DNA from: Terriglobia bacterium
GTDB taxonomy: Bacteria; Acidobacteriota; Terriglobia; Terriglobales; Acidobacteriaceae
Length of the DNA: 64,000 nucleotides
Direction: 5' to 3'
NCBI GenBank assembly: GCA_020073495.1
Contig: JAIQFD010000002.1
Span: forward strand, 496,001 to 560,000
Shown: piece after piece, positions 1 to 64,000 of the stretch
Layout: every line of letters begins with the position of its first letter
Position numbering within the stretch: position 1 is the first letter of the stretch
The notes under the pieces: model-generated
Seen by the model: the letters and a program-made list of their open reading frames with translations, nothing else
Databases searched by the model: none
Told to the model about the DNA's origin: nothing
Translations under genes and position numbers: made by a program

Positions 1-1494
1 CGGCTTTCCTTCCGTGAGCGTGCCCGTCTTGTCGATCACTAATGTGTCGACGCGCTCCATGGTCTCCAGCGCTTCGGCATTCTTGATGAGCACACCGGCG
101 CGGGCGCCGCGCCCCGTGCCTACCATGATGGCCATCGGTGTAGCCAGTCCAAGCGCGCAGGGACACGCAATGATCAGCACCGCGACGGCATTGACCAAGC
201 CGTGCGCCAGCCGCGGCTGCGGGCCCACCAACGCCCACACGATGAAGGTGACCGCTGCGATCGCGACCACCGCCGGAACGAAGATGCCTGCCACCTTGTC
301 CGCCAGCCGCTGGATGGGTGCGCGGCTGCGCTGCGCTTCGGCGACCATGCGCACGATCTGTGCCAGCAAGGTCTCGCTGCCCACGCGATCAGCGCGCATG
401 ACCAGCGACCCGGTCCCGTTCACCGTGGCCCCGATCACCTTTGCTCCCGGCCCCTTCTCGACCGGGATGGACTCGCCCGTCACCATCGACTCGTCCACCG
501 CACTGGTGCCCTCGAGCACAACACCGTCTACCGGTACCTTTTCTCCCGGCCGCACGCGCAGCCGGTCGCCGGGATGAACCTGGTCGAGCGTGATGTCGCG
601 CTCGCTGCCGTCGTCGGAAACCTTACGCGCCATCTTGGGCGATAGGTCGAGCAGCGCCCGGATCGCCGCACCTGTGCGGCTGCGCGCCCGCAGTTCGAGC
701 ACCTGCCCCAGCAACACCAGCACGACGATCGCCGCCGCGGCTTCGTAGTAGACCTCGGCCGCGCCTCCGTGTCCGCGGAATTGCTCCGGCAATGCCGACG
801 GAAACAGCGTCGCGAACAGGCTGTAGGCATATGCCACGCCCGTGCCCATGCCGATCAGAGTGAACATGTTGAGATGGCGGGTCTCCAGCGACACCCAGGC
901 GCGCTGGAAGAACGGCCATCCGCCCCACAGTACGATGGGCGATGCCAGCGCGAATTGTAGCCACGGCATCAGCTGCGGCGGCACCGCGTGGGGGGCGAAG
1001 TACATCAAACCCATCGACAGCACGAGCAGCGGGATCAGCAGCACCGCCCCGACCCAAAAGCGGCGTGTCATGCTCTTCAGCTCGGGATCGTCCTGCGCCT
1101 CGGCGGTAATCGTCTCCGGCTCCAGCGCCATCCCGCAGATCGGGCACGGCCCCGGTTTCGATTCCCGGACTTCCGGGTCCATGGGGCAGACCCAGACCGT
1201 CCCAGGCTTCGCCGGGGCGATTTGCGCGGTGGGGGACGGAATCGCATCTGTCGCCGCCGGCTTCGGCATCCCGAGTGAGATCCCTACGAGCGGCGATGTC
1301 CCCGCCACCTTATTCAGATATTTCTGCGGATCCGCCTGGAACTTCCCCGCGCATCCCGGGCAGCAAAAGTAGAACGTCTTACCCGCGTGATCGACCTTCG
1401 CTCTGGCGGTCGCCGGGTCCACCATCATCCCGCAGACCGGGTCGAGCTCCTTCTTCCCCGGCCCGGATTGGCCCACGATCTTCAGTGCATCCAT
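1..1494 (-). CDS. copA: Copper-translocating P1B-type ATPase, C-terminus off the window
   Basis: Exports Cu(I) across the inner membrane using ATP. The frame starts at ATG 1494 and runs off the left edge. It opens with a YHS-type metal domain (DPVCGMMVD, residues about 17-25), then a heavy-metal-binding domain ([10 protein letters not shown]...CPICGM), several membrane helices, the actuator loop motif TGES, the transport motif CPC in [11 protein letters not shown], and the phosphorylation motif [11 protein letters not shown] right at the window edge. The usual N-terminal CxxC HMA domain is absent and replaced by YHS plus HMBD. The start lies 2 bases after the csoR stop, so the two genes are almost certainly co-transcribed and coupled. 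CPC and the CsoR partner point to copper rather than zinc or cadmium. Confidence 0.93.
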
Positions 1495-1496
1495 GT

Positions 1497-1868
1497 TCAC
1501 CTCGAATACCGGGAGAACAGCTCGACCAGTTCGTCGTACATCGCCTCGGCGCGCTCCGGTGAGCCCTTGATGGCGGCAGTGGCACAATTGCGCAGGTGAT
1601 TGCGCAACAACTCCCGCCCTACGTTGCGCAGCGCCTCATTCACCGCCGAGAGCTGTACCAGGATGTCGGCGCAATAGCGGCTTTCCTCAACCATTCGCTG
1701 CAGCCCCCGCACCTGGCCCTCGATCCGGCGCAGCCGGTTCAGGTTCGCCGCCCGGATCTCCGGATCCACAGCCACTGCCTTCCTGGCGCCGCGCTCCGCC
1801 CCGCTGGCGCACCCGCAGGCTGCGCCGGCCGTTGGATGCTCCGATTGGCTGGGTTTCGCCATATCCAC
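1497..1868 (-). CDS. csoR: CsoR-family copper-sensing transcriptional repressor
   Basis: All-helical metal-responsive repressor of 121-123 residues. It carries the family's Cys-His-Cys copper site: the cysteine of YCADIL and the histidine and cysteine of NHLRNC. A Cys-rich N-terminal extension (CGCAS) is unusual and may add a metal ligand. The start is either GTG 1868 or ATG 1862. A perfect palindrome of CsoR-operator type lies 5 bases upstream, so autoregulation together with copA is expected; Cu(I) binding would release the repressor (family knowledge). FrmR/RcnR relatives are the alternative, but the coupled copA gene favours CsoR. Confidence 0.9.
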
Positions 1869-1873
1869 ATCAT

Positions 1874-1890
1874 ATACCCCATGGGGGTAT
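1874..1890. promoter_or_regulatory. CsoR-type operator palindrome
   Basis: ATACCCCATGGGGGTAT is a perfect inverted repeat (ATACCCC, 3-base spacer, GGGGTAT). It matches the G/C-tract operators known for CsoR repressors. It lies immediately ahead of csoR, so it probably overlaps the promoter or transcript start of the csoR-copA operon. It also lies about 100 bases upstream of the divergent HMA-like gene. Confidence 0.75.
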
Positions 1891-1992
1891 TAAGCAACGA
1901 ATGGATGTCCACCGGCGGTATGCCATCCCGAAATTTCCAGGAGGCCTGCCCTCGCGTATATTGATGGGTACGGTCCAGGAGGGATGGATCCG

Positions 1993-2220
1993 ATGACCGC
2001 CCTTGACGTGGTGTTCCGCTACGGCGCCGCTCCCGGCGAGGCCGAGATCCGCGCCATCGCTCCCCTGCGCGATGTCTACGGCATCCGCCGCCTCCGGTTC
2101 GACGAGAAGGAGCACACCATTCGCGTGGAGTACGACGCCAGCCGTCTGAATGAGAAGACGGTCGCCGGCCTCCTGCGCGGCGCCGGCATCGACCTGATGG
2201 AGAAAGTCGCCCTGGTTTAG
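1993..2220 (+). CDS. Cysteine-less HMA-like small protein
   Basis: About 75 residues with the beta-alpha-beta-beta-alpha-beta pattern of heavy-metal-associated domains (for example RLRFDEKEHTIRVEYD and EKTVAGLLRGAGI), but without the CxxC metal motif. The AGGAGG at 1977-1982 is too close to ATG 1984 and well spaced from ATG 1993, so I prefer the latter. It is divergent from csoR-copA and may share its operator. Possible roles are a degenerate copper chaperone or a regulatory partner of the ATPase; neither is shown by sequence. Confidence 0.7.
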   Translation: MTALDVVFRYGAAPGEAEIRAIAPLRDVYGIRRLRFDEKEHTIRVEYDASRLNEKTVAGLLRGAGIDLMEKVALV

Positions 2221-2259
2221 GCGGCCCGGGGCGGGCTCGCCTCTCTTTACAGCAAGAAA

Positions 2260-2289
2260 CAAGGGGCACGGCTCCTGCCGTGCCCCTTG
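2260..2289 (-). terminator. Intrinsic terminator between convergent genes
   Basis: A 13-bp perfect stem (CAAGGGGCACGGC with its complement) and a 4-base loop sit between the HMA-like gene and the TPR gene. On the minus strand the stem is followed by TTTCTTG, fitting termination of the TPR gene; it may also stop plus-strand transcription. Confidence 0.75.
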
Positions 2290-2302
2290 CGCTTCGAGAA
2301 CC

Positions 2303-3028
2303 TTATTTCGTGACCTTCTGCGCGCCGAACTCTCGTGCCCGCCGCAGGCACTCGTCGGCCGCCTTGTCATCGCCCTCGGCTCGCTTCAGCAACGCCAGGT
2401 GGTACAGGCTGCTCACCTCACCCACCGCTTCCTCCTGGCTGCGCTCGAAGGCCCGCTCCGCGGCTTCGATGTTTCCTCGCCGCTCGTGGATCACTCCCAT
2501 GTGGTAGTGCGCCATCAGGTAGTCCGGTGTCAGCATGACGGCTTGCTCGAACTCACGCAACGCCTCATCCAACTCTCCGGCGTGGAACAGGGCGATGGCC
2601 ATGCGATAGTGGGCCGCATTGCAGTGGGGATCGATGGACAAGCATTTGCGATAGGCCTTCACCGCCTCCGGCATGTCGCCGCGGTGGTAGTGGGCGACTC
2701 CCAGGTCGTAGTAGGCGCGCGCAAAGCGCGGCGCCTTGGCCAGTGCTATTTCGTAGTGCCGGACGGCGACGTCGAGCACCCCCTGCCGGAAATACACCGC
2801 TCCCAGAAGGTGGTTGGCGAGCACGTGGTCCGGCTGTGCCTCCAGCAGCCGCTCCAGCTCGCGGCGCGCCTCGTCGTTGTTGCCTTCCTGCTCGTGCACC
2901 AGCGCCAGTAACAGGCGGTGGTCGATGAAGGCATCGCGCAGAAACACGCCGCATTCGGCGCAGAACTTGTCGCTGGGCTGGCAGACGTGTCCGCAGCGGT
3001 TGCAGCGCGGGGTAGCAGGGCTGCTCAT
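2303..3028 (-). CDS. Zinc-ribbon TPR-repeat protein
   Basis: 241 residues. It begins with a double-CxxC zinc ribbon (CNRCG and CAECG, residues about 9-28) followed by about five tetratricopeptide repeats (for example AYYDLGVAHYHRGDMPEAV and AHYHMGVIHERRGNIEAAE). There is no signal peptide, so it is probably a cytoplasmic scaffold for protein interactions. It ends at a strong terminator shared with the convergent HMA-like gene. No specific partner can be named. Confidence 0.85.
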   Translation of the reverse strand: MSSPATPRCNRCGHVCQPSDKFCAECGVFLRDAFIDHRLLLALVHEQEGNNDEARRELERLLEAQPDHVLANHLLGAVYFRQGVLDVAVRHYEIALAKAPRFARAYYDLGVAHYHRGDMPEAVKAYRKCLSIDPHCNAAHYRMAIALFHAGELDEALREFEQAVMLTPDYLMAHYHMGVIHERRGNIEAAERAFERSQEEAVGEVSSLYHLALLKRAEGDDKAADECLRRAREFGAQKVTK

Positions 3029-3079
3029 AGGGGGCCTCCTGGCCTGATTGCATTGGACGCCGCCGGCGACCCGGCCTCA

Positions 3080-3093
3080 GTGACTCGCATCAC
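3080..3093. promoter_or_regulatory. Imperfect CRP-like box (GTGA-N6-TCAC)
   Basis: GTGACTCGCATCAC keeps the spacing of the perfect boxes ahead of sdhC and icd but has only the 8-base core. It lies between the divergent TPR and STAS genes. A single site with this short core could occur by chance. Confidence 0.35.
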
Positions 3094-3210
3094 CCCGCAA
3101 GGTGACCCATGCACCGCCCTGGTAACCTGCCTCCGTCCGCCCCGTTCCGCTTGCATTGCATGGGCCGGCTGCACTAACCTTCACATCCCCCGCCCGCCCG
3201 GGAGCCGCAC

Positions 3211-3579
3211 ATGGAACTGCAGATCGAGACCCGCGACATGGACGGCGTCACCGTCGTCTTCTGCCAGGGAAAACTCGTTCTGGGGGAGGAGATCACCCAG
3301 TTTGGCAACCAGATCCGCGCCATCCTGGAAGAAAAGCCGGTGATCGTGATGGACCTCAGCGGCCTCTCCTACGCCGACAGCAGCGGCATCGGGACGCTCA
3401 TGGGGCTGTTCATCGCCGCCCGTGCGCGCAGCGGAGAGATCAAGTTCGCCAACCCTTCCGAGCGCCTTTCGCACGTGCTCAAGTCCATGCAACTGGTGGG
3501 CGTCCTCGGCATGTACCCGAAAGTGGACGACGCCATCCGCTCCCTGAAGGCTCGCTCCGCCGCTCCCGGACCGTTCTGA
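3211..3579 (+). CDS. STAS-domain anti-sigma factor antagonist
   Basis: 122-residue single STAS domain of the SpoIIAA/RsbV type. The conserved phospho-acceptor loop is present (DLSGLSYADSSGIG, Ser57/Ser58). Family members bind a serine kinase/anti-sigma factor and switch on phosphorylation of this serine. No partner kinase or sigma factor is adjacent, so its pathway is unknown. GGAG stands about 8 bases before the ATG. Confidence 0.88.
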   Translation: MELQIETRDMDGVTVVFCQGKLVLGEEITQFGNQIRAILEEKPVIVMDLSGLSYADSSGIGTLMGLFIAARARSGEIKFANPSERLSHVLKSMQLVGVLGMYPKVDDAIRSLKARSAAPGPF

Positions 3580-3616
3580 TCAACAGCAGGAATGGCGGGG
3601 AATCTGCCGACAAAGG

Positions 3617-3643
3617 AATGGCGCGCCCTGAGAGATTCGAACT
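3617..3643 (-). repeat. Truncated 3' end of tRNA-Arg
   Basis: 27 bases identical to 3758-3784, that is the T-arm 3' half, acceptor strand, encoded CCA and two following bases of the tRNA-Arg gene. With the intact gene it brackets the 114-base insert 3644-3757, like an att-site or long target-site duplication. Confidence 0.85.
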
Positions 3644-3757
3644 TGAGCCGATTTGCGGGCGTCAGACGAGCGCAGCGAGGCGGGAGCCCGCAGGCGAAAT
3701 CCTGAGCCGGAGCGCAGCGCCGGCGAAGGATCTCTCCCAGCAAGGAGCATGCAAGAA
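3644..3757 (+). repeat. tRNA-associated insert module, 114 bp
   Basis: Non-coding module containing a GCGGGC...GCCCGC hairpin followed by a second hairpin that ends GGCGAAGGATCTCT. It is clearly homologous to the inserts at tRNA-Ser (30785-30887 and 30920-31022), sharing TTGCGGGCGT, GGGAGCCCGCAG, CCTGAG and the GCGA..GG..CTCT end. It lies in the same orientation relative to the truncated tRNA end. Confidence 0.8.
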
Positions 3758-3759
3758 AA

Positions 3760-3836
3760 TGGCGCGCCCTGAGAGATTCGAACTCCCGACCTTCTGGTTC
3801 GTAGCCAGACGCTCTATCCAACTGAGCTAAGGGCGC
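3760..3836 (-). tRNA. tRNA-Arg (anticodon ACG), CCA encoded
   Basis: The minus strand folds as a complete cloverleaf: acceptor GCGCCCT/AGGGCGC, D arm with GCTCAGTTGGATAGAGC, anticodon stem TCTGG/CCAGA with loop CTACGAA (ACG), T arm with GTTCGAATC, and CCA encoded at 3762-3760. The A34 of this tRNA is the classical substrate of TadA, which is also encoded in this window. Confidence 0.96.
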
Positions 3837-3893
3837 GCGTCGCGTGCGCTGCTGAAGACCTGATTATATCGGAAGCCCGCTGGCCGTGAAAGT

Positions 3894-5303
3894 TCACGCC
3901 GCGGGCGTGCGGCGGGCGCGTTGCCCGCGCAGCGGCACATCGATGCCGTACCGCCTCATCTTGTAGAGCAAGGCCTTATAGCTGATGCTCAGCGTGCGCG
4001 CGGCTTCCTTGCGGCTCCCCCCGCTCTGCTCCAGCGCCTGCGTGATCGCTTCTGCCTCGGCTTCGTCTTTCAGGTCGCGGACCATGCGCTTGAGCCCTCC
4101 GTTGGTAGCGGCTGTGGCGGCGGCGACGGCGATCGCCGTCGACGCGGCACCGCCTTCCAGGTCACGCAGGATGAGCTTCTCGTCTCCCAACACCAGGTAA
4201 CGCTTTACCATGTTCTCCAGCTCGCGCACGTTCCCGTGCCACTCGTGACGCAGGCATGCAGCCAGGAGCGACCGCGAGAAACCCAGCGGCTGTCGGCCAT
4301 ATTGTTCCGCCATGCGCCCCATGAAATGCTTCAACAGCGCCACGATCTCCTGCTTCCGCTCGCGCAGCGGCGGGATATGGATGGTGAAAGCGTTCAAGCG
4401 GTAGTACAAATCTTCGCGCAGCCGCCCCTCGGCCAAGGCCTGCTGCACGTTGACGTTGGTGGCGGCGAGCACTCGCACGTCCACTTCGATATTGCTGCGC
4501 CCGCCCAGCCGCGAGAATGACTGGTCTTGCAGGACGTGCAGCAGCTTGGCCTGGAGCCCGGGCGACATCTCGGCGATCTCGTCCAGCAGCATGGTCCCGT
4601 GGTTGCAAAGCTCGAACTTCCCCGGCTTGGTATGGATGGCGCCGGTGAAGGCCCCCGCTTCGTATCCGAATAGCTCGCTCTCCAGCAGGTCGGTGGGGAC
4701 CGCCGCGCAGTTCACTTTGAGGAAGTCTCGGTGCGAGCGCAGCGACATCTTGTGGATCATGCGCGCCACCACCTCTTTGCCGGTCCCGCTTTCGCCCAGC
4801 ATCAGCACGGGCACGTCCACCCGGGCGATCTGCGCCACTTGGGCGCGGATCGCGTGCATGGCCGGGCTCGCCGCCACGAAGAAACAACCCTCCTCGATCT
4901 GCTCGATCTCCGCGCCTCCTCCCTCCAGCGGCCGCGTCACCGTGTCCAGGCAAACCTCCAGGACGGCGTCGAGTTCGGATCTCTGGAATGGCTTGGTGAG
5001 GTAGTCGCTCGCCCCCAGCCGCATGGCCTCGACCACCTGGTGCGTGTCGCTGACGCAGGTCAGGATGACCACCTTCAGCTCGGGTTGGAGGCGCCGCAAT
5101 TCGGCGAGCGTCGCAAGGCCGTCCATCCGCGGCATGACGAGATCGAGCAGCGTCACATCGGGAGCGTGCCGCTGCACCCGCTCGATGGCTTCTGGCCCGC
5201 TGGCTGCTGTGTCCACCTGGTAGCCGTCGATCTCCAGCAGCGTGCGCAGGTATCCCCGCATGCTCGCTTCGTCATCGACGATGAGGATTCGCCCAGCCGC
5301 CAT
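3894..5303 (-). CDS. NtrC-family sigma-54-dependent response regulator
   Basis: 469 residues. The receiver domain (1-120, phospho-Asp in LLDLVMPRMDG) is followed by an AAA+ ATPase with Walker A GESGTGKE, the sigma-54 contact loop GAFTGA, Walker B LLDEIAEM, and a C-terminal Fis-type HTH (SGGSRKEAARTLSISYKAL). It activates sigma-54 promoters on phosphorylation by a kinase that is not adjacent. A GTGA-N6-TCAC box lies about 100 bases upstream. Its target genes cannot be read from the window. Confidence 0.93.
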   Translation of the reverse strand: MAAGRILIVDDEASMRGYLRTLLEIDGYQVDTAASGPEAIERVQRHAPDVTLLDLVMPRMDGLATLAELRRLQPELKVVILTCVSDTHQVVEAMRLGASDYLTKPFQRSELDAVLEVCLDTVTRPLEGGGAEIEQIEEGCFFVAASPAMHAIRAQVAQIARVDVPVLMLGESGTGKEVVARMIHKMSLRSHRDFLKVNCAAVPTDLLESELFGYEAGAFTGAIHTKPGKFELCNHGTMLLDEIAEMSPGLQAKLLHVLQDQSFSRLGGRSNIEVDVRVLAATNVNVQQALAEGRLREDLYYRLNAFTIHIPPLRERKQEIVALLKHFMGRMAEQYGRQPLGFSRSLLAACLRHEWHGNVRELENMVKRYLVLGDEKLILRDLEGGAASTAIAVAAATAATNGGLKRMVRDLKDEAEAEAITQALEQSGGSRKEAARTLSISYKALLYKMRRYGIDVPLRGQRARRTPAA

Positions 5304-5401
5304 GGTTCGTGTAGGAGACGCCGCCCGGTGGGGGATCCTCCAGGACTCGTGCGTTTCATTCCCTGCTACTGCATCGTGCGCGGTTGGGGCTGAGGTGTTC
5401 A

Positions 5402-5415
5402 GTGACGCAGGTCAC
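5402..5415. promoter_or_regulatory. Imperfect CRP-like box (GTGA-N6-TCAC)
   Basis: GTGACGCAGGTCAC lies between the divergent NtrC-type regulator gene and rdgB and has the same half-site spacing as the perfect boxes at 6898, 17353 and 47896. Confidence 0.4.
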
Positions 5416-5563
5416 GCCCAGCCGGTTAAGCCCCGCGTCGCGGTTGTGTTTTTCATTATGGGAATCCGGGGCAGAACCTCCTCGCATTCACGGGCGACGG
5501 CCTTGTCGCCCGCTTTTCTTTGCTCGACCCTCCCTCTGTCGGTGCACAGTACAATCGGGCGGC

Positions 5564-6208
5564 ATGGCACGCGTCCTGATCGCCACCTCAAACCCCGGCA
5601 AGCTGCGAGACTTTTCCGGCGCGGCTGCCCCTCGCGGCATAGACGTCCAGGGGCTGCCCGGCTTCGCTTCCCTGCCCCAGGTTGTCGAGGACGGCGCGAG
5701 CTTCGAAGCCAATGCCCGTAAGAAAGCGGAGCACTACAGCCGCTTCGCGCCGGGCGAGGTGGTGTTGGCCGACGATTCGGGCCTCGAGGTGGACGCGCTC
5801 TCCGGCGCGCCCGGTGTGCACTCCGCGCGCTTCGCGGCTCTCCAGAACGGCTCGGCCGCGGCGAACTCCGGAGACGCCGCCAATAATGCCCGCCTGCTGC
5901 GCGAGTTGGTCTCGGTGACGGACGACCGTCGCGCCGCCCGCTTCGTCTGCGTCATCGCCGCCGCCCGCGACGGACATACTCTCGCCACCTTCCGCGGCAG
6001 CGCGGAGGGATGCATTCTGCGTGCCCCTCGCGGCTCCGGAGGCTTCGGATACGATCCCCTCTTTTTTTTCCCTTCCCTGGGAAAAACCTTTGCCGAACTG
6101 GCGCCCGAAGAAAAGGCCGCGGTCAGCCACCGCGGCCAGGCATTCCGAAATTTTCTGCAATGGTTCGAGCGAGATCCGTCCCCTTCGCTGCGCTTAGGGT
6201 CAGGATGA
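5564..6208 (+). CDS. rdgB: XTP/dITP diphosphatase (HAM1 family)
   Basis: About 214 residues. Hydrolyses non-canonical purine nucleoside triphosphates to monophosphates, cleansing the nucleotide pool. N-terminal ATSNPGKLRDF and the later DDSGLEVDAL, GAPGVHSARF and SGGFGYDPLFF are the family's substrate and metal motifs. I start at ATG 5564; upstream in-frame sequence shows no homology. The last residues (SPSLRLGSG) and the stop codon are supplied by the composite hairpin repeat at 6172-6249, so the native C-terminus has been replaced by repeat sequence. Confidence 0.93.
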   Translation: MARVLIATSNPGKLRDFSGAAAPRGIDVQGLPGFASLPQVVEDGASFEANARKKAEHYSRFAPGEVVLADDSGLEVDALSGAPGVHSARFAALQNGSAAANSGDAANNARLLRELVSVTDDRRAARFVCVIAAARDGHTLATFRGSAEGCILRAPRGSGGFGYDPLFFFPSLGKTFAELAPEEKAAVSHRGQAFRNFLQWFERDPSPSLRLGSG

Positions 6209-6249
6209 CGGCGGCGGGCTCCCGCTACGCTCACGCCCGCAAGGCGCCG
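6172..6249 (-). repeat. Composite hairpin repeat (modules A+B), overlaps rdgB 3' end
   Basis: Read on the minus strand, it has TTGCGGGCGTGAGCG...GGGAGCCCGC (module A) followed by TCATCCTGA...GCGCAGCGAAGGGGA (module B). This is the same A-then-B order as in the tRNA-associated inserts. It fills the space between the convergent rdgB and GAF-like genes and encodes the rdgB C-terminus. Confidence 0.75.
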
Positions 6250-6792
6250 TCATTTGAAGCATTTCGCCAGCGACGCGGCGATGGTCACCAGCCTCTGCAG
6301 GTCCGCGGGCGCGAAATCCGGTCCCGAATCCGGCGCCGACTTGCCCTTGCGCGATACTTCGATCACGCCGACCACGCCTGCCGGCCCCATCACTGGCACG
6401 CTCATCATCTTCTGGATGACGTGCGCCAGCTTCTCGTCCGCGGCGGGGTGTTGACCCGCAACCTTGGGCTTGCCCGCCAGCTCCACCGCCTCGAAGACAC
6501 TGGCGTGCTTGGACTGCGCGAAATTGTTGATGATCTCCGCCCGCTTGGTGTTGGCGGTGCGGGCCGCCAGCGAGGTCGATGTGTTGACCGGGATCGATCC
6601 CACCGTCGCCAACTTGGCCGGAAACAGGAAGGACAGCATCTGCTTTTCCAACCGCAGGATCCCGACCTCGTCCTCTTTCACGTTAAAGGCCTTCGCGATC
6701 TCAGCGGCCACGCGCTCGCTGTTTTTCGGGTTCAGACCCTCTTTCTCGATCTCGTTCGCCAGCTGCGCGAATGCAATCACGGGTGTCGCCAT
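6250..6792 (-). CDS. GAF-like domain protein
   Basis: 180 residues whose pattern matches a single GAF sensor domain: N-terminal helix, EDEVGILRLEKQML, a variable ligand region, then VPVMGPAGVVGVIEVSRKG, the typical GAF beta-strand signature. There is no signal peptide, output domain or heme motif. It lies divergent to the sdh operon with a CRP-like box between them. The ligand is unknown. Confidence 0.7.
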   Translation of the reverse strand: MATPVIAFAQLANEIEKEGLNPKNSERVAAEIAKAFNVKEDEVGILRLEKQMLSFLFPAKLATVGSIPVNTSTSLAARTANTKRAEIINNFAQSKHASVFEAVELAGKPKVAGQHPAADEKLAHVIQKMMSVPVMGPAGVVGVIEVSRKGKSAPDSGPDFAPADLQRLVTIAASLAKCFK

Positions 6793-6897
6793 GGTGCGCT
6801 ATCTCCTGATCCCAATGGGCGGTACTCTGCCGCGCCATTATATCCGCCGGGCTGCCCGGGGCAAGCCGCCCGGCCCCGAAATCCCAATACCTCCGTC

Positions 6898-6913
6898 TGT
6901 GATGTAGCTCACA
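6898..6913. promoter_or_regulatory. Perfect CRP/FNR-family box upstream of sdhC
   Basis: TGTGATGTAGCTCACA is a perfect TGTGA-N6-TCACA palindrome, the classical CRP-family consensus. It lies 98 bases before the sdhC start, between divergent genes. Identical half-sites precede icd and the kinase operon at 48 kb. Confidence 0.7.
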
Positions 6914-7010
6914 TAGGTGCGTTCATTAACGATTGACTTCCCCTCCGGCGGAAAACCATAATGCAAGGTTGGCAATCGGGGTCTTATTCATCTAAGGAGT
7001 ACTCATACCG

Positions 7011-7763
7011 ATGGCTTCTTCGGTCAGTCCTTCTATACCTGCTCCTGCCCCCAAAGTTCGATCCGGTGTCGCTCCGTTGCGTGCGGACCAGGGATACTCG
7101 TTCGTCCTGCGACGCCTGCACTCGTTGAGTGGGATCGTTCCCGTCGGGACATTCCTTGTTGAACATTTCATCAGCAATGCCTTCGCCACCAACGGGCCCA
7201 AAGCCTATATCGATCAGGTGAAGTTCCTGACCGGGCTGCCCTTTGCGGTTTGGCTCGAGGTCTTCGGAATCTACATCCCCATCGCCTTCCATGCCCTGTA
7301 CGGGATCTACATCTGGTGGCGTGGCGAATCGAACGTGACCGACTACCCCTGGCTGGGGAACTGGATGTACACGGCGCAGCGCTGGACGGGCATCGTCGCC
7401 TTCGCCTACATCCTCTACCACACCTACACCATGCGCTTTACCGGCGCGCACCTGTTCGTCAACCCCGGCGCCGCCTTCGGCAAGGTGCAATTGGAGCTCG
7501 CCGAAGGATGGCCGGTGTACGCCTACATCGTGGGCATCGTCGCGGCATCCTGGCACTTTGCGTATGGCATCTGGCTGTTCTGCGCCAAGTGGGGGATCAT
7601 CGTGGGCGGCAAGGCACGCAAGCGCTTTGGCGTGGTCTGCCTGGCGATCGGCATCCTTTTTGCGGCAGTAGGGCTTTATACGTTGCGCGCTTTCCTGGTG
7701 ACCCCGCTGCAGCCGATATCCGAGCCGGAGGCCCAGGTCCAGTCATTGCAAGTTCATAGATAA
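7011..7763 (+). CDS. sdhC: Succinate dehydrogenase cytochrome b558 subunit
   Basis: 250 residues; membrane anchor of complex II that passes electrons to quinone through b hemes. It has five hydrophobic helices (for example FAVWLEVFGIYIPIAFHALYG and AYIVGIVAASWHFAYGIWLF) with histidines placed as in the Bacillus-type single-anchor SdhC; no SdhD is needed. First gene of sdhC-sdhA-small membrane protein-sdhB. AAGGAG precedes the ATG. A perfect CRP-like box lies upstream. Confidence 0.93.
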   Translation: MASSVSPSIPAPAPKVRSGVAPLRADQGYSFVLRRLHSLSGIVPVGTFLVEHFISNAFATNGPKAYIDQVKFLTGLPFAVWLEVFGIYIPIAFHALYGIYIWWRGESNVTDYPWLGNWMYTAQRWTGIVAFAYILYHTYTMRFTGAHLFVNPGAAFGKVQLELAEGWPVYAYIVGIVAASWHFAYGIWLFCAKWGIIVGGKARKRFGVVCLAIGILFAAVGLYTLRAFLVTPLQPISEPEAQVQSLQVHR

Positions 7764-7795
7764 GGAGCCGGGGCTTCTCCCGGAAGCATTCATAC

Positions 7796-9577
7796 ATGGC
7801 GAAGATTCCCAATATCATCGTGGTAGGCGGCGGGCTCGCCGGCCTGTCGGCGGTCATCAAGATCGCCGAGATGGGCGCGCACGTGGATCTGTTCTCCATC
7901 GTGCCGGTCAAGCGCTCGCACTCGGTCTGTGCCCAGGGCGGCATCAACGCGGCCAAGAACCTGAAGGGCGAAGGCGACTCCACCTGGATCCACACCGACG
8001 ACACCATCTACGGCGGTGATTTCCTGGCCAACCAGCCGCCGGTCAAAGCCATGTGCGAGATGGCGCCCGGCATCATCGACCTGCTGGACCGCATGGGTGT
8101 GACCTTCAACCGTACGCCCGAGGGGGTGCTCGATTTCCGGCGCTTCGGCGGCACGCTCTTCAATCGCACCGCGTTCGCCGGCGCCACCACCGGCCAGCAG
8201 CTCCTGTACGCGCTCGACGAGCAGGTGCGGCGGTTCGAGGCGGAAGGCAAAGTCCAGAAGTATGAAGGATGGGAATTCCTTTCCGCTGTGCTCGACGGGC
8301 AGCGCATCTGCCGCGGGATCTGCGCCATGGACCTGCGGACGATGGAGGTCCGCACCTTCCCGGCTGACGCCATCATCATCTGCACCGGCGGCGTAGGAGC
8401 CATTTTCGGCAAGTCCACCAATTCCGTTGTCTGCACCGGATCCGCGCAGTCCGCCCTCTACCAGCAGGGCGCTTACTACGGCAATGGAGAATTCATTCAG
8501 GTCCACCCGACCTGCGTTCCTGGCGAAGACAAGCTGCGGCTGATGTCGGAATCGGCGCGCGGCGAGGGCGGGCGCGTTTGGGTCCCCAAGAAACCCGGGG
8601 ACAACCGTGACCCGAAATCCATCCCGGAGAACGAGCGCTGGTACTTCCTCGAAGAGTGGTATCCGAAGTACGGCAACCTGGTGCCCCGCGATGTCGCCAC
8701 CCGCGCCATCCATAAGGTCGTATACGAAAACAACCTCGGCGTTGACGGCCAGCCGATGGTCTACCTCGACCTGACGCACATCGACCGCAAGATCCTCGAC
8801 AAGAAGCTGGAAGGCATTCTCGAGATCTACGAAAAATTCGTCGGCGATGACCCGCGCGACGTCCCCATGAAGATCTTCCCGGGCGTGCACTACACCATGG
8901 GCGGCCTGTGGGTGGACTTCAACCAGCAGACCAACATTCAGGGTGTCTACGCCGCGGGAGAATGCGACTACAGCATCCATGGCGCGAACCGCCTGGGCGC
9001 GAACTCGTTGGTCTCCTGCATCTTCGGCGGATTCGTTTCCGGACCGACCGCCGTCAAGTACGCCAAGAACCTGGCCGACGCCAAGGGCAGCGGCCACTTC
9101 GAAGCGGAGAAGAAGCGGCAGCAAGAGATCAATGCCCGGCTTATGAACAACCAGGGCAACGAGAACCCGTTCCGCCTGTGGCGCGAGTTGGGCGACACCA
9201 TGACCAAGAACGCGACGGTCATCCGCTACAACAAGAACCTGAAGGAGACCGACGCCAAGCTGGTCGAGCTGCTGGAGCGCTACCGCCACGTGAACCTGAG
9301 CGACCGCAGCCAGTGGGCCAACACCTCGTTCGTATTCGCCCGCCAGCTTTACAACATGCTGCAGCTGGCGAGGGTCATCACCCAGGGTGCGGCTATGCGC
9401 GACGAATCGCGCGGCGCGCACTACAAGCCGGACTTCCCGGAACGGGACGATAAGAACTTTCTGAAAACGACCAAGGCTTCGTTCGCGCCCGACGCCGACG
9501 AGCCCAAGTTCGAGTTCGAGCCGGTGGATACGACTTTGATCCCGCCGCGGCCACGTCGTTATGACGTCGCGGCATAG
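7796..9577 (+). CDS. sdhA: Succinate dehydrogenase flavoprotein subunit
   Basis: 593 residues. Oxidises succinate to fumarate with covalently bound FAD. The dinucleotide fold VVGGGLAGLS is at residues 9-18; His42 in RSHSVCAQGG is the covalent FAD attachment site; the active-site region includes HPTCVPGEDKL and GGLWVDFNQQTNIQGVYAAGECD, with GANRLGANSL after it. Length fits the Bacillus/Acidobacteriota-type enzyme. It follows sdhC by 32 bases. Confidence 0.96.
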   Translation: MAKIPNIIVVGGGLAGLSAVIKIAEMGAHVDLFSIVPVKRSHSVCAQGGINAAKNLKGEGDSTWIHTDDTIYGGDFLANQPPVKAMCEMAPGIIDLLDRMGVTFNRTPEGVLDFRRFGGTLFNRTAFAGATTGQQLLYALDEQVRRFEAEGKVQKYEGWEFLSAVLDGQRICRGICAMDLRTMEVRTFPADAIIICTGGVGAIFGKSTNSVVCTGSAQSALYQQGAYYGNGEFIQVHPTCVPGEDKLRLMSESARGEGGRVWVPKKPGDNRDPKSIPENERWYFLEEWYPKYGNLVPRDVATRAIHKVVYENNLGVDGQPMVYLDLTHIDRKILDKKLEGILEIYEKFVGDDPRDVPMKIFPGVHYTMGGLWVDFNQQTNIQGVYAAGECDYSIHGANRLGANSLVSCIFGGFVSGPTAVKYAKNLADAKGSGHFEAEKKRQQEINARLMNNQGNENPFRLWRELGDTMTKNATVIRYNKNLKETDAKLVELLERYRHVNLSDRSQWANTSFVFARQLYNMLQLARVITQGAAMRDESRGAHYKPDFPERDDKNFLKTTKASFAPDADEPKFEFEPVDTTLIPPRPRRYDVAA

Positions 9578-9583
9578 GTGAAC

Positions 9584-9754
9584 ATGCAACTGGTGTGCAA
9601 CCTCAATCCGCCTCTGCGCGCGCTGTACGTACTGGTCGGGATCCTGCTTCTGGCCTACGCTCTGTACGCGCATCTGCTGGTGCCGGGCATCACGCTCCTG
9701 TTGCTGATAGTAGTCGGAGTCCTTTTCATAGTTACCGGTTCGGCAGGTCATTGA
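9584..9754 (+). CDS. Small membrane protein inside the sdh operon
   Basis: A 56-residue frame, ATG 9584 to TGA 9754, starts 6 bases after the sdhA stop. It begins MQLVCNLNPPLRALYVLVG and contains two hydrophobic segments, ending FIVTGSAGH. The shape resembles YgaP-like/DUF2892 transmembrane proteins (Asn-Pro-x-x-Arg start, glycine-rich second helix) but lacks their C-terminal cysteine motif. Its position between sdhA and sdhB suggests co-expression and a possible accessory role in complex II. Coding status is supported by operon position and hydrophobic pattern only. Confidence 0.6.
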   Translation: MQLVCNLNPPLRALYVLVGILLLAYALYAHLLVPGITLLLLIVVGVLFIVTGSAGH

Positions 9755-9806
9755 ATGCTGTGCCGGGTGTTAGGTGTTAACACCAACAAGAAGAAGTCAT
9801 AAAAAT

Positions 9807-10559
9807 ATGGCGAATAACAAGACCGTCCTCTTAAAGATCAAACGCCAAAACGACCCAGGGAGCAGTCCCTACTGGGAGGAATTCGAGCTGCCCTGGAAGC
9901 CAGGGATGAACGTCATTTCCTGCTTCATGGACATCGCCGCCAACCCGGTCAACCGCCAGGGCAAGGCGACCACCGCCATCACCTACGATTCCAACTGCCT
10001 GGAAGAGGTGTGCGGATCGTGCGCCATGCGCATCAACGGCAAGGCGCGCATGGCCTGCTCCGCGCTGGTGGACCAGCTCGACAAGCCCATCACCATCGAG
10101 CCGTTCTCCAAGTTCCCTGTCGTGCGCGACCTCGCCGTCGACCGCCAGGTGCTCTTCGAGAACCTCAAGAAGGTCAAGGCTTGGGTGCCGATCGACGGCA
10201 GCTACGACCTCGGCGCCGGCCCCAAGCTGTCGCCCGAGACCCAGGAAGAGGCCTATCCCTATTCGCGCTGCATCTCCTGCACCTGCTGCATGGAGGCCTG
10301 CCCGCAGTTCAACGAGAGCACGGGATTTGTGGGCGCGGCGACCATCGGCCAGGTCCGCCTGTTCAACATGCACCCCACCGGCGCCATGCTGAAGCGCGAG
10401 CGCCTGGCGGCGTTGATGGGCGACGGCGGCATCCACGAGTGCGGCTACGCCCAGAACTGCGTCGAGGTCTGTCCCAAAGACATCCCCTTGACCCGCGCCA
10501 TCTCCGACGTCGGCCGCCAAGTGATGTTCCAGGCCCTCGGCGACCTGTTCCGGAAGTGA
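9807..10559 (+). CDS. sdhB: Succinate dehydrogenase iron-sulfur subunit
   Basis: About 250 residues. Carries three clusters: the [2Fe-2S] ligands in CLEEVCGSCAMR plus a later Cys, the [4Fe-4S] motif CISCTCCMEACP, and the [3Fe-4S]/[4Fe-4S] pattern around CAQNCVEVCPKDIP. It links SdhA to the membrane anchor. I choose ATG 9807 (MANNKTVLLKIKRQ), preceded by AAGAAG, over the GTG at 9774 whose product would be non-homologous. Last gene of the sdh operon. Confidence 0.95.
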   Translation: MANNKTVLLKIKRQNDPGSSPYWEEFELPWKPGMNVISCFMDIAANPVNRQGKATTAITYDSNCLEEVCGSCAMRINGKARMACSALVDQLDKPITIEPFSKFPVVRDLAVDRQVLFENLKKVKAWVPIDGSYDLGAGPKLSPETQEEAYPYSRCISCTCCMEACPQFNESTGFVGAATIGQVRLFNMHPTGAMLKRERLAALMGDGGIHECGYAQNCVEVCPKDIPLTRAISDVGRQVMFQALGDLFRK

Positions 10560-10565
10560 CGGCGT

Positions 10566-10630
10566 TTGGCGGGCGCGAGCCCGCCGACGTCGTCCCGAGC
10601 CGCGGCGCAGCGGGGTCGATGGTTCGGCCG
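10566..10630 (+). repeat. Composite hairpin repeat downstream of sdhB
   Basis: GGCGGGCGCGAGCCCGCC forms an A-type hairpin and is followed by a B-type part (TCGTCCCGAGC...GGTCG). It lies just after the sdh operon. The rest of the stretch 10631-10848 shows no gene or other clear structure. Confidence 0.6.
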
Positions 10631-10848
10631 GTGGCGCCCGGGTCCGGTTGCCTTTCTGGATAACAAATGCACTTAAAGTCTTGCTTTAACTACGCCTGCA
10701 ATGACCTCAGTCCATCGTCCTTCGCACCGGCCGGTCAGTACCCTTTTGTCATACCTTTGGGGGCAGATTCCTCTGGACGCTTTGCACCACCCCTGGTGTA
10801 CACTCCCCCCACGTAAGCAAGCGAATTCGGGTGGTTTGAGGTTTGGCT

Positions 10849-11541
10849 TTGACTCGGCACATTCGGCACATAACGGTGGCTGTCCTGTTGGTTACATTCG
10901 CCTCGCCCGCGTTCCCCATGAGCGCCCGACGGACGAAGTACCGCAGTTCGCAGCGCGTGCGACCGGTCCGCTGGAACCCGCTCTTGCGCGGCTCGCATGA
11001 GTCCATGCTGCGGCAGAACGAAGAGATCGACAAGCTCAACCTGCCACGCATCATGGACGACGACCAGCTCAACGAGCTGATCGCCCGCCAGGACCTGGTG
11101 CCCATCGACGAAAGCCAGGCGTTGCGCGTCGCCCCCAACCTCGAGGCCAACCGCCGCTACTGCCGCCCCTGGACCCGCGAATTCCTCGACGATATCTCGC
11201 AGGCCTATTTCCAGGAGTTCCACCAGCCGATCCAGGTCAATTCGGCGGTTCGGACGGTGGAGCAACAGCACAAGCTGCGCCGCCGCAACCGCAACGCCGC
11301 CGCCGAGACTGGCGACATCACCTCCTCTCACCTGGGCGGCCTGACCGTCGACTTGAACAAGCGCGGTCTCCCCCGCAAGCAGCGCCAGTGGATCTCGGAG
11401 TACGTCTACCAGCTCCAGCAGGCCGGCCTGGTGGAGGCTGCCGAGGAGCGCCGCCAGCCCGTGTTCCACATCATGGTCTACGACGGCTATACTGCTTGGC
11501 GCGAAGCCAACCGGATGGCCGACCAGTCAGGGACCAAGTAA
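10849..11541 (+). CDS. Secreted M15/LAS-type peptidase-like protein (DUF5715-like)
   Basis: About 230 residues with an N-terminal signal sequence (VAVLLVTFASPAF). The C-terminal half has SSHLGGLTVDL, matching the S-x-H-x-x-G-x-x-x-D zinc motif of D-Ala-D-Ala carboxypeptidases, and a second histidine in PVFHIMVY. The usual catalytic Glu next to the last His is not obvious, so activity is uncertain. TTG 10849 has GAGG 7 bases upstream; TTG 10843 is the alternative. A role in peptidoglycan trimming is an inference. Confidence 0.7.
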   Translation: MTRHIRHITVAVLLVTFASPAFPMSARRTKYRSSQRVRPVRWNPLLRGSHESMLRQNEEIDKLNLPRIMDDDQLNELIARQDLVPIDESQALRVAPNLEANRRYCRPWTREFLDDISQAYFQEFHQPIQVNSAVRTVEQQHKLRRRNRNAAAETGDITSSHLGGLTVDLNKRGLPRKQRQWISEYVYQLQQAGLVEAAEERRQPVFHIMVYDGYTAWREANRMADQSGTK

Positions 11542-11563
11542 GCCCCCTAGCGATACTTTGACG

Positions 11564-11610
11564 GTGTCATCCTGAGCGGGGGCGCTATGCGCCCAAGTCG
11601 AAGGACCTTT
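11564..11610 (+). repeat. B-type dispersed hairpin repeat
   Basis: TGTCATCCTGAGCG, a short GGGCGC/GCGCCC stem, then AGTCGAAGGACC. Member of the dispersed family also seen at 24444 and, as a variant, at 27072, 28524 and 45524. It lies in the gap between the M15-like peptidase and the dipeptidase genes. Confidence 0.75.
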
Positions 11611-11635
11611 ATCCGGCCGGGCTTCCCCACAACAA

Positions 11636-12940
11636 ATGAGACCTCAACGATTCGCACTCCTCTCCGTCCTGCTGCTGGCTGTCAGCGTCACGGCCCAGGT
11701 CCCACCGAAGAAGCCGGACCCGCCCGCCGCGAGCAAGTTCGACCCCCTGGCGCTGCACACTTCGTCCATCGTCATCGACACCCACGCCGACACCACCCAG
11801 CTCATGCTGGATGAGAATTACGACCTGGCCACGCCCGATCCGGCCGTGAACGTGAATCTCGAGAAGGCCAGGGCCGGCAACCTGGGCGCCGAATTCTTCT
11901 CCATCTGGGTGGAGCCCAAGTACAAGGGGCAGTACGCCCACCGCGCGATGCAACTGATCGACGCCGTATACCAGCAAGCCGCCAGGCACCCCAACGAGAT
12001 GGTGATGGCGTTCTCCGCCGACGACATCGTGAAAGCCCGCACCGGGCCCAAGAAGCGGCTGGCAGCCTTGCTGGGGATCGAAGGCGGCCACGCCATCGAG
12101 AACGACCTCGGCATCCTGCGCGACTTCTACCGCCTCGGCGTCCGCTACATGACGCTGACCTGGTCGAACACCAACGACTGGGCCGATTCCTCCGGCGACA
12201 TCGAGAACAAGGAAATCCCGCACCACAACGGCATCACCGACCTCGGCGTCGACGTCATCCGCGAGATGAACCGCCTGGGCATGTTGGTGGACATCTCCCA
12301 CGTCTCCGACCGGACCTTTTACCGCACCCTGGTGGTCAGCCGCGCCCCCGTGATCGCCTCGCACTCCTCCGCCCGCGCTCTCAGCCACCACCCACGCAAC
12401 ATGACCGACGATATGCTTCGCGCCCTGGCCCGCAGCGAAGGCGTCTGCATGGTGAACTTCTTCTCCGCTTTCGTGGACGAGGATTTCCGCAAGCTGTTCG
12501 AGGCCCGCCGCGACGAAGCCCGGGAGGCCGTGGCCAAGGCCCAGGAGGAGTACAGCCGGGCGCACAACGGACAGGTTCCGCCGTACACCGTCGAAGAGCA
12601 CATCAACCGCGAGTATGCCGCCAAACTGCCCCGCCCACCGCTCAAGTCGCTGATCGACCAGATCGACCACATCGCCAAAGTGGCGGGCTGGCAGCACGTC
12701 GGCCTGGGCTCGGACTTCGACGGCGTTTCCGGCATGCTGCCGCAGGGCATCGACTCCGCCGCCGACTTACCGAAGATCACAGTCGAACTCGCCAAGCGCG
12801 GATACACCGCCGAGCAGATCCGCGGCATCCTGGGCGAGAACTTCCTCAGGGTGTTTCGCGAGGTGGAACGCGTCAGCCGCGAACTGAAAAAAGAGACGCC
12901 CCTCGGCAAGGAGCCCCTCGGCGCCGGAGAGAACAGATGA
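11636..12940 (+). CDS. Membrane dipeptidase (renal dipeptidase family M19)
   Basis: 434 residues with signal peptide (FALLSVLLLAVSVTAQ). Binuclear zinc dipeptidase: zinc ligands in DTHADTT and GIEGGHAIEN, then DISHVSD, ASHSSARALSHHPRN and GLGSDFDGV are family signatures. Acts outside the cytoplasm on dipeptides; some relatives also act on D-amino-acid or beta-lactam-like substrates. It lies near the M15-like peptidase and two cyclophilins, giving an envelope/protein-maturation neighbourhood. Confidence 0.9.
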   Translation: MRPQRFALLSVLLLAVSVTAQVPPKKPDPPAASKFDPLALHTSSIVIDTHADTTQLMLDENYDLATPDPAVNVNLEKARAGNLGAEFFSIWVEPKYKGQYAHRAMQLIDAVYQQAARHPNEMVMAFSADDIVKARTGPKKRLAALLGIEGGHAIENDLGILRDFYRLGVRYMTLTWSNTNDWADSSGDIENKEIPHHNGITDLGVDVIREMNRLGMLVDISHVSDRTFYRTLVVSRAPVIASHSSARALSHHPRNMTDDMLRALARSEGVCMVNFFSAFVDEDFRKLFEARRDEAREAVAKAQEEYSRAHNGQVPPYTVEEHINREYAAKLPRPPLKSLIDQIDHIAKVAGWQHVGLGSDFDGVSGMLPQGIDSAADLPKITVELAKRGYTAEQIRGILGENFLRVFREVERVSRELKKETPLGKEPLGAGENR

Positions 12941-13001
12941 CGTGGGGCCGCCCGAATCGGCCGCCGACGTTTATAATCTCTCGTTTGTTCCAGGAGCCGA
13001 C

Positions 13002-13763
13002 ATGCGCACTACTTTGATCGCTTTCTTGCTCAGCGCGTCCCTTGTTGCCGCTCAAACAGCGGCCCAGAAACCCGCGGCCACGGCGACCAAGAAACCCTCC
13101 GCCGGTACCGCTGCACCCGCGGCCGGCAATCCCAGGGCCATCTTCGACACCACCGCGGGCACGCTCGCCTGCGACCTCTTCCCCAAGCAGGCGCCGCAAG
13201 CCGTCGCCAGCTTCATCGGCCTGGCGAATGGAACCAAGGACTGGACGAATCCGGTCTCGCACATGCCGAAGAAAGGTGTTCCGCTCTACGACGGCACGAT
13301 CTTCCATCGCGTGATCCCGAACTTCATGATCCAGGGGGGCGACCCCGCCGGGGACGGCACCGGTGAGATCGGATTCCGGCTGCAGGATGAGCTCAAGCCC
13401 GATTTGAAGTTCGATCGCGCCGGCCGGCTAGCGTATGCGAATTCCGGCCCCAACACCAGCGGATCTCAATTCTTTATCACGGAGGTCCCAGTCCCGGGAT
13501 TGGATGCGTGTCTCGATGCGAAGGGCTGCACTCGAGGCGGCCAGCCTGTGCCCAAGGGATGGGGATACACGATCTTCGGCCAGTGCGACGCCGCGACGGT
13601 CGAAATGGTCAAGAAGATCGCCCGCGCCCCGCGTGATCCGCGCAACGACCGGCCGTTCAAGCCGGTGAAGATCAACCACATCACCATCGAGCAGCCGGGA
13701 GCATCAACAGCGGCAAAGAAGCCCGCAGATAAGCCGGCTGCCACCACACCGACGAAGAAATAA
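13002..13763 (+). CDS. Exported cyclophilin-type peptidyl-prolyl isomerase
   Basis: About 253 residues. ATG 13002, preceded by CAGGAG, gives a signal peptide ([14 protein letters not shown]) and a low-complexity Ala/Lys/Thr linker before the cyclophilin domain ([28 protein letters not shown]). The C-terminus is again Ala/Lys/Thr rich. Catalyses cis-trans isomerisation of prolyl bonds, here in the periplasm. A cytoplasmic paralogue follows directly. Confidence 0.9.
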
Positions 13764-13824
13764 GCCGGCCGGGGAGTCGCTGCCCACGATCCCCGGCCCG
13801 CGAACCGCTACTGAAAGGAAATCT

Positions 13825-14352
13825 ATGGCACGCCAGCCCGGAACCTACGCCATCTTCGATACCACGGAAGGCCAGATCGTCTGCCGCCTGTTTGAGAAGG
13901 AAGCGCCCAAGACGGTCAAGAATTTCACCGATGTCGCCGAAGGCAAGCGCGAGTGGACACACCCGGTCACGAAAAAGAAGTCGAGCGACCGCCTTTACGA
14001 CGGCACCATCTTCCACCGCGTGATCCCCAACTTCATGATCCAGGGCGGCGACCCGGCCGGCACCGGCTTCGGCGGCCCGGGCTACCAGTTCGAAGACGAG
14101 ACCAAGGGCTCGCCCCACCGCTTCGACAAGAAGGGCAAGTTGGCCATGGCCAATGCCGGGCCCAACACCAATGGCAGTCAGTTCTTCATCACCGTGGCGG
14201 CCACCGACTGGCTCACGGGGAACCACACCATCTTCGGCGAGGTGGTCGAGGGCCAGGATGTTGTGGACAAGATCGCCAACCTCCCGCGCAACCGCCAGGA
14301 CCGCCCCAACACCGAGGTGAGGGTCAACTCGGTGAAGATCGAACGGGCCTGA
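13825..14352 (+). CDS. Cytoplasmic cyclophilin-type peptidyl-prolyl isomerase
   Basis: 175 residues, no signal peptide, with the full cyclophilin core: [37 protein letters not shown] and [15 protein letters not shown]. Preceded by AAAGGAAA. It is a tandem paralogue of the exported enzyme upstream, so the pair probably arose by duplication with one copy gaining a signal peptide. Confidence 0.92.
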
Positions 14353-14358
14353 CCGCGG

Positions 14359-14667
14359 ATGCGAATGTGGATGGTCCCGCCCCGCAGGATGTGCCGCAAG
14401 CATCTGCTGGGGGAGCACGTAGAGATCCACATGGCGGTCGCGTCGCTGCGCCTGGGGAAGTCCCTCAACGGCTTCTTGGAAAAAGGTCTGCTCGAGCTCG
14501 GCAGCCTGCGCTCCCGGCACGACGAATTAGTCGTCGAGATGCTGCGCCGCGGCTACCGCCACAACTCGCCGCTGGGCCCGGTTCCCCGCCGCAAGGGCGG
14601 CAAGGTCGATCGTCCTGCCAATGCCCGCGAACTCGCCCGCCGCTGCCAAGACTGCTTTCGCGCCTAA
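14359..14667 (+). CDS. Endonuclease V-like (pyrimidine-dimer glycosylase family) small protein
   Basis: 102 residues. The start MRMWMVPPRRMCRKHLLGEH resembles small proteins annotated as pyrimidine dimer DNA glycosylase/endonuclease V, in which an N-terminal residue acts on the dimer and the RKHLLGEHxExH block is conserved. GFLEKGLLELGSLRSRHDEL follows. It starts 6 bases after ppiase and ends before a terminator. Family assignment is by eye and activity is not certain. Confidence 0.6.
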   Translation: MRMWMVPPRRMCRKHLLGEHVEIHMAVASLRLGKSLNGFLEKGLLELGSLRSRHDELVVEMLRRGYRHNSPLGPVPRRKGGKVDRPANARELARRCQDCFRA

Positions 14668-14699
14668 TGCGGGTTTCGCGCAGCTGCTCCAAACAACAG

Positions 14700-14726
14700 A
14701 AAACCCGCCCTTCCGGACGGGTTTTT
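14700..14726. terminator. Bidirectional intrinsic terminator
   Basis: AAAACCCG and CGGGTTTTT form an A-tract/T-tract hairpin between the convergent endonuclease V-like gene and mdh, so it can stop transcription from both sides. Confidence 0.85.
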
Positions 14727-14730
14727 CTGG

Positions 14731-14758
14731 GTACTTGGTACTGAGTACTTGGTACTTC
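14731..14758 (+). repeat. GTACT-word low-complexity repeat
   Basis: Four overlapping GTACT/AGTACT words in 28 bases, just beyond the mdh stop. Close relatives are at 22758-22781 and 32638-32661. All are intergenic. Confidence 0.7.
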
Positions 14759-14761
14759 TTC

Positions 14762-15688
14762 CTACACCGCGATCACGTGCACCAGCTCCTCGACGGCGCC
14801 CGCGCTCTTCTTCAGGGCGGCGTCCTCTTCCGGCGTCAGCTTGATCTCGATGACGTCCTCGATGCCGCGCTCGCCCAACTTGCAGGGCACGCCGACGAAC
14901 AGGCCTTTGATCCCGTACTCGCCCTCCAGGTACGCGGCGCAGGGCATGATCTTCTTCTTGTCTTTCAGGATGGCCTCGACCATCTCGCACACTGCGGCCG
15001 ACGGCGCGTAGTACGCCGAACCGGTCTTCAGGTACTTCACGATCTCGGCGCCGCCGTCGCGCGTGCGCTGCACCAGGCGGTCGATGGTGGCCTTGTCCAT
15101 CAGCTCGGTGATGGGGATGCCGGCGACCGTCGAGTACCGCGGCAGCGGCACCATGGTATCGCCGTGTCCGCCCAGTACGAAGGCAGTCACGTTCTCGACC
15201 GAGACTTTCAGCTCCATGGCGATAAACGCGCGGAAGCGCGCCGAATCCAGCACGCCCGCCATCCCGATCACGCGGTTGCGTGAGAACCCGCTGATCTTGT
15301 ACGCCGCCTGCGCCATCGCATCCAGTGGGTTGGACACGATAATCAGGATCGAGTTTGGCGACTGGGCGACCACCTTGCCCACCACGTCCTGCATGATCTT
15401 GTAGTTGGTGTTGAGCAGGTCGTCGCGGCTCATCCCCGGCTTGCGCGGGATGCCGGCGGTGATCACGACGATGTCGGAGTTCGCCGTGTCCTTGTAGTCG
15501 TTCGTCCCCAGCACGAACGAGTCTCTTTTCTCGATGGGCATGGCCTCCAGCAGGTCCAGGCCCTTGCCTTCGGGGATGCCTTCCAGGATGTCGATCAGGA
15601 CGACGTTGCCCAGCTCTTTCGACGCGATCCAGTGGGCCGCCGTCGCGCCCACGTTCCCCGAGCCTACGATGGTGATCTTCTTACGCAT
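14762..15688 (-). CDS. mdh: Malate dehydrogenase
   Basis: 308 residues. Oxidises malate to oxaloacetate in the TCA cycle. NAD-binding [10 protein letters not shown] is at residues 8-17; the NAD-preferring acidic residue follows in LIDILEG; substrate loop [18 protein letters not shown] and catalytic pair [12 protein letters not shown]. Belongs to the LDH-like MDH group. I choose ATG 15688 ([11 protein letters not shown]) with AGGA upstream rather than the longer frame. It lies downstream of icd on the same strand, separated by a hairpin. Confidence 0.94.
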
Positions 15689-15789
15689 AGGATGAGTCCT
15701 TTCTGAGTGCGGCACGCTGGCGCGCCCGCCGGAATGAATCGAACCGGAGATTGTACCGCTTAATGGGCCGTTATGAATGAGTCAAACAT

Positions 15790-15818
15790 CATCGGCCCGC
15801 CGTTCCGACGGGCCGATG
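15790..15818 (-). terminator. Hairpin between icd and mdh
   Basis: A 10-bp stem (CATCGGCCCG with its complement) lies just after the icd stop on the minus strand. The following T content is weak, so this may be partial termination or an RNA-stabilising hairpin. Confidence 0.55.
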
Positions 15819-15843
15819 CCTTACTTCAGTTCGTTATCTAAAG

Positions 15844-17265
15844 TTAGTCGGCCGCTACCGCCTTGGCTTCCATATTCTCGATGATGAAGGTGCCGAACTC
15901 GCTGCACTTCACCTTGGTCGCCCCTTCCATCAGACGATGGAAGTCGTACGTGACCTTCTTCTGCTCGATGGTGCGGCGGATGCCTTCCTCGATCAGTGTC
16001 GCCACTTCCTTCCATCCCATGAACTCGAACATCATCGCGCCCGACAGCATGACCGAGCCGGGGTTGATGACGTCCAGGTCCGCGTACTTCGGGGCCGTTC
16101 CGTGCGTCGCCTCGAAGATGGCGTAGCCGTCGCCGATGTTGGCGCCCGGAGCGATGCCCAGCCCGCCGATCTGCGCCGCGCACGCGTCGGAGATGTAGTC
16201 GCCGTTCAGGTTCGGGGTGGCCAGGACCTGGTATTCGTCCGCCCGGGTCACCACCTGCTGGAAGATCGAATCGGCGATGCGGTCGTTGACCAACAGCTTC
16301 TTCTTCCACACGCCGTTTCCGTGCGTCTTGTAGATCGAATCCAGGCAGGCCCTGACTTCCTTGTAGATGGTCTCGCGGAACTCCGGCGTGGCGAACTCCA
16401 AGCCGGGCTCCACCAGGTTGGCGTTCTGCTCGATCGTGATATTCGGGTTCTTGTCCTTGTTGTCGATGATCCAGCTCTCGCGCTCGGTGACCACCTTGTC
16501 GCGGAACTCTTCGACCGCCAGGTCATAGCCCCACTGCCGGAACGCGCCCTCGGTGAACTTCTGGATGTTGCCCTTGTGCACCAGCGTGACCTTGCTGAGG
16601 CCGTGCTCCAGGGCGTGCTGGATGGCCCGGCGCACCAGGCGCTTCGTGCCGGTGACCGAGATCGGCTTGATGCCGATGCCACTGTCGGTGCGGATCTGCT
16701 TCTTCCCGCCCTTCAGCATCTCCTTGTTCAGGAAGTCGATCAGCTTCTTGACCTCGGGTGTGCCCTCCTCCCACTCGATGCCGGCGTAAACGTCTTCCGT
16801 GTTCTCGCGGTAGATGACCACGTTCATGCGGTCGGGACGCTTCACCGGGCTGGGCGCTCCCAGCCACTTCACCGGGCGCACGCAGGCGTAGAGGTCGAGG
16901 ATCTGGCGCAGCGCAACGTTCAGCGATCGGATGCCGCCGCCCACCGGGGTGGTGAGAGGACCCTTGATGCTGATGCGGAATTCCTTGAGCGCGTCGACGG
17001 TTCCGTCGGGCAGCCAGGTCTTGAACTTCGCCATGGCCTTCTCGCCGGCGAAGGTCTCGTACCATACGATCCGGCGCTTGCCGCCGTACGCCTTCTTCAC
17101 CGCAGCGTCGAACACGCGCACGCTCGCCTTCCAGATGTCGCGCCCCGTGCCGTCGCCCTCGATGAAGGGGATGATCGGGTTGTCGGGGATGGTGTACTTG
17201 CCGTTGCTGTAAGTGATCTTGGTGCCGTCGGTGGGCACCGGGACCCCATTGAATGATGCCGCCAT
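15844..17265 (-). CDS. icd: Isocitrate dehydrogenase (NADP+-type)
   Basis: 473 residues. Converts isocitrate to 2-oxoglutarate in the TCA cycle. Contains [11 protein letters not shown], the substrate motif [16 protein letters not shown] (whose Ser is the regulatory site in E. coli), [13 protein letters not shown], and the later [19 protein letters not shown] and [13 protein letters not shown] perfect CRP-like box stands 88 bases upstream. No AceK kinase is in the window. Confidence 0.95.
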
Positions 17266-17352
17266 TCGCTCTACCTCCGCTGGATATTAAAGAGACGGTT
17301 GATTATAGGGGATTTCCCGGGTAGCTGCGGAAGGCAAAAAGTCACAGCCATT

Positions 17353-17368
17353 TGTGACATGCCTCACA
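17353..17368. promoter_or_regulatory. Perfect CRP/FNR-family box upstream of icd
   Basis: TGTGACATGCCTCACA is a perfect TGTGA-N6-TCACA palindrome, 88 bases before the icd start and downstream of glnE, which runs the same way and ends at 17449. Confidence 0.7.
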
Positions 17369-17448
17369 AGGCGGCGCACCTGGGGTCACTCGGAGCCGTG
17401 CAGCGCACGGCGTGGCGTGGGCGCAGGTCTCCGACCCGCGCAGCGCGC

Positions 17449-20367
17449 TTACTCGCGCACCACCCTGTCGTACACCGCCCGCACCACGCGGAACGCCTGC
17501 TCCATCTCACCGGCCAGCCCCTGCGGGAAGTCCCGCCGCAGGATTCGCGCCACCAGCAACTCCGTCGTCTCCCGGCCGTGTTCGGTCCCCGGCAAGGACT
17601 TCCGCGCCTTCCCCTGCACCAGCCGGATCACGTGCTCCACCGTCCGCAGCAGCTCTGCGGCATGGTCCAGCGTGGCGCAATCGGCGTCGCTCAGAACCCC
17701 GTGCTCGGCTAGCGCGTAGAGTCGCTCCCGGATATTCCCGCCCGCATCCTCCACCGCATGCAGCACGGTCAGGTAGGAGCAGACGAAATCGATGTCGTAG
17801 AACCCTCCCGGCGCCACCTTGAAGTTGCCGGGCTCGTCGGATTTCTCCAGCTTGGCGCGCATGGCACGCACCGCGGCGGGGAACGTCGGATCGGCCACGA
17901 ACCGCGGGAAGTGCTGCCCCGCCGCTGAGATCGCCCGCGCTCCCAGCTCCTCCGCGCCTCCCACGAAGCGCAGCTTGGTGAAGGTGAGCGCCTCCCACGC
18001 CTGCGCCTCCTGCTCGAAGTAGGCGGCCAGCGTGGCCGGCGTGATCACCAGCTCGCCCTCGCCCCCACGGGGACGCAAGCGAGCGTCCACCGCGAACATC
18101 GTGCCCTCCTTGGTGTAGGCCGCCAGCGCGCCGACGATCTGCTCCGCCGTTTTGTGCGCCTGGACCGGGTCGGTGGTTTCGTCGCGCACGAACAGCAGGT
18201 CGGCGTCCGATCCCACGTCGAACTCCCACGTGCCCAGCCGCCCCAGCGCCAGCACCGCGAATCCTTCTGGCGTGCCGGCGATGGCCAACGACGCCTGGAT
18301 CGCTTCGTCCGCCACCTCGCTCATCTCCCAAAGCGACTCGTACACCGGGCGGTGCTCCATGATGTCCCGCACTCCGGCTGTGAACACCCGGTGGCGGTAG
18401 TGCTGCCGCAGCAGCGCCAGCTTGTCCGTGTGCGGGACGCTGGTGGTGGCGATGTAGTCGAAGACCGAATCCTGCCCCCGCGGACGTTCGCGGCCGGCGA
18501 ACAGCTCCTGCCCCCAGGCCGGCGTTTCCGGGATCTCCGCCACGGTCGCGATCTCCTGCGGATGTCGCACCAGGATGTCGGTCAGGAAATCGCTCACCGC
18601 GAGCAGCCGGATCGCCCGCTCCACCGCTCCAGGCTGCCGGATGACGGCCGCGTACCGCTCCGAGCTGGTAAAGGCCGAACTCAGGAAGCGCTGCAGGTTG
18701 CGCCGCGTGCGCGCGGTCAGGTCGCGGCTGGCGACCACGTCGTGCAGTTCCGGCGCGTCTGCTGCCAGCCGTTCCAGGATCTGCTGGAACGATTGCTCCC
18801 GTCCGCTCTCGCCTGCGCTCGGAGACAAGTAGAACTCCCCTGCCTCGCGCTCCTGCCGGCCGTGCTGCTGCGCGGCGTGGATGATCCGCTGGTAGATCGC
18901 CGCCACCGCCTGCATGCGCTGCCGCAGCGCCTCCACCAGCCCGTACGCCGCCACTTGCCCGGTCCGGTCCGGGCCCACGGTGCGGTAGAGCACCGCCAGC
19001 TCGTCGGGGGCGGCGGGCAGCCGGTGCACTTGCTGCCCGCGACGCACCTGCAAGCGGTGTTCGACCCTTCGCAGGAATTCGTACGCCCACGTCAGCTCGT
19101 GAAAGTCCTTGCCGCTGAGGTGTCCTTTGTCGTGCAGCTTTTGCAGCGAGAACAGCGTTCCGCCCGAGCGCAGCCACTGCTCCGCGCCGCCGTATACGCG
19201 CTGCAGGCATTGCACCAGGAACTCGATGTCCCGGATGCCGCCCCGGTCCAGCTTCACGTCCAGCGTGCTCTCCGCCGGGCGCAGCGCCGCCCTCCTCCGC
19301 CGTGATGCTCCGATCTTTTCGCGCGTATGAATCGCGGTTTCGATGGCGGCGAAGTTCAACTCCCGCTTGTAGACGTGCGGCTGCACCCCACGGATGAACT
19401 CGCGCGCCAGCATCACGCTCCCCGCCGAGTGCCTCACCTTGATCATGGCCTGCTGTTCCCAGTCGTGCGCGGTCTCGGCGTAATAACGCTGAGCATGGCT
19501 GAGCGCCACCGCCGGCTCCCCTTCCCTGCCCTGCGGCCGCAGGCGAAGGTCGATGCGGAAGACCGCGCCTTCCTGCGTTACCCGCGACAGCACCTCCGTG
19601 ACCTGCTGCGCCAACCGGATGAAATATTCGCGGTTGGAGATCTCCCGCGGCTCGGCGGGCTCTCCGTCGCCGTAAATGAAAAGCAGGTCGATGTCGGAGC
19701 TGTAGTTCAGTTCGTTGCCGCCCAGCTTCCCCAGCGACAGGACCGCAAAGGGCACCTCGACCACCCGCCCCTGCGTGTCCATTCGCTGCGGCTCGCCGCA
19801 GCGGTTGCGCATCTGCTGGTCGGCATGGCGCAGCGCCTCCTCGATGAGGACGTCCGACAGCGCCGAGATCTCCGCCGTGGTTTCGGCCAGCGCGGCGATC
19901 CCCAGCACGTCGCGCAGCAGGATGCGCACGTACTCCCGCCGCTTGAAGCGCGCCAGCAGCACCGAGATATCGGTCTCGAACGAGCGCGACCGGAAGCGCG
20001 CGATGCTCTCCCGGTAATCCTCGCGTGAGTGCGATCGGTCCAGGTTCTTCTCCCGCGCCAGGGTATGGAACAGGTCGGGGCTCTGGATCAGCGTCTCCCC
20101 CAGCCACGGGCTGTAGGCGAAGACCGCGACCGCGTAGTGCACCAGGAAGCGATTGCGCTCCAGCACGCGCAGGACTTCGGAGTTCTCCGGCGTGGCCAGC
20201 CGCTCGAAGCAGTTGAGCGCGGTATCGGGGTCGGGGGAGTCGGCCAGCAGCGTGGGAAGGGCCTCCCGCACACCCGCGGGGACACGCTCCCTCACCTGCG
20301 CCAGCGTCTGTTGCGCCCGCTCTCGGTCCCGGAAGCTGATCTGGGAGACGGCCCCTGCCAGGTCCAC
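17449..20367 (-). CDS. glnE: Bifunctional glutamine synthetase adenylyltransferase/deadenylase
   Basis: 972 residues. Adenylylates GlnA when nitrogen is plentiful and removes AMP when scarce. Two nucleotidyltransferase domains are visible: the N-terminal one with LGKLGGNELNYSSDIDLLF (around residue 210) and the C-terminal one with LGRLGTWEFDVGSDADLLF (around 690), each with the paired metal aspartates. Start is GTG 20367. It lies two genes from glnA, whose target tyrosine is conserved. Confidence 0.94.
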   Translation of the reverse strand: MDLAGAVSQISFRDRERAQQTLAQVRERVPAGVREALPTLLADSPDPDTALNCFERLATPENSEVLRVLERNRFLVHYAVAVFAYSPWLGETLIQSPDLFHTLAREKNLDRSHSREDYRESIARFRSRSFETDISVLLARFKRREYVRILLRDVLGIAALAETTAEISALSDVLIEEALRHADQQMRNRCGEPQRMDTQGRVVEVPFAVLSLGKLGGNELNYSSDIDLLFIYGDGEPAEPREISNREYFIRLAQQVTEVLSRVTQEGAVFRIDLRLRPQGREGEPAVALSHAQRYYAETAHDWEQQAMIKVRHSAGSVMLAREFIRGVQPHVYKRELNFAAIETAIHTREKIGASRRRRAALRPAESTLDVKLDRGGIRDIEFLVQCLQRVYGGAEQWLRSGGTLFSLQKLHDKGHLSGKDFHELTWAYEFLRRVEHRLQVRRGQQVHRLPAAPDELAVLYRTVGPDRTGQVAAYGLVEALRQRMQAVAAIYQRIIHAAQQHGRQEREAGEFYLSPSAGESGREQSFQQILERLAADAPELHDVVASRDLTARTRRNLQRFLSSAFTSSERYAAVIRQPGAVERAIRLLAVSDFLTDILVRHPQEIATVAEIPETPAWGQELFAGRERPRGQDSVFDYIATTSVPHTDKLALLRQHYRHRVFTAGVRDIMEHRPVYESLWEMSEVADEAIQASLAIAGTPEGFAVLALGRLGTWEFDVGSDADLLFVRDETTDPVQAHKTAEQIVGALAAYTKEGTMFAVDARLRPRGGEGELVITPATLAAYFEQEAQAWEALTFTKLRFVGGAEELGARAISAAGQHFPRFVADPTFPAAVRAMRAKLEKSDEPGNFKVAPGGFYDIDFVCSYLTVLHAVEDAGGNIRERLYALAEHGVLSDADCATLDHAAELLRTVEHVIRLVQGKARKSLPGTEHGRETTELLVARILRRDFPQGLAGEMEQAFRVVRAVYDRVVRE

Positions 20368-20376
20368 GGCTCTAAT

Positions 20377-20416
20377 TAACCACAGAGGGCATGGAGGAAC
20401 CCAGAGGAAATACTTC
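20377..20416 (+). repeat. Dispersed word repeat (CCACAGAGG type)
   Basis: TAACCACAGAGGGCATGG followed by AGGAACCCAGAGGAAAT is a short degenerate direct repeat in the glnE upstream gap. It resembles low-complexity intergenic phrases rather than a regulatory site. Confidence 0.45.
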
Positions 20417-20460
20417 TGCCTGCGTTGCTGGGGCTGGCGTGGGCGCGACCCGCCGGGCCG

Positions 20461-20892
20461 TCATGACGCATCAAAGTCGATGCGGATCGTGAGCAGGCTG
20501 GTCCCAAAGCCGCGGACAGCCATGGCGTTAAGCCACCTGGCGGGATTCTGCCGGGCCAGCCAGCGCTGCCGTTCGCGGGGGTCATCCTCCGGCAGCAGGT
20601 ACGCCGTACCCTCCCGCCAGCGCATGCGCAAACCCTCGCGCACCTTGACGCGCACGCGAGCTTTTGCCGCGATGTTGCGCACGTACCCGGCTTCCATGCC
20701 ATGTTCGGCGACCAGCCAGAATCGGTCGCCCACCCGGCCGTCTCCCACCGGCGTTCGCCGCGGCTGGCCGCTCTTGCGGCCTATGGTTTCCAGAAGCGCG
20801 TAGCCCGGCGGCACCAATCCCAGCGCGAACAACAGCTTGATGGGTGGATTGAGCGCGTACTTCTGGAGCGCATGAACGACTCGCCGCTTCAT
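20461..20892 (-). CDS. DUF385/deazaflavin-dependent nitroreductase-family protein
   Basis: About 143 residues from ATG 20892 (MKRRVVHALQKYALN); a longer frame exists to 20940. LLETIGRKSGQPRRTPVG is the family signature of small split-barrel oxidoreductases (Ddn-like) that bind F420 or related cofactors; PPGYALLE and YVRNIAAK also fit. Whether this organism makes F420 cannot be seen here. Shares strand with glnA and glnE and lies between them, but a terminator separates it from glnA. Confidence 0.78.
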   Translation of the reverse strand: MKRRVVHALQKYALNPPIKLLFALGLVPPGYALLETIGRKSGQPRRTPVGDGRVGDRFWLVAEHGMEAGYVRNIAAKARVRVKVREGLRMRWREGTAYLLPEDDPRERQRWLARQNPARWLNAMAVRGFGTSLLTIRIDFDAS

Positions 20893-20953
20893 GGCAGCTC
20901 TTCCTCGGATGTCAACGGAATCATACGCAAGAGGGTGCACTCAGGAGGAGTAG

Positions 20954-20981
20954 AAAAAAGGGCCCGGCGCTTGCCGGACCC
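20954..20981 (-). terminator. glnA terminator
   Basis: On the minus strand a GC-rich stem (GGGTCCGGC/GCCGGGCCC, one mismatch, loop AAGC) is followed by TTTTTT just after the glnA stop: a typical intrinsic terminator. Confidence 0.85.
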
Positions 20982-21009
20982 GTAGTTTCCTCACCGCTAA
21001 GGTCGCGGT

Positions 21010-22422
21010 TTAGATGTCGTAGTACAGCGCGAATTCGTACGGATGCGGCCGCAGCCGCACCGCCTGTTCTTCCTTCTCCCGCTTGTAGTTGATGTACGTG
21101 CCCAGCAGCTCTTCCGTGAACACGTCGCCCTTGAGCAGGAACTGGTGATCGGCCTCGAGCGCGTCCAGCGCCTCGCCCAGCGAGCCCGGCATCGACGGCA
21201 CCTTGGCCAGCTCTTCCGCGCCCAGGTCGTAGATGTCCTTGTCCAGCGGCTGTCCGGGATCGATCTTATGCTCGATGCCGTCCAAGCCCGCCATCAGCAT
21301 GGCCGCGAACGCCATGTAGGGGTTGCAGCTCGGGTCCGGAGGCCGGAACTCCACGCGCTTGGCCTTGGGGCTGGCCGAGTACATGGGGATGCGGCACGCC
21401 GCCGAGCGGTTGCGCCGCGAGTACGCCAGGTTGACCGGAGCCTCGAAGCCCGGCACCAGGCGCTTGTAGGAGTTGGTGGTCGGCGCGATGATGGCCGCCA
21501 GCGCCGGTCCGTGCTTGATCAGCCCGCCGATATACCACAACGCCGTCTGGCTCAGGCCCGCGTAGCCGTCGCCCGCGAACAGAGGCTTGCCGCCCTTCCA
21601 CAGCGACTGGTGCGTGTGCATGCCGCTGCCGTTGTCCTGGAACAGCGGCTTGGGCATGAACGTCACCGTTTTGCCGTACTGGTTGGCCACATTCCGCACG
21701 ATGTATTTGTAGAGCATCATGTGGTCGGCCGAGATCACCAGCTTGTCGAACTTCAGGTCGATCTCCGTCTGCCCGCCGGTCGCCACCTCGTGGTGATGGC
21801 ACTCCACTTCCATCCCCGCCGCCTGCATGGTCATCGCCATCTCGGTGCGCAGGTCCTGGTAATGGTCGGTCGGGGGTACCGGGAAGTAACCTTCCTTGTA
21901 TCGCGGACGGTAGCCCAGGTTGTTCTCCACCCGCCCCGAGTTCCAACGGCCTTCCTCGGCGTCGATGAAGTAGAACCCCATGTTCTCTTTCTGGTCGAAA
22001 CGGATGTTGTCGAAGATGAAGAACTCGGCCTCAGCGCCGTAGTACGCCGTGTCCGCGATGCCGGTCGACGCCAGGTACATCTCCGCCTTCTTCGCGATGT
22101 ACCGCGGGTCGCGGTCGTACCGCTGTTTCGTGACCGGATCGATCACGTCGGAGATCATCACCAGCGTCGGCACCTCGGTGAACGGGTCCAGCATGAACCA
22201 GCTCGGGTCGGGGATCAGCAGCATGTCGCTCTCGTGGATCGCCGCCCACCCCCGGATCGACGAACCGTCCATCCCAAACCCTTCCTCGAATGAGTCCTCG
22301 GTGAACTGGTCGATGGGATAGGAAACGTGGTGCCAGAGTCCGGGAAGATCGGTGAACCGCAGGTCGAGCAGCTTCACTCCATTCTTCTTCACGAACTCCA
22401 TGACGTCCTTCGGAGTTGCCAT
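21010..22422 (-). CDS. glnA: Glutamine synthetase type I
   Basis: 470 residues. Makes glutamine from glutamate, ammonia and ATP. Contains [11 protein letters not shown], the metal/ATP motifs [11 protein letters not shown] and [12 protein letters not shown], and the adenylylation loop [10 protein letters not shown] with Tyr398. Length and this tyrosine fit GSI-beta enzymes controlled by GlnE, encoded nearby. The divergent neighbour across a 364-base gap is a LysR regulator. Confidence 0.95.
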
Positions 22423-22757
22423 TCTTCGCTCCTTTCGCGCTCTGCGCGGGCTTCGAACTTGCTGTTGTTCTATTGGTTTACAAGCGGAACTTCAAGAAAT
22501 GCACAAATATCTTCTCTGGCTCACGTGGCCGCTCCGGCGTCTGCTCTGCCAGAAATCCGGCCTCAGCCTGGCCCGGGTACACTACAATCGTCTCGTTTTC
22601 TCCCGGGACACTACAGCTTACGGCGCGGTTTTCCAACAGGGAAATTCATACTTTTTATGGCGCCGATAAGCTCCGCTTATTCCCGGAAAGGGACCCGGTT
22701 TCATTGAGTTAGGCTGTGCCTTGCGCCAGTCGTAACCGCGATTTTCAAAGCAGAAAA

Positions 22758-22781
22758 CTGAGTACCGAGTACTGAGTACTT
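22758..22781 (+). repeat. GTACT-word low-complexity repeat
   Basis: CTGAGTACCGAGTACTGAG and following bases end 6 bases before the LysR-family start codon. The rest of the 22423-22757 gap shows no gene or clear operator; it must hold the divergent promoters of glnA and the LysR gene. Confidence 0.65.
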
Positions 22782-22786
22782 ATTTC

Positions 22787-23686
22787 ATGGACTTTGATCA
22801 GCTCGAAACATTCCTAGAGGTCGCCAAACATAATTCTTTCTCCCGCGCGGCGGAGCGCCGCTTCCGCACCCAGCCGGCCATCTCTGCCCAGATCCGCTCC
22901 CTCGAGGAGGAGGTCGGCGCCAAACTCTTCGACCGCTCCGGCGGCAAGGTCGCGCTCACCGCGGCCGGCAAGATCTTCCACAAGTACTCCGAGGACGCCC
23001 TCGAATCCCGCCGCCGCCTCATCGCCGCCCTGGGCGAGATGGAGCGCGAGCCCCGCGGCGAGATCATCGTCGGCGCCAACGAGGGCACCTGCCTCTACAT
23101 CCTCCCCGAGGTCTTCGCCCAGTTCAAGAAGCAGTACGGCGCCGTCGCCATCACCGTGAAGCGCTCGGAAAGCTCCAAGGTCCTCGAATCCATCGTCGAC
23201 AACTCGGTGGATTTCGGCGTCGTTTCCCTTCCCGTAGCCGACAATCGGCTGACCGTGGTGCCCATCCATCGCGACGAGCTGATCGTGATCTCCGCCCCGC
23301 AGCATCCTCTGGCGAAGATGAAGTCGGCGGCGCTGGCCGAGATCATCAAGTTTCCGCTGCTGTTGCCCAAGGCCGGACGCACCCGCGACGCCATCGACGA
23401 TCTCTTCGACGAGCGCCGCCTCAAGCCCAACATTTCCATGGAGCTCGACTCCAGCGAGTTGCTCAAGCGCTTTGTCGCCGCCGACGTCGGGGTCGGCTTC
23501 ATCGCCCGCTCCAACGTGCGCGAGGAAGTGCAGCTCGGCACCCTGGCCGCCATGGCCCTCTCCGACGCCCACATCAAGCGCGATCTTGGCCTGGTCTTCC
23601 GCAAAGACAAGGCCCTCTCCCGCGCTGCCCTGGCCTTTATTGACATCGCGGTCAAGCTCAAGCCCGCCGCCAAGTCCGCTCTCTAG
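22787..23686 (+). CDS. LysR-family transcriptional regulator
   Basis: 299 residues. N-terminal winged HTH (MDFDQLETFLEVAKHNSFSRAA...TQPAISAQIRSLEEEVGAKLFDR) and a C-terminal periplasmic-binding-like effector domain (EIIVGANEGTCLYILPEVF...). The effector is unknown. It is divergent from glnA and directly upstream of the polyamine genes, so nitrogen or arginine metabolism is a guess from context only. Confidence 0.92.
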   Translation: MDFDQLETFLEVAKHNSFSRAAERRFRTQPAISAQIRSLEEEVGAKLFDRSGGKVALTAAGKIFHKYSEDALESRRRLIAALGEMEREPRGEIIVGANEGTCLYILPEVFAQFKKQYGAVAITVKRSESSKVLESIVDNSVDFGVVSLPVADNRLTVVPIHRDELIVISAPQHPLAKMKSAALAEIIKFPLLLPKAGRTRDAIDDLFDERRLKPNISMELDSSELLKRFVAADVGVGFIARSNVREEVQLGTLAAMALSDAHIKRDLGLVFRKDKALSRAALAFIDIAVKLKPAAKSAL

Positions 23687-23851
23687 ATTTTCTTCCTTGG
23701 TGCCTGCCTTCGTGTCCCTCGTGTCCTTTGTATTAAGGCTTTAGGTTTTTCAATTTCCCATTCACTCGATTGGCCGATTACCCGATTTCGGTTTTGTGTT
23801 ACATTTTTTCCTTCTGCCACGTATCCTGTGCTCCGCCGGAGGGTGTTCGAA

Positions 23852-24409
23852 TTGAGCAAAGACATGGTCCCCAAGCGCCTGTTTCTCACCAAGGGGGTGG
23901 GGAAGCACAAAGAGCGGTTAACTTCCTTCGAGTTGGCGCTGCGGGACGCGGGCATCGCCGCGCAGAACCTGGTCCGGGTCTCCTCCATCTTCCCCCCGCA
24001 CTGCAAGCTCATCGCGCGTAAGGACGGTCTCAAGTACCTCAGTCCTGGTGAAGTCGTATTTGCCGTCGTCGCCGAGAATTCCACCCGCGAGCCCCACCGC
24101 CTGGTAGCTTCCAGCATCGGCATCGCCATTCCCGCCGACCGCTCCACCTACGGATACCTCAGCGAGCACCATTCCTTCGGCGAGACCGACGACGTCGCCG
24201 GCGACTACGCGGAAGAGCTTGCCGCCGAGATGCTCGCCACCACCCTCGACGTCGAATTCGACCCCGACCGTTCCTGGGACGAGAAGAAGGAGATCTACCG
24301 CATCTCCAACAAGATCGTGCGCACCATGAACATCACCCAGTCCGCCGTGGGCGACAAGCGCGGCCGCTGGACTACCGTCATCGCCGCCGCCATCTTGATC
24401 TTTGACTGA
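23852..24409 (+). CDS. pdaD: Pyruvoyl-dependent arginine decarboxylase
   Basis: About 185 residues. Makes agmatine from arginine. The proenzyme cleaves itself between two serines to form the pyruvoyl group; the site is Ser44-Ser45 in [27 protein letters not shown] and [15 protein letters not shown] are also typical. I favour TTG 23852 because GGAGGG stands 8 bases before it; GTG 23828 and ATG 23864 are alternatives. First enzyme of the polyamine set 23.8-29.2 kb. Confidence 0.92.
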
Positions 24410-24443
24410 GGCGATACCCACTTCCTGAGAAAAGATTATAGAT

Positions 24444-24495
24444 GGTGTCATCCTGAGCGAGGCGTGGCCTTGGCGCGCCGAGTCGAAGGACCCCT
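24444..24495 (+). repeat. B-type dispersed hairpin repeat
   Basis: TGTCATCCTGAGCGAGGCG, a GGC/GCC-rich stem, then CCGAGTCGAAGGACCCCT. Fills most of the gap between pdaD and the permease gene. Confidence 0.75.
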
Positions 24496-24520
24496 ACTCT
24501 CCTGATACCATCCACTGTCC

Positions 24521-25825
24521 ATGTTCTCCCGCTACTTCGCCTTCGATCAGCACGGCACTACCCTCCGCCGCGAGATCACGGCGGGCATCACCACTTTCAT
24601 GACGATGTCCTACATCGTCGTGGTGAACCCCGCCATCCTGAAGGCGGCTGGCATCCCTGCCGAGCCCAGCATGGTCGCTACCATCCTGACCGCCATCTTC
24701 GGCACGCTCCTCATGGGCCTCTACGCCAACCGGCCCTTCGCCATCGCCCCCTACATGGGCGAGAACGCTTTCATCGCCTTCACCGTCTGCCAAGTGCTCG
24801 GGTTCCCCTGGCAGAAGGCCCTGGGCGCCGTTTTCCTTGGTGGCGTGCTCTTTACCCTACTGACCATCCTCCGCATCCGCCAGTGGTTGGTGGACGCCGT
24901 GCCCCCCGGCCTGCGCTACAGTTTTGCAGTCGGCATCGGCCTCTTCCTAACCTTCATTGGGCTGAACGAGACCGGCATCGTCGCCCTCGGCATCCCCGGA
25001 GCCCCGGTCAAGACCGGACACCTCACCAGCCTTCCCATTCTCTTGGCGATTGTCGGCTTCTTGATCATGGCGGTGCTGATGATGCGCCGCGTGCCCGGCG
25101 CCATCCTCATCGGCATTGTGGTCACCGCCGCGCTCGCGTTTCTGACCGGAGTTGCTCCGCCGCCGCACGCCTGGATCAGTATGCCGCCCAGCCCCGCGCC
25201 CATCATGCTCCAGCTCGACCTGCGCGGCATCTTTACCTGGAGCTTCTTCCCCGTCGTGCTCACCATCCTGGTCATGGCCTTCGTGGACACCATGGGCACG
25301 CTCATCGGCGTCTCCGCCCGCGCCGGTTTCCTCGACGAACACGGCAACTTGCCGCAGATCGAGCGTCCCATGCTGGCCGACGCCCTCTCCACCACCTTCG
25401 CGCCCCTGGTCGGCACCACCACCGCCGGCGCCTACATCGAGTCTGCCACCGGCGTCGAGGCCGGCGGCCGCACCGGCTTTACGGCCGTCGTCACCGCCGC
25501 CTGCTTCGCCCTGGCACTGTTCTTCTCGCCCTTTGTCTCTGCCATCCCCGCCCAGGCTTTCGGACCGTCGCTCATCATCGTCGGCCTGCTCATGGTCGCG
25601 CCCATCACCCGCATCAATTTTCAGGATTACAGCGAGCTTATCCCCGCCTTCGCCGTCATCGGTCTGATGAGCTTCACCTACAACATCGGCATCGGCATCA
25701 CCGCCGGCTTCGTGCTCTATCCGTTCTTTAAGCTGGTCGCCGGACGCGCGCGCGAGGTGAAGGCAGGCTTGTGGGTCCTTGCAGCGCTCTCGCTTCTCTT
25801 CTTTATCTTCTATCCGTACACATAA
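24521..25825 (+). CDS. NCS2-family purine permease (AzgA-like)
   Basis: 434 residues, about 12-14 membrane segments. N-terminal REITAGITTFMTMSYIVVVNP and the later TTTAGAYIESATGVEAGGRTG are signatures of the AzgA guanine/hypoxanthine/adenine permeases. It lies between pdaD and the deoxyhypusine-synthase-like gene, so another nitrogenous substrate is conceivable, but sequence supports purine transport. Confidence 0.9.
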   Translation: MFSRYFAFDQHGTTLRREITAGITTFMTMSYIVVVNPAILKAAGIPAEPSMVATILTAIFGTLLMGLYANRPFAIAPYMGENAFIAFTVCQVLGFPWQKALGAVFLGGVLFTLLTILRIRQWLVDAVPPGLRYSFAVGIGLFLTFIGLNETGIVALGIPGAPVKTGHLTSLPILLAIVGFLIMAVLMMRRVPGAILIGIVVTAALAFLTGVAPPPHAWISMPPSPAPIMLQLDLRGIFTWSFFPVVLTILVMAFVDTMGTLIGVSARAGFLDEHGNLPQIERPMLADALSTTFAPLVGTTTAGAYIESATGVEAGGRTGFTAVVTAACFALALFFSPFVSAIPAQAFGPSLIIVGLLMVAPITRINFQDYSELIPAFAVIGLMSFTYNIGIGITAGFVLYPFFKLVAGRAREVKAGLWVLAALSLLFFIFYPYT

Positions 25826-25901
25826 AGCGATTAGCGATTAGCCGTTAGCGCTTAGCCCCTAATCCCCACGGCTAAACGCTAGTTGCTAATCGCTAATAGC
25901 T
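25824..25901. repeat. Large imperfect inverted repeat of TTAGCG words
   Basis: The left arm is built from AGCGATTAGCGATTAGC-type words and the right arm from their complement (GCTAATCGCTAATAGC). It lies exactly between two convergent genes and could fold as a long hairpin acting as a bidirectional terminator. Confidence 0.65.
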
Positions 25902-25910
25902 GTACCAAGC

Positions 25911-26981
25911 CTAGCGGCTCTTGATTCCGAGACGCTCAAACACCGCCGCCACGATGATCGGCAGCCCCACCGTCGCGTCCAGGAACACTTCGCCGAACCG
26001 CCCGCCGTCGGCCGGTGGCACGAACTTGCCCCAGGAGATCGCCTCACTGTATGGGCTTCCCGACAGCCCGCCCCAGTACACCGGCTCGGGACAGATGCGC
26101 AGGCCATAGTGATACCGCTTCAGGGGGACGCTCTCTCCCGAACGCCGGTGACGCAGCTCGATGTACGGCCCGAACTGTTGCGCCCAGTTCCGGGGCACCC
26201 CTCCCCCGATGGTGAAGATTCCCAGCTTCTTCTGTTTGAGCAGCGTGTCCGCAAAGTGGTTCAGGTCGAGGAACGGGTTGAACTGTATCTCCGCTTTGCC
26301 TTTCTCCACCCGCATGCGGTTGGTCAGCGCGAAATCCAGGCCCAGCTCGGAGTCGGTAAATGCGGGCACGAATACCGGCACATTCTTCTCGTAGGCCGAC
26401 TTCAGGATCCCCCGCTCTTTGGTCTTCTTGTGCAGGTGCTCGCCGATCGCCCGGTTCAGCTTGTACGAGCACGCGACCTCTTTCGGATCCCACTTTTTCA
26501 GCACCTCGCCGAAGACTTCTTCGACATGGTCGAGGTTGGTTTCGGGCTCTAGCGTGTCGTAGACGCGGTTGTATCCCGCCTCGTAGAGCTCGACGTCGTT
26601 CATCTTGGGGTCGTAGCGGAAGTGTGCCTTGCCTGTGGCCTCCACCAGACCGTGCGCCATCAGCGCGCCGGTCGAGACGATGGCGTTCACGATCCCGTGG
26701 TCGATCAGGTCGGTGATGACCAGCCCCTGCTTGGCCACGGTCATGGCGCCCGCTAGGGTCATCACCACGAAGCAGTCCTCGTCGCGTGCCATCGCCTCCA
26801 GCACGTCCGCCGCCTCGCCTAGCTGCCGGCCGGTAAATGCCGTGTCCGCCATGGCGCGCACCAGGTCATCGATCCCGCGCACCTTGCTCAGGTCGAGCGG
26901 ATACACCGGGCTCAGCTTGTCTTTGACCGGGTCATGCAGATGGCGCTCGATCCCAGCGCCTTCGTGGCTGCCTTTCTTCAA
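25911..26981 (-). CDS. Deoxyhypusine synthase-like protein (candidate homospermidine synthase)
   Basis: About 356 residues from TTG 26981, which has GAGGTGA 4 bases before it; a longer frame reaches 27044. Deoxyhypusine-synthase fold with MTLAGAMTVAKQGL (NAD region), TIGGGVPRNWAQQ and the lysine of EAISWGKF, which aligns with the aminobutyl-carrying active-site lysine. Bacteria lack eIF5A, and characterised bacterial relatives make homospermidine from polyamines. Neighbouring putrescine-forming enzymes support a polyamine role. Confidence 0.85.
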   Translation of the reverse strand: MKKGSHEGAGIERHLHDPVKDKLSPVYPLDLSKVRGIDDLVRAMADTAFTGRQLGEAADVLEAMARDEDCFVVMTLAGAMTVAKQGLVITDLIDHGIVNAIVSTGALMAHGLVEATGKAHFRYDPKMNDVELYEAGYNRVYDTLEPETNLDHVEEVFGEVLKKWDPKEVACSYKLNRAIGEHLHKKTKERGILKSAYEKNVPVFVPAFTDSELGLDFALTNRMRVEKGKAEIQFNPFLDLNHFADTLLKQKKLGIFTIGGGVPRNWAQQFGPYIELRHRRSGESVPLKRYHYGLRICPEPVYWGGLSGSPYSEAISWGKFVPPADGGRFGEVFLDATVGLPIIVAAVFERLGIKSR

Positions 26982-27071
26982 GACTTCACCTCGCAAGAGT
27001 GCTATTTCGTGCTGGATGAAACAGATGAAGCTAACTTGCCGCACTCACTTGCGTCAATGACGGGCTTTGTT

Positions 27072-27113
27072 CAGTGTCATCCCGAACGGCCTTGGCCGTG
27101 AGGGACCTGCTTC
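27072..27113 (+). repeat. B-variant hairpin repeat upstream of aguB
   Basis: CAGTGTCATCCCGAACGGCC, loop, GGCCGTGAGGGACCTGCTT. Same subfamily as 28524-28566 inside aguA and, inverted, 45524-45553. Confidence 0.75.
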
Positions 27114-27162
27114 TTATCAGCGACTGGCGACCAGAGACGAACGGCTGTTATCCTACGGCCCG

Positions 27163-28062
27163 ATGCTGGAACGATTCTCCGTCGGCCTGATCCAGATGTC
27201 GTGCGGCCCCGATCCGGACGCGAACGTTCGCCACGCCGCCGACATGGTGCGCGACGCCGCCCGCCGCGGCGCCCAGATTGTCTGCCTGCCCGAACTCTTC
27301 CGCACGCAATATTTTTGCCAGCGCGAGGACGCTGCCCTGTTCGATCTCGCCGAGCCCGTCCCCGGCCCCACCACCCAGGCCATCGCCGAAGTCGCCCGCC
27401 AGGCCAAGGTCGTGGTCATCGCCTCCGTCTTCGAGAAGCGCGCACGCGGCGTCTACCACAACACCGCCGCCATCCTCGATACGGACGGCGCCGTGAAAGG
27501 CATCTATCGCAAGATGCACATCCCGGACGATCCGCTCTACTACGAGAAGTTCTACTTCACTCCCGGGGATCTCGGCTTCAAGGCTTTCGACACCCAGGTC
27601 ACACGTCTTGGCGCCCTCATCTGCTGGGATCAGTGGTACCCCGAGGGGGCGCGCCTGACGGCGCTGCAAGGGGCGAACGTCATTTTCTATCCCACCGCGA
27701 TCGGATGGCATCCGGCGGAAAGAGAAGAATATGGGAAGGCGCAGCACGATGCCTGGCGGACGATCCAGCGCGCGCACGCCATCGCCAACGGCGTCTACGT
27801 CGCCGTGGTAAACCGCGTCGGGCACGAGACCGGAGACATCCGCGGCCAGTCCGCCCCCGGCGAGGGACTCGACTTCTGGGGCGGCTCGTTCCTCTGTGAT
27901 GCTTTCGGCACCGTGATCGTCGAGGGCTCGCATGACAAGGAAGAGGTCCTGATCGGCGAGGTGGACCTGAAGAAGCTGGAGGACGTCCGCCGCAACTGGC
28001 CCTTCCTGCGCGACCGCCGCGTGGACGCGTACTCTCAGATCACGAATCGCTTTCTCGACTGA
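27163..28062 (+). CDS. aguB: N-carbamoylputrescine amidase
   Basis: 299 residues, nitrilase superfamily. Hydrolyses N-carbamoylputrescine to putrescine. The catalytic triad is visible as Glu in CLPELF, Lys in YRKMHIPDD and Cys in LICWDQWYPE; the block IPDDPLYYEKFYFTPGD is characteristic of AguB. I start at ATG 27163; the longer frame runs into a hairpin repeat. The stop overlaps the next ATG (TGATG), coupling it to agmatine deiminase. Confidence 0.94.
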   Translation: MLERFSVGLIQMSCGPDPDANVRHAADMVRDAARRGAQIVCLPELFRTQYFCQREDAALFDLAEPVPGPTTQAIAEVARQAKVVVIASVFEKRARGVYHNTAAILDTDGAVKGIYRKMHIPDDPLYYEKFYFTPGDLGFKAFDTQVTRLGALICWDQWYPEGARLTALQGANVIFYPTAIGWHPAEREEYGKAQHDAWRTIQRAHAIANGVYVAVVNRVGHETGDIRGQSAPGEGLDFWGGSFLCDAFGTVIVEGSHDKEEVLIGEVDLKKLEDVRRNWPFLRDRRVDAYSQITNRFLD

Positions 28063-29174
28063 TGGCCAACAAGAAACGAGAAACTAGAAACGAGAAACTG
28101 GGGTTTCGGATGCCCGCCGAGTGGGAGCCCCACTCCGGCACCTGGCTGGCCTGGCCGCACAACAAAACCGATTGGCCGGGCAAGTTCGCACCCATCCCCT
28201 GGGTGTACGCGGAGATCGTCCGCCACCTCGCGCGGCACGAGCGCGTCTACCTCATCGTGCAGAACGCAAAAGCCCGAGAAGACGCACGCAAGGTCCTAAC
28301 GCGTGCCCATGTCCCGCTCGACAACGTCGATTTCTTCCTCTGGCCCACCAATCGCGGATGGCTGCGGGACACCGGCGCCATCTTCGTCTCGGACGGCAAG
28401 CGCCTCACCGCCCTCGACTGGCTCTTCAACGCCTGGGCCAAGTACGACGACTGGCAGCTCGACGACAAGCTCCCCGCCCGCATTGCCGCGCGCCTCAAGC
28501 TACCCCGAGTGCAGCCAATAATCCAGTGTCATCCCGAGCGGGTTTCAACCCGCGAGGGACCTGCTGTTCGCAAGCACCGTATCGTCCTCGAGGGCGGCAG
28601 CATCGACGTCAACGGCCGCGGAACGTTGCTGACGACCGAGGAATGCCTGCTCTCGACCGAGCAGGCTCGCAACCCCGGCCTCACCCGCACTCAATATGAA
28701 GAGGTTTTCGAGGAATATCTGGGGGTCAGGAAGACGATCTGGCTGAACCGCGGCATCGCCGGCGACGACACCCATGGCCACGTGGACGATATCGCCCGCT
28801 TCGTCTCTCCCGACACGGTCGTCGCCCCTATCGAGACCGATCGCTCTGACCCAAACTACGATCCGTTACTGGAGAACGTAGAGATCCTGCGCCGTGCCAC
28901 CGACCAGGACGGCCGGCCGCTAACCGTCCTCGAATTGCCCATGCCCGCGCCGGTGTGGTTCAACCGCCAGCGCCTTCCGGCCAGCTACGCCAACTTCTAC
29001 ATCTGCAACGGGCGCGTGCTGGTGCCCACCTTCGACGATCCCAACGACCGCGTCGCGCTGAATCTCCTGGCACATGTCCTGCCCGGCCGCCAGATCATCC
29101 CCATCTACTGCGGCGACCTCGTCATCGGCCTGGGCACGCTCCACTGCATGACCCAGCAGCAGCCGGCGCTGTGA
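28062..29174 (+). CDS. aguA: Agmatine deiminase with a repeat-derived insertion
   Basis: 370 residues. Converts agmatine to N-carbamoylputrescine, feeding AguB. Family blocks MPAEWEPHSGTWLAWP, IVLEGGSIDVNGRGTLLTTE, GDDTHGHVDDIARF and the C-terminal Cys in LGTLHCMTQQQ are intact. Two oddities: residues 1-16 are read from a GAAACTAGAAAC-type tandem word repeat, so the native start may be ATG 28110; and a B-variant hairpin repeat at 28524-28566 is read in frame, adding about 20 residues just before the conserved VLEGG strand. Activity is probably retained but untested. Confidence 0.92.
   Translation: MANKKRETRNEKLGFRMPAEWEPHSGTWLAWPHNKTDWPGKFAPIPWVYAEIVRHLARHERVYLIVQNAKAREDARKVLTRAHVPLDNVDFFLWPTNRGWLRDTGAIFVSDGKRLTALDWLFNAWAKYDDWQLDDKLPARIAARLKLPRVQPIIQCHPERVSTREGPAVRKHRIVLEGGSIDVNGRGTLLTTEECLLSTEQARNPGLTRTQYEEVFEEYLGVRKTIWLNRGIAGDDTHGHVDDIARFVSPDTVVAPIETDRSDPNYDPLLENVEILRRATDQDGRPLTVLELPMPAPVWFNRQRLPASYANFYICNGRVLVPTFDDPNDRVALNLLAHVLPGRQIIPIYCGDLVIGLGTLHCMTQQQPAL
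28524..28566 (+). repeat. B-variant hairpin repeat inside aguA
   Basis: CAGTGTCATCCCGAGCGGGT, loop, CCCGCGAGGGACCTGCT. It is inserted in frame and encodes the residues around CHPERVSTREGPA that typical agmatine deiminases lack. Confidence 0.8.
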
Positions 29175-29250
29175 TCACCGTGGTTGGCCCCATACGTCAC
29201 TGACAGAACGTCCGGCCAGCGCTTCAATCCTGGCATACACGTGGAGAGCC

Positions 29251-29601
29251 ATGCGCTTCAACTTCGATTGCGTTTTCTATTATGTTTCCGACCTGGATCG
29301 GGCAGTCCGCTTCTACCAGAACGTACTCGGCTTGCGGCTCACCTCGCGCGACTTCGTCGCCCGCTTCGATGCTGACGGCGTGCTGTTCGAACTCGTTCCC
29401 TTATCCGAGAGCAGAAAACTTGAGGGCACCGGCAATGCCCGTCTCTGTTTTGCCGTGGACGACATCCATTCCGCCCTCGCCGACCTGCGCTCCAAGAGCG
29501 TTCCGACCTCGGACGTTCAGCCGAAGGAGGGTGGCCTGCTCGCAACCTTCACCGACCCAGACGGCAACGAGCTCTGCCTCTGGCAGTACGCTTCAAAGTG
29601 A
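29251..29601 (+). CDS. VOC-superfamily (glyoxalase/bleomycin-resistance-like) protein
   Basis: 116 residues with paired beta-alpha-beta-beta-beta modules: FDCVFYYVSDLDRAVRFYQNVLGL at the start and ATFTDPDGNELCLWQY at the end. Metal-ligand positions appear partly kept (a C-terminal Glu), but the substrate cannot be told. It is a stand-alone gene ending at a terminator. Confidence 0.85.
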   Translation: MRFNFDCVFYYVSDLDRAVRFYQNVLGLRLTSRDFVARFDADGVLFELVPLSESRKLEGTGNARLCFAVDDIHSALADLRSKSVPTSDVQPKEGGLLATFTDPDGNELCLWQYASK

Positions 29602-29618
29602 TCGTCCCGGCAACGCAA

Positions 29619-29640
29619 AGGGCGCCTCTTGGGCGCCCCT
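29619..29640. terminator. Hairpin between convergent VOC and nuoI genes
   Basis: GGGCGCC-TCTTG-GGCGCCC stem-loop between the convergent genes; it is followed at 29641-29669 by AGCTAC-word tandem sequence that runs into the nuoI stop. Confidence 0.65.
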
Positions 29641-29663
29641 AACTACCAGCTACTAGCTACCAG

Positions 29664-30125
29664 CTACTTCTTGTACACCGTCGGCCTGGGTCCCTGTTCC
29701 AGCGTCTGACGGTTCCAGATCATGCCCTCGCGCGAATAGTTCGCCAGCTCGAAGTCCTGAGTCAACTCCAGACAATCGGTGGGGCAGGCGTCCTCGCACA
29801 GGCCGCAGAACATGCACCGGCTGAGGTCGTAGGTGAAGGTGGTCAGCTCTTTGCGCTTGGTGTTGGGGTTGCGCTCGCTGGAAACCACGATCAAGTGTTC
29901 CGGACAGGCCAGCGCGCACAGGTCGCAGGCGATACACAGCGTCTCGTTGGTGTCGGGGTTCACGCCCAGCCGCGGCGCGCCCCGATAGCGCTCCGCCACC
30001 TGCGGCCGCTGCATCGGATACTGCTCGGTGTAGATCTCCTTGGGATGCTGATAGCGGAAGGTGACCGACAGCCCCTTCAGCAGGTCGACAAGGAAGATCT
30101 TCTTCAGGAACGCGCTGAGCGCCAT
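29664..30125 (-). CDS. nuoI: NADH-quinone oxidoreductase subunit I (orphan)
   Basis: 153 residues. Two [4Fe-4S] ferredoxin motifs, CIACDLCALACP and CMFCGLCEDACP, pass electrons through the peripheral arm of complex I. The N-terminal LLKGLSVTFRYQHP fits NuoI. No other nuo gene is nearby; a second, different NuoI-like gene lies at 38554. It could serve a complex encoded elsewhere or another ferredoxin-dependent enzyme. Confidence 0.88.
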   Translation of the reverse strand: MALSAFLKKIFLVDLLKGLSVTFRYQHPKEIYTEQYPMQRPQVAERYRGAPRLGVNPDTNETLCIACDLCALACPEHLIVVSSERNPNTKRKELTTFTYDLSRCMFCGLCEDACPTDCLELTQDFELANYSREGMIWNRQTLEQGPRPTVYKK

Positions 30126-30217
30126 GGTTTTTGGCTATTCCCCCGTGCCGATTAGTCTAAACCCGCCCCTACGTCCGCGCAAAGTGAAAGCGGCCAAGTA
30201 GAATTGAGGGCAGTCCG

Positions 30218-30682
30218 ATGACCCCCGACGAACTATGGATGGAAGAAGCGCTGCGCGAGGCGGCTCGCGCCCAAGCTGCGGGGGAGGTGCCCGTGGGCGC
30301 GGTCGTGGTCTGTGACGGCCAGATCGTCGGCCGCGGCGGCAACCGCAATCTGCTCGACAACGATCCCACCGCCCACGCCGAGATTGTCGCCCTGCGCCAG
30401 GCCGGACGCGCCATCGGCAACCATCGCCTCGCTGATTGCGAGATGTTCGTCACCATCGAGCCCTGCGCCATGTGCTCCGGCGCGCTGGTCCATGCCCGTC
30501 TCAAACGTTTGGTCTACGGCGCCGACGACCCCAAAGCCGGCGCCGTCCGCTCCGTCATGCAAGTGCTGAACCACCCCGCGCTCAATCACCAGATGGAGGT
30601 CACCTCCGGCGTCCTCGCCTCCCGCTGCATGGACCTGCTGCAGTCCTTCTTTCGCGACAAACGCACAGAGCCCCGCCAGTAA
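30218..30682 (+). CDS. tadA: tRNA-specific adenosine(34) deaminase
   Basis: 154 residues. Deaminates A34 of tRNA-Arg(ACG) to inosine. Zinc deaminase motifs HAE (residues 53-55, with catalytic Glu55) and PCAMC (82-86) are intact, and VGAVVVCDGQIVGRGGN and DDPKAGAVRS are TadA-specific. Its substrate tRNA gene is at 3760-3836. Other members of the cytidine/guanine deaminase family are less likely given the tadA-type spacing. Confidence 0.93.
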   Translation: MTPDELWMEEALREAARAQAAGEVPVGAVVVCDGQIVGRGGNRNLLDNDPTAHAEIVALRQAGRAIGNHRLADCEMFVTIEPCAMCSGALVHARLKRLVYGADDPKAGAVRSVMQVLNHPALNHQMEVTSGVLASRCMDLLQSFFRDKRTEPRQ

Positions 30683-30752
30683 CCTGTGCCGTCGAAACTG
30701 ATTTGGTAGAATCTTAAGAGACAGCCACACACCGCCCCGATATGGGGCTCTT

Positions 30753-30887
30753 CCGGCGCGGAGAGGTGCGTGAGTGGTTGAAATCGAGGCGCATTGCGGG
30801 CGTGAGGCGCGCAGCGCCGGGAGCCCGCAGCCGAGACCCTGAGGAGCGCGCCAGTGCGACGAAGGGCCTCTACTACAATTCGATTGT
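30753..30887 (+). repeat. tRNA-Ser 5' fragment plus insert, unit 1 (135 bp)
   Basis: Starts CCGGCGC then 24 bases identical to the 5' end of tRNA-Ser (30760-30783), joined to a 103-base module with TTGCGGGCGTGAGG and GGGAGCCCGCAG hairpin arms and GACGAAGGGCCTCT. It is repeated head-to-tail with one visible difference in the next 135 bases. Confidence 0.9.
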
Positions 30888-31022
30888 CCGGCGCGGAGAG
30901 GTGCGTGAGTGGTTGAAATCGAGGCGCATTGCGGGCGTGAGGCGCGCAGCGCCGGGAGCCCGCAGCCGAGACCCTGAGGAGCGCGCCAGCGCGACGAAGG
31001 GCCTCTACTACAATTCGATTGT
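30888..31022 (+). repeat. tRNA-Ser 5' fragment plus insert, unit 2 (135 bp)
   Basis: Second tandem copy, differing from unit 1 by a single base that I can see (AGTGCGACG versus AGCGCGACG). The truncated tRNA end is 30895-30918; the intact tRNA-Ser follows directly. Confidence 0.9.
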
Positions 31023-31029
31023 CCGGCGC

Positions 31030-31119
31030 GGAGAGGTGCGTGAGTGGTTGAAACGATCCGCCTCGAAAGCGGACATACCTGAAAGGGTATCGGGGGTTCA
31101 AATCCCTCCCTCTCCGCCA
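31030..31119 (+). tRNA. tRNA-Ser (anticodon CGA), CCA encoded
   Basis: 90 bases with acceptor GGAGAGG/CCTCTCC, anticodon stem TCCGC/GCGGA with loop CTCGAAA (CGA), a long variable arm (TACC...GGTA) typical of serine tRNAs, T loop GGTTCAAATCC and encoded CCA at 31117-31119. Two truncated copies of its 5' end stand upstream. Confidence 0.96.
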
Positions 31120-31197
31120 GATTTCCTGCCAGCCAGATTCGCTTACATCCGCTGAACGGACGATAATGTTCGCTTGATCCTCGCCCGAGGTGTCCTC

Positions 31198-32205
31198 ATG
31201 AATCCCGCACTCATTACCCAGGTGGAAGCGGTTCCCGACGAACTCATGCGCACCATGCGCGCCTTCCAGGAGAGCCGTGTCCTGCTGACCGCGTTGGAGC
31301 TGGACGTCTTCACCGCCCTGGGCAGCGGCGCGACTGCGCCAGACGTCGCCAAGCGCCTGAAGACCGACCCGCGCGCCACCGAGATGCTGCTCAACGCGCT
31401 GGTGAGCATGGAACTGCTGTCCAAATCGGGCGGACGATTCTCCAACACGCCCGACACCGCCAAGTTCTTCGCCGCCGGCTCCCCTCACAATGCTCGCCTC
31501 GCCATGATGCACACCGTGCACCTGTGGGACACCTGGTCCACCCTCACCGACTGCGTGCGCGCCGGAACTTCCGTCACGCGCCTGGAAGAGCCCACACACG
31601 GCGATGACTGGACCGAAGCCTTCATCGCGGCCATGCACTACCTCGCTCCCGGTACGGCTCCCTCGGTGATCGAGGCCGTGGGCCTCCAGGGCGTGCGCCG
31701 CATGCTCGACCTGGGCGGTGGCTCGGGCGCTTACTCCATCGCCTTCGCCCAAGCCAGCCCGCAGCTCCAGATCGAGATCCTCGACCTTCCCGACGTGCTC
31801 CCGCTGACCGAGCGTTACGTGCGCCAGGCCGGCCTCTCCGACCGCATCAAGCTTCGCCCCGGCGATCTTCTGCACGACATCTTCTCCACCGGGTTCGACC
31901 TCGTGCTGCTCTCCGCCATCTGCCACAGTTTCAGCCCGGAGCAGAACTGTGACCTGTTCCGCCGCGCCTGCCAGGCGCTCGTGCCCGGCGGACGCATCGT
32001 GGTGCGCGAATTCATTCTCGACCCGGACCGCACCTCGCCCCGCTGGGCGGCGCTGTTCTCGCTCAATATGCTGGTAGGGACGGAATCGGGCGCCAGCTAC
32101 AGCGAGGCCGACTACGCCGCCTGGCTGCGCGAGGCCGGCTTCACCGACGTGCATCGCGTCAATCTCCCCGGCCCCAGCGGCCTCATGATCGGCAAACGCG
32201 AGTAG
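31198..32205 (+). CDS. O-methyltransferase of the hydroxyneurosporene/acetylserotonin type
   Basis: 335 residues. N-terminal winged-helix dimerisation region (RVLLTALELDVFTAL...ATEMLLNALVSMELL) and C-terminal SAM-binding Rossmann fold (MLDLGGGSGAYSIAFAQ) with downstream GDLLHDIF and PGGRIVVREFIL. Probably methylates a hydroxyl on a small aromatic or carotenoid-like metabolite; the substrate is not readable. ATG 31198 has GAGGTG 6 bases upstream. Confidence 0.88.
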   Translation: MNPALITQVEAVPDELMRTMRAFQESRVLLTALELDVFTALGSGATAPDVAKRLKTDPRATEMLLNALVSMELLSKSGGRFSNTPDTAKFFAAGSPHNARLAMMHTVHLWDTWSTLTDCVRAGTSVTRLEEPTHGDDWTEAFIAAMHYLAPGTAPSVIEAVGLQGVRRMLDLGGGSGAYSIAFAQASPQLQIEILDLPDVLPLTERYVRQAGLSDRIKLRPGDLLHDIFSTGFDLVLLSAICHSFSPEQNCDLFRRACQALVPGGRIVVREFILDPDRTSPRWAALFSLNMLVGTESGASYSEADYAAWLREAGFTDVHRVNLPGPSGLMIGKRE

Positions 32206-32214
32206 CGCCTGACT

Positions 32215-32420
32215 TAAGCCCGCGCCCTGTCACCCTGAACGAGGTAGTGCCGGGCTTTAGCCCGGCGTTTGCGGACACCCAATCACGTGCGGCTTTAGCC
32301 GCTGAGGGATTTAGCCGAGCGGAGCGAGCCCTCAGCGAAGCCGATGGGCCGCTCCCGGCCATTTCAATCACCCGATTACCCAATTACCCGATTTCCCAAT
32401 CCTGATGGGGGCCCCTTCAG
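32215..32420. repeat. Cluster of short hairpin repeats
   Basis: Successive stem-loops: a B-like TGTCACCCTGAACGAGG, GCCGGGCTTTAGCCCGGC, GCGGCTTTAGCCGCT, then CCCGATTACCCAATTACCCG words and GGGGCCCCTTCAGGGGC. No coding frame is supported. Together with the leaders that follow, the stretch 32206-32845 holds no gene. Confidence 0.7.
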
Positions 32421-32510
32421 GGGCGAAAGAGAAGAGTCACGGCGTGAGTTTATCTTTTCTCGGCGTTCTCTGCGATCTCTGCGGTGAAATCCCTGCGCCA
32501 CTCTAGATTG

Positions 32511-32625
32511 TTGTCAAGCCCCTCCAAATCTGGATTCCCCCGCAACCCGCTGATTCCAACTAGGAAATAAAATTGTGGAAATTGTCGGATTCACCCCCTC
32601 TGATTTGTCATACTGGAAGTAGAGG
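32511..32625 (+). repeat. 115-bp leader repeat, copy A
   Basis: Starts TTGTCAAGCCCC, contains ATCTGGATTCCCCCGCAAC and GAAATAAAATTGTGGAAA, ends CATACTGGAAGTAGAGG. Nearly identical along its length to copy C at 43726-43839, and followed by a diverged copy B. Confidence 0.85.
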
Positions 32626-32662
32626 ATTGAGGTTTTGCTGAGTACCGAGTACTGGGTACTTC

Positions 32663-32777
32663 TTGTCAATCCCCCCAAAATCTGGATTCCTCTGCAACTG
32701 CCTGCAAACATTCGAGAAATAAAACTCCGGAGCGTGGTACTTTCGCTCCCCTCAATCTGCCATACTGGAATTAGAGG
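32663..32777 (+). repeat. 115-bp leader repeat, copy B (diverged)
   Basis: Same length and landmarks as copies A and C (TTGTCAATCCCC, AATCTGGATTCC, GAAATAAAA, CATACTGGAATTAGAGGG) but diverged in the middle. It is the copy immediately ahead of the PD-(D/E)XK gene. Confidence 0.75.
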
Positions 32778-32783
32778 GTAACG

Positions 32784-32809
32784 AAGGCGCGGGATTCCTC
32801 CCGCGCCTT
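32784..32809 (+). terminator. Terminator-like hairpin ahead of a PD-(D/E)XK gene
   Basis: A perfect 11-bp stem (AAGGCGCGGGA with its complement) and loop TTCC, followed by CTGTCTTT. It lies between leader copy B and the ORF. A matching hairpin with TTTT is at the same relative place at 43889-43916. Confidence 0.7.
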
Positions 32810-32845
32810 CTGTCTTTCCCAGCTACTAACTAGCAGCTATTGCTC

Positions 32846-33283
32846 ATGCCCGTTCGCCGCAACTCCAAACAACAAGGCGAGCTGGCCGAAGTTGCGTTCC
32901 TACACAAGGCGGTGTCACTCGGATTCGTGGTCTCCAAGCCCTACGGCGACAGCGCGCCCTACGACTTCGCTGTCGGCTTCGGCCGCCGCTTGCTGCGCGT
33001 GCAGATCAAGTCCGCAAACCACATCTGGCAGGGCGCGTACTACATCAACACCCACTGGCGGAATTCATTCCACGCGGAGAACTACTCGGAAGATCAGATC
33101 GACATCCTCGTCGGCTACATCCCGCCCCGCGATGCCTGGTACATCTTCCCCGTCTCCGCCATCGCCCACGTCAAGAGCGTCCGCGTCTACCCCCACCTCA
33201 AGCGCCTCTGCGGCCTCTACGAACACTGGCGCGACCGCTGGGACCTGCTTAAAGGGCGAATAAAAAGCGCACACTTGTGCTAA
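32846..33283 (+). CDS. PD-(D/E)XK nuclease-like protein (PDDEXK_5 type), copy 1
   Basis: 145 residues. GELAEVAFLHKAVSLGFVVS, then YDFAVG (Asp40) and RVQIKS (Gln53, Lys55), match the small PD-(D/E)XK domain seen in group I intron-associated endonucleases. Catalytic Glu12, Asp40, Gln53 and Lys55 all appear present. Its last codons (KSAHLC) are read from the repeat block at 33263-33291 that recurs at 53.5 kb. It is preceded by two 115-bp leaders and a strong hairpin, as is its paralogue at 43922. Possibly the gene of a small mobile element. Confidence 0.82.
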   Translation: MPVRRNSKQQGELAEVAFLHKAVSLGFVVSKPYGDSAPYDFAVGFGRRLLRVQIKSANHIWQGAYYINTHWRNSFHAENYSEDQIDILVGYIPPRDAWYIFPVSAIAHVKSVRVYPHLKRLCGLYEHWRDRWDLLKGRIKSAHLC

Positions 33284-33304
33284 GGCGATTTCACAACACT
33301 TACG
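33263..33304 (+). repeat. Repeat blocks X and Y at the 3' end of PD-(D/E)XK copy 1
   Basis: Block X (AAAAGCGCACACTTGTGCTA and the next nine bases, itself palindromic) runs into block Y (GATTTCACAACACTTACG). Both recur exactly at 53529-53592, in the order Y then X. Confidence 0.8.
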
Positions 33305-33471
33305 AGCACCACGACACTTGAAAGGTCAAAGAGAGGGGCAGGGCGCGAGCAGGTTCCTATGAAGCTTCTCCCTCGTAGTCGAGCGGCGGACCATACATTC
33401 TTAACAGTTATCGGCGTCGAGGGGCTGTCACACGTGGTTGACCTTCGACCTGGCACGCCGAGTCGCAACAG

Positions 33472-33494
33472 GAAAGCCGCCCTGCGGGGCGGCT
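33472..33494 (-). terminator. Terminator of the PEP-CTERM gene
   Basis: On the minus strand AGCCGCCC-CGCA-GGGCGGCTTTCC forms a perfect stem with a short T run, 20 bases after the stop codon. Confidence 0.7.
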
Positions 33495-33513
33495 GATGTG
33501 TTTGCAGAAATCC

Positions 33514-34389
33514 TTAGGCGCGTAACTTGCGGCGAATCGCGCCCGCAACGCCAGCTAACCCGCTCCCCAACAGGAGCATGCTGCTGGGCTCAGGCACAGG
33601 CGCGCCCGGTGGAACGAAGTGATTGTTCTCGAGGTACACGTCGGGAGCATTGGCCGTGTAGCCCTGCGGTAGCGTGAAGACGTCCATCCCCGTGGGAAAA
33701 TCAAGACTATTCAGGAATTGATCGTTCACAAACCCCGGATTTGCAAAACCCTCCAGCCCCAAACTGAAATCTATGGAGACCGGCGTGTTCAGGGGAATGC
33801 CAGCAACAAACGGCGTGGTCAGGGTCCCGCCCACGATGTCTGACGAGCCCGGGATGATCGTTTCTCCGCCGGATGAAAAGAAGAGGGTTCGCAGGCATGG
33901 ATTGATACACACGTCGCCTCCACTGCCCATGGTCGTCGTGTACGAAAATTCCGTGTGCTCGATTTCGGCTGTGGCGATCCATCCCGTACCAGCGGAGCCG
34001 CCGAGATTCAGTTGGCCGGACACGAAGAGATTGAGTGCCACCGAGATCGGGTCTTGGGGCGCGTTCGGGTCGAGGCTGGTAAAGACGACCGTCGTAGAGA
34101 AGTGCGCGAAGCTAAAGGTTTCGCCTCCCAAAGACTCATTCAACACCAGGGATGCCCCGACGTGGCCTGGACCGGAGGCAGCGTTGGCATTGATGTTTCC
34201 TCCGAAGGGGCCGCAAACCATCCCCATAGCAACGGGTGCGCTCGAGTTGATGGTGCCTCCCGCAGGGTTACAGGGCCCCACATTGAAGCCGTTCTCGAAC
34301 ACACTTACCGTGTAGGTGGTGTCCGCAGCCAGAGGCGAGACGAACAAGACCAAGGCTGCTGCCAGAACAAAGACAAAAGACAGTCGCAT
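33514..34389 (-). CDS. PEP-CTERM-sorted secreted protein
   Basis: 291 residues. N-terminal signal peptide (FVFVLAAALVLFVSPLAA), a Gly/Ser/Asn/Thr-rich body with few charged residues, and the C-terminal sorting signal: VPEPSS, a hydrophobic helix LLLGSGLAGVAGA and the basic tail RRKLRA. Such proteins are processed by exosortase and placed at the cell surface, often with exopolysaccharide. The body has no recognisable enzymatic motif. Confidence 0.85.
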   Translation of the reverse strand: MRLSFVFVLAAALVLFVSPLAADTTYTVSVFENGFNVGPCNPAGGTINSSAPVAMGMVCGPFGGNINANAASGPGHVGASLVLNESLGGETFSFAHFSTTVVFTSLDPNAPQDPISVALNLFVSGQLNLGGSAGTGWIATAEIEHTEFSYTTTMGSGGDVCINPCLRTLFFSSGGETIIPGSSDIVGGTLTTPFVAGIPLNTPVSIDFSLGLEGFANPGFVNDQFLNSLDFPTGMDVFTLPQGYTANAPDVYLENNHFVPPGAPVPEPSSMLLLGSGLAGVAGAIRRKLRA

Positions 34390-34961
34390 ATGCCATCCCC
34401 TTGTGAAGTCAACGGCGTCTTGCTCACCTGTCGGGCGTATGCCACAGGCGACGATCTTGCAGGCTGGCCCTAGATGGTCCCCCAGCCTCTAAACGGCAGG
34501 AACTATCACCCCCACGAACTTTTCGCCATGCAATTTCATGCCCAACACTCAACTGGTGAACAGACAGGGGATAGACTAACCGCCCTGCCAGAAAAGCTGC
34601 AAAGTGTTGCGCAATTAATGAAAAAGAGTGCTCTTGCGTCATGGGACGGCTCCGCAGTTTGCCCCGGCGCCGAATCGAGCGGGGCTTGGCGCAATCGAAG
34701 ACCGGGTTTCATCCGCATTGACTCGGAGGGGCTTGTGGTGAAGTTCGGCCCAGACGGACGCGCTAGGGCGCGAATAGCCCGCTATTAGCGGCTGTGTTGC
34801 GGTCAACTGGCGATAACAGCCCTTATCACAAGTTGCGATTGATGTGCCCACTGGTTGTGGTGGTGCTGTCAACAACCACAAGAAAGGTGCCCAGCGCGAT
34901 CGGCGGCGGGTGTCCCACCGGACCAACCCGTAGGGACTCGGATCGAGCGCGGCGTCGGAAC
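34390..34961. other. Gene-poor stretch upstream of the PEP-CTERM gene
   Basis: No supported gene in 572 bases; open frames here look random. GC is visibly lower around 34500-34640. The only structured element is the AACTGGCGATAACAG hairpin at 34804-34837. The promoter of the PEP-CTERM gene must be in its left part. Confidence 0.5.
34804..34837 (+). repeat. AACTGGCGATAACAG hairpin repeat, copy 1
   Basis: CAACTGGCGATAACAG, CCCTTATCAC, AAGTTGCG: a stem-loop whose relatives are at 54495, 54549 (inverted) and 55147. Confidence 0.75.
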
Positions 34962-37900
34962 TCACACCACAAAGTACTTGGCATCGGGGTGATGAACCAC
35001 GATAGCTGAGGTGCTTTGTTCCGGATCCAGAAGGAACGCACTCGTCAGGTGCACCCCGATCGTCTCATCCGGGTGGATGAGCGCGAACAGCTTGGTCTGG
35101 TCTTCAAGATTGGGGCACGCAGGATAGCCGAACGAGTACCGCGACCCGCGATACTTCTGGTGGAACAGGTCGCGGATCTCGGGCGCGTCCTCGCCCGCGA
35201 TGCCCAGCTCTTCCCTCATCGTCTTGTGGTGCAGCTCGGCCAGCGCCTCCGCCGTCTCCACGCTCAGCCCGTGCAGGTAGAGGTACTTCGTGTACTCCCC
35301 GGCCTCGAACAGCTTGTGCGTTTCCTGGGTCGCGCGTGCACCGACGGTCACACACGATAGTCCGATCACGTCCATCTGGCCGGAGGATTTCGGCGCAAAG
35401 AAGTCGGCGATCGAAAGGCGGCGGCCTTCTCGTTGCCGGGGGAAGGTGAAGCGGATCTTTTCGCGCACGCTGTCGATTCGAGCTTTTACCGGAACCAGAA
35501 CGTCGTCTGCGTCATTCCCGCGACGACCCACTCCCCTTGTCGCCAGTTCAAGAGATTCGGGGTCGTAAATCAAAACATCGTTCCCCTCCGCCTGGCAGGG
35601 GAACCACCCGTACACCACCTTGGGCTCGAACCAGCCGGCCTCAATAACTTCTTTTTTCAGATTTTCGAGCACCGGCCGGTACTTCTCCTCGACCAGGCGC
35701 ACGTAATCCGACTGCGACGCTGTCTTGAGCTGCCACTGGTTCTTGAACAGCGCGGTCTCGTTGATGTAGCCGAACACCTCGCGCAGGTCGTAGTCCTTCT
35801 TGACGCGAACGCCCCAGAACGGCGGCTTGGGGCTTTCGACGTCGGCGCGCACCGCGCTGGATCGCACCGGCGCAGTCTCCACCTCGGCCACGGCGGCGGC
35901 GGCCTTGGACTCCCTGGCCTTGCGTCCCTCGGACAGGCGATGCTCGCGCGTGCCCTCCTCCGAGCACAGGTCGCTCATCACGCTCAGCCCGCCAAAGGCG
36001 TCCTCGGCGTAGAAGACGGCGTTGGAGTACTCGCGCCGCAGGTCATCCTCGACGTACTTGCGGGTCAGCGCCGCACCGCCGCAGATCACCGGGAACTCCA
36101 GCCCCTGGCGCTCCAGGTCCTGGATCACGTACTTCATCTCGACCGTGGACTTCACCAGCAGCCCGCTCAGCCCGATGGCGTCGGCTTTGGCCTCGATGGC
36201 GGCCTTGATGATGGTGTCCGCCGGCTGCTTGATGCCCAGGTTCACCACCTTGTAGCCATTGTTCGACAGGATGATGTCCACCAGGTTCTTGCCGATGTCG
36301 TGGACGTCTCCCTTCACCGTGGCCAGCACCAACGTGCCCTTCTGCGAGCCTTCGATCTTCTCCATCTTCGGCTCGAGGTAGGCCACGGCGGACTTCATCA
36401 CGCCGGCGGAATCGAGCACAGACGGCAACTGCATCTTGCGCGCACCGAAAAGCTCTCCGACCGTCCTCATGCCGTCGAGCAGGACGTTGTTGATCAGGTC
36501 GAGCGGGGTGTACTGCTTGAGCGCCTCTTCCAGCACCTGGGGCAGTTCGCGGCGGTTCGTGCCCGTGCCGATCGCTTTCTCGCCGTTGATGATCTGCCAC
36601 TTGAGCTGGTCTTCGAGCGAGAGCTTTTCTGCATGGACCTCCGCCTCCGGCTTCTTCTCTACCCCGGAGAAGAACTGCATGTAGACCTGGAGCGGATCTC
36701 CGTCCGACGTGTCGTGGAAGATGAGCTTGCGCGCCAGCTCCACCTCTGCGTCCGGGATTTTGTACAGCGGATAGATCTTGGCGTAATTGACGATGGCCAT
36801 GTCGAGGCCGTGGTTCACCGCCTCGTGCATGAAGACGGAGTTCAGCACCCGCCGCGAGTAGGCGCTCAATCCGAAGGAAATGTTCGACACGCCGAGGATG
36901 GTGTGGCACTCGGGCAGCTCTTTTTTGATGCCTTCCACCGCCTTCAACGTCTCGATGCCGGCGGTGCGGTACTCTTCTTGCCCGGTGGAGATGGGCAGGG
37001 TGAGCGCGTCGAAGATCAGGTCCTGCGGGCGCATGCCGTACTTCTTCGTCGCCAGCTCGCAAATGCGCTTGGCGATCGCGATCTTCTTCTCCGCGGTGAG
37101 CGCCATACCCTCTTCGTCGATGGTCAGGCAGATGACCGCCGCGCCGTAGCGCTTGGCCATGGGCAGCACCTTCGACGTGCGCTTCTCGCCGTCTTCCAGG
37201 TTGATGGAATTGATGATCGCCTTGCCCGGGATGCGCTTGAGCGCCTCTTCGATGACGTCGGCTTCGGTGGAGTCCACCAGGATCGGCGCCGGCACGCGGG
37301 TGGCGATCTTCTCCAGTACCGACGACATGAAGCCCTTCTCGTCCTCGCCCACGATGGCGCAGCACAGGTCGAGCATGTGCGAGCCTTCGTTCACCAGCCG
37401 CTTGGCGAGCGCGAGGATGTCGTCGTACTTCCCTCCCCGCAGCATGTTCTTGAAATGCTCCACGCGGGTGGTGGCGTTCATCTCTTCCGCCACCACCAGC
37501 GGCTTGGGATCGAGGTCCAGCGGGACCGAGGTGTAGGCGCTCGACGCCGCCGCGGTGATCTTCACCTCTCGCTTGGCCGGCTCCAGGCCGCTCACCGCGT
37601 CCACCACCGCCTTTAGGTGCTCGGGGCGCGTGCCGCAGCAGCCGCCCACGATGCGCACCCCGAAGTCCTGCACGAAGTGCTTGTGATAATCCGCCAGTTC
37701 CTGCGGCGTCAGCTTGTACACCGCCTGGCCACCGACGTTCTGCGGCAGCCCCGCGTTGGGCAGCACCGAGATGTGCTTGGGCGCGGTGGCGCACAGGTGG
37801 CGGACGGCGTCGTTCATCTCCCTGGGGCCGGTGGCGCAATTCAGGCCCACGATGTCGATGTCGTAGGGCTCGAGCGCGGTCTCCGCCGCCAGGATGTCGG

Positions 37901-38495
37901 TGCCCAGCAGCATCGTCCCTGTGGCTTCAAGTGTTACTTGAACTGTGACCGGCAAGCGCTTCCCTGCCGCCTGCATGGCGTCGAACACGCCCGCGATGGC
38001 CGCCTTGGCCTGGAGCAGGTCCTGCGAGGTCTCGATGAGCAGGACGTCCACCCCGCCCTCGATCAGCGCCAGCGCCTGCTCTTCGACGGCGGCGGCCATC
38101 TCGTCGAACTTGATGTGGCCCAGCGAAGGCAGCTTGGTGGTCGGGCCGATGGAGCCGGCGACAAAGCGCTTCTTGCCGTTGAACTGGCTGGCGACGTCGC
38201 GCGCCAGCTTCGCTGCGGCCAGGTTGATCTCGCGGACCTTGTCCTGCAGGTCGTACTCGGCGAGCACCACCCTCGTCGCCCCGAAGGTGTTGGTTTCGAC
38301 CACGTCGCAGCCAACCTTGAAGAACGCCGCGTGGATGTCCTTGATGATGTCCGGCCGGCTGAGCACCAGGATCTCGTTGCAGCCTTCCTTGCCCCGGAAA
38401 TCGTCGAGGCTCGGCTGCCGCACCTGGATGTTGGTGCCCATCGCGCCGTCATAGATGACGACGCGCTCCTGCACGGTTTTGAGGAATTCGCTCAC
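34962..38495 (-). CDS. metH: Cobalamin-dependent methionine synthase
   Basis: 1177 residues. Transfers methyl from methyltetrahydrofolate to homocysteine. Order: homocysteine domain (zinc cysteines in GGCCGTRPEH), pterin-binding domain (from about residue 330), cobalamin cap and B12-binding domain with KGDVHDIGKNLVDIIL (His is the lower axial ligand), and the C-terminal AdoMet reactivation domain (PAPELxxR region around YRGSRYSFGYPACPNL). An Ala/Glu-rich linker joins the last two. Full length. No cobalamin riboswitch fits in the 58 bases upstream; it is probably in an operon with the NuoI-like and cfa genes. Confidence 0.96.
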   Translation of the reverse strand: MSEFLKTVQERVVIYDGAMGTNIQVRQPSLDDFRGKEGCNEILVLSRPDIIKDIHAAFFKVGCDVVETNTFGATRVVLAEYDLQDKVREINLAAAKLARDVASQFNGKKRFVAGSIGPTTKLPSLGHIKFDEMAAAVEEQALALIEGGVDVLLIETSQDLLQAKAAIAGVFDAMQAAGKRLPVTVQVTLEATGTMLLGTDILAAETALEPYDIDIVGLNCATGPREMNDAVRHLCATAPKHISVLPNAGLPQNVGGQAVYKLTPQELADYHKHFVQDFGVRIVGGCCGTRPEHLKAVVDAVSGLEPAKREVKITAAASSAYTSVPLDLDPKPLVVAEEMNATTRVEHFKNMLRGGKYDDILALAKRLVNEGSHMLDLCCAIVGEDEKGFMSSVLEKIATRVPAPILVDSTEADVIEEALKRIPGKAIINSINLEDGEKRTSKVLPMAKRYGAAVICLTIDEEGMALTAEKKIAIAKRICELATKKYGMRPQDLIFDALTLPISTGQEEYRTAGIETLKAVEGIKKELPECHTILGVSNISFGLSAYSRRVLNSVFMHEAVNHGLDMAIVNYAKIYPLYKIPDAEVELARKLIFHDTSDGDPLQVYMQFFSGVEKKPEAEVHAEKLSLEDQLKWQIINGEKAIGTGTNRRELPQVLEEALKQYTPLDLINNVLLDGMRTVGELFGARKMQLPSVLDSAGVMKSAVAYLEPKMEKIEGSQKGTLVLATVKGDVHDIGKNLVDIILSNNGYKVVNLGIKQPADTIIKAAIEAKADAIGLSGLLVKSTVEMKYVIQDLERQGLEFPVICGGAALTRKYVEDDLRREYSNAVFYAEDAFGGLSVMSDLCSEEGTREHRLSEGRKARESKAAAAVAEVETAPVRSSAVRADVESPKPPFWGVRVKKDYDLREVFGYINETALFKNQWQLKTASQSDYVRLVEEKYRPVLENLKKEVIEAGWFEPKVVYGWFPCQAEGNDVLIYDPESLELATRGVGRRGNDADDVLVPVKARIDSVREKIRFTFPRQREGRRLSIADFFAPKSSGQMDVIGLSCVTVGARATQETHKLFEAGEYTKYLYLHGLSVETAEALAELHHKTMREELGIAGEDAPEIRDLFHQKYRGSRYSFGYPACPNLEDQTKLFALIHPDETIGVHLTSAFLLDPEQSTSAIVVHHPDAKYFVV

Positions 38496-38553
38496 TCCGG
38501 CCCCACGGAAAAGGATATCAGTTCGGAAACGCGAAACCCGGCGACCTGGGCGG

Positions 38554-39090
38554 TCACATTCGTTTCGGTTCCGCTTCGAAGGGACGGTTCACGCCGGGCG
38601 GCAGCGACGCCGGGAAGCGCGCATTCTCGCCCTGCTCCGCTGGCTTGGCGGACAGTAACTGCTCTTTTCGATACACCAGGCTGCTGGCGTCCAGTGCCGC
38701 GATCTCGAAGGCATGCCCGTGCGTGATCGCGTCGGTCGGGCACGCTTCCACGCAGTACCCGCAGAAGATACATCTGTTGTAGTCGATGTTGTAGACCTTG
38801 GCGTAGCGCTCGGCGCCGGAGACGCGGTGTTCGGCGGTGTTCTCGGCGGCCTCGATGTAAATGCAGTTCGAGGGACAGGCGGCGGCGCACAGGAAACACG
38901 CTACGCATTTTTCCAGGCCCTGCTCGTCTCGTTGCAGCACATGGACGCCGCGGAAGCGCTCCTGGAAGACGGCGCCGCGAAACAGTCCCTTGCCGTCGGG
39001 ATAGTTCTCCACCACGGTCGGGGAGAACAGCTCGCGCAGGGTGACCGACATGCCCTTGGCAATCGCGGCGATGTTCCGGACAACGCCCAT
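38554..39090 (-). CDS. NuoI-like 4Fe-4S ferredoxin subunit (second copy)
   Basis: 178 residues with CVACFLCAAACP and CIFCGYCVEACP, each binding a [4Fe-4S] cluster, and GMSVTLRELFSPTVVENYPDG, typical of the NuoI subfamily that keeps a longer C-terminal tail. Differs clearly from the copy at 29664. No other complex I gene is nearby; it lies between cfa and metH on the same strand. It may belong to a second complex I or donate electrons elsewhere. Confidence 0.85.
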   Translation of the reverse strand: MGVVRNIAAIAKGMSVTLRELFSPTVVENYPDGKGLFRGAVFQERFRGVHVLQRDEQGLEKCVACFLCAAACPSNCIYIEAAENTAEHRVSGAERYAKVYNIDYNRCIFCGYCVEACPTDAITHGHAFEIAALDASSLVYRKEQLLSAKPAEQGENARFPASLPPGVNRPFEAEPKRM

Positions 39091-39141
39091 AAACCAAGCA
39101 GTATAAACCGTGAGGCGCGCTTTCCGAATCGGCTTGTCGCG

Positions 39142-40425
39142 CTATCCGCGGTACCAATCGTCGCGCGTGAGAGGCAGCCCGCACTTCCCCGATTCCGGCT
39201 TGACCAGCAACGTTTGGTAGAGATTGAAACGTCCGGTGCGGAATCCGTGCGCCGAGCCCGCCAGGTACAGCCGCCAGGTGCGATAGGTGGCGTCGTTGGT
39301 GATGCGGCGGGCCTCGCCGGCATGAGCTTCCAGCCGCCGCAACCACTGGTGGAGGGTCAAGGCGTAATGGTCGCGCAGGCTTTCGACGTCGCGGACCTCG
39401 AAGCCGCTGGCCTCCGCCGCGCGCAGGGTGATGTGGATGGGAAGCAGCTCGCTGTCGGGAAACACGTAGCGTTCGCTGAATGAGAGTCCTTGCCGGCGAA
39501 TGGTGGCGGAAGCCGCGATGCCGTGGTTCAAGAACACTCCCTGAGGCTGGAGGAGATCCCAGGTGCGGGTGAAGTATTCGGGGAGCATGGCCTCGCCCAC
39601 ATGCTCGACCATGCCCACGCTGACGATCTTGTCGTACCGCGTCCCCTGGAGGTCGCGGTAGTCGCACACCTCGATGCGGCAGCGGTCCTGGAGGCCGGCA
39701 GCCTGGACCCGCCGGCGTGCCATCTCCGCCTGGGGTACGCTGAGGGTGATGCCATGCGCTTGCACGCCGAAGCGCTCCGCCGCATACATCACCAGCCCAC
39801 CCCATCCGCAGCCGATGTCCAGCAGGGACTCGCCGGGACGGAGCCTCAACTTGCGGCAGATGAATTCCAGCTTGCGTTCCTGTGCGGTGTCGAGGTCATC
39901 GTCCGGGGTGACGAAATAGGCGCTCGAATACACCATGCGCCGGTCCAGCCAGAGAGCGTAGAAGTCGTGGGGAAGATCGTAGTGATAGCTGATCGCCTGC
40001 CGGTCCCGGTCCCTGGAATGGAGCGTGCCCGCCAGGCTGGCGGGTTGGCGGCCGGCGCTTTCGCGCGGCGCCGGTTGGCCGAAGACGGTGGCGAGAAACG
40101 GGCCGGGCGGCGCAGCCGCGCGACGGTTGACCAGATAGTCGGCGAGGTCGAGTGCGCCCGCGATATCGCCCTCAATGTCGAAGTCGTCCCGCAGGTAGGC
40201 CTCTCCCAGGCTCAATTCGTCGGGAGAGCTAAGGAACTGGCGGACCGCGGCGGGGCGGTTGAACACCAGCGTGAAGCGCGGGTGGGGCTCCGTTCCCCAT
40301 GTGCTCCCGTTCCAGAAGCGGACCTGGAAATCGCGCCGCGGATAATCCGCGAACAGCCCGTCGAGGTACCGCCGACTGACGGGAACCAGGAGGTCGTGGA
40401 ACAGCGACCTTGCCAGAGTCCCCAT
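39142..40425 (-). CDS. cfa: Cyclopropane-fatty-acyl-phospholipid synthase family
   Basis: 427 residues. SAM-dependent methylene transfer to unsaturated acyl chains of phospholipids at the membrane. N-terminal lipid domain (FTLVFNRPAAVRQFLSSPDE), then the family entry signature ISYHYDLPHDFYALWLDRRMVYS, SAM motif LLDIGCGWGGLVMYAA and EHVGEAMLPEYF. Full length for the family. Regulators and substrate are not visible. Confidence 0.92.
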   Translation of the reverse strand: MGTLARSLFHDLLVPVSRRYLDGLFADYPRRDFQVRFWNGSTWGTEPHPRFTLVFNRPAAVRQFLSSPDELSLGEAYLRDDFDIEGDIAGALDLADYLVNRRAAAPPGPFLATVFGQPAPRESAGRQPASLAGTLHSRDRDRQAISYHYDLPHDFYALWLDRRMVYSSAYFVTPDDDLDTAQERKLEFICRKLRLRPGESLLDIGCGWGGLVMYAAERFGVQAHGITLSVPQAEMARRRVQAAGLQDRCRIEVCDYRDLQGTRYDKIVSVGMVEHVGEAMLPEYFTRTWDLLQPQGVFLNHGIAASATIRRQGLSFSERYVFPDSELLPIHITLRAAEASGFEVRDVESLRDHYALTLHQWLRRLEAHAGEARRITNDATYRTWRLYLAGSAHGFRTGRFNLYQTLLVKPESGKCGLPLTRDDWYRG

Positions 40426-40516
40426 GAGAGGTGCACCGAGCCGCGCAAGCGGCTAAGGATATTGTGGCGCAAATCGGGCTCCCGGGGCGGAAAAAAATCG
40501 GTTTTCCGGCGAACTG

Positions 40517-40774
40517 TCAGTTCAGGCTCTTGAGGTAGCTGACCAGTTGCCAGCGCTGGGGCTCCGGCAATCGGCTCCAGGAAGGCATGCCATTCTTCAT
40601 GCTGCCGTTGGTCAGCAGCCACTGGAGCTCGCCCGGGGCCGCGTTCCTGACGTGCTCCGAGCGCAGGCTGGGCTTGTTGCCCTTTCCAGTGGCGTCTTCG
40701 CCGTGGCAGGAGACGCAATGCCGGCGGAAAAGCTTGGCCCCGGCGGGACCGCCTGCGAGGTGTGCCGGGGGCAC
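40517..40774 (-). CDS. Single-heme cytochrome c domain protein
   Basis: About 85 residues from GTG 40774 (TTG 40786 is an alternative). One heme motif CVSCH in LFRRHCVSCHGEDATGKG and an axial Met in KNGMPSW, typical of small class I cytochrome c. No signal peptide is visible at either start, which is odd for a protein that needs export for heme attachment; it may be a partial gene or have an unrecognised start. Divergent from the PilZ gene. Confidence 0.7.
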   Translation of the reverse strand: MPPAHLAGGPAGAKLFRRHCVSCHGEDATGKGNKPSLRSEHVRNAAPGELQWLLTNGSMKNGMPSWSRLPEPQRWQLVSYLKSLN

Positions 40775-40831
40775 CGGGTTCAGCAACTCCCTTCCCAGCC
40801 CAGCCGGACTACAATCGGTCAGGTGGGTGGG

Positions 40832-41185
40832 ATGCAGCAAGGCGGCGTCGATCTTCGGCGATTTCCCCGGATCAAGTCCGACATCCGTGTGCGCGCGTTC
40901 ATCCCGCCGGATTCTCCCGCCAGCGACTCGTTCGGCCGCGGCTACGACATCAGTGAAGGCGGCATGGCCATCTACGTCGGCATGGAGCTTGCTCCCCAGC
41001 AGGAAGTCTTGGTGGTCTTCGACGTTCCTCCCTCCCGCCAGAAGCTGGGTTTGCGGGGCGTGGTGCGCTATGCGCGCGGCTACCGCTATGGCGTGGAATT
41101 CCAGCGCCTGGACGATCGCGACCGCTCGGAACTGCGCAAGGCGCTGAACGACCTGGCGGTCATCCAAGATCCCCAGCGCACCTAA
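40832..41185 (+). CDS. PilZ-domain protein
   Basis: 117 residues from ATG 40832, with AGGTGGG just upstream. The c-di-GMP signature RRFPRI (RxxR-like) at residues 9-14 and DISEGGMAIY (D/NxSxxG) near 40 fit a PilZ domain. A longer open frame upstream overlaps the cytochrome gene and is not homologous. Likely a c-di-GMP responder. The next gene on the opposite strand also has a PilZ domain. Confidence 0.82.
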   Translation: MQQGGVDLRRFPRIKSDIRVRAFIPPDSPASDSFGRGYDISEGGMAIYVGMELAPQQEVLVVFDVPPSRQKLGLRGVVRYARGYRYGVEFQRLDDRDRSELRKALNDLAVIQDPQRT

Positions 41186-41199
41186 GCCCAAATCCAGAA

Positions 41200-41973
41200 T
41201 CACCGATGGTGGCTGGCGCCGGCGGCTATGGCAACGGTGGAGGGGTCGAGGGGCGCCTGCACCCAATCGCGGATGCGACCGGCATGGCGGTAGTGCAGGC
41301 GCTGGAAACGCAGGCCGGTGTCGCGCTTGCCGTCGTTCCACACGGCGACGGCTCCGACATCCAGGATCGGTTTTGTTCCAGGAAGAACGAAGCGCAGGGT
41401 GACGAAAGTGCCGGGGACGATGCATCGTTCCGCGGAGACGCAGGCCCCGCCTTCGCCGAGACTGAGCACCGCTGCCGGGACGGCACGGGAGCTGGGCAGC
41501 CCCAACCGGCAGGGGATGTGGGCGGGCCGACGCGAATTCTTTCTCCCCTGCCGGTCGGCGACGGAATACGCCGCTTTCAGGCCCAGCCGCACGGATCCGC
41601 TGGCCAGTGGCTTGTGAATGGCCAGAACGGCGCCGACGCCGAACGCCGATTCCAACAGTGTCCCGGAAGCGACCAGGGCAACGGTAACGGGCTTGTCCGG
41701 CTGCCGCCGCAGGGAGTTCAGGACATGGCCGGCGCCCGCGACGTCCAAGTCCACGAGCAGCGCCTGGTACGGTCTAGTCAACACCAATTCCGCGGCGGCG
41801 TGGGAATCGCCACAGATGTCCAGCGGGATCTCCTCGCGCTGGGCTACGGAGCGGATGGCGCGGATGACTGTGAGGTCGCGCGAGAGCACGAGGGAAGGCA
41901 GTTGGGGACGCCGGGAGCGCCGTCCGCTGGGGGCCGGACTGGGATGCGCCGCAGGCTCAAAACGCAGGTTCAT
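41200..41973 (-). CDS. Receiver-like plus PilZ-domain protein
   Basis: About 257 residues from ATG 41973. The first half looks like a degenerate receiver fold (SLVLSRDLTVIRAIRSVAQRE, ALLVDLDVAGAG, VLAIHKPL, with Asp and Lys in plausible places). The second half is PilZ-like (RRPAHIPCRLGL, VLSLGEGGACVS, DTGLRFQRL). It is convergent with the PilZ gene, their ends only 14 bases apart. Likely links a phosphorelay or stand-alone signal to c-di-GMP. Confidence 0.72.
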   Translation of the reverse strand: MNLRFEPAAHPSPAPSGRRSRRPQLPSLVLSRDLTVIRAIRSVAQREEIPLDICGDSHAAAELVLTRPYQALLVDLDVAGAGHVLNSLRRQPDKPVTVALVASGTLLESAFGVGAVLAIHKPLASGSVRLGLKAAYSVADRQGRKNSRRPAHIPCRLGLPSSRAVPAAVLSLGEGGACVSAERCIVPGTFVTLRFVLPGTKPILDVGAVAVWNDGKRDTGLRFQRLHYRHAGRIRDWVQAPLDPSTVAIAAGASHHR

Positions 41974-42298
41974 CGCCTGGATACGGATAACGACCTCCAA
42001 GCGAACCGGGGTGAGATAACGCTTCGAGGCGCAAGTTCCCTGCTACGCACCGGCGCAGCAACGGAACGTCCTATGCATTGCAGGCGCGTAACCATTCGAG
42101 GATTCTACCCAGCCGGGGCAAATCGTGCGCCACCCGTTGGGCCACCAGAGAGGGTGGCCATTGGGACATGGCCGCATTCCACGCGGCCACGACATGCAAC
42201 CGGATCGCCAGCTGCGAGCCGCGGCGCACATTTTTATGTCGCTAGTTTTCACGGGAGCCTGTTCCGGCATACACTGTCGCCCTCAACTAGGGGGCGGC

Positions 42299-42685
42299 AT
42301 GGGAGACGCGGGATCGGCCTACAACGAAGTCATCAGCGGAAGACTTAAGAAAACCACCTCGGAACTGCGCGACATCCAGCAACTGCTGACCAACGACCCG
42401 GACCTGGATGTCCGCGTACTGTTCGAGTTCCGGGAAGCCGTCAACCACGTGCGCCATACGGCGTGGGCGGTGGAACAATGGCTGAGGCTGAAAGTGCAGA
42501 AGGGCGACACCTTCTCCGTGCTGAGCATGCTGGCCATCGAGCGGGTGCGCATCGCCTGCGAACTCAGCACCGGACTGCTGATGGATCTGGAGGCGAGCGA
42601 GGTGACGCCGGAAACGGAAGGCATGGAGAAACTGGTCCCCGCCGTCAAAAGGCTGGCCGAGCGCTTCAAATCGATGGGGATGTAA
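42299..42685 (+). CDS. Conserved-looking helical protein of unknown function
   Basis: 128 residues from ATG 42299 (MGDAGSAYNEVISGRLKK), preceded by GGGGGCGGC. Highly helical and charged, no signal peptide, no membrane segment and no motif that I recognise: VRVLFEFREAVNHVRHTAWAVEQWLRLK and SMLAIERVRIACELSTGLLMDLE. I do not recognise the family. Codon use matches its neighbours. Confidence 0.6.
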   Translation: MGDAGSAYNEVISGRLKKTTSELRDIQQLLTNDPDLDVRVLFEFREAVNHVRHTAWAVEQWLRLKVQKGDTFSVLSMLAIERVRIACELSTGLLMDLEASEVTPETEGMEKLVPAVKRLAERFKSMGM

Positions 42686-42714
42686 GCAGCAGAGCCGGGG
42701 TCCCCGTTGGCAGG

Positions 42715-42957
42715 CTAGTCGTCGTCAAGGTCAGGCCGGGCGAGGCGCGGGCGCTCTTCGCCGAGGTGCCTGACGTGCTCGCGGTGATGCTTCTCCGCCT
42801 GGAGCACGCGCACGGTCGAGGCCAAGAAGATGGCGATCAACACGTCCACTTTGGCGCTCTCGGTGGCGATGCGCGCCTGGTCGGCTATCCACCACCCTCG
42901 TCCGGCAAAATAAAGACCCGCCAGCAGCAGCAATACGCCCACAATCTTGAATCGCAT
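42715..42957 (-). CDS. Small membrane protein
   Basis: About 80 residues from ATG 42957 (MRFKIVGVLLLLAGLYFAG), preceded by GAGAGGACG. It has one or two hydrophobic segments (the second IAIFLASTV) and a basic, histidine-rich C-terminus. Function unknown. It probably forms a short unit with the lipoprotein gene at 43031-43555 upstream on the same strand. Confidence 0.55.
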   Translation of the reverse strand: MRFKIVGVLLLLAGLYFAGRGWWIADQARIATESAKVDVLIAIFLASTVRVLQAEKHHREHVRHLGEERPRLARPDLDDD

Positions 42958-43030
42958 AGATCGTCCTCTCGGGGGAGAACCGGCCGCTACGTTCCCACCC
43001 GGCGGGCGGGGTGTCAAGGGCAGGGCCCGC

Positions 43031-43555
43031 TCAACGGCCGGGCAAGGGGGCGCGGAGGAGCCGGATATCGTCGATCCAGACTCTTCCCTTCCCGTTGACC
43101 ACCAGGTTCAGTCGGATGAGGTCGGGTCTTTCGCCGGACTTGAGGAAGAAGGGGATGGTCATCGTCTTCCAGCTCATGGAACCGGTGACGGTCTGATCGA
43201 GGCCGCGGGAGAAGAACTCGCCCTTGCCGGGAAAGCGCACCCACATCTCCAGGTAGGCCTTGCCGTCGAGTTTCTCCGACTGCACGCTGGCCTGATAGAG
43301 CAGAGTGGAGTTGTCGAGGTCGCCGCCGGTGACCTCGAAGAGCGGCACGGTCATGGCTTCCTTGGCGTCAATGCGCAGCGAGCCTTTACCATCGCTGGAG
43401 ACGGCCGGGTCGAGCAGGACTCCGGTGGTGGCGCGCACGCCCTCCATGCTGTCCAGGGGAAAATGCTTCAGCTCGACGGGCTGGGGCGCGGGCTTGCCGC
43501 GGTCGCAGCCGGCCAGGGCCAGCAGGAGGGCCAGTGCAAGGCATAGGTTCTTCAT
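43031..43555 (-). CDS. Predicted lipoprotein, carbohydrate-binding-like fold
   Basis: 174 residues with a lipoprotein signal (LALALLLALAGC, cysteine at residue 17). The body is beta-rich (GSLRIDAKEAMTVPLFEV, AYLEMWVRFPGKGEFF, MTIPFFLKSGERPDLIRLNLVVNGKGRVWIDDIRLLR), reminiscent of jelly-roll carbohydrate-binding modules ending in the usual WIDDIRL strand. No catalytic motif is seen. Confidence 0.75.
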   Translation of the reverse strand: MKNLCLALALLLALAGCDRGKPAPQPVELKHFPLDSMEGVRATTGVLLDPAVSSDGKGSLRIDAKEAMTVPLFEVTGGDLDNSTLLYQASVQSEKLDGKAYLEMWVRFPGKGEFFSRGLDQTVTGSMSWKTMTIPFFLKSGERPDLIRLNLVVNGKGRVWIDDIRLLRAPLPGR

Positions 43556-43725
43556 GTCTCTCTCCGCGTTCGGATGCCTACGCGCAGGTTATCGCCGGAT
43601 TGCGCCAGGGGCTAGTGGGTTCCGGGGAACATTGACTCACAAGAAATCCCCACCCTGTCGCTGAAAAACCGCCAGCGACAAGGGTGGGGCACCCACGGGT
43701 CTTCCGGTGGTGGCTGACAGCTTTC

Positions 43726-43839
43726 TTGTCAAGCCCCTCAGAATCTGGATTCCCCCGCAACCTCCTCATTCCAACCGCGAAATAAAATTGTGGAAAATGT
43801 CGGATTCACCCCACCCGATTTGCCATACTGGAAGTAGGG
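43726..43839 (+). repeat. 115-bp leader repeat, copy C
   Basis: Close copy of 32511-32625: TTGTCAAGCCCCTC, ATCTGGATTCCCCCGCAAC, GAAATAAAATTGTGGAAA, CATACTGGAAGTAGGG. Only one leader is present here, ahead of the second PD-(D/E)XK gene. Confidence 0.85.
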
Positions 43840-43888
43840 AGTAAGAACGAGCCGTCCGTCGTCAGTAGCCAGCAAGTAGGAAGAAATC

Positions 43889-43916
43889 AGCGCGGTCCTT
43901 CGAGGGCCGCGCTTTT
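43889..43916 (+). terminator. Terminator-like hairpin ahead of PD-(D/E)XK copy 2
   Basis: GCGCGGTCC-TTCGA-GGGCCGCGC then TTTTC: a full intrinsic-terminator shape ending only 6 bases before the ORF ATG, leaving no room for a normal ribosome binding site after it. Confidence 0.75.
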
Positions 43917-43921
43917 CATTT

Positions 43922-44314
43922 ATGGGAGCGCGCCGAGACACGAAGAGTAACGGCGAGCTCGCCGAAGCTGCGTTCGTACACAAGGCGGTGTCGCTGGGAT
44001 TGGTGGTGTCGAAGCCATTCGGGCCGGATGCGCGATATGACTTCGTGGTGGACTCGGGGACGCGGCTGTATCGGGTGCAGGTGAGGTCGGTGCGGTGCGA
44101 CGGCGGGAGCGGATACCTTGTGCGTTGCTGTTATAGCAAACAGCGTCCGTACACGCCCCAGGACATCGATGTGCTGGCGGCGTACGTGATCGCGGAGAAT
44201 GCGTGGTACATCATCCCGGTAGGGGCATTCGCGCCAGCAGTAGGTATCGGGATCCGGCCGGGAGGACGAGGGCGATTCGAGAGCTACCGGGAGGCGTGGC
44301 ATCTGCTGGGCTGA
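43922..44314 (+). CDS. PD-(D/E)XK nuclease-like protein, copy 2, catalytic Lys changed to Arg
   Basis: 130 residues, paralogous to 32846-33283 (shared GELAEAAFVHKAVSLG and KPFG..ARYDFVVDSGTRLYRVQV). Glu12, Asp40 and Gln53 are kept but the catalytic lysine is Arg55 (RVQVRS), so nuclease activity is doubtful; DNA binding may remain. Leader and hairpin organisation is the same as in copy 1. Start ATG 43922 follows a terminator-like hairpin directly, so translation may need the hairpin to be melted or a different start. Confidence 0.78.
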   Translation: MGARRDTKSNGELAEAAFVHKAVSLGLVVSKPFGPDARYDFVVDSGTRLYRVQVRSVRCDGGSGYLVRCCYSKQRPYTPQDIDVLAAYVIAENAWYIIPVGAFAPAVGIGIRPGGRGRFESYREAWHLLG

Positions 44315-44560
44315 GCGCCGGACTTTCGTCCGGCGGAGATTCCGTCGTCCCTCCGGGACTTGGCTTCCCTTACCGCTCTACCCAGGACTCGCGCGCGTGG
44401 CGCGCTTCGTCCTGGGCTACCACTCCGCCGCGCCGATGGCGCTGTCTGAGGTCTGACGCCCACACGAGCAAACCCGGCTCGTGTGGGGCACCCGATTGTT
44501 ACCTGGGCCACCCGCCCGCGCCGCACAAGGGTGGGGCACCCCGGCGACGCAAAGACACAA
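44315..44560. repeat. Cluster of hairpin repeats
   Basis: Consecutive stem-loops without a gene: CGCCGGACTTTCGTCCGGCG, ACCCAGGAC...GTCCTGGGCT around a GCGCGC core, CACACGAGC...GCTCGTGTG, and GGTGGGGCACC words. Lies between the second PD-(D/E)XK gene and the HNH gene. Confidence 0.7.
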
Positions 44561-44574
44561 GAAACGAACTCAAA

Positions 44575-45021
44575 TCAGGCAGGAGACCCCCAGGGCTGTG
44601 CATCGAAAAACGCACGCTCGGACTTGTGGCTCGCTGCAATCAACTTTCCGCGTTCAGTGAAGATCTGATCCCGAAGGTCGTAGAAATCCTCCAGTGTCTT
44701 AGGCGGAATCATATTATCGGCGGGCTTATACCGATTGCAGAATCCGTTGCATGCTGCACATGCCAGCACTCTGTTGGACACATCCTCACTCCACTCCTCT
44801 GGAATGACCATCGCCGTGCACGCGCTCGCCGGAACGACGTGGTCAAGCACCATTGTCAACCACGTCTCGTACACGGCTGTGAAATCGACGTCGCAGTAGG
44901 CACACCGCCTCTGGCCTGTCCGCCGCATGAACGCGAGGCCGTATTCGTGACGGCAGTTGGCACCCTTCACCCGGCCTAGCAGTTGCCGACCCCCACCGGG
45001 ATACGCCTCAAACGGAAGCAT
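44575..45021 (-). CDS. HNH endonuclease-like protein
   Basis: 148 residues. Zinc-finger HNH fold: CAYCDVDF supplies the first CxxC, LDHVVPASA the catalytic His region, and NRVLACAACNGFCNRYKP the second CxxC and the Asn/His part. Stand-alone HNH proteins of this size occur in mobile elements, restriction systems and phage. Its neighbours, a PD-(D/E)XK element, hairpin clusters and hicBA, suggest an accessory island. Target is unknown. Confidence 0.8.
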   Translation of the reverse strand: MLPFEAYPGGGRQLLGRVKGANCRHEYGLAFMRRTGQRRCAYCDVDFTAVYETWLTMVLDHVVPASACTAMVIPEEWSEDVSNRVLACAACNGFCNRYKPADNMIPPKTLEDFYDLRDQIFTERGKLIAASHKSERAFFDAQPWGSPA

Positions 45022-45218
45022 GTCGAGAAATTCCTCCTCAGGGGACTTACCGTTCTACTTCAGCCCAATGCGGTCTGGGTGGCAAAGAGCGAAGAATTGC
45101 TGGGGTGGCCGCCGCTTGCGCGCCCTCTGATTCCTTGATTCCCTCTCATAACGACGCTCGCACAATCTCGGTGACTCGGGCAATCCCGGCGATTCCGGCG
45201 ATTGTGACGATCCCCCGA

Positions 45219-45322
45219 TCACCCGATCCCCAGATCCTTCCAGATGCGGTCGATCTTCGCCTTGGTGGCGGGGTCCATCTCAATCTCGTCGGGCCAGGGG
45301 CGGGTGAAGCCCTCGGTGGGCC
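45219..45322 (-). pseudogene. Third, diverged ubiD 3'-end fragment
   Basis: On the minus strand it encodes RPTEGFTRPWPDEIEMD followed by a variant ending in DLGIG and a stop, matching the C-terminus of UbiD. More diverged than the copy at 45569-45735, especially near the end. No start or upstream ubiD sequence is attached, so it is a non-functional fragment. Confidence 0.85.
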
Positions 45323-45568
45323 GCGACGAGTTCTGTCGCCCCTAAAGGGGCTGGGGCGATATTCTTACAGCTTACCCCTTGTTCGCGGACTAATGTCCGC
45401 GAAGTCAGGGCTGAAGCCCTGACCTATCGCCCGGGGCTAGATTCTTTCGCCGCCTTTGGCGGCTGCGGGCGGGCGCACCACGACCAAACTGTCTCGACGG
45501 TTTCTGCGATCTCGGCAGTGAAAGCAGGTCCCTCGCTTCGCTCGGGATGACAGAATTTCAGCAACAGT
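45323..45568. repeat. Hairpin-repeat insert between two ubiD tail copies
   Basis: Contains CCCCTAAAGGGG, TTCGCGGACTAATGTCCGCGAA, TCAGGGCTGAAGCCCTGA, CGCCGCCTTTGGCGGC, and an inverted B-variant repeat at 45524-45553 (AGCAGGTCCCTCGCTTCGCT then CGGGATGACA). No gene is supported. From 45022 to 45218 I see only degenerate GGCGATTCC words. Confidence 0.75.
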
Positions 45569-45735
45569 TCAGCCGAGGCCGAGCGCCTTCCAGATCTCAT
45601 CCACCCGCTTCTTCGTCTTCTTGTCCATCTCGATCTCGTCGGGCCAGGGGCGGGTGAAGCCCTCGGTGGGCCATTTGCGGGTGGCGTCGATGCCCATCTT
45701 GGAGCCGAAGTTGGGCAGGCGTGAGGCGTGGTCGA
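45569..45735 (-). pseudogene. Second ubiD 3'-end fragment (167 bp direct repeat)
   Basis: Aligns base for base in length with 46203-46369, the true end of ubiD, with roughly nine in ten bases the same by eye. It encodes DHASRLPNFGSKMGIDATRK onward to LGLG and stop. It begins where the hicBA cassette ends, so it looks like a duplicated target end rather than a gene. Confidence 0.92.
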
Positions 45736-45741
45736 AACATC

Positions 45742-45966
45742 TCACAGCAACGCCCTGAATTCCTCGACGCTGATCCCGGCCTCCCGTATCAGGGCGCGGA
45801 GCGTTCCTTTGGCGATTTCTGAATGATCGGGAACCACGAGGCGCCTGAAGGGAGGCTTGGTGTTGCGAAGGATGATGTGGCTCCCGTGCTGGCGATCGAC
45901 CTCGTAACCGAACTTCCGCAGCGCCTTGACCGCTTCGCGGCCCGAGATGCGCGGCAGGAGCGTCAC
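45742..45966 (-). CDS. hicA: HicA-family mRNA interferase toxin
   Basis: 74 residues, double-stranded-RNA-binding-like fold. ISGREAVKALRKFGYEV and QHGSHIILRN carry the catalytic histidine; VPDHSEIAKGTLRALIREAGIS is the family's C-terminal signature. It degrades mRNA when free of HicB. It overlaps hicB by 4 bases (ATGA) with the antitoxin gene first, the reverse of the commonest order. It ends 6 bases from the duplicated ubiD tail. Confidence 0.92.
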   Translation of the reverse strand: MTLLPRISGREAVKALRKFGYEVDRQHGSHIILRNTKPPFRRLVVPDHSEIAKGTLRALIREAGISVEEFRALL

Positions 45967-46193
45967 TGAGGCGTCTCGATCTCGACGATCTCTTCGTGGA
46001 TCGATGGCGGTACCGGATCGCCGTGCGCGGCCAGGCTTTCCAAATAGCCCGCAATCGCCTCCTTGATATTCGCCAAGGCTTCCGCGCGGGTCTTGCCCTG
46101 CGAAATGCAGCCGGGCAATGAGGGAACTTCCGCCACGAATGCGCCGTCCTCATCCACTTCGATCAAGACCCGGTACTTGAGATGGTTGGCCAT
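45963..46193 (-). CDS. hicB: HicB-family antitoxin
   Basis: 76 residues with the partial RNase H-like HicB fold: YRVLIEVDEDGAFVAEVPSLPGCISQGKTRAEALANIKEAI. Neutralises HicA. The C-terminal DNA-binding helix of longer HicB proteins is missing, so autoregulation may be weak. The gene begins 9 bases after the ubiD stop, so it is likely transcribed from the ubiD promoter. Confidence 0.9.
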   Translation of the reverse strand: MANHLKYRVLIEVDEDGAFVAEVPSLPGCISQGKTRAEALANIKEAIAGYLESLAAHGDPVPPSIHEEIVEIETPQ

Positions 46194-46202
46194 AGGCGCA
46201 TT

Positions 46203-47810
46203 CTACTCAATCCCGAGCTTCTTCCATATCTCATCCACCCGCTGCTTGGTCTTCTCGTCCATCTCGATCTCGTCTGGCCAGGGGCGGGTGAAGCCTTCGG
46301 TGGGCCACTTGCGGGTGGCGTCGATGCCCATCTTGGAGCCGAAGTTGGGCAGGCGTGAGGCGTGGTCGAGCGAATCCACCGGGCCGAGGGTGAACTGGAT
46401 GTCGCGCTCGGGGTCGATATGGTTGGCCACGCGCAGCACCACCTCACGCACGTCCTGCACGTCGCAGTCCTCGTCCACCACGATGACGCACTTGGTGAAC
46501 ATGGCCTGTCCCATCGCCCAGATGCCGCTCATCACTTTGCGCGCGTGTCCGGGGTAGGACTTGCGGATGGAGACGATCATCAGGTTGTGGAAGACGGCTT
46601 CGACCGGGAGGTTGACGTCCACGATCTCGGGCAGGGTGACGCGCATCAGCGGCAGGAAGATGCGCTCCACTGCCTTGCCCATGTACGCGTCCTCCATGGG
46701 CGGCTTGCCCACGATGGTGGTGGAGTAGATCGGGTCCTTGCGGTGGGTGACGCAGGTGACGTGGAAGACCGGATACTCGTCCTCGAGCGAATAGAAGCCG
46801 GTGTGGTCGCCGAAGGGGCCCTCGGTGCGCAGCTCGTCGAGATTGACGTAGCCTTCGAGGACGATCTCGGCGGTGGCGGGGACCTCCAGGTCCACGGTCT
46901 CGCACTTGACCAGCTCGACCGGCTTGCCGCGCAGGAAGCCGGCGATGAGGAACTCCTCGACGTCGGGGGGCGCGGGCACGATGGCGGCGAAGGTCAGAGC
47001 GGGCTCGGTGCCGACGGCCACCGCAACATCAAGTTTTCCTTTAACTTTGCCTCCGGAAGCCTCGATGGCGCCGCCGCCGGAGCGGGCCATGAGGTCGACG
47101 GCCGCGGAACGTGTGGGACCGGCGCCCCCGCCGGTCGCGACAGCCGAGGGCGGCTGTCCCGCACCAGCCGCCGCCGCCCGCATCGCTTCCCGGTAATGCT
47201 CTGCCCCGACCTTTTGGCGCTGCCAGTGCATGCCCGCCGTGGTCGCGTCGTAGACCTGCATGCGGTACATGCCGACGTTGCGCTTCCCTGTCCGCGGGTC
47301 GCGGGTGATGACGCAGGGCAGAGTGATGAAGCGTCCGGCGTCCTTGGGCCAGCATTGCAGCACGGGGAAATCCAGCAGCGAGAACTGGTCGCGCTGGATG
47401 ACCTCCTTGCAAGGCCCGGTGGCGACCGTCTTGGGGAAGAACTTGCCCACATCGGCGAGCATGGGCAGCATCTTGAGCTTGTCGAGCAGGCCCTGGGGCG
47501 ACTTGACGTCGAGGAACTGGTGGATGCGCTCGGCGATCTCGTCGAGCGAGTCGACGCCCAGCGCCATCTTCATGCGGGCGTCGGACCCGAATTGGTTGAT
47601 GAGCAGGTGGGAGCCGGGATATCCCTTGAGGTTTTCGAACAGCAGCGCTTTGCCGCCAGCGACAGCCGAGGGCGGCTGTCCCACACTCTTGCTGACCCGG
47701 TCGGTGATCTCGGTGATCTCCAGGATGGGATCGACCTGGGGCTTGATGCGCCTTAATTCGCCGGCACGGTCGAGGGCCGCGATCCAGTCACGCAAATCGT
47801 TGTAAGCCAT
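46203..47810 (-). CDS. ubiD: UbiD-family decarboxylase with repeat-derived insertions
   Basis: 535 residues. Prenyl-FMN-dependent decarboxylase of the 4-hydroxy-3-polyprenylbenzoate type (menaquinone/ubiquinone or aromatic-acid pathways). Family blocks include RNVGMYRMQVYD, MHWQRQK, the catalytic ELRTEGPFGDHTGFYS and KSYPGHARKVMSGIW. Two extra segments, both containing GQPPSAVA, come from in-frame hairpin insertions (47661-47680 and 47113-47158); the second adds a Gly/Ala-rich loop of about 40 residues. The 3' end is duplicated beyond hicBA. Confidence 0.93.
   Translation of the reverse strand: MAYNDLRDWIAALDRAGELRRIKPQVDPILEITEITDRVSKSVGQPPSAVAGGKALLFENLKGYPGSHLLINQFGSDARMKMALGVDSLDEIAERIHQFLDVKSPQGLLDKLKMLPMLADVGKFFPKTVATGPCKEVIQRDQFSLLDFPVLQCWPKDAGRFITLPCVITRDPRTGKRNVGMYRMQVYDATTAGMHWQRQKVGAEHYREAMRAAAAGAGQPPSAVATGGGAGPTRSAAVDLMARSGGGAIEASGGKVKGKLDVAVAVGTEPALTFAAIVPAPPDVEEFLIAGFLRGKPVELVKCETVDLEVPATAEIVLEGYVNLDELRTEGPFGDHTGFYSLEDEYPVFHVTCVTHRKDPIYSTTIVGKPPMEDAYMGKAVERIFLPLMRVTLPEIVDVNLPVEAVFHNLMIVSIRKSYPGHARKVMSGIWAMGQAMFTKCVIVVDEDCDVQDVREVVLRVANHIDPERDIQFTLGPVDSLDHASRLPNFGSKMGIDATRKWPTEGFTRPWPDEIEMDEKTKQRVDEIWKKLGIE
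47113..47158. repeat. Double hairpin inserted in ubiD
   Basis: GACCGGCGCCCCCGCCGGTC (47117-47136) next to GACAGCCGAGGGCGGCTGTC (47139-47158), flanked by GTGTGGGACC and GTCCCGCACC arms. The second hairpin is identical to 47661-47680. Confidence 0.8.
47661..47680. repeat. GACAGCC hairpin inserted in ubiD
   Basis: GACAGCCGAGGGCGGCTGTC, a perfect 8-bp stem identical to 47139-47158, followed by CCACAC. Read in frame as GQPPSAVAGG within UbiD. Confidence 0.8.
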
Positions 47811-47895
47811 GGGAACGGGAGATTATACGGGATTGCGCTGCGCGATTTGGGGCGTGGCGGCAGCTCTTGTTCGCGTGCGGCGGTGCACACTCCCT

Positions 47896-47911
47896 TGTGA
47901 CCCTAATCACA
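47896..47911. promoter_or_regulatory. Perfect CRP/FNR-family box upstream of the kinase operon
   Basis: TGTGACCCTAATCACA is a perfect TGTGA-N6-TCACA palindrome, 19-64 bases ahead of the two plausible kinase starts. It argues against the earliest in-frame start at 47867. Confidence 0.65.
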
Positions 47912-47974
47912 GACCCTTGTGAGCCGCGGATGGTATCCCTGAAGCTGGCGCGGCCGGGGCCGCGCGAGGCGCCG

Positions 47975-49285
47975 ATGAAACAAGTCTCCCCCTCCCGGGG
48001 ATGGTTCTGGGCCACGCTCATGCTGTCCACGGTGAGCCTGGTGGCGCTGGTCTTCGCCTTCTGGGAGCTGGTGGAGAACCGGTTCTTCCGCGACCTGGAC
48101 TACGTCTCGATGCACTACCTCTATATCAGCCGCGGGATCGCGTCATCGATCCTGCTGGCGGTGTGGGCGGCGTGGTTCGTGCTGCGCGAGCGGCGCGCGG
48201 CGGAGGAAGAATTGCGGCGCTCGCGGGAGCGGTATCGCGGGCTGCTCAACGTCTCGCCTGGAGCGGTGGCGCTGTTCGGCGCCGACCTGCGAGTGCTGGA
48301 GTGGAACGCGTCGGCGGAGCGGTTGTACGGCTACGAGCGCGAACTCGTCCTGCAATTGCCGCTGCCGACGGTGCCTCTGCAGCGCAGGGCCGAACTGGGC
48401 GAGCTGATGTCGCGGGTCAGCCGCGGAGAAGCCGTCCTCGACCACGAGAGCGAGCGGCTGGACGCCTCCGGCCAGACCATTCAGGTGCAGCTCAGCCTGC
48501 TTCCCTTCAACGAAGGCGGCGAGCTGTTTTATCTGGAGGTGGCGGCGGACATCCGCGAACGGGTGCGTCTGCGCGAGCGGCTGATCGAATTCGAGAAGCT
48601 GACCAGCATGGGACAGATGGCGGCGGGGACGGCGCACCACTTGAACACGCCTCTGGCGGCCATGCTGCTGCGGGTGCAGATGATGCGCGCGCGCATGCAG
48701 GAACCCCCCACCGCCTCCGAGCTGGAGCGGCTGGAGGGCAGCCTGCGCTTCTGCCAGCAGTTCGTACGGCGCCTGCTGGATTTCGCGCGGCGTCCGGCGG
48801 CAAAGAAGGAACCGGAAGCGGTGCGCGCGGTGATCGAGGGCGTGCTGGGCTTCGTGGGGCCGACGCTGGAGGCCAAGCTCGTGCACCTGAGCTGCGAATT
48901 CGACGGCATCGCGGAACAGAAGGTGCTGGGCGACCGCAACGAGCTTGAAACCCTGCTGCTGATCCTGCTGAGCAACGCGGCCGACGCGGTGGCGACCGGC
49001 GGCAACATCCGCATCACGGCGCAAGCGGCGGCCGAGGGGAACGTGGAGATCACCATCACGGACGACGGATGCGGCATCCCGCCCGAAGCCCTGGCGCGGA
49101 TCTTCGAGCCTTTCTACACGACCAAGCCCGTGGGCAAAGGGACGGGGCTGGGTCTGGCGATCGCCAAGAACATCGTGTCGCAACACGGCGGCAGCATCCG
49201 GCTGGAAAGCGGCAGCGGCAAAGGCACACGGGCGATCGTGGAACTTCCGGCGATAACCGCTACCGCGGCGGTGGTGGCGTCATGA
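47975..49285 (+). CDS. Membrane sensor histidine kinase (PAS, HisKA, HATPase)
   Basis: About 436 residues from ATG 47975 (MKQVSPSRGWFWATLM); ATG 47930 is possible. Two N-terminal membrane helices, a PAS domain (YRGLLNVSPGAVALFGADLRVLEWN), HisKA with phospho-His in AAGTAHHLNTPLAAML, and HATPase motifs (LLILLSNAADAV, DDGCGIPPEAL, GTGLGLAIAKNI). Overlaps the next regulator by ATGA, so they form a two-component pair. A CRP-like box precedes it. Confidence 0.92.
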   Translation: MKQVSPSRGWFWATLMLSTVSLVALVFAFWELVENRFFRDLDYVSMHYLYISRGIASSILLAVWAAWFVLRERRAAEEELRRSRERYRGLLNVSPGAVALFGADLRVLEWNASAERLYGYERELVLQLPLPTVPLQRRAELGELMSRVSRGEAVLDHESERLDASGQTIQVQLSLLPFNEGGELFYLEVAADIRERVRLRERLIEFEKLTSMGQMAAGTAHHLNTPLAAMLLRVQMMRARMQEPPTASELERLEGSLRFCQQFVRRLLDFARRPAAKKEPEAVRAVIEGVLGFVGPTLEAKLVHLSCEFDGIAEQKVLGDRNELETLLLILLSNAADAVATGGNIRITAQAAAEGNVEITITDDGCGIPPEALARIFEPFYTTKPVGKGTGLGLAIAKNIVSQHGGSIRLESGSGKGTRAIVELPAITATAAVVAS

Positions 49286-50652
49286 AGCGCGAGATCGAGA
49301 TCCTGGTGGTGGACGACGACCGCGAGCTGGCGGAAACGTTGCGCGACCTGCTGGTGGGCGAAGGGTACACGGTGGCAACCGCCAACTCGGCCGGCGACGC
49401 CCTGGCGGTCCACGAGGAGAACCCGCCGCTGGCCATGGCGCTGGTGGACCTGATCATGCCGCAATGTGACGGCATGGCGCTGATGGAGGAGTTGCACCGC
49501 CGCAACCGTACTCTGCCGGTGATCATCATGACCGGCTTCGGCACCATCGAGACGGCGGTGGACGCCATCAAGCGCGGGGCCGAGGATTACCTCACCAAGC
49601 CCTTCGACCGCGAGGCGGTGCAGAAGAAGATCGGGCGGCTGATGGAGCTGCACCGGCTGCGGCATCGCGTGGCCGAGCTGGAAGCGGACCTGAAGCAGGT
49701 CAGCGACCCGTTCCAGGAGCTGGTGTACGTTTCCCGGGGCATGCAGCAGGTGGTGGACCGGGCACGGGCGGCCGCCGACAGCGACGCCACGGTGCTCATC
49801 GTGGGCGAGACCGGGACCGGGAAGGAGAAGCTGGCGCGCGCCATCCATCGCGCCAGCCGACGCGCCTCGGGGCCGTTCCTGGCGGTCAACTGCGGGGCGC
49901 TGCCCAAGGATTTGATCGAGAGCGAACTGTTTGGCGTGCGCAAGGGGGCCTACACCGGAGCCTACAGCGACATGCCGGGGGTCTTTGCCGCGGCGGCGCG
50001 CGGCACCGTCTTCCTGGACGAGATCGCGGAGATGCCCAAGGAAGCGCAGGTAAAGCTGCTGCGGGTGCTGCAGGAACACGAGGCGCGGCCGGTGGGCGGG
50101 ACGGTGGCGGTGCCGATGGACGTGCGCGTGGTCGCGGCCACCAACAAGCCGCTCACGGCGCTGCGCGCGGAGTATCTGCGCGAAGACCTGTACTTCCGGG
50201 TCGCGACCGTGGTGCTGGAGGTGCCGCCGCTGCGCACGCGGCGGGAGGACGTCCTGGTACTGGCGCAGTGGATCGCGACGCGCATCTCGGAACGATACGA
50301 GCGGCAAGTCACGCTGAACCCGGCTGCAACCGAGGCGCTGCTCGGATATTCGTTCCCCGGAAATGTGCGCGAGCTGGAGAACATCCTGGAGAGCGTCGCG
50401 GCGGTCTCGAAGGAAGACCCCCAGACCATCACCGAGCGCGACGTCCGCCCGCTGTTCCATGCCAACGGCCCGGCGCAGGCGGGATGGATGGAGCAGCCGA
50501 TGACGCTGGAGGAGATGGAGAAGATCGCCATCGAACGCGCCATCCGTCTGTGCCAGGGGAACCGCACCAAGGCGGCGGCGCGGCTGGGGATCTCGCGGGA
50601 CACGCTGTACCGCAAGCTGCGCGACCTGAACATCGCGGTGGGGACACCATGA
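49282..50652 (+). CDS. NtrC-family response regulator with GAYTGA loop
   Basis: 456 residues. Receiver domain (phospho-Asp in ALVDLIMPQCDG), AAA+ with Walker A GETGTGKE, Walker B FLDEIAEM, and Fis HTH (CQGNRTKAAARLGISRDTLY). The sigma-54 contact loop reads GAYTGA in place of GAFTGA; Phe to Tyr is an aromatic substitution at a critical position and may alter sigma-54 interaction. Coupled to the kinase upstream and the cytochrome gene downstream. Confidence 0.92.
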   Translation: MKREIEILVVDDDRELAETLRDLLVGEGYTVATANSAGDALAVHEENPPLAMALVDLIMPQCDGMALMEELHRRNRTLPVIIMTGFGTIETAVDAIKRGAEDYLTKPFDREAVQKKIGRLMELHRLRHRVAELEADLKQVSDPFQELVYVSRGMQQVVDRARAAADSDATVLIVGETGTGKEKLARAIHRASRRASGPFLAVNCGALPKDLIESELFGVRKGAYTGAYSDMPGVFAAAARGTVFLDEIAEMPKEAQVKLLRVLQEHEARPVGGTVAVPMDVRVVAATNKPLTALRAEYLREDLYFRVATVVLEVPPLRTRREDVLVLAQWIATRISERYERQVTLNPAATEALLGYSFPGNVRELENILESVAAVSKEDPQTITERDVRPLFHANGPAQAGWMEQPMTLEEMEKIAIERAIRLCQGNRTKAAARLGISRDTLYRKLRDLNIAVGTP

Positions 50653-51848
50653 GCGCGCCTCGCCAACTCGCGATGTGGATGGTGGTGTCGGTGGTGGCGG
50701 TGGGCGCGTTCACGGTCGCCATCCGGCGAGCCTACGAGACCACGCAGCGCCGCGGCGCAACCAACGTCTCGTCCCGTCCCGTCGAGGGCAATGCCGTGTT
50801 CCGCGCCAAGGGCTGCGTGCAATGTCACGAGGCCAGCGTGCTGGGAGCCGAGTCGGAGGCGCAGAACCCATCGTCGCAGGCGCTGCCGGCGCTGGTCACG
50901 GCCATGTGGAACCACGCGCCGCGCATGTTCGAGGCGATGTCGGCGAAGCACGTAGAGTATCCCGACCTGACCTACGACGAGGCGGGACAACTGGTGGCCT
51001 ACCTGTGCCTGTCGCGGCTGATGGACGAGCCGGGCGATTCTGAGCGCGGCGCCAAGCTGTTCCAGGTCCGTCAGTGCAACCGCTGCCACGGCGTCGCCGG
51101 AGGAAAAGCGCCGACGGTGTTGCAATTGGCCAGCACCGACGATCTCGTGATCTGGACGCAGAAGCTTTGGAACCACGCCTCGGTGATGCAGAGCCACATG
51201 AAGGAGATCGGCATCACCTGGCCGCGGTTCGAGGGCAATGACCTGCGCGACCTGTTCGCCTACGTGCGCAGGGATGCGCGCGACTCGCACCGCTCCATCG
51301 CCACCGCCGATCCCGACCGCGGGTGGCGCGTCTTCCAAGAGAAGGGCTGCATCGAGTGCCACGGCATCTCGCGGGGCTCGGAGCACGTGGCCGCCGACTT
51401 CGGACCCAGCCGCGACCTGCCGCCCACCTACTCGCAGTTTGCGGCCTCCATGCTGAACCACTTCCCCACCATGCAACACGCCATCGCGGCCAAGGGCGCC
51501 AAGCCGCCGATCTTCGGCGAGGGCGAGATGGCCGACGTCACCGTGTTCCTCTACAGCCTGCATTACCTGGAGCCGTCGGGATCGCCGCAGGTGGGAGGGA
51601 GCGTCTTCGCATGGCGCGGCTGCGCGCAGTGTCACGGCAAGAGCGCTGAAGGGACGCGCGCCGGCCCGCAATTGCGCGGACGCGGCCAGACCTACACCTC
51701 GGTCCGTCTAGCCGCCTCGCTGTGGCACCACGGGGCGCGCATGTACGCCCAGACCCGCGCCCAGGGCCAGCCCTGGCCATCCCTGCTGCCGTCGGATGTG
51801 GGAGACCTGCTGGCGTTCCTGAATACGCCGTTGGAAAAGGCGCACTGA
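50649..51848 (+). CDS. Membrane-anchored tetraheme cytochrome c
   Basis: 399 residues. One N-terminal membrane anchor (MWMVVSVVAVGAFTVAI), then four class I cytochrome c-like domains with CVQCH, CNRCH, CIECH and CAQCH. Each is followed by a WNH/LNH/WHH-A...M pattern that may give the distal ligand (MWNHAPRMFEAM, LWNHASVM, MLNHFPTM, LWHHGARMY), so the domains are internal duplicates. Start overlaps the regulator stop (ATGA). Likely a periplasmic electron carrier controlled by the adjacent two-component pair. Confidence 0.9.
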   Translation: MSAPRQLAMWMVVSVVAVGAFTVAIRRAYETTQRRGATNVSSRPVEGNAVFRAKGCVQCHEASVLGAESEAQNPSSQALPALVTAMWNHAPRMFEAMSAKHVEYPDLTYDEAGQLVAYLCLSRLMDEPGDSERGAKLFQVRQCNRCHGVAGGKAPTVLQLASTDDLVIWTQKLWNHASVMQSHMKEIGITWPRFEGNDLRDLFAYVRRDARDSHRSIATADPDRGWRVFQEKGCIECHGISRGSEHVAADFGPSRDLPPTYSQFAASMLNHFPTMQHAIAAKGAKPPIFGEGEMADVTVFLYSLHYLEPSGSPQVGGSVFAWRGCAQCHGKSAEGTRAGPQLRGRGQTYTSVRLAASLWHHGARMYAQTRAQGQPWPSLLPSDVGDLLAFLNTPLEKAH

Positions 51849-53003
51849 TTACCGGCGCCGCGGCATGGACGCATCCGAAGGCGCCGTGAACCTGACATTG
51901 ATGAAGTATTCGCGCTGCCATCCCGCGGCGCTCCGGAAAGTACTGGACGGGGGATAGGTGGATCGGCGCACCAAGTCCAGCGCCGCCTGGGTCAGGACCG
52001 GATCGGAGGTCTGCAAGGCTTCTTCTTCCAGCACTTGTCCCTCCGGGCCGACGGTGGCGTGGACGATGATGGGATGCACTTCTCCCCTGAATCCCTCGGG
52101 TGGCGCGGCCGCCTGGGGGAATCGCATGGGATACGACAGCGCCGGTTGCGGACCGATGGCCTGCAACAGCGGCGAATGCTGCAGGAGCGCGACCTCCGCT
52201 TCGGCCGGATCGGTGATGCTCTCCACCCGGATGCTCAGGGCCACAGCGCCTGCCTCGGTGATGGCGATGTTGCGGGGAACGATACGGCCGTGAAAGTTCA
52301 TGGCGCCCTGATAGTCGTACACCACGTAGATGCCCGGCGCTTCGGAATACACCCGCAGCAGTCCGGTCTTAGGATCGGCGCAATACTCGGTCTCCACCCA
52401 GCGGCGTCCCGGCTCCGCGGACATGGCTGCCGTGTCGTTCATCCGCCCGGAAAACAGGGCGCAGAGCAGGTCGGTATCGCCGATCTTTCCGGAGGCAATG
52501 CGCATCATGGCCCGGGGATTGAAGTTGATGGGCCAAAACAGGGCCGCGCGCACCATCTGTAACCGCATGGGGACAAAGGTCCCGACACGATGGTCGTGGA
52601 TGCGGCCATCGGCCAGAACGCGCTGCTGAGAATAGCCGCCTAACTGTGCGCTCCAACCCCAGCGGCTGGGAGAGAGCCAAACATCGGTCATCTCGCCTGG
52701 CCCGACGTTGGCGAGTGCGCCTGCGGCTTCGAACGACGTTTTCAACGTGAACGGGGCCGCCGCCGGAGCTTGCAGGGTCGCGTTCTGTTGCGCTCGGTCC
52801 AGCAGAGCCAGTACCGAGGCGCGATCCTGTGCCGTGTCCAGAACTTTGCCTTGCCCCGTGGCCAGCTCCAGGGGGTCGGCAGGGATGGGAGCGACCGACG
52901 ACAGCAGGCTCGTCTTCTGCTGGGCGCCGGCGGATATTACCGTGAAAATCGCCAGCGCAGCGATGGTCCTTGCCACGTCAGACACAAACGACCCGATCCT
53001 CAT
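51849..53003 (-). CDS. Secreted protein with TonB C-terminal-like domain
   Basis: 384 residues with signal peptide (TIAALAIFTVISAGAQ). The last 90 residues resemble a TonB C-terminal domain: PIIVHATVGPEGQVLEEEALQTSDPVLTQAALDLVRRSTYPP...FINVRF. The middle region is unassigned. Unlike true TonB it has no N-terminal membrane anchor that stays in the membrane and no Pro-rich spacer. Convergent with the cytochrome gene, their ends touching. Confidence 0.75.
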   Translation of the reverse strand: MRIGSFVSDVARTIAALAIFTVISAGAQQKTSLLSSVAPIPADPLELATGQGKVLDTAQDRASVLALLDRAQQNATLQAPAAAPFTLKTSFEAAGALANVGPGEMTDVWLSPSRWGWSAQLGGYSQQRVLADGRIHDHRVGTFVPMRLQMVRAALFWPINFNPRAMMRIASGKIGDTDLLCALFSGRMNDTAAMSAEPGRRWVETEYCADPKTGLLRVYSEAPGIYVVYDYQGAMNFHGRIVPRNIAITEAGAVALSIRVESITDPAEAEVALLQHSPLLQAIGPQPALSYPMRFPQAAAPPEGFRGEVHPIIVHATVGPEGQVLEEEALQTSDPVLTQAALDLVRRSTYPPSSTFRSAAGWQREYFINVRFTAPSDASMPRRR

Positions 53004-53147
53004 AAGCCCCCCGCGAGCGGCGGAATTACGCTCTCATACAATACCCGTTTTCTCCCGGGTAGTTGCGTGACGGGCACGACTTTCTCAGGGACACGCTTCG
53101 GTTATCCCAGAGCAGGGCGCCTCTGGTAGAGTGTGACGCCGAAGGCC

Positions 53148-53161
53148 GTGACGCATGTCAC
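53148..53161. promoter_or_regulatory. Imperfect CRP-like box (GTGA-N6-TCAC)
   Basis: GTGACGCATGTCAC lies between the divergent TonB-like and dodecin genes, 98 bases before the dodecin start, a distance like that ahead of sdhC. Confidence 0.4.
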
Positions 53162-53258
53162 GGCGGACACGGTTGCAGGCGCGTATTTTGTTCCCCTGCC
53201 AGCGGCTAAGGGGTCCGGTGTCGCGCCGATTTCGCGGAGAGGCTGAAAGGAGAGCAAC

Positions 53259-53474
53259 ATGGCGGATAGCGTTTACAAAGTGGTGGACATTGTCGGCACC
53301 AGCACGCAGTCCTGGGAGCGGGCGGCAACTGTAGCTCTGAAGACGGCGTCCAAGACCTTGCGTGATCTGAGGGTGGCCGAGGTCAAGCAATTCGACATAC
53401 ACCTGGAGAACGGCAAGCCGGTGTATCGAGCGAAGTTGAGCGTGTCGTTCAAGTACCATCAGGACGAGAAGTAA
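53259..53474 (+). CDS. Dodecin-family flavin-binding protein
   Basis: 71 residues. VYKVVDIVGTSTQSWERAATVALKTASKTLRDLR and the final strand YRAKLSVSFKY match dodecins, small proteins that assemble as dodecamers and store or buffer flavins. The key Trp of the flavin pocket is present (SWERA at residue 21). AAAGGAGAG precedes the ATG. A CRP-like half-perfect box lies upstream. Confidence 0.9.
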   Translation: MADSVYKVVDIVGTSTQSWERAATVALKTASKTLRDLRVAEVKQFDIHLENGKPVYRAKLSVSFKYHQDEK

Positions 53475-53528
53475 GGACCCGGGCAAAGCGGCAACGGAGG
53501 TCGGCGCCTGCATAACTGGTGATATGAG

Positions 53529-53592
53529 GATTTCACAACACTTACGGCCGGTGGAGGCGAAGGAAAAGCGCACACTTGTGCTAAGGCGATTT
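53529..53592 (+). repeat. Repeat blocks Y and X, second locus
   Basis: Block Y (GATTTCACAACACTTACG, 53529-53546), 17 bases of other sequence, then block X (53564-53592) followed by a partial Y-like ATCAACA. Same blocks as at 33263-33304 in permuted order. It marks the left edge of a lower-GC island. Confidence 0.8.
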
Positions 53593-53682
53593 ATCAACAA
53601 AACAACTTGAGTCCTGTTCGAGAGTGGACTTTCCCTTCGAGAGACCCTCAAGGCCGGTTTGATAACGATCTACAGGTGACCT

Positions 53683-54462
53683 ATGGCCTTCCGTTGGTCA
53701 GTCGTCCTCTGCATCGTACTCGTCGGGTTAGCGACTGTCGCCAGTGCAGAAATCACGGGGATTGTCGTTGACGAGAATGACCGAGCAGTCCCGAATGTCA
53801 CGGTCTATGGGAGTAAGAAAACCTGTTGTCCGTTCAAAGCTGAAGAAACGCGAACAGACGCAAACGGCGCGTTTCGGCTGGGTGACCCCGGCAAGGTAAT
53901 CTACATCAGAGGCGAGGGGTTTCGACCTGCCAGCCGTATAGTCTCAGCCAGCACGACGGTGCTTCGTATCGTTCTCGAGCCTGAACAGCGCACTGAGTGG
54001 AGGATCCCCCAGTGTGACAACAGCAAGTCTTCGCGTAGAAGAGACTTCCTGCCTCGCAGCAGCTACGGGCTGGGCTATACGGTCAGGTTATTCTTGCCCA
54101 AGGGCGCGACCGTTAAGAAGACAACTGACATCGATTACGTCCTCTATCGGGTTCGTTTCGCAAGGACAAACGAATCGGTGGAAATATGGTCTGGCGTCAA
54201 TGTCGGTATCAACGGCGACCCGATTGACGACTGGCTCGTTAAATCGTCAGAGTATTCTGAAAGAAGGATAGGCGGCGCTTCTTGGGGAATAGACGCGCGT
54301 GGAACAAGCATAGACGGCTCACGATGGCGGTCGGCAAACATGGTAATTGGAAGTGAACTCGTGCGCTATTCGGGCGTCTCCGCTGATGCAGCAGCGTACT
54401 TCGACGCTATCATTGACTCCGCTTGCACGGTGCCGAGGCCGCACGAACCTAGCGGATACTGA
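53683..54462 (+). CDS. Secreted protein with carboxypeptidase-regulatory-like domain
   Basis: 259 residues. Signal peptide (VVLCIVLVGLATVASA), then a transthyretin-like beta-sandwich (EITGIVVDENDRAVPNVTVYG...TRTDANGAFRLGD) of the carboxypeptidase-regulatory-like type, then a C-terminal region I do not recognise. GC and codon use look lower and more mixed than in the flanking operons, suggesting acquisition. Bounded on both sides by hairpin repeats. Confidence 0.78.
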   Translation: MAFRWSVVLCIVLVGLATVASAEITGIVVDENDRAVPNVTVYGSKKTCCPFKAEETRTDANGAFRLGDPGKVIYIRGEGFRPASRIVSASTTVLRIVLEPEQRTEWRIPQCDNSKSSRRRDFLPRSSYGLGYTVRLFLPKGATVKKTTDIDYVLYRVRFARTNESVEIWSGVNVGINGDPIDDWLVKSSEYSERRIGGASWGIDARGTSIDGSRWRSANMVIGSELVRYSGVSADAAAYFDAIIDSACTVPRPHEPSGY

Positions 54463-54494
54463 AATCCCGCCGCGCTGCACATCAACCCCGAAAG

Positions 54495-54531
54495 TCAATT
54501 GGCGATAACAGACCATATCACCGGTTACCCC
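54495..54531 (+). repeat. AACTGGCGATAACAG hairpin repeat, copy 2
   Basis: TCAATTGGCGATAACAGACC then ATATCACCGGTTACCCC; a stem-loop just after the carboxypeptidase-regulatory-like gene. Confidence 0.75.
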
Positions 54532-54548
54532 AAAACCCAGTGTTCCGG

Positions 54549-54589
54549 CCCCGTAACTGGTGAGAAGGAGATTCTGGCCAGTCATGGGG
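54549..54589 (-). repeat. AACTGGCGATAACAG-family hairpin, inverted copy
   Basis: CCCCGTAACTGGTGAGAAGG then AGATTCTGGCCAGTCATGGGG; in reverse complement it matches the family (CTGGCCAG...CTTCTCACCAGTTAC). Confidence 0.65.
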
Positions 54590-54659
54590 AAGTTTCACAT
54601 GGTGTTCCCTGCGTGACACGTCCATACTGCAACGTCGAGGGATTAGTATCTGACTCGCT

Positions 54660-55112
54660 ATGCCACGCGTACGCCTCTTGTTAGCTGCCATGATCCTGTG
54701 CGGTCTGTGCGTTTCATGCAGAGACAGCAAGCAATCTGCGCCGCTCGTCATTCACGTATGGCGTGACCCTTCGGCCACGTTCGCGGAAAAATTGAGGCGC
54801 GTAGACCTGCAATTCGCCATGACGAAATCCCACGTGAACAGTGGCGTAGGCGTGATGGCCGCGACTAATGAGAGTGGCTTCCAAAAGCTCCTTGAAACAT
54901 TGGGGAAATATCCTCCCGAAATACTTATCCTCGAATCCGAAGCAGACCTGCCGAAAGACGCTGCAATCTCGCACCAACTGGGCCAGCCACAATTTGTATG
55001 CGGCCACCACCCCGCATTCATACCAATATCCATTTCAGGCGACCTGCGAAAAGCATCTGAGATATATCTGCACTTCGTGGCTGCGCACTGTGATGTGGAC
55101 AAATCGAAGTAG
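54660..55112 (+). CDS. Predicted lipoprotein of unknown function
   Basis: 150 residues. Lipoprotein signal (LLLAAMILCGLCVSC, cysteine at residue 20). The body, IHVWRDPSATFAEKLRRVDLQF and PPEILILESEADLPKDAAI, resembles the alternating pattern of solute-binding or ExbD-like folds, but I do not recognise a family. Lies in the lower-GC island between hairpin repeats, so it is probably an acquired accessory gene. Confidence 0.6.
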   Translation: MPRVRLLLAAMILCGLCVSCRDSKQSAPLVIHVWRDPSATFAEKLRRVDLQFAMTKSHVNSGVGVMAATNESGFQKLLETLGKYPPEILILESEADLPKDAAISHQLGQPQFVCGHHPAFIPISISGDLRKASEIYLHFVAAHCDVDKSK

Positions 55113-55145
55113 CTTGCCGTGCAGCGCAGGACACAACACCCAGCA

Positions 55146-55179
55146 CAACTGGCGATAACAGACCTTCTCGCCAGTTACG
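55146..55179 (+). repeat. AACTGGCGATAACAG hairpin repeat, copy 3
   Basis: AACTGGCGATAACAGACC then TTCTCGCCAGTTACG, a clean 9-bp stem right after the lipoprotein gene. The remainder of 55180-55383 holds no gene that I can support. Confidence 0.8.
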
Positions 55180-55383
55180 TCCACAGTTGGGCACAGTCCC
55201 AAGAATCGTCGCCGCGCCGGAAGCCTCCCACCGCCCGATTTTCTGACAGTCGCCTGATCTTCTGACAACAGCCGCCCCTGCGCCATTCTTGACATTCGTA
55301 TGTACAATCCCTGTTTGCCGTCAGATACAGCGATTTCCACAACATCTGGATTCGGTGATCCAGGTGCAGAGGAAATGGTGAGT

Positions 55384-55454
55384 GGAAGGCGGGCTTCATA
55401 CCCCCGCACTCAAACGAACTCTTAATTACCTCCTGATAAGAGTGCCCGCCTTCC
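55384..55454 (+). repeat. Inverted repeat upstream of the cytochrome b operon
   Basis: GGAAGGCGGGC (55384-55394) and GCCCGCCTTCC (55444-55454) form an 11-bp perfect stem around a 49-base loop, ending 28 bases before the first ORF. In the mRNA it could act as a leader structure; as DNA it could bracket a promoter. Confidence 0.6.
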
Positions 55455-55482
55455 GCGCGGAGTAGAGGCAGAGGAGAAGCCT

Positions 55483-55788
55483 ATGTTCAAGGCAAGCGAT
55501 TGGGTCGCGATCTGTGGGGTTACGATGCTGATGGCGGGGGCAGCGATGGTATTCGGCACGTACGATGCGCTGCCGTTATGGGCGATCTGGATCATCGGAC
55601 CGCTGCTGTGGTATCTGGGGGCGGCCGTCACGGTAGCGGGGATCGCCGCACATTTTCTCATCGCCGAGCCGAACCGGGCGGAAAAAGAAGAGACCATGCC
55701 CGTCTTGCACTTGGAGCACGTCGGCAGGCGTAATGCTCCCGTAGGGATCGTGCGCGAGATTCCGGCCATGGGTGGGTTTATCCTGTAA
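55483..55788 (+). CDS. Small membrane protein leading the Rieske/cytochrome b operon
   Basis: 101 residues with two membrane helices (WVAICGVTMLMAGAAMVFG and PLLWYLGAAVTVAGIAAHFL) and a soluble C-terminal tail. AGGAG precedes the ATG. It is the first gene of an operon with Rieske, cytochrome b and multiheme cytochrome c, spaced 5 bases from the next start, so it is probably a small subunit or assembly factor. Family not recognised. Confidence 0.7.
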   Translation: MFKASDWVAICGVTMLMAGAAMVFGTYDALPLWAIWIIGPLLWYLGAAVTVAGIAAHFLIAEPNRAEKEETMPVLHLEHVGRRNAPVGIVREIPAMGGFIL

Positions 55789-55793
55789 ACGCC

Positions 55794-56336
55794 ATGGCGG
55801 ACCAGGGTACGGACGAACACGGGAAGAAAGAGGGTATGGCAACGAAACCGGCTTGCCCGATGGTGGTGGCGGCGAAAGCGGCCGAACAAGATGAGGGACG
55901 GGACAAAGGACGCAGGCGTTTTCTCCACGTATTGCTGGGTGGGGGCGTGTTCGCCTCCCTGGTATCGTTCGTCTATCCCGTGCTGCGGTACGTATTGCCG
56001 CCGCCCTCCGCCGACCTGGGCACGGACTCTGTGCTTGCGGCCACGGTGGCCGAGCTGAAGTCGAACTCGGCCAGGATCTTCCGCTTCGGCAGCCGTCCGG
56101 GATTGCTGATCCGCACGGCGTCGGGCGAGTACCGCGCCATGTCGGCCACCTGCACCCACCTGAGCTGTACCGTGCAATACCGCAACGATCTGCAGCAGGT
56201 GTGGTGCGCGTGCCACAACGGCATGTACGACCTGAACGGGCGCAACATCTCGGGGCCGCCGCCACGCCCACTGGAGGCTTACGAGGTACACGTCAAGGGG
56301 AACGAGATCTACGTGAGCCGCAAACAAGGGGCCTGA
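55794..56336 (+). CDS. Rieske iron-sulfur protein of a bc-type complex
   Basis: 180 residues. N-terminal anchor (FLHVLLGGGVFASLVSFVYPVL after RRR), then the [2Fe-2S] ligands CTHLSC and CACHNG, spaced as in Rieske proteins, with GMYDLNGRNISGPPPRPLEAYEV after them. Takes electrons from quinol at the Qo site and passes them on. The usual CPCHG reads CACHN, which may shift the redox potential. Start could be ATG 55794 or 55836. Confidence 0.92.
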   Translation: MADQGTDEHGKKEGMATKPACPMVVAAKAAEQDEGRDKGRRRFLHVLLGGGVFASLVSFVYPVLRYVLPPPSADLGTDSVLAATVAELKSNSARIFRFGSRPGLLIRTASGEYRAMSATCTHLSCTVQYRNDLQQVWCACHNGMYDLNGRNISGPPPRPLEAYEVHVKGNEIYVSRKQGA

Positions 56337-56339
56337 ACC

Positions 56340-57428
56340 ATGCGCAACCCCGCAACCTACGTACGCGACTGGCTCGACCAGCGCTTCGGATGGGAAGATC
56401 TCATCTACCCCCTGCGCCACAAGATGGTGCCGCTGCACCGTCTTTCCTATTGGTACTTCCTGGGCGGGATCACGTTGTTCCTCTTCATAGTGCAGGTGTG
56501 CACCGGCATCCTGCTCCTGCTCTACTACCGGCCCAGCGCCAACGAAGCGTTCGAGAGCGTGAAATACATCTCAACGCAGGTGCAGTTCGGGTGGCTGATC
56601 CGGTCCATCCATTCCTGGTCGGCGAACCTGATGGTCTTCACCGCCTTCGCCCACATGTTCAGCGTGCTGTTCCTGCGCGCCTACCGCAAGCCGCGCGAGC
56701 TGACCTGGGTCTCGGGCGTGCTGCTGCTGTTCCTGGCCCTGGGTTTCGGATTTAGCGGATACCTCTTGCCGTGGAACACGCTGGCGTTCTTCGCCACCAA
56801 GGTGGGCACCGACGTCGCGGGGCAGGTCCCTGTCATCGGGCACTGGATCCTGGTGTTCCTGCGCGGGGGCGATGACGTCACAGGCGCGACCCTGACCCGC
56901 TTCTTCGGCTTCCACGTCGCGGTGCTGCCCGGAATCACGACGGTGCTGCTGGGACTGCACGTTGCCCTGGTGCAGAAGTTCGGCATGAGCGTGCCGCCGC
57001 GGGTGGAAGAAGAGTGGAAGTACCGGCCGGAGCAGAAAAAGGAAATGAGGTTCTTCCCCAACTTCCTGCTGCGCGAAGTAATGGCGTGGTACGTGGGACT
57101 GGGCGCGCTGGCCGCGCTGGCTGCCATCTATCCCTGGGAGCTGGGCGCCAAGGCCGATCCCTTCGCCCCGGCGCCGGCGGGCATCAAGCCGGAGTGGTAT
57201 TTCCTGTTCACCTTCCAGACGCTGAAGCTGATCCCCTCGAAGATCCTGATATTCGACGGCGAGTTGCTGGGGATCCTGGGATTCGGGGTGGCGGGCGCGC
57301 TGTGGCTGGCGCTTCCCTTTCTGGAGCCGAAACGAGTGGCGCGCGGATACCGCTACATCACCGGCGCGGGCATCTTCGCCCTGGCGTACATGGCGGCCAT
57401 GACGGTGTACGGGTGGGTGGCGAAATGA
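56340..57428 (+). CDS. Fused cytochrome b (b6f-like spacing)
   Basis: 362 residues, about 7-8 membrane helices. Heme ligands: [15 protein letters not shown] (13 residues between His) and [16 protein letters not shown] (14 residues), the b6f-type spacing. The quinol-site motif PEWYFLF is present, so cytochrome b6 and subunit IV are in one chain. Three bases after the Rieske stop and overlapping the next gene (ATGA). Confidence 0.93.
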
Positions 57429-58666
57429 AGAACACACTGGCGTTGATGGGATGTCTGCTGCTGCTGGTGGCCGCGAGCCCGGCGGCGGACAAGAATGTCT
57501 GTCTGGACTGCCACTCCCAGATGGACGCGCCGCTGAAGGTGACGCAGGCGGAATTCGCCAGCAACATTCACGCGGAAAAAGGCCTGACTTGCACGAGTTG
57601 CCACGGTGGGGATGCAACCAGCGACGAGAATCCGATGAGTCGCGCCGCAGGGTTCCGGGGACATATCGAACGGCGGCAGGTCCCGGAACTCTGCGGGAGT
57701 TGCCACGGTGACGCCGCGAAGATGCGGCAATACAACCCGTCGCTGCGCACCGACCAGTTGAGTCAGTACAAGACCAGCGTGCACGGCAAAAAACTGGCGA
57801 CGGGCGACCAGAAGGTCGCGGTCTGCACCGACTGCCACACGGTGCACGATATCCGGCCGGCGTCCGACCCGCGCTCCAGCGTGCATCCGCTGAACGTGGC
57901 CACCACCTGCAAGCGCTGCCACGCCGACGCCGTGTACATGAAGGATTACAAGATCCCGCATGACCAGTTCGCAGGGTACAGCGCCAGCGTCCACTACAAA
58001 GCCATGCACGAGGGCGGCGACCTGAGCGCGCCCACCTGCACCACGTGTCACGGCAACCACGGCGCTGCGCCGCCGGGATTGGCCTCGGTCGAGAACGTTT
58101 GCTCGACCTGCCACGTCTTCCAGGCGCAGCTCTTCGACAAGAGTCCGCACAAGAAGGCGTTTGCGGCGGCGGGATTGGCCGGATGCATCACCTGCCACAG
58201 CAATCACCGCATCACCCATCCGAGCGATGCGATGGTCGGCACCGGACCCAGCTCGGTGTGCACCAACTGCCATTCGGCGGGAGATAACGGCTACAAGACG
58301 GCGGAATCGATCGCGACGAAGTTCGCGGGGCTGGCGAAGGCGGTGAATGAATCCAAGGAGCTACTGGACCGCGCGTCGCACTCCGGCATGGAGGTCAGCG
58401 ACGCGGAGATGGAGCTGGTCGCGGCCAACGACTCGCTGACCAAGGCGCGCGTGTCGCTGCACAGCTTCAATGAAGCGCGCGTCGAGGAGGACATCGCCGC
58501 CGGCCTGAAGACCGCCAAGAAAACGCACGAAGACGCTGAGGCCGCGCTCCAGCAGCGCGAGTATCGCCGCATGGGGCTGCTGGTCTCGCTGGCTACCATC
58601 CTGGTGACGGTCGGCGCCCTGGCGTTCTACATCCACCAGATTGAGCAGGGCAACTCCCAGCACTGA
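57425..58666 (+). CDS. Nonaheme cytochrome c, likely electron acceptor of the bc complex
   Basis: 413 residues. Signal peptide ([16 protein letters not shown]), nine CxxCH motifs (CLDCH, CTSCH, CGSCH, CTDCH, CKRCH, CTTCH, CSTCH, CITCH, CTNCH) with many free histidines for bis-His ligation, then a helical coiled region and a C-terminal membrane anchor ([21 protein letters not shown]). It takes the place of cytochrome c1 or f in this operon. NrfH/NapC-like relatives are shorter. Confidence 0.92.
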
Positions 58667-58698
58667 TCGGCTTCCAGGAAAAGACACCGCAATAAAAA

Positions 58699-58772
58699 TG
58701 GAGCGGGGTACGGGAATTGAACCCGTGTCACCGGCTTGGGAAGCCGGGGCACGACCACTATACCAACCCCGC
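58699..58772 (-). tRNA. tRNA-Gly (anticodon CCC), CCA encoded
   Basis: 74 bases: acceptor GCGGGGT/ACCCCGC, D arm TGGTATAGTGGTCG, anticodon stem CCGGC/GCCGG with loop TTCCCAA (CCC), T arm GGGTTCAATTCCC, encoded CCA. No truncated copy or insert module is next to this tRNA. Confidence 0.96.
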
Positions 58773-58789
58773 CCGCGCTTCTTAGATTA

Positions 58790-60076
58790 TCACTTCCTCG
58801 ACTTGGCGATCACCAGCAGGAGATTGGTGTCGGCGCCGGCGGCGCGGAGCTGCTTTTCGGCGTCATCGGTCAGAGCGAACGACACACCGAACTGGCTGAC
58901 CAGTGAAGCCACGCGGGCGGCCGGCACACCCTTCTGTAGCGCGTCCGCCACCTCGCTGAGGGCGAGCGGGGGCGGCCCGGGCGGAGGATTGCGTTTCACA
59001 TCGAGCTTGAAGGGTAGGCGTGTGCCGTCCCGGCCGACTACAAAGCCCTGGAGGGTGTTGGCGCCGACGGTGAGAGGAACGGCGTCGGCCTCAAACTCGA
59101 CCTCGCCGGCCGGATTGGAGTGGAAGGTGGCCTGCCTGCCCGCCACCTCGATGCGGTCGATGGCGCGAAAGCCAGCCGCGATTCCCCGCACTTTGACCGT
59201 CTCTCTGTCGGTCTCGGCGTTGGGTACGGGATCGAGGACGCGGACATCGGGCCGGTTGAGAGTGAAGATCATCTGCGACTGCGACTTGTCGGTGGCGGTG
59301 GCGACGATCACGATGGCGCTGGCGCCGGCATTCACCGCAAAATCCGGGACGTTGAATTCCATCGTGGTGGGGGCGAGGCTCTTGAGAGTGGCGACGAAGT
59401 TGTTGACCGTGACCGAGGCGACGCCGCTGGCGTGGGAAGCGACGCCGCGCAGGCTGATGCGTGCGGCGGCGACGTCGAGAGCCTTGCCAGCCTCGGCGCC
59501 GACCGGGTCGAGCATGCTGATGACCGGCGGCGGAGCGGGCGGAGCGGCGGGATGGAGTCGGGCCTCGCGAGCTTGGATCTTGTCCAGGATGCCATCGAAA
59601 TCCATGGCAGCATCCACCAACTCCTGGTGAGGCAGGACGTCAGACCAACCGAGGCGGGTGCTGGTGCTGGCGTCGACGAACGCCTTTCGTACGCGGAAGA
59701 AGTGATACGTGGTGCCGTTGCGAAACTTGAACTCAGCCTCGTCCATCGGCTGTCCCCAGAAGCGCCACTGGCCGGCAACGGTCAGATCGCTGCGCTTGTA
59801 CTCGAAGGAATGACCCTTATCGCTCTCGGGGTGGACAACTTCATAGCGAATGGTATCGCGCGAAAAATACAGGTAACCGCCGCATCCGCTGGCGGCGTGC
59901 TGATGAGCGACCGGATACCGAAAAACCGGATGGTCACCCGCGGACACCAGTTCGACGGCGTCGCTGCCGGAGGGCGTAGCAGCCTGGCCGCGCTTTCCGA
60001 AGATCTGAGCGCCGGCCAAGTCAGAGAAAAGTAACAGGACGAATACAAGAATGATGGCGCAACGGCGATACCTCAT
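58790..60076 (-). CDS. Secreted protein with repeated beta-sandwich segments, function unknown
   Basis: 428 residues with signal peptide (CAIILVFVLLLFSDLAGA). Two or three Ig/glucodextranase-like beta segments are visible (SLRGVASHASGVASVTVNNFVATL and KVRGIAAGFRAIDRIEVAGRQATF), a pattern common in surface adhesion or kinase-associated proteins. The last 50 residues are helical. Start overlaps the kinase stop (ATGA), so the two are co-translated and perhaps functionally linked. Confidence 0.72.
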   Translation of the reverse strand: MRYRRCAIILVFVLLLFSDLAGAQIFGKRGQAATPSGSDAVELVSAGDHPVFRYPVAHQHAASGCGGYLYFSRDTIRYEVVHPESDKGHSFEYKRSDLTVAGQWRFWGQPMDEAEFKFRNGTTYHFFRVRKAFVDASTSTRLGWSDVLPHQELVDAAMDFDGILDKIQAREARLHPAAPPAPPPVISMLDPVGAEAGKALDVAAARISLRGVASHASGVASVTVNNFVATLKSLAPTTMEFNVPDFAVNAGASAIVIVATATDKSQSQMIFTLNRPDVRVLDPVPNAETDRETVKVRGIAAGFRAIDRIEVAGRQATFHSNPAGEVEFEADAVPLTVGANTLQGFVVGRDGTRLPFKLDVKRNPPPGPPPLALSEVADALQKGVPAARVASLVSQFGVSFALTDDAEKQLRAAGADTNLLLVIAKSRK

Positions 60077-62097
60077 TTGCGTTTCCTCAGAATCTCTTCT
60101 TCCGTCGCCTTCGCCTGCTGGGCACGGCGGAGGCCCGCCAGGGCGGCCGAATCGTGGGAATCGATCTCGAGCGCCTGGTTATAGGCGTCGATGGCAGCGG
60201 CGTAGGCGCCGGAGTTGACCAGGCGCTCACCATCGGCAAGAAGTTCGCGCAGATGGCGGCGCTGCTGCGGCGTAGGACCGCGAGGCGTCGCCGGCTCCGC
60301 CCTGGTCTCGCGAGCGGCGGCCGACTTGGGCTTCGACTTTGGCTCAGGCTTTGGCGTTTCCTCAAGCGCAGAAGGAGTCGCAGCCGCCTGCTCTCCGGCG
60401 GATGGCGCCACGGGGGGGAAATTGACCTGGTTGCGCACCTCTTTTACGGCGGCCCGGGCGGAGGCGAGGCGCACGGCCTGGTCGGCAAGAGCAGGCGTGG
60501 TCACCGACCCCGAAAGAGTGACGACCCCATCGTGGACTGCGACCTCGACGCGCTGAAAATCGTGGGATGCGCCGAGGGCGGCGCTGACATCCGCTTTGAT
60601 GCTGGCGTCGGAGGGAGAGGGAGCCGGAGCGGCCGTAGAAGGCTGCGCGACCGGTACCTGCGTGTGCAGGTACCAATACCCCCCACCGCCCATGACGGCG
60701 GCGGTCAACAACACCGCCAGCCCCACCCACAGCCACGTCCTGCGTTCCTGCCTGGGCGGAGGAGGAACGTGAGCCGGCCGCGAAGCCTGACGGGCTGGCG
60801 GCGGTGGTGGCGCCGTCACGTGCGGCGGCGGTGCAGGTTCGACGGAGGACGAGGGAGGTGAGTACTGGAATGGCGGTTTCGGAGCCGCCGATGCGGGCGC
60901 TGCTGCGGGCGGCGGTGGCGGTGGGGCGGGCGGCTTGACAACCGGGGCGGGTGGCGTGGCGCGAAGCGGCTGTGGGGGTGGCGCCAGGGGCGGAAGAGGC
61001 TCGTGCACGTGTGAGGGCGGCGGCGTGGGAACACGGGAAGGCGCAATCCGGAGGTTGGCCAGGAAATCGGAGCCGATGGCAGCGGTGGCATCGTCGCGCG
61101 CGGTGGCGCTTTGCGAGCCGATGCGAGCGGTGGCGGCCCATTGCTCGGGGGCGTTGAGCGCCTCCAGCATCTCGTCGGCGGACTGGAAGCGGTCGTTGCG
61201 GTCCTTCTGCATCGCCTTCATCAGAATCATGGAGACGGGCTTGGGAATCTCGAGGCTGGGCTTCAGCTCATGGGCCGGCCTGGGCACGGACTGGATGTGC
61301 TTGATGAGAATGCCCATGGGAGTATCGGACTCGAATGGCAGACAGCCGGTAAGCATCTCGTAGAGGACGACGCCGACCGAATAGATATCAGCGCGGCCGT
61401 CGATCTCGGAGCCGTGCTTGCCCATGGCCTGCTCGGGCGAGAGGTACTGCGGCGTGCCAACCACCACACCGGTCTTTGTGGCGCTGTAACTGGAGCCGGA
61501 TTCGAACGAGCCTTCGCGGATCTTGGCGATGCCGAAATCGAGGACCTTTGCGATCTCGGTCCCGTCGGGCTGGGAGATGAGCAGGACGTTGTCCGGCTTG
61601 ATGTCGCGATGGGTGATGCCGAGGGCGTGCGCGGCACTGAGCGCGGACAGGATCTGCTTGCCGATCCTCAGGGCGCGGCGGACGAGCAGCGGACCTTCCT
61701 TCTCGATGACCTCGCGCAGGTCGCGGCCGGCGACGAATTCCATGATGATGAAGGGGCGACCGTCGTCGGTGGTGTCGAGATCGTCCACGCGGACCGCGTT
61801 CGGGTGCTGGAGCTTGCGGGTGATGATGGCTTCGTTCTTAAAACGCTTGAGGAAGAGGTCATCATCCATGAGGCGGCTGCTGACCACCTTGATGGCACGG
61901 ATCTCGTTGAAGGCAAGGTGGCGGGCTTTGTAGACGGAAGCCATGCCGCCGGATCCGATCTTGTCCAGGATCTCGTACTTGCCGCGCAACTGCATGCCCT
62001 GCACGAACTCGGAAGTGATGCGCAGGGCGGTCTGGTCGCGGGGACAGACCGTGAAATCATTCGGATAAGTCGCATGGCACTTGTCGCAGTAACGCAC
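60073..62097 (-). CDS. Ser/Thr protein kinase with zinc ribbon, BON and TPR parts
   Basis: 674 residues. N-terminal CxxC zinc ribbon (CDKCHATYPNDFTVCPRD), Hanks kinase (GSGGMASVY, RAIKVV, HRDIKPDN, DFGIAK), a long Pro-rich linker, one membrane helix (LWVGLAVLLTAAVMGGGGYWYL), an extracytoplasmic BON domain (VEVAVHDGVVTLSGSV), and a C-terminal TPR-like helix pair. PASTA domains of typical PknB are replaced by BON plus TPR. It probably senses an envelope signal; the coupled downstream gene encodes a secreted protein. Confidence 0.9.
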   Translation of the reverse strand: MRYCDKCHATYPNDFTVCPRDQTALRITSEFVQGMQLRGKYEILDKIGSGGMASVYKARHLAFNEIRAIKVVSSRLMDDDLFLKRFKNEAIITRKLQHPNAVRVDDLDTTDDGRPFIIMEFVAGRDLREVIEKEGPLLVRRALRIGKQILSALSAAHALGITHRDIKPDNVLLISQPDGTEIAKVLDFGIAKIREGSFESGSSYSATKTGVVVGTPQYLSPEQAMGKHGSEIDGRADIYSVGVVLYEMLTGCLPFESDTPMGILIKHIQSVPRPAHELKPSLEIPKPVSMILMKAMQKDRNDRFQSADEMLEALNAPEQWAATARIGSQSATARDDATAAIGSDFLANLRIAPSRVPTPPPSHVHEPLPPLAPPPQPLRATPPAPVVKPPAPPPPPPAAAPASAAPKPPFQYSPPSSSVEPAPPPHVTAPPPPPARQASRPAHVPPPPRQERRTWLWVGLAVLLTAAVMGGGGYWYLHTQVPVAQPSTAAPAPSPSDASIKADVSAALGASHDFQRVEVAVHDGVVTLSGSVTTPALADQAVRLASARAAVKEVRNQVNFPPVAPSAGEQAAATPSALEETPKPEPKSKPKSAAARETRAEPATPRGPTPQQRRHLRELLADGERLVNSGAYAAAIDAYNQALEIDSHDSAALAGLRRAQQAKATEEEILRKRK

Positions 62098-62261
62098 AAG
62101 CCCGCCCCGGCTCGGAGTATGAGAGCCGCAAAAACCCTAAGCAACGCTTCTGAGCGAATGATAGACCGAGTCGGGGCCGGAATTCACGGATTTCCCAGGG
62201 CTGGAAGACCGAAAGTAACCACGCGGATAGGGGCCCTGCGACTCGGCGCGCGCAAAAGGGA

Positions 62262-62285
62262 GGGCGCGCCTCGCTCAGAATGACG
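62262..62285 (-). repeat. Short B-type repeat fragment
   Basis: GCGTCATTCTGAGCGAGGCG on the minus strand, then CGCCC; a partial member of the dispersed family in the kinase/archaemetzincin gap (62098-62303), which otherwise shows no gene. Confidence 0.5.
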
Positions 62286-62303
62286 CCAGTATGAAGATCC
62301 GTG

Positions 62304-62861
62304 CTAGAAGATGCCGAAGAGGCGCCTGGCGGGAATGACGGAGGCGGCGTGGCCACGACAGTCGGGGCAGAAAGAGCTGCCCTTGATGTCGATCCATTCG
62401 ACGGAGTGGGAGGCGGCCATCACGCAGGCGTAATCCTGGCAGTGGGTCAGGCCGAGGGTGTGGCCGAGCTCGTGGACAGCTTCCTTCAGCAAGCGGTCGG
62501 CGAGCAGCTCCCCGTCCGGCGGCAAGCCGTAGAACTCCTGGGCCAGGCGGCGCCAGGAAACGACGGAGCACTGTCCGGTGAGCTGGGCTTCGCCGAAAAC
62601 AAAGGTCAGGATGGGCATGTAGAGGTCGAGAGAGGTCACGCCGAGCATGCGCCAGCAACCGTTCTGGAGGAAGCCGGGCATCATCCCGAGGATCTGGGTG
62701 GAATGGTACTGCTGGCGCTCGACGTGGAAGGCGGAGGCAGGATCCAGGCGTTGCGGGTCCATGACGCAGGGGACGCGCAGGTTGTCCTCGAGCCCGCGGC
62801 GTAAGCGTTCGAGCAGCGGACCGTCGGTGGGACCGACCGGCAGCAGGTGGATGGCGCTCAT
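62304..62861 (-). CDS. Archaemetzincin-family zinc metalloprotease
   Basis: 185 residues. Zinc motif HELGHTLGLTHC (HExxHxxGxxH followed directly by Cys) plus the extra cysteines CVM and CPDC that bind a structural zinc in archaemetzincins. The preceding LLKEAV supplies the helix. No signal peptide, so probably cytoplasmic. The start overlaps the stop of the NtrC-type gene by ATGA, suggesting shared expression with that regulator. Confidence 0.92.
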   Translation of the reverse strand: MSAIHLLPVGPTDGPLLERLRRGLEDNLRVPCVMDPQRLDPASAFHVERQQYHSTQILGMMPGFLQNGCWRMLGVTSLDLYMPILTFVFGEAQLTGQCSVVSWRRLAQEFYGLPPDGELLADRLLKEAVHELGHTLGLTHCQDYACVMAASHSVEWIDIKGSSFCPDCRGHAASVIPARRLFGIF

Positions 62862-64000
62862 CGATGCGAGTTGATGGCCGCCGCAGGAACGGAATTCCGT
62901 TTCCAGCCGTAGCGCTTGAGCTTGTTGTAGAGAGTGACGCGGTCGATATCGAGCACCTCGGCGGCGCGTGTCTGGTTACCGCCGCACTCCTCGAGGACGT
63001 GCAGGATGTGCAGGCGCTCGATGTCTTCGAGGGTCTTGCCGCCCTCAGCCTCCTGCGGCTTGAGCTTGAGAGTAAAGTCCTGCTCGCGCAGTTCGGGCTC
63101 GGATGCCACGACCATGGCGCGCTCGACGGCGTTCTCCAGCTCGCGGACGTTCCCGGGCCAGTCATAGTTCTGCAGCAGGGCCATGGCGCTGGGCGCTACG
63201 TTTGCCACGCGCTTGTTCATGGAGGCGGAGAACTTGCGCATGAAGTTGTCCACCAGCAGAGGGATGTCCTCCTTGCGGTCGCGCAGGGGCGGGATCTCAA
63301 TGCGAAAGACGTTGAGCCGGTAGAAGAGGTCGGGCCGGAACTTCCCTTCCTCGATCAGTTTCTCGAGGTCCTTGTTGGTAGCGGCGATGCAGCGGAAGTC
63401 CACCTTGATGGGCTGGTTGCCCCCGACGCGCACGATCTCGCGCTCCTGCAGAACACGCAGCAGGTCGGTCTGCGTCTTGAGCGAGATATCGCCGATCTCG
63501 TCGAGGAAGACGGTGCCGCCTTCGGCGATCTCAAACTTCCCTTTCTTGCGGTACTGGGCGCCGGTGAAGGCGCCTTTCTCGTGGCCGAAGAGCTCGCTCT
63601 CGAGCAGAGTCTCGGTGAGCGCGCCGCAGTGAATGACGACCAGCGGGTTGTAGCGGCGCGGGCTCATGGCGTGAATGGCGCGGGCGACAAGTTCCTTGCC
63701 GGTGCCGCTGTCGCCGGTGACGAGCACGGTGGCGTCGGTGGAGGCGACGGTCTCAATGGAGTCGAAGACCTTCTTCATGGCGGCGGACTGGCCGATGAGC
63801 TCGGGCGGACGCATGACTTCGCCGACGGTCTCCTTGAGGCGCGCGGCCTCGCGCTCAGCGTGGCGATGGGAGAGGGCATTCTTGACCACGTGGGCGATGT
63901 CGTCGGGATCGAAGGGCTTGGTGACGTAGTCATAGGCGCCGTTCTTCAGCGCCTGCACGGCGGTCTCGACCGAAGCGTAGCCGGTCATGATGATGACGAT
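62858..64000 (-). CDS. NtrC-family response regulator, N-terminus off the window
   Basis: At least 380 residues. The end of a receiver domain (MTGYASVETAVQALKNGAYDYVTKPF) is followed by AAA+ with GDSGTGKE, GAFTGA and FLDEIGDI, and a Fis-type HTH (CGGNQTRAAEVLDIDRVTLY). The frame is open to the last base of the window, so the receiver's phospho-Asp lies beyond it. It is the third NtrC-type activator in 64 kb. Kinase partner not in view. Confidence 0.93.
   Translation of the reverse strand: MVIIMTGYASVETAVQALKNGAYDYVTKPFDPDDIAHVVKNALSHRHAEREAARLKETVGEVMRPPELIGQSAAMKKVFDSIETVASTDATVLVTGDSGTGKELVARAIHAMSPRRYNPLVVIHCGALTETLLESELFGHEKGAFTGAQYRKKGKFEIAEGGTVFLDEIGDISLKTQTDLLRVLQEREIVRVGGNQPIKVDFRCIAATNKDLEKLIEEGKFRPDLFYRLNVFRIEIPPLRDRKEDIPLLVDNFMRKFSASMNKRVANVAPSAMALLQNYDWPGNVRELENAVERAMVVASEPELREQDFTLKLKPQEAEGGKTLEDIERLHILHVLEECGGNQTRAAEVLDIDRVTLYNKLKRYGWKRNSVPAAAINSHR

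Follow-up and report, generated by a model that had tools for sequence, protein, structure and literature searches.

A two-hairpin module of about 90 nt, exact at one end and variable at the other, lies at often duplicated edges of tRNA, tmRNA and protein genes in Acidobacteriota

How does a tRNA gene come to lie beside a detached copy of its own end? In the window (the whole stretch of 64,000 nucleotides that was analysed), an exact 27-bp direct repeat at 3617-3643 and 3758-3784, with 114 bp in between, consists of 25 nt of the 3′ part of tRNA-Arg, from the T-loop to CCA, and 2 nt of flank. The original prediction had seen here 27 bp of the tRNA-Arg 3′ end in a second copy, set apart from the whole gene by an insert of 114 bp, and this layout is confirmed by the exact repeat and the tRNA call; the statement that no integrase lies inside is borne out as well, as the insert is only 114 bp. 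Because the last T of the repeat is also the first base of the inserted module, the break is placed in the T-loop, after ...TTCGAAC (3642; Table 1). Several questions follow. What is the insert? Where else does it occur, and into which genes? How are its two ends joined to the target? Which of the two gene edges is the native one?

The insert is one copy of a module of about 90 nt that has two hairpins with strong covariation. Forty-eight copies were aligned (from 52 listed references, with 5 omitted and 1 added by hand), and the two hairpins common to them are TTGAGnnG...nGCGGGC...GCCCGCnnnCGAAA and TCCTGAG...CGAAGGA. Double-sided changes are seen in 8 of the 17 predicted pairs: alignment columns 6/62 are GC in 23 copies and CG in 23, and columns 12/60 are UA in 22, AU in 18 and GC in 4. 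Overall, 99.0% of cells pair, and the covariation score is 0.218 versus 0.076, with none of 500 shuffles as high. By eye, a GA-over-GA internal step is present in both hairpins. DNA folding of the window module taken alone is not unusually good (z -1.2), and terminal repeats amount to just a 5-nt TTGAG/CTCAA resemblance in some copies. In an Rfam search of the whole window, tRNAs are the sole matches at gathering score, and at E<=1 in 3500-3900 the module itself has no match.

The proposed homology between the tRNA-Arg insert and that at tRNA-Ser was verified with the covariance model R1, whose alignment includes both inserts (scores in Table 1), and by a plain DNA search with the Arg insert, independent of R1, which found the Ser inserts at E 5.6e-9 and 1.3e-7. 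The Ser site turned out to be a tandem of two units of edge, module and spacer (30752-31021), followed by the complete gene, an arrangement absent from the earlier description. No spacer sequence common to several copies was seen. The window also holds a fourth, variant copy, in which the TGA of TGACGG may be the stop codon of an upstream frame (..AKCFK*, by eye); similar left ends were met at a further locus (L079) and, behind a groEL-like gene end, at L011.

Table 1. Positions of the module copies, gene edges and tRNA genes in the window
Feature	Positions	Strand	Basis
Displaced tRNA-Arg 3′ edge (CCA through T-loop and 2 nt of flank); junction motif GAAC at its end	3617..3642	-	Exact repeat; duplication stops exactly at module left end
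Module, from left end TTGAG (foot of hairpin 1) through both hairpins to right end GGATCTC	3643..3734	+	R1 74.2 bits, E 2.5e-16; covariation
23-nt spacer, module right end to intact gene	3735..3757	+	
Second edge copy, within the intact gene (from 3760 on)	3758..3783	-	Exact repeat
Intact tRNA-Arg(ACG)	3760..3836	-	ARAGORN; Rfam RF00005 69.3 bits
Fourth module copy, variant left end TGACGG after AAA	6164..6252	-	R1 57.9 bits, E 2.5e-12; sequence
Displaced 5′ edge of tRNA-Ser including 8 nt upstream, ending in D-loop ..GGTTGAAA	30752..30783	+	Flank alignable by eye with G001 tRNA-Ser upstream flank
Module, tandem unit 1 at tRNA-Ser	30784..30870	+	R1 70.9 bits
Spacer, unit 1 at tRNA-Ser	30871..30886	+	
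Edge copy between the two tRNA-Ser units	30887..30918	+	Exact copy
Module, tandem unit 2 at tRNA-Ser	30919..31005	+	R1 69.6 bits
Spacer, unit 2 at tRNA-Ser	31006..31021	+	
Intact tRNA-Ser(CGA)	31030..31119	+	ARAGORN and Rfam

R1 was run against 61 mostly draft genomes, counting a hit at E<=1e-4: the source genome of the window (G000; other G-numbers denote the genomes compared and L-numbers the extracted loci) and relatives, with 37 genomes from its own family (f1), 14 from the sister family (f2) and 10 from the rest of the class. Twenty-five of the 61, G000 included, carry the module; 23 belong to f1, an Acidobacteriota family (23/37), none to f2 (0/14), and two to the rest of the class (2/10), with one copy each. 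R1 copies number 69 in G000, 60 in G004, 59 in G001 and 36 in G008, and are fewer elsewhere. A few copies of G000 (L072 and L078; C3:92425, C3:96627 and C4:99600) consist of a tRNA-like edge and a module with no tRNA, inside another dispersed repeat, and look like secondary copies carried by that repeat. For the analysis of junctions, 182 hits were drawn from the best-scoring places, not from every copy; partial and edge-of-contig hits were dropped, leaving 160 modules that were tested for flank duplication, among which tandem units are not independent.

At the left end, the junctions are strikingly uniform. Among 128 unique junctions, 121 have A at position -3 before the left end, against a background A frequency of 22% in left flanks, and 78 have AAG or AAC. 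The A is found in 21/21 duplications with ..GAAC, in 47/50 other duplications and in 53/57 junctions with no duplication, and AAG or AAC in 21, 22 and 35 of these, respectively; the target motif is thus identical with or without an edge duplication. Flank duplication exceeds the best of 200 shuffles in 105 of the 160 modules, and 99 of these 105 duplications end within 2 nt of the left end, 84 of them at 0; one of the 99 (L276) is tRNA-to-tRNA similarity. In the other 55 modules no significant duplication was found. Where present, duplications run from 13 to 90 bp or more.

The right end behaves differently: it may be joined upstream of the break, so that the edge is duplicated, at the break, or downstream of it, so that target is deleted. 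Freely varying module ends, which the original prediction had named as speaking against itself, are thus found on one side only, the left end being fixed while the right end does vary. Target deletion is seen in PcrA, where 15 of 17 genomes parsed are empty and only G000 and G002 carry modules. In G000 the module follows CCGAAG and keeps the reading frame, some 6 nt of target being lost and nothing duplicated (GKKFTRPK-LSGVAGVSEAGARTRNPERSEGT-IPAPTGKTGF); in G002 it lies at a different AAG, after GGCAAG, with about 42 nt lost. The second end is sealed in differing ways, and the gene is left usable each time. In these PcrA/UvrD genes (L085, 1476-1552, in G000; L262 in G002) the module reads as an in-frame 23-residue peptide in the C-terminal linker. 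A search for hidden protein-level duplication at modules without DNA duplication was negative: of seven scoring at least 38, six do not exceed the 95% point of the null (43), and L224 (score 56), which is above it, is below the 99% point (70) and of low complexity.

Which genes are struck? In G000, a module lies no more than 60 bp from 10 of the 44 tRNA genes, whereas 2000 random placements gave a mean of 0.24 and a maximum of 4, so the association is not due to chance. Duplicated edges belong to tRNAs for Arg, Ser, Ala, Leu, Met, Cys, Pro, Asn, Val, Thr, Gln and Gly and to tmRNA. Of 26 duplicated 3′ edges, 25 break at GAAC, which in tRNAs lies in the T-loop, and one (L273, Leu) does not; duplicated 5′ edges (12 cases, counting the L276 artefact) break between the D-stem and the anticodon region. 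At L092 (G005:C12:40240-40340), a further junction interrupts the anticodon arm of the tRNA-Arg that neighbours a module (by eye). Modules are also found at the starts of coding sequences that we take, from translated motifs, to be dnaJ, hspR, icd, rplP, mnmG, typA, atpA and a hydroxyacyl-CoA dehydrogenase-like gene, and several ends of coding sequences, stop codon included, are targeted too. In dnaJ and hspR of G000 and G004, a module-derived GAAGGA or AAAGGA lies 3-5 nt ahead of the restored ATG, which is where a ribosome-binding site would be. The original prediction of a non-autonomous, tRNA-targeting element therefore survives in its first half, a non-autonomous mobile module, but not in its specificity for tRNA, as tmRNA, starts and ends of coding sequences and PcrA are targeted as well. 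Readings in terms of tRNA processing or an att site, or of a foreign attP of one integrase, were ruled out, since every gene has its own edge duplicated and coding sequences are struck too.

The arrangement is polar. In edge-duplicating copies the broken edge adjoins the left end of the module, and the complete gene lies beyond its right end. Across the 160 modules, an intact tRNA or tmRNA within 75 bp stands to the right 42 times and to the left 4 times, and three of these four (L266, L276 and L282) have one on the right as well. The fixed orientation noticed at the two tRNAs of the window is hence real, but the rule follows the module and not the plus strand; the Arg and Ser loci look alike on the plus strand because tRNA-Arg was struck at its 3′ edge and tRNA-Ser at its 5′ edge. 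GC skew in module orientation is -0.028 (13 of 40 loci positive, p 0.005), a value confounded by tRNA orientation.

Related genomes provide empty sites. The same tRNA-Arg gene in G001 has neither fragment nor module, so the duplication is not older than the insert, contrary to an objection raised with the original prediction; dnaJ and hspR of G001 are also uninterrupted. Most named relatives at the dnaJ locus belong to Acidobacteriota (Acidobacteriaceae, Sulfotelmatobacter, Angelobacter and others), with two records titled Rhodanobacteraceae, and one of 80 relative dnaJ loci carries a module (L149, at hspR). At tRNA-Ser, two modules stand at the 3′ end in G001 and two at the 5′ end in G000, and the same gene is broken in the anticodon region in G015 and in the D-loop in G023; the insertions of G000, G001 and G015 must be separate events, and G000 and G023 share a break point. 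Break points shared across genera are those in hspR (G000, G004, L149) and mnmG (G001, G004), and among D-loops those of Ser (G000, G023) and Cys (G001, G029); T-loop pairs were excluded from this count, as a break in the T-loop is general. Such recurrence across genera fits a spread of site-bound elements. Further support is weak: the mnmG spacers of the two genera show marginal similarity (95 of 5000 shuffles do as well), and by eye the hspR restoring edges from three genera resemble one another no more than they resemble their hosts.

Which of the two edges is native? At dnaJ of G000, the flank of the displaced edge is alignable by eye with the native upstream flank of G001, so the left part is native. 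In 19 hand-picked pairs of coding-sequence edges, 109 of 149 differences between displaced and restoring edge are at third positions (p 8e-11, tested against 0.47, a hand-estimated share for one copy free and the other changing only synonymously); with two less sure pairs removed the count is 98 of 125. Divergence varies between zero and almost saturated: in L277, 35 codons hold 11 changes, all of them at third positions, and L265 has the third position changed in 11 of 20 codons; the pairs of L077 and L218 (each at the end of a coding sequence) and L220 are identical or nearly so. On the simplest account of this third-position excess, the displaced edge was probably still in use not long ago, and the restoring edge, brought by the module out of a related genome, was probably already diverged on arrival. 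A plain duplication whose left copy then decayed is disfavoured, because free decay would spread differences over all codon positions. The donor of some restoring edges cannot be distant, since residues peculiar to the host are shared: both hspR edges of G000 have K-T (Lys-Thr), where nearly all others seen have K-S. At L265 (583; G023:C35), the start of the hydroxyacyl-CoA dehydrogenase-like gene, the restoring edge is AT-richer and uses mostly A- or G-ending codons and the displaced edge others, a shift possibly due to selection against repeat deletion or to a codon bias of mobile DNA.

How might such a module move? Our leading reading, to which we give a probability of roughly 45%, is a non-autonomous, REP-like single-strand element of the HUH/Y1 type, with one defined end and completed by a homologous gene edge. 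A transposase of the IS200/IS605 or RAYT type would act in trans and nick ahead of TTGAG, and the freed 5′ end at TTGAG would be joined to a nick after an A-rich motif in the target. The trailing strand would bring along the donor spacer and the neighbouring gene edge and could then pair with the same gene in another chromosome, restoring the gene while its former edge stays behind to the left of the module. Unrelated sites would have their right end sealed without homology, giving copies that lack a duplication. Y1 single-strand transposases are expected to mark one end, by an exact end, an outer motif, a fixed orientation and a hairpin foot, all of which the module shows, together with a sloppy second end. 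The guide and foot of such systems have been described (PMC6006769 and PMC8266576). Covariation of a guide kind between the hairpin-1 loop and the junction motif was not seen by eye in about a dozen copies.

Is there a candidate enzyme? Over the 37 f1 genomes, Y1 gene count and module count are correlated (Spearman 0.63), and a strong Y1 match (best E <=1e-19) is found in 17 of 23 module-positive versus 3 of 14 module-negative genomes (Fisher p 0.003, kinship ignored). Four genomes with at least 5 modules (G005, G015, G023 and G027) have no strong match, and three module-free genomes have one. An enzyme whose distribution follows the module, which the original prediction proposed to look for, was not found: among Y1 transposases, the family examined, none strictly does, and none of the loci inspected shows a Y1 gene between full modules. 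G000 has RAYT-like genes (L012-L016), but these were rejected as owners, as the repeats around them are different REPs (by eye); an nhmmer search of flanks yielded no module apart from a variant near L011, which follows the end of a groEL-like gene. In f1, nine IS200-like Y1 proteins of eight genomes (L009, L010, L293, L299, L301, L303, L305, L309 and L310) carry Y---Q--HH, as read in these nine sequences. According to PMC6006769, it marks subclass 1.2, which its authors say does not share IS properties and which comes mostly from Cyanobacteria and Bacteroidetes; proteins resembling this subclass also occur in the Acidobacteriota family f1.

Other explanations have to be weighed against this one. 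A possible, if tentative, variant is a homing-like mini-element, in which module, spacer and gene edge would move as a unit between related bacteria to the same break point in the same conserved gene, swapping in their own edge and stranding the native one, with the target set by edge homology and a nick after an A-rich motif. More doubtful is a simple insertion that makes a long target-site duplication on the spot, by target-primed reverse transcription or a wide-stagger transposase, the survivors being those insertions that left an important gene whole. A precise and a sloppy end, variable duplications and target deletions resemble target-primed reverse transcription, and exact or near-exact duplications do exist (the ends of coding sequences at L077 and L218 and most tRNA edges). 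However, even the exact duplications stop at or near CCA, ATG or the stop codon (8 nt beyond at tRNA-Ser, by eye), the copies in coding sequences differ mostly at synonymous sites though the left one is free to decay, and intact tRNAs stand mainly on the right, by 42 to 4.

It is unlikely that the modules are tiny integrative elements that bring a gene-restoring edge of their own and enter by means of a site-specific recombinase, in the manner of phages and genomic islands at tRNA genes. Duplications from T-loop to CCA and gene-restoring edges are what is found at phage attachment sites, and break points are common to several genera at several genes; yet a dozen kinds of tRNA, tmRNA and many coding sequences each duplicate their own edge, with no common core seen beyond the A-rich motif, and no integrase is inside. 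Hardly credible at all is a repeat-mediated local rearrangement, with the module as an old passive repeat and the duplications as by-products of slippage or template switching: tandem arrays of edge and module do occur at many sites (e.g. L063, L080, L099, L207, L233 and L259), but this explanation is contradicted by the empty sites in relatives, the independent insertions at both ends of one tRNA-Ser gene and the fixed left end and motif.

Whichever mechanism applies, polarity, target motif, break point and source edge can be read from every edge-duplicating insertion, and a module-rich genome has dozens of such sites, so that the mechanism is readable and testable. The loci give a rare view of how tiny mobile repeats may move, and they show that a mobile element can live in tRNA and other important genes without an integrase of its own and without killing the host. 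Truncated tRNA copies created by the module may also be mistaken for genes in annotation. No description of this gene-edge architecture was found in the open-access literature searched, subscription papers lying outside the search.

Returning to the single-strand, one-ended reading, how does the module compare with known systems? With IS200/IS605 elements and their miniature forms it shares a single orientation, a hairpin near the joint and a left end that is joined 3′ of a short, constant motif. These elements are not known to duplicate their target, whereas 99 of 160 modules have a duplication that ends within 2 nt of the left end. Known IS200/IS605 members have a defined right end, while the right end of the module floats. 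When islands and phages integrate into tRNA genes, an incoming copy of the gene end restores the gene and the old end is left as a fragment; the module differs in being about 90 nt long, in having no integrase and in using edges of protein genes and tmRNA too. Rickettsia palindromic elements, which the module resembles, by description, in its in-frame insertion into coding genes, are not known to duplicate gene edges. They are mentioned as mobile palindromes in coding genes in PMC3733652.

REP/REPIN sequences mobilized with RAYT are likewise short, high-copy, hairpin-forming, non-autonomous and orientation-marked by a short motif 5′ of the hairpin, and the module too is a high-copy dispersed hairpin (69 copies in G000, with covariation). 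The core of hairpin 2, TCCTGAGCGCAGCGAAGG, is that of inverted REPs around a RAYT gene in G027 (L313); at this locus (1-660; G027:C71) the gene lies between inverted hairpins CCCCATCCTGAGCGCAGCGAAGGGTGGG. REPs inside coding genes, including UvrABCD and RecBCD genes, have been reported (PMC3733652). Unlike REP/REPIN, the module has no GTAG-type tetranucleotide but A at -3, then mostly AG or AC, before TTGAG; only hairpin-2-like REPs, not full copies, flank a RAYT in G027; it is about 90 nt long, with two unlike hairpins in direct order; and it shows gene-edge duplication with gene restoration and frequent targeting of tRNA T-loops and ends of coding sequences.

In PMC6006769, the repeats of class 3 TnpA-Y1 genes of Acidobacteria are atypical structures, about 600 in Solibacter, resembling both IS and REPtrons, and these high-copy structures in an acidobacterium are akin to the module; they differ in the foot CnGA beside class 3 genes and are set apart by description. 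No class 3 gene was recognised by eye among the 7 that were read of the 8 Y1 genes in G000. The long-TSD subgroup of IS1202 also makes long duplications, of 16-28 bp, but its members are DDE IS with imperfect terminal inverted repeats (24-26 bp in Acinetobacter members; PMC10132070), and the module has no such repeats. An IS1202-type or other DDE MITE was ruled out, as no terminal inverted repeats were seen, the duplication length is variable and the right end floats. Since each family considered fails at least one tested feature or could be compared only in part, the module is filed under none of them; in its behaviour it is closest to a REP or IS200-type element of which a single end is active.
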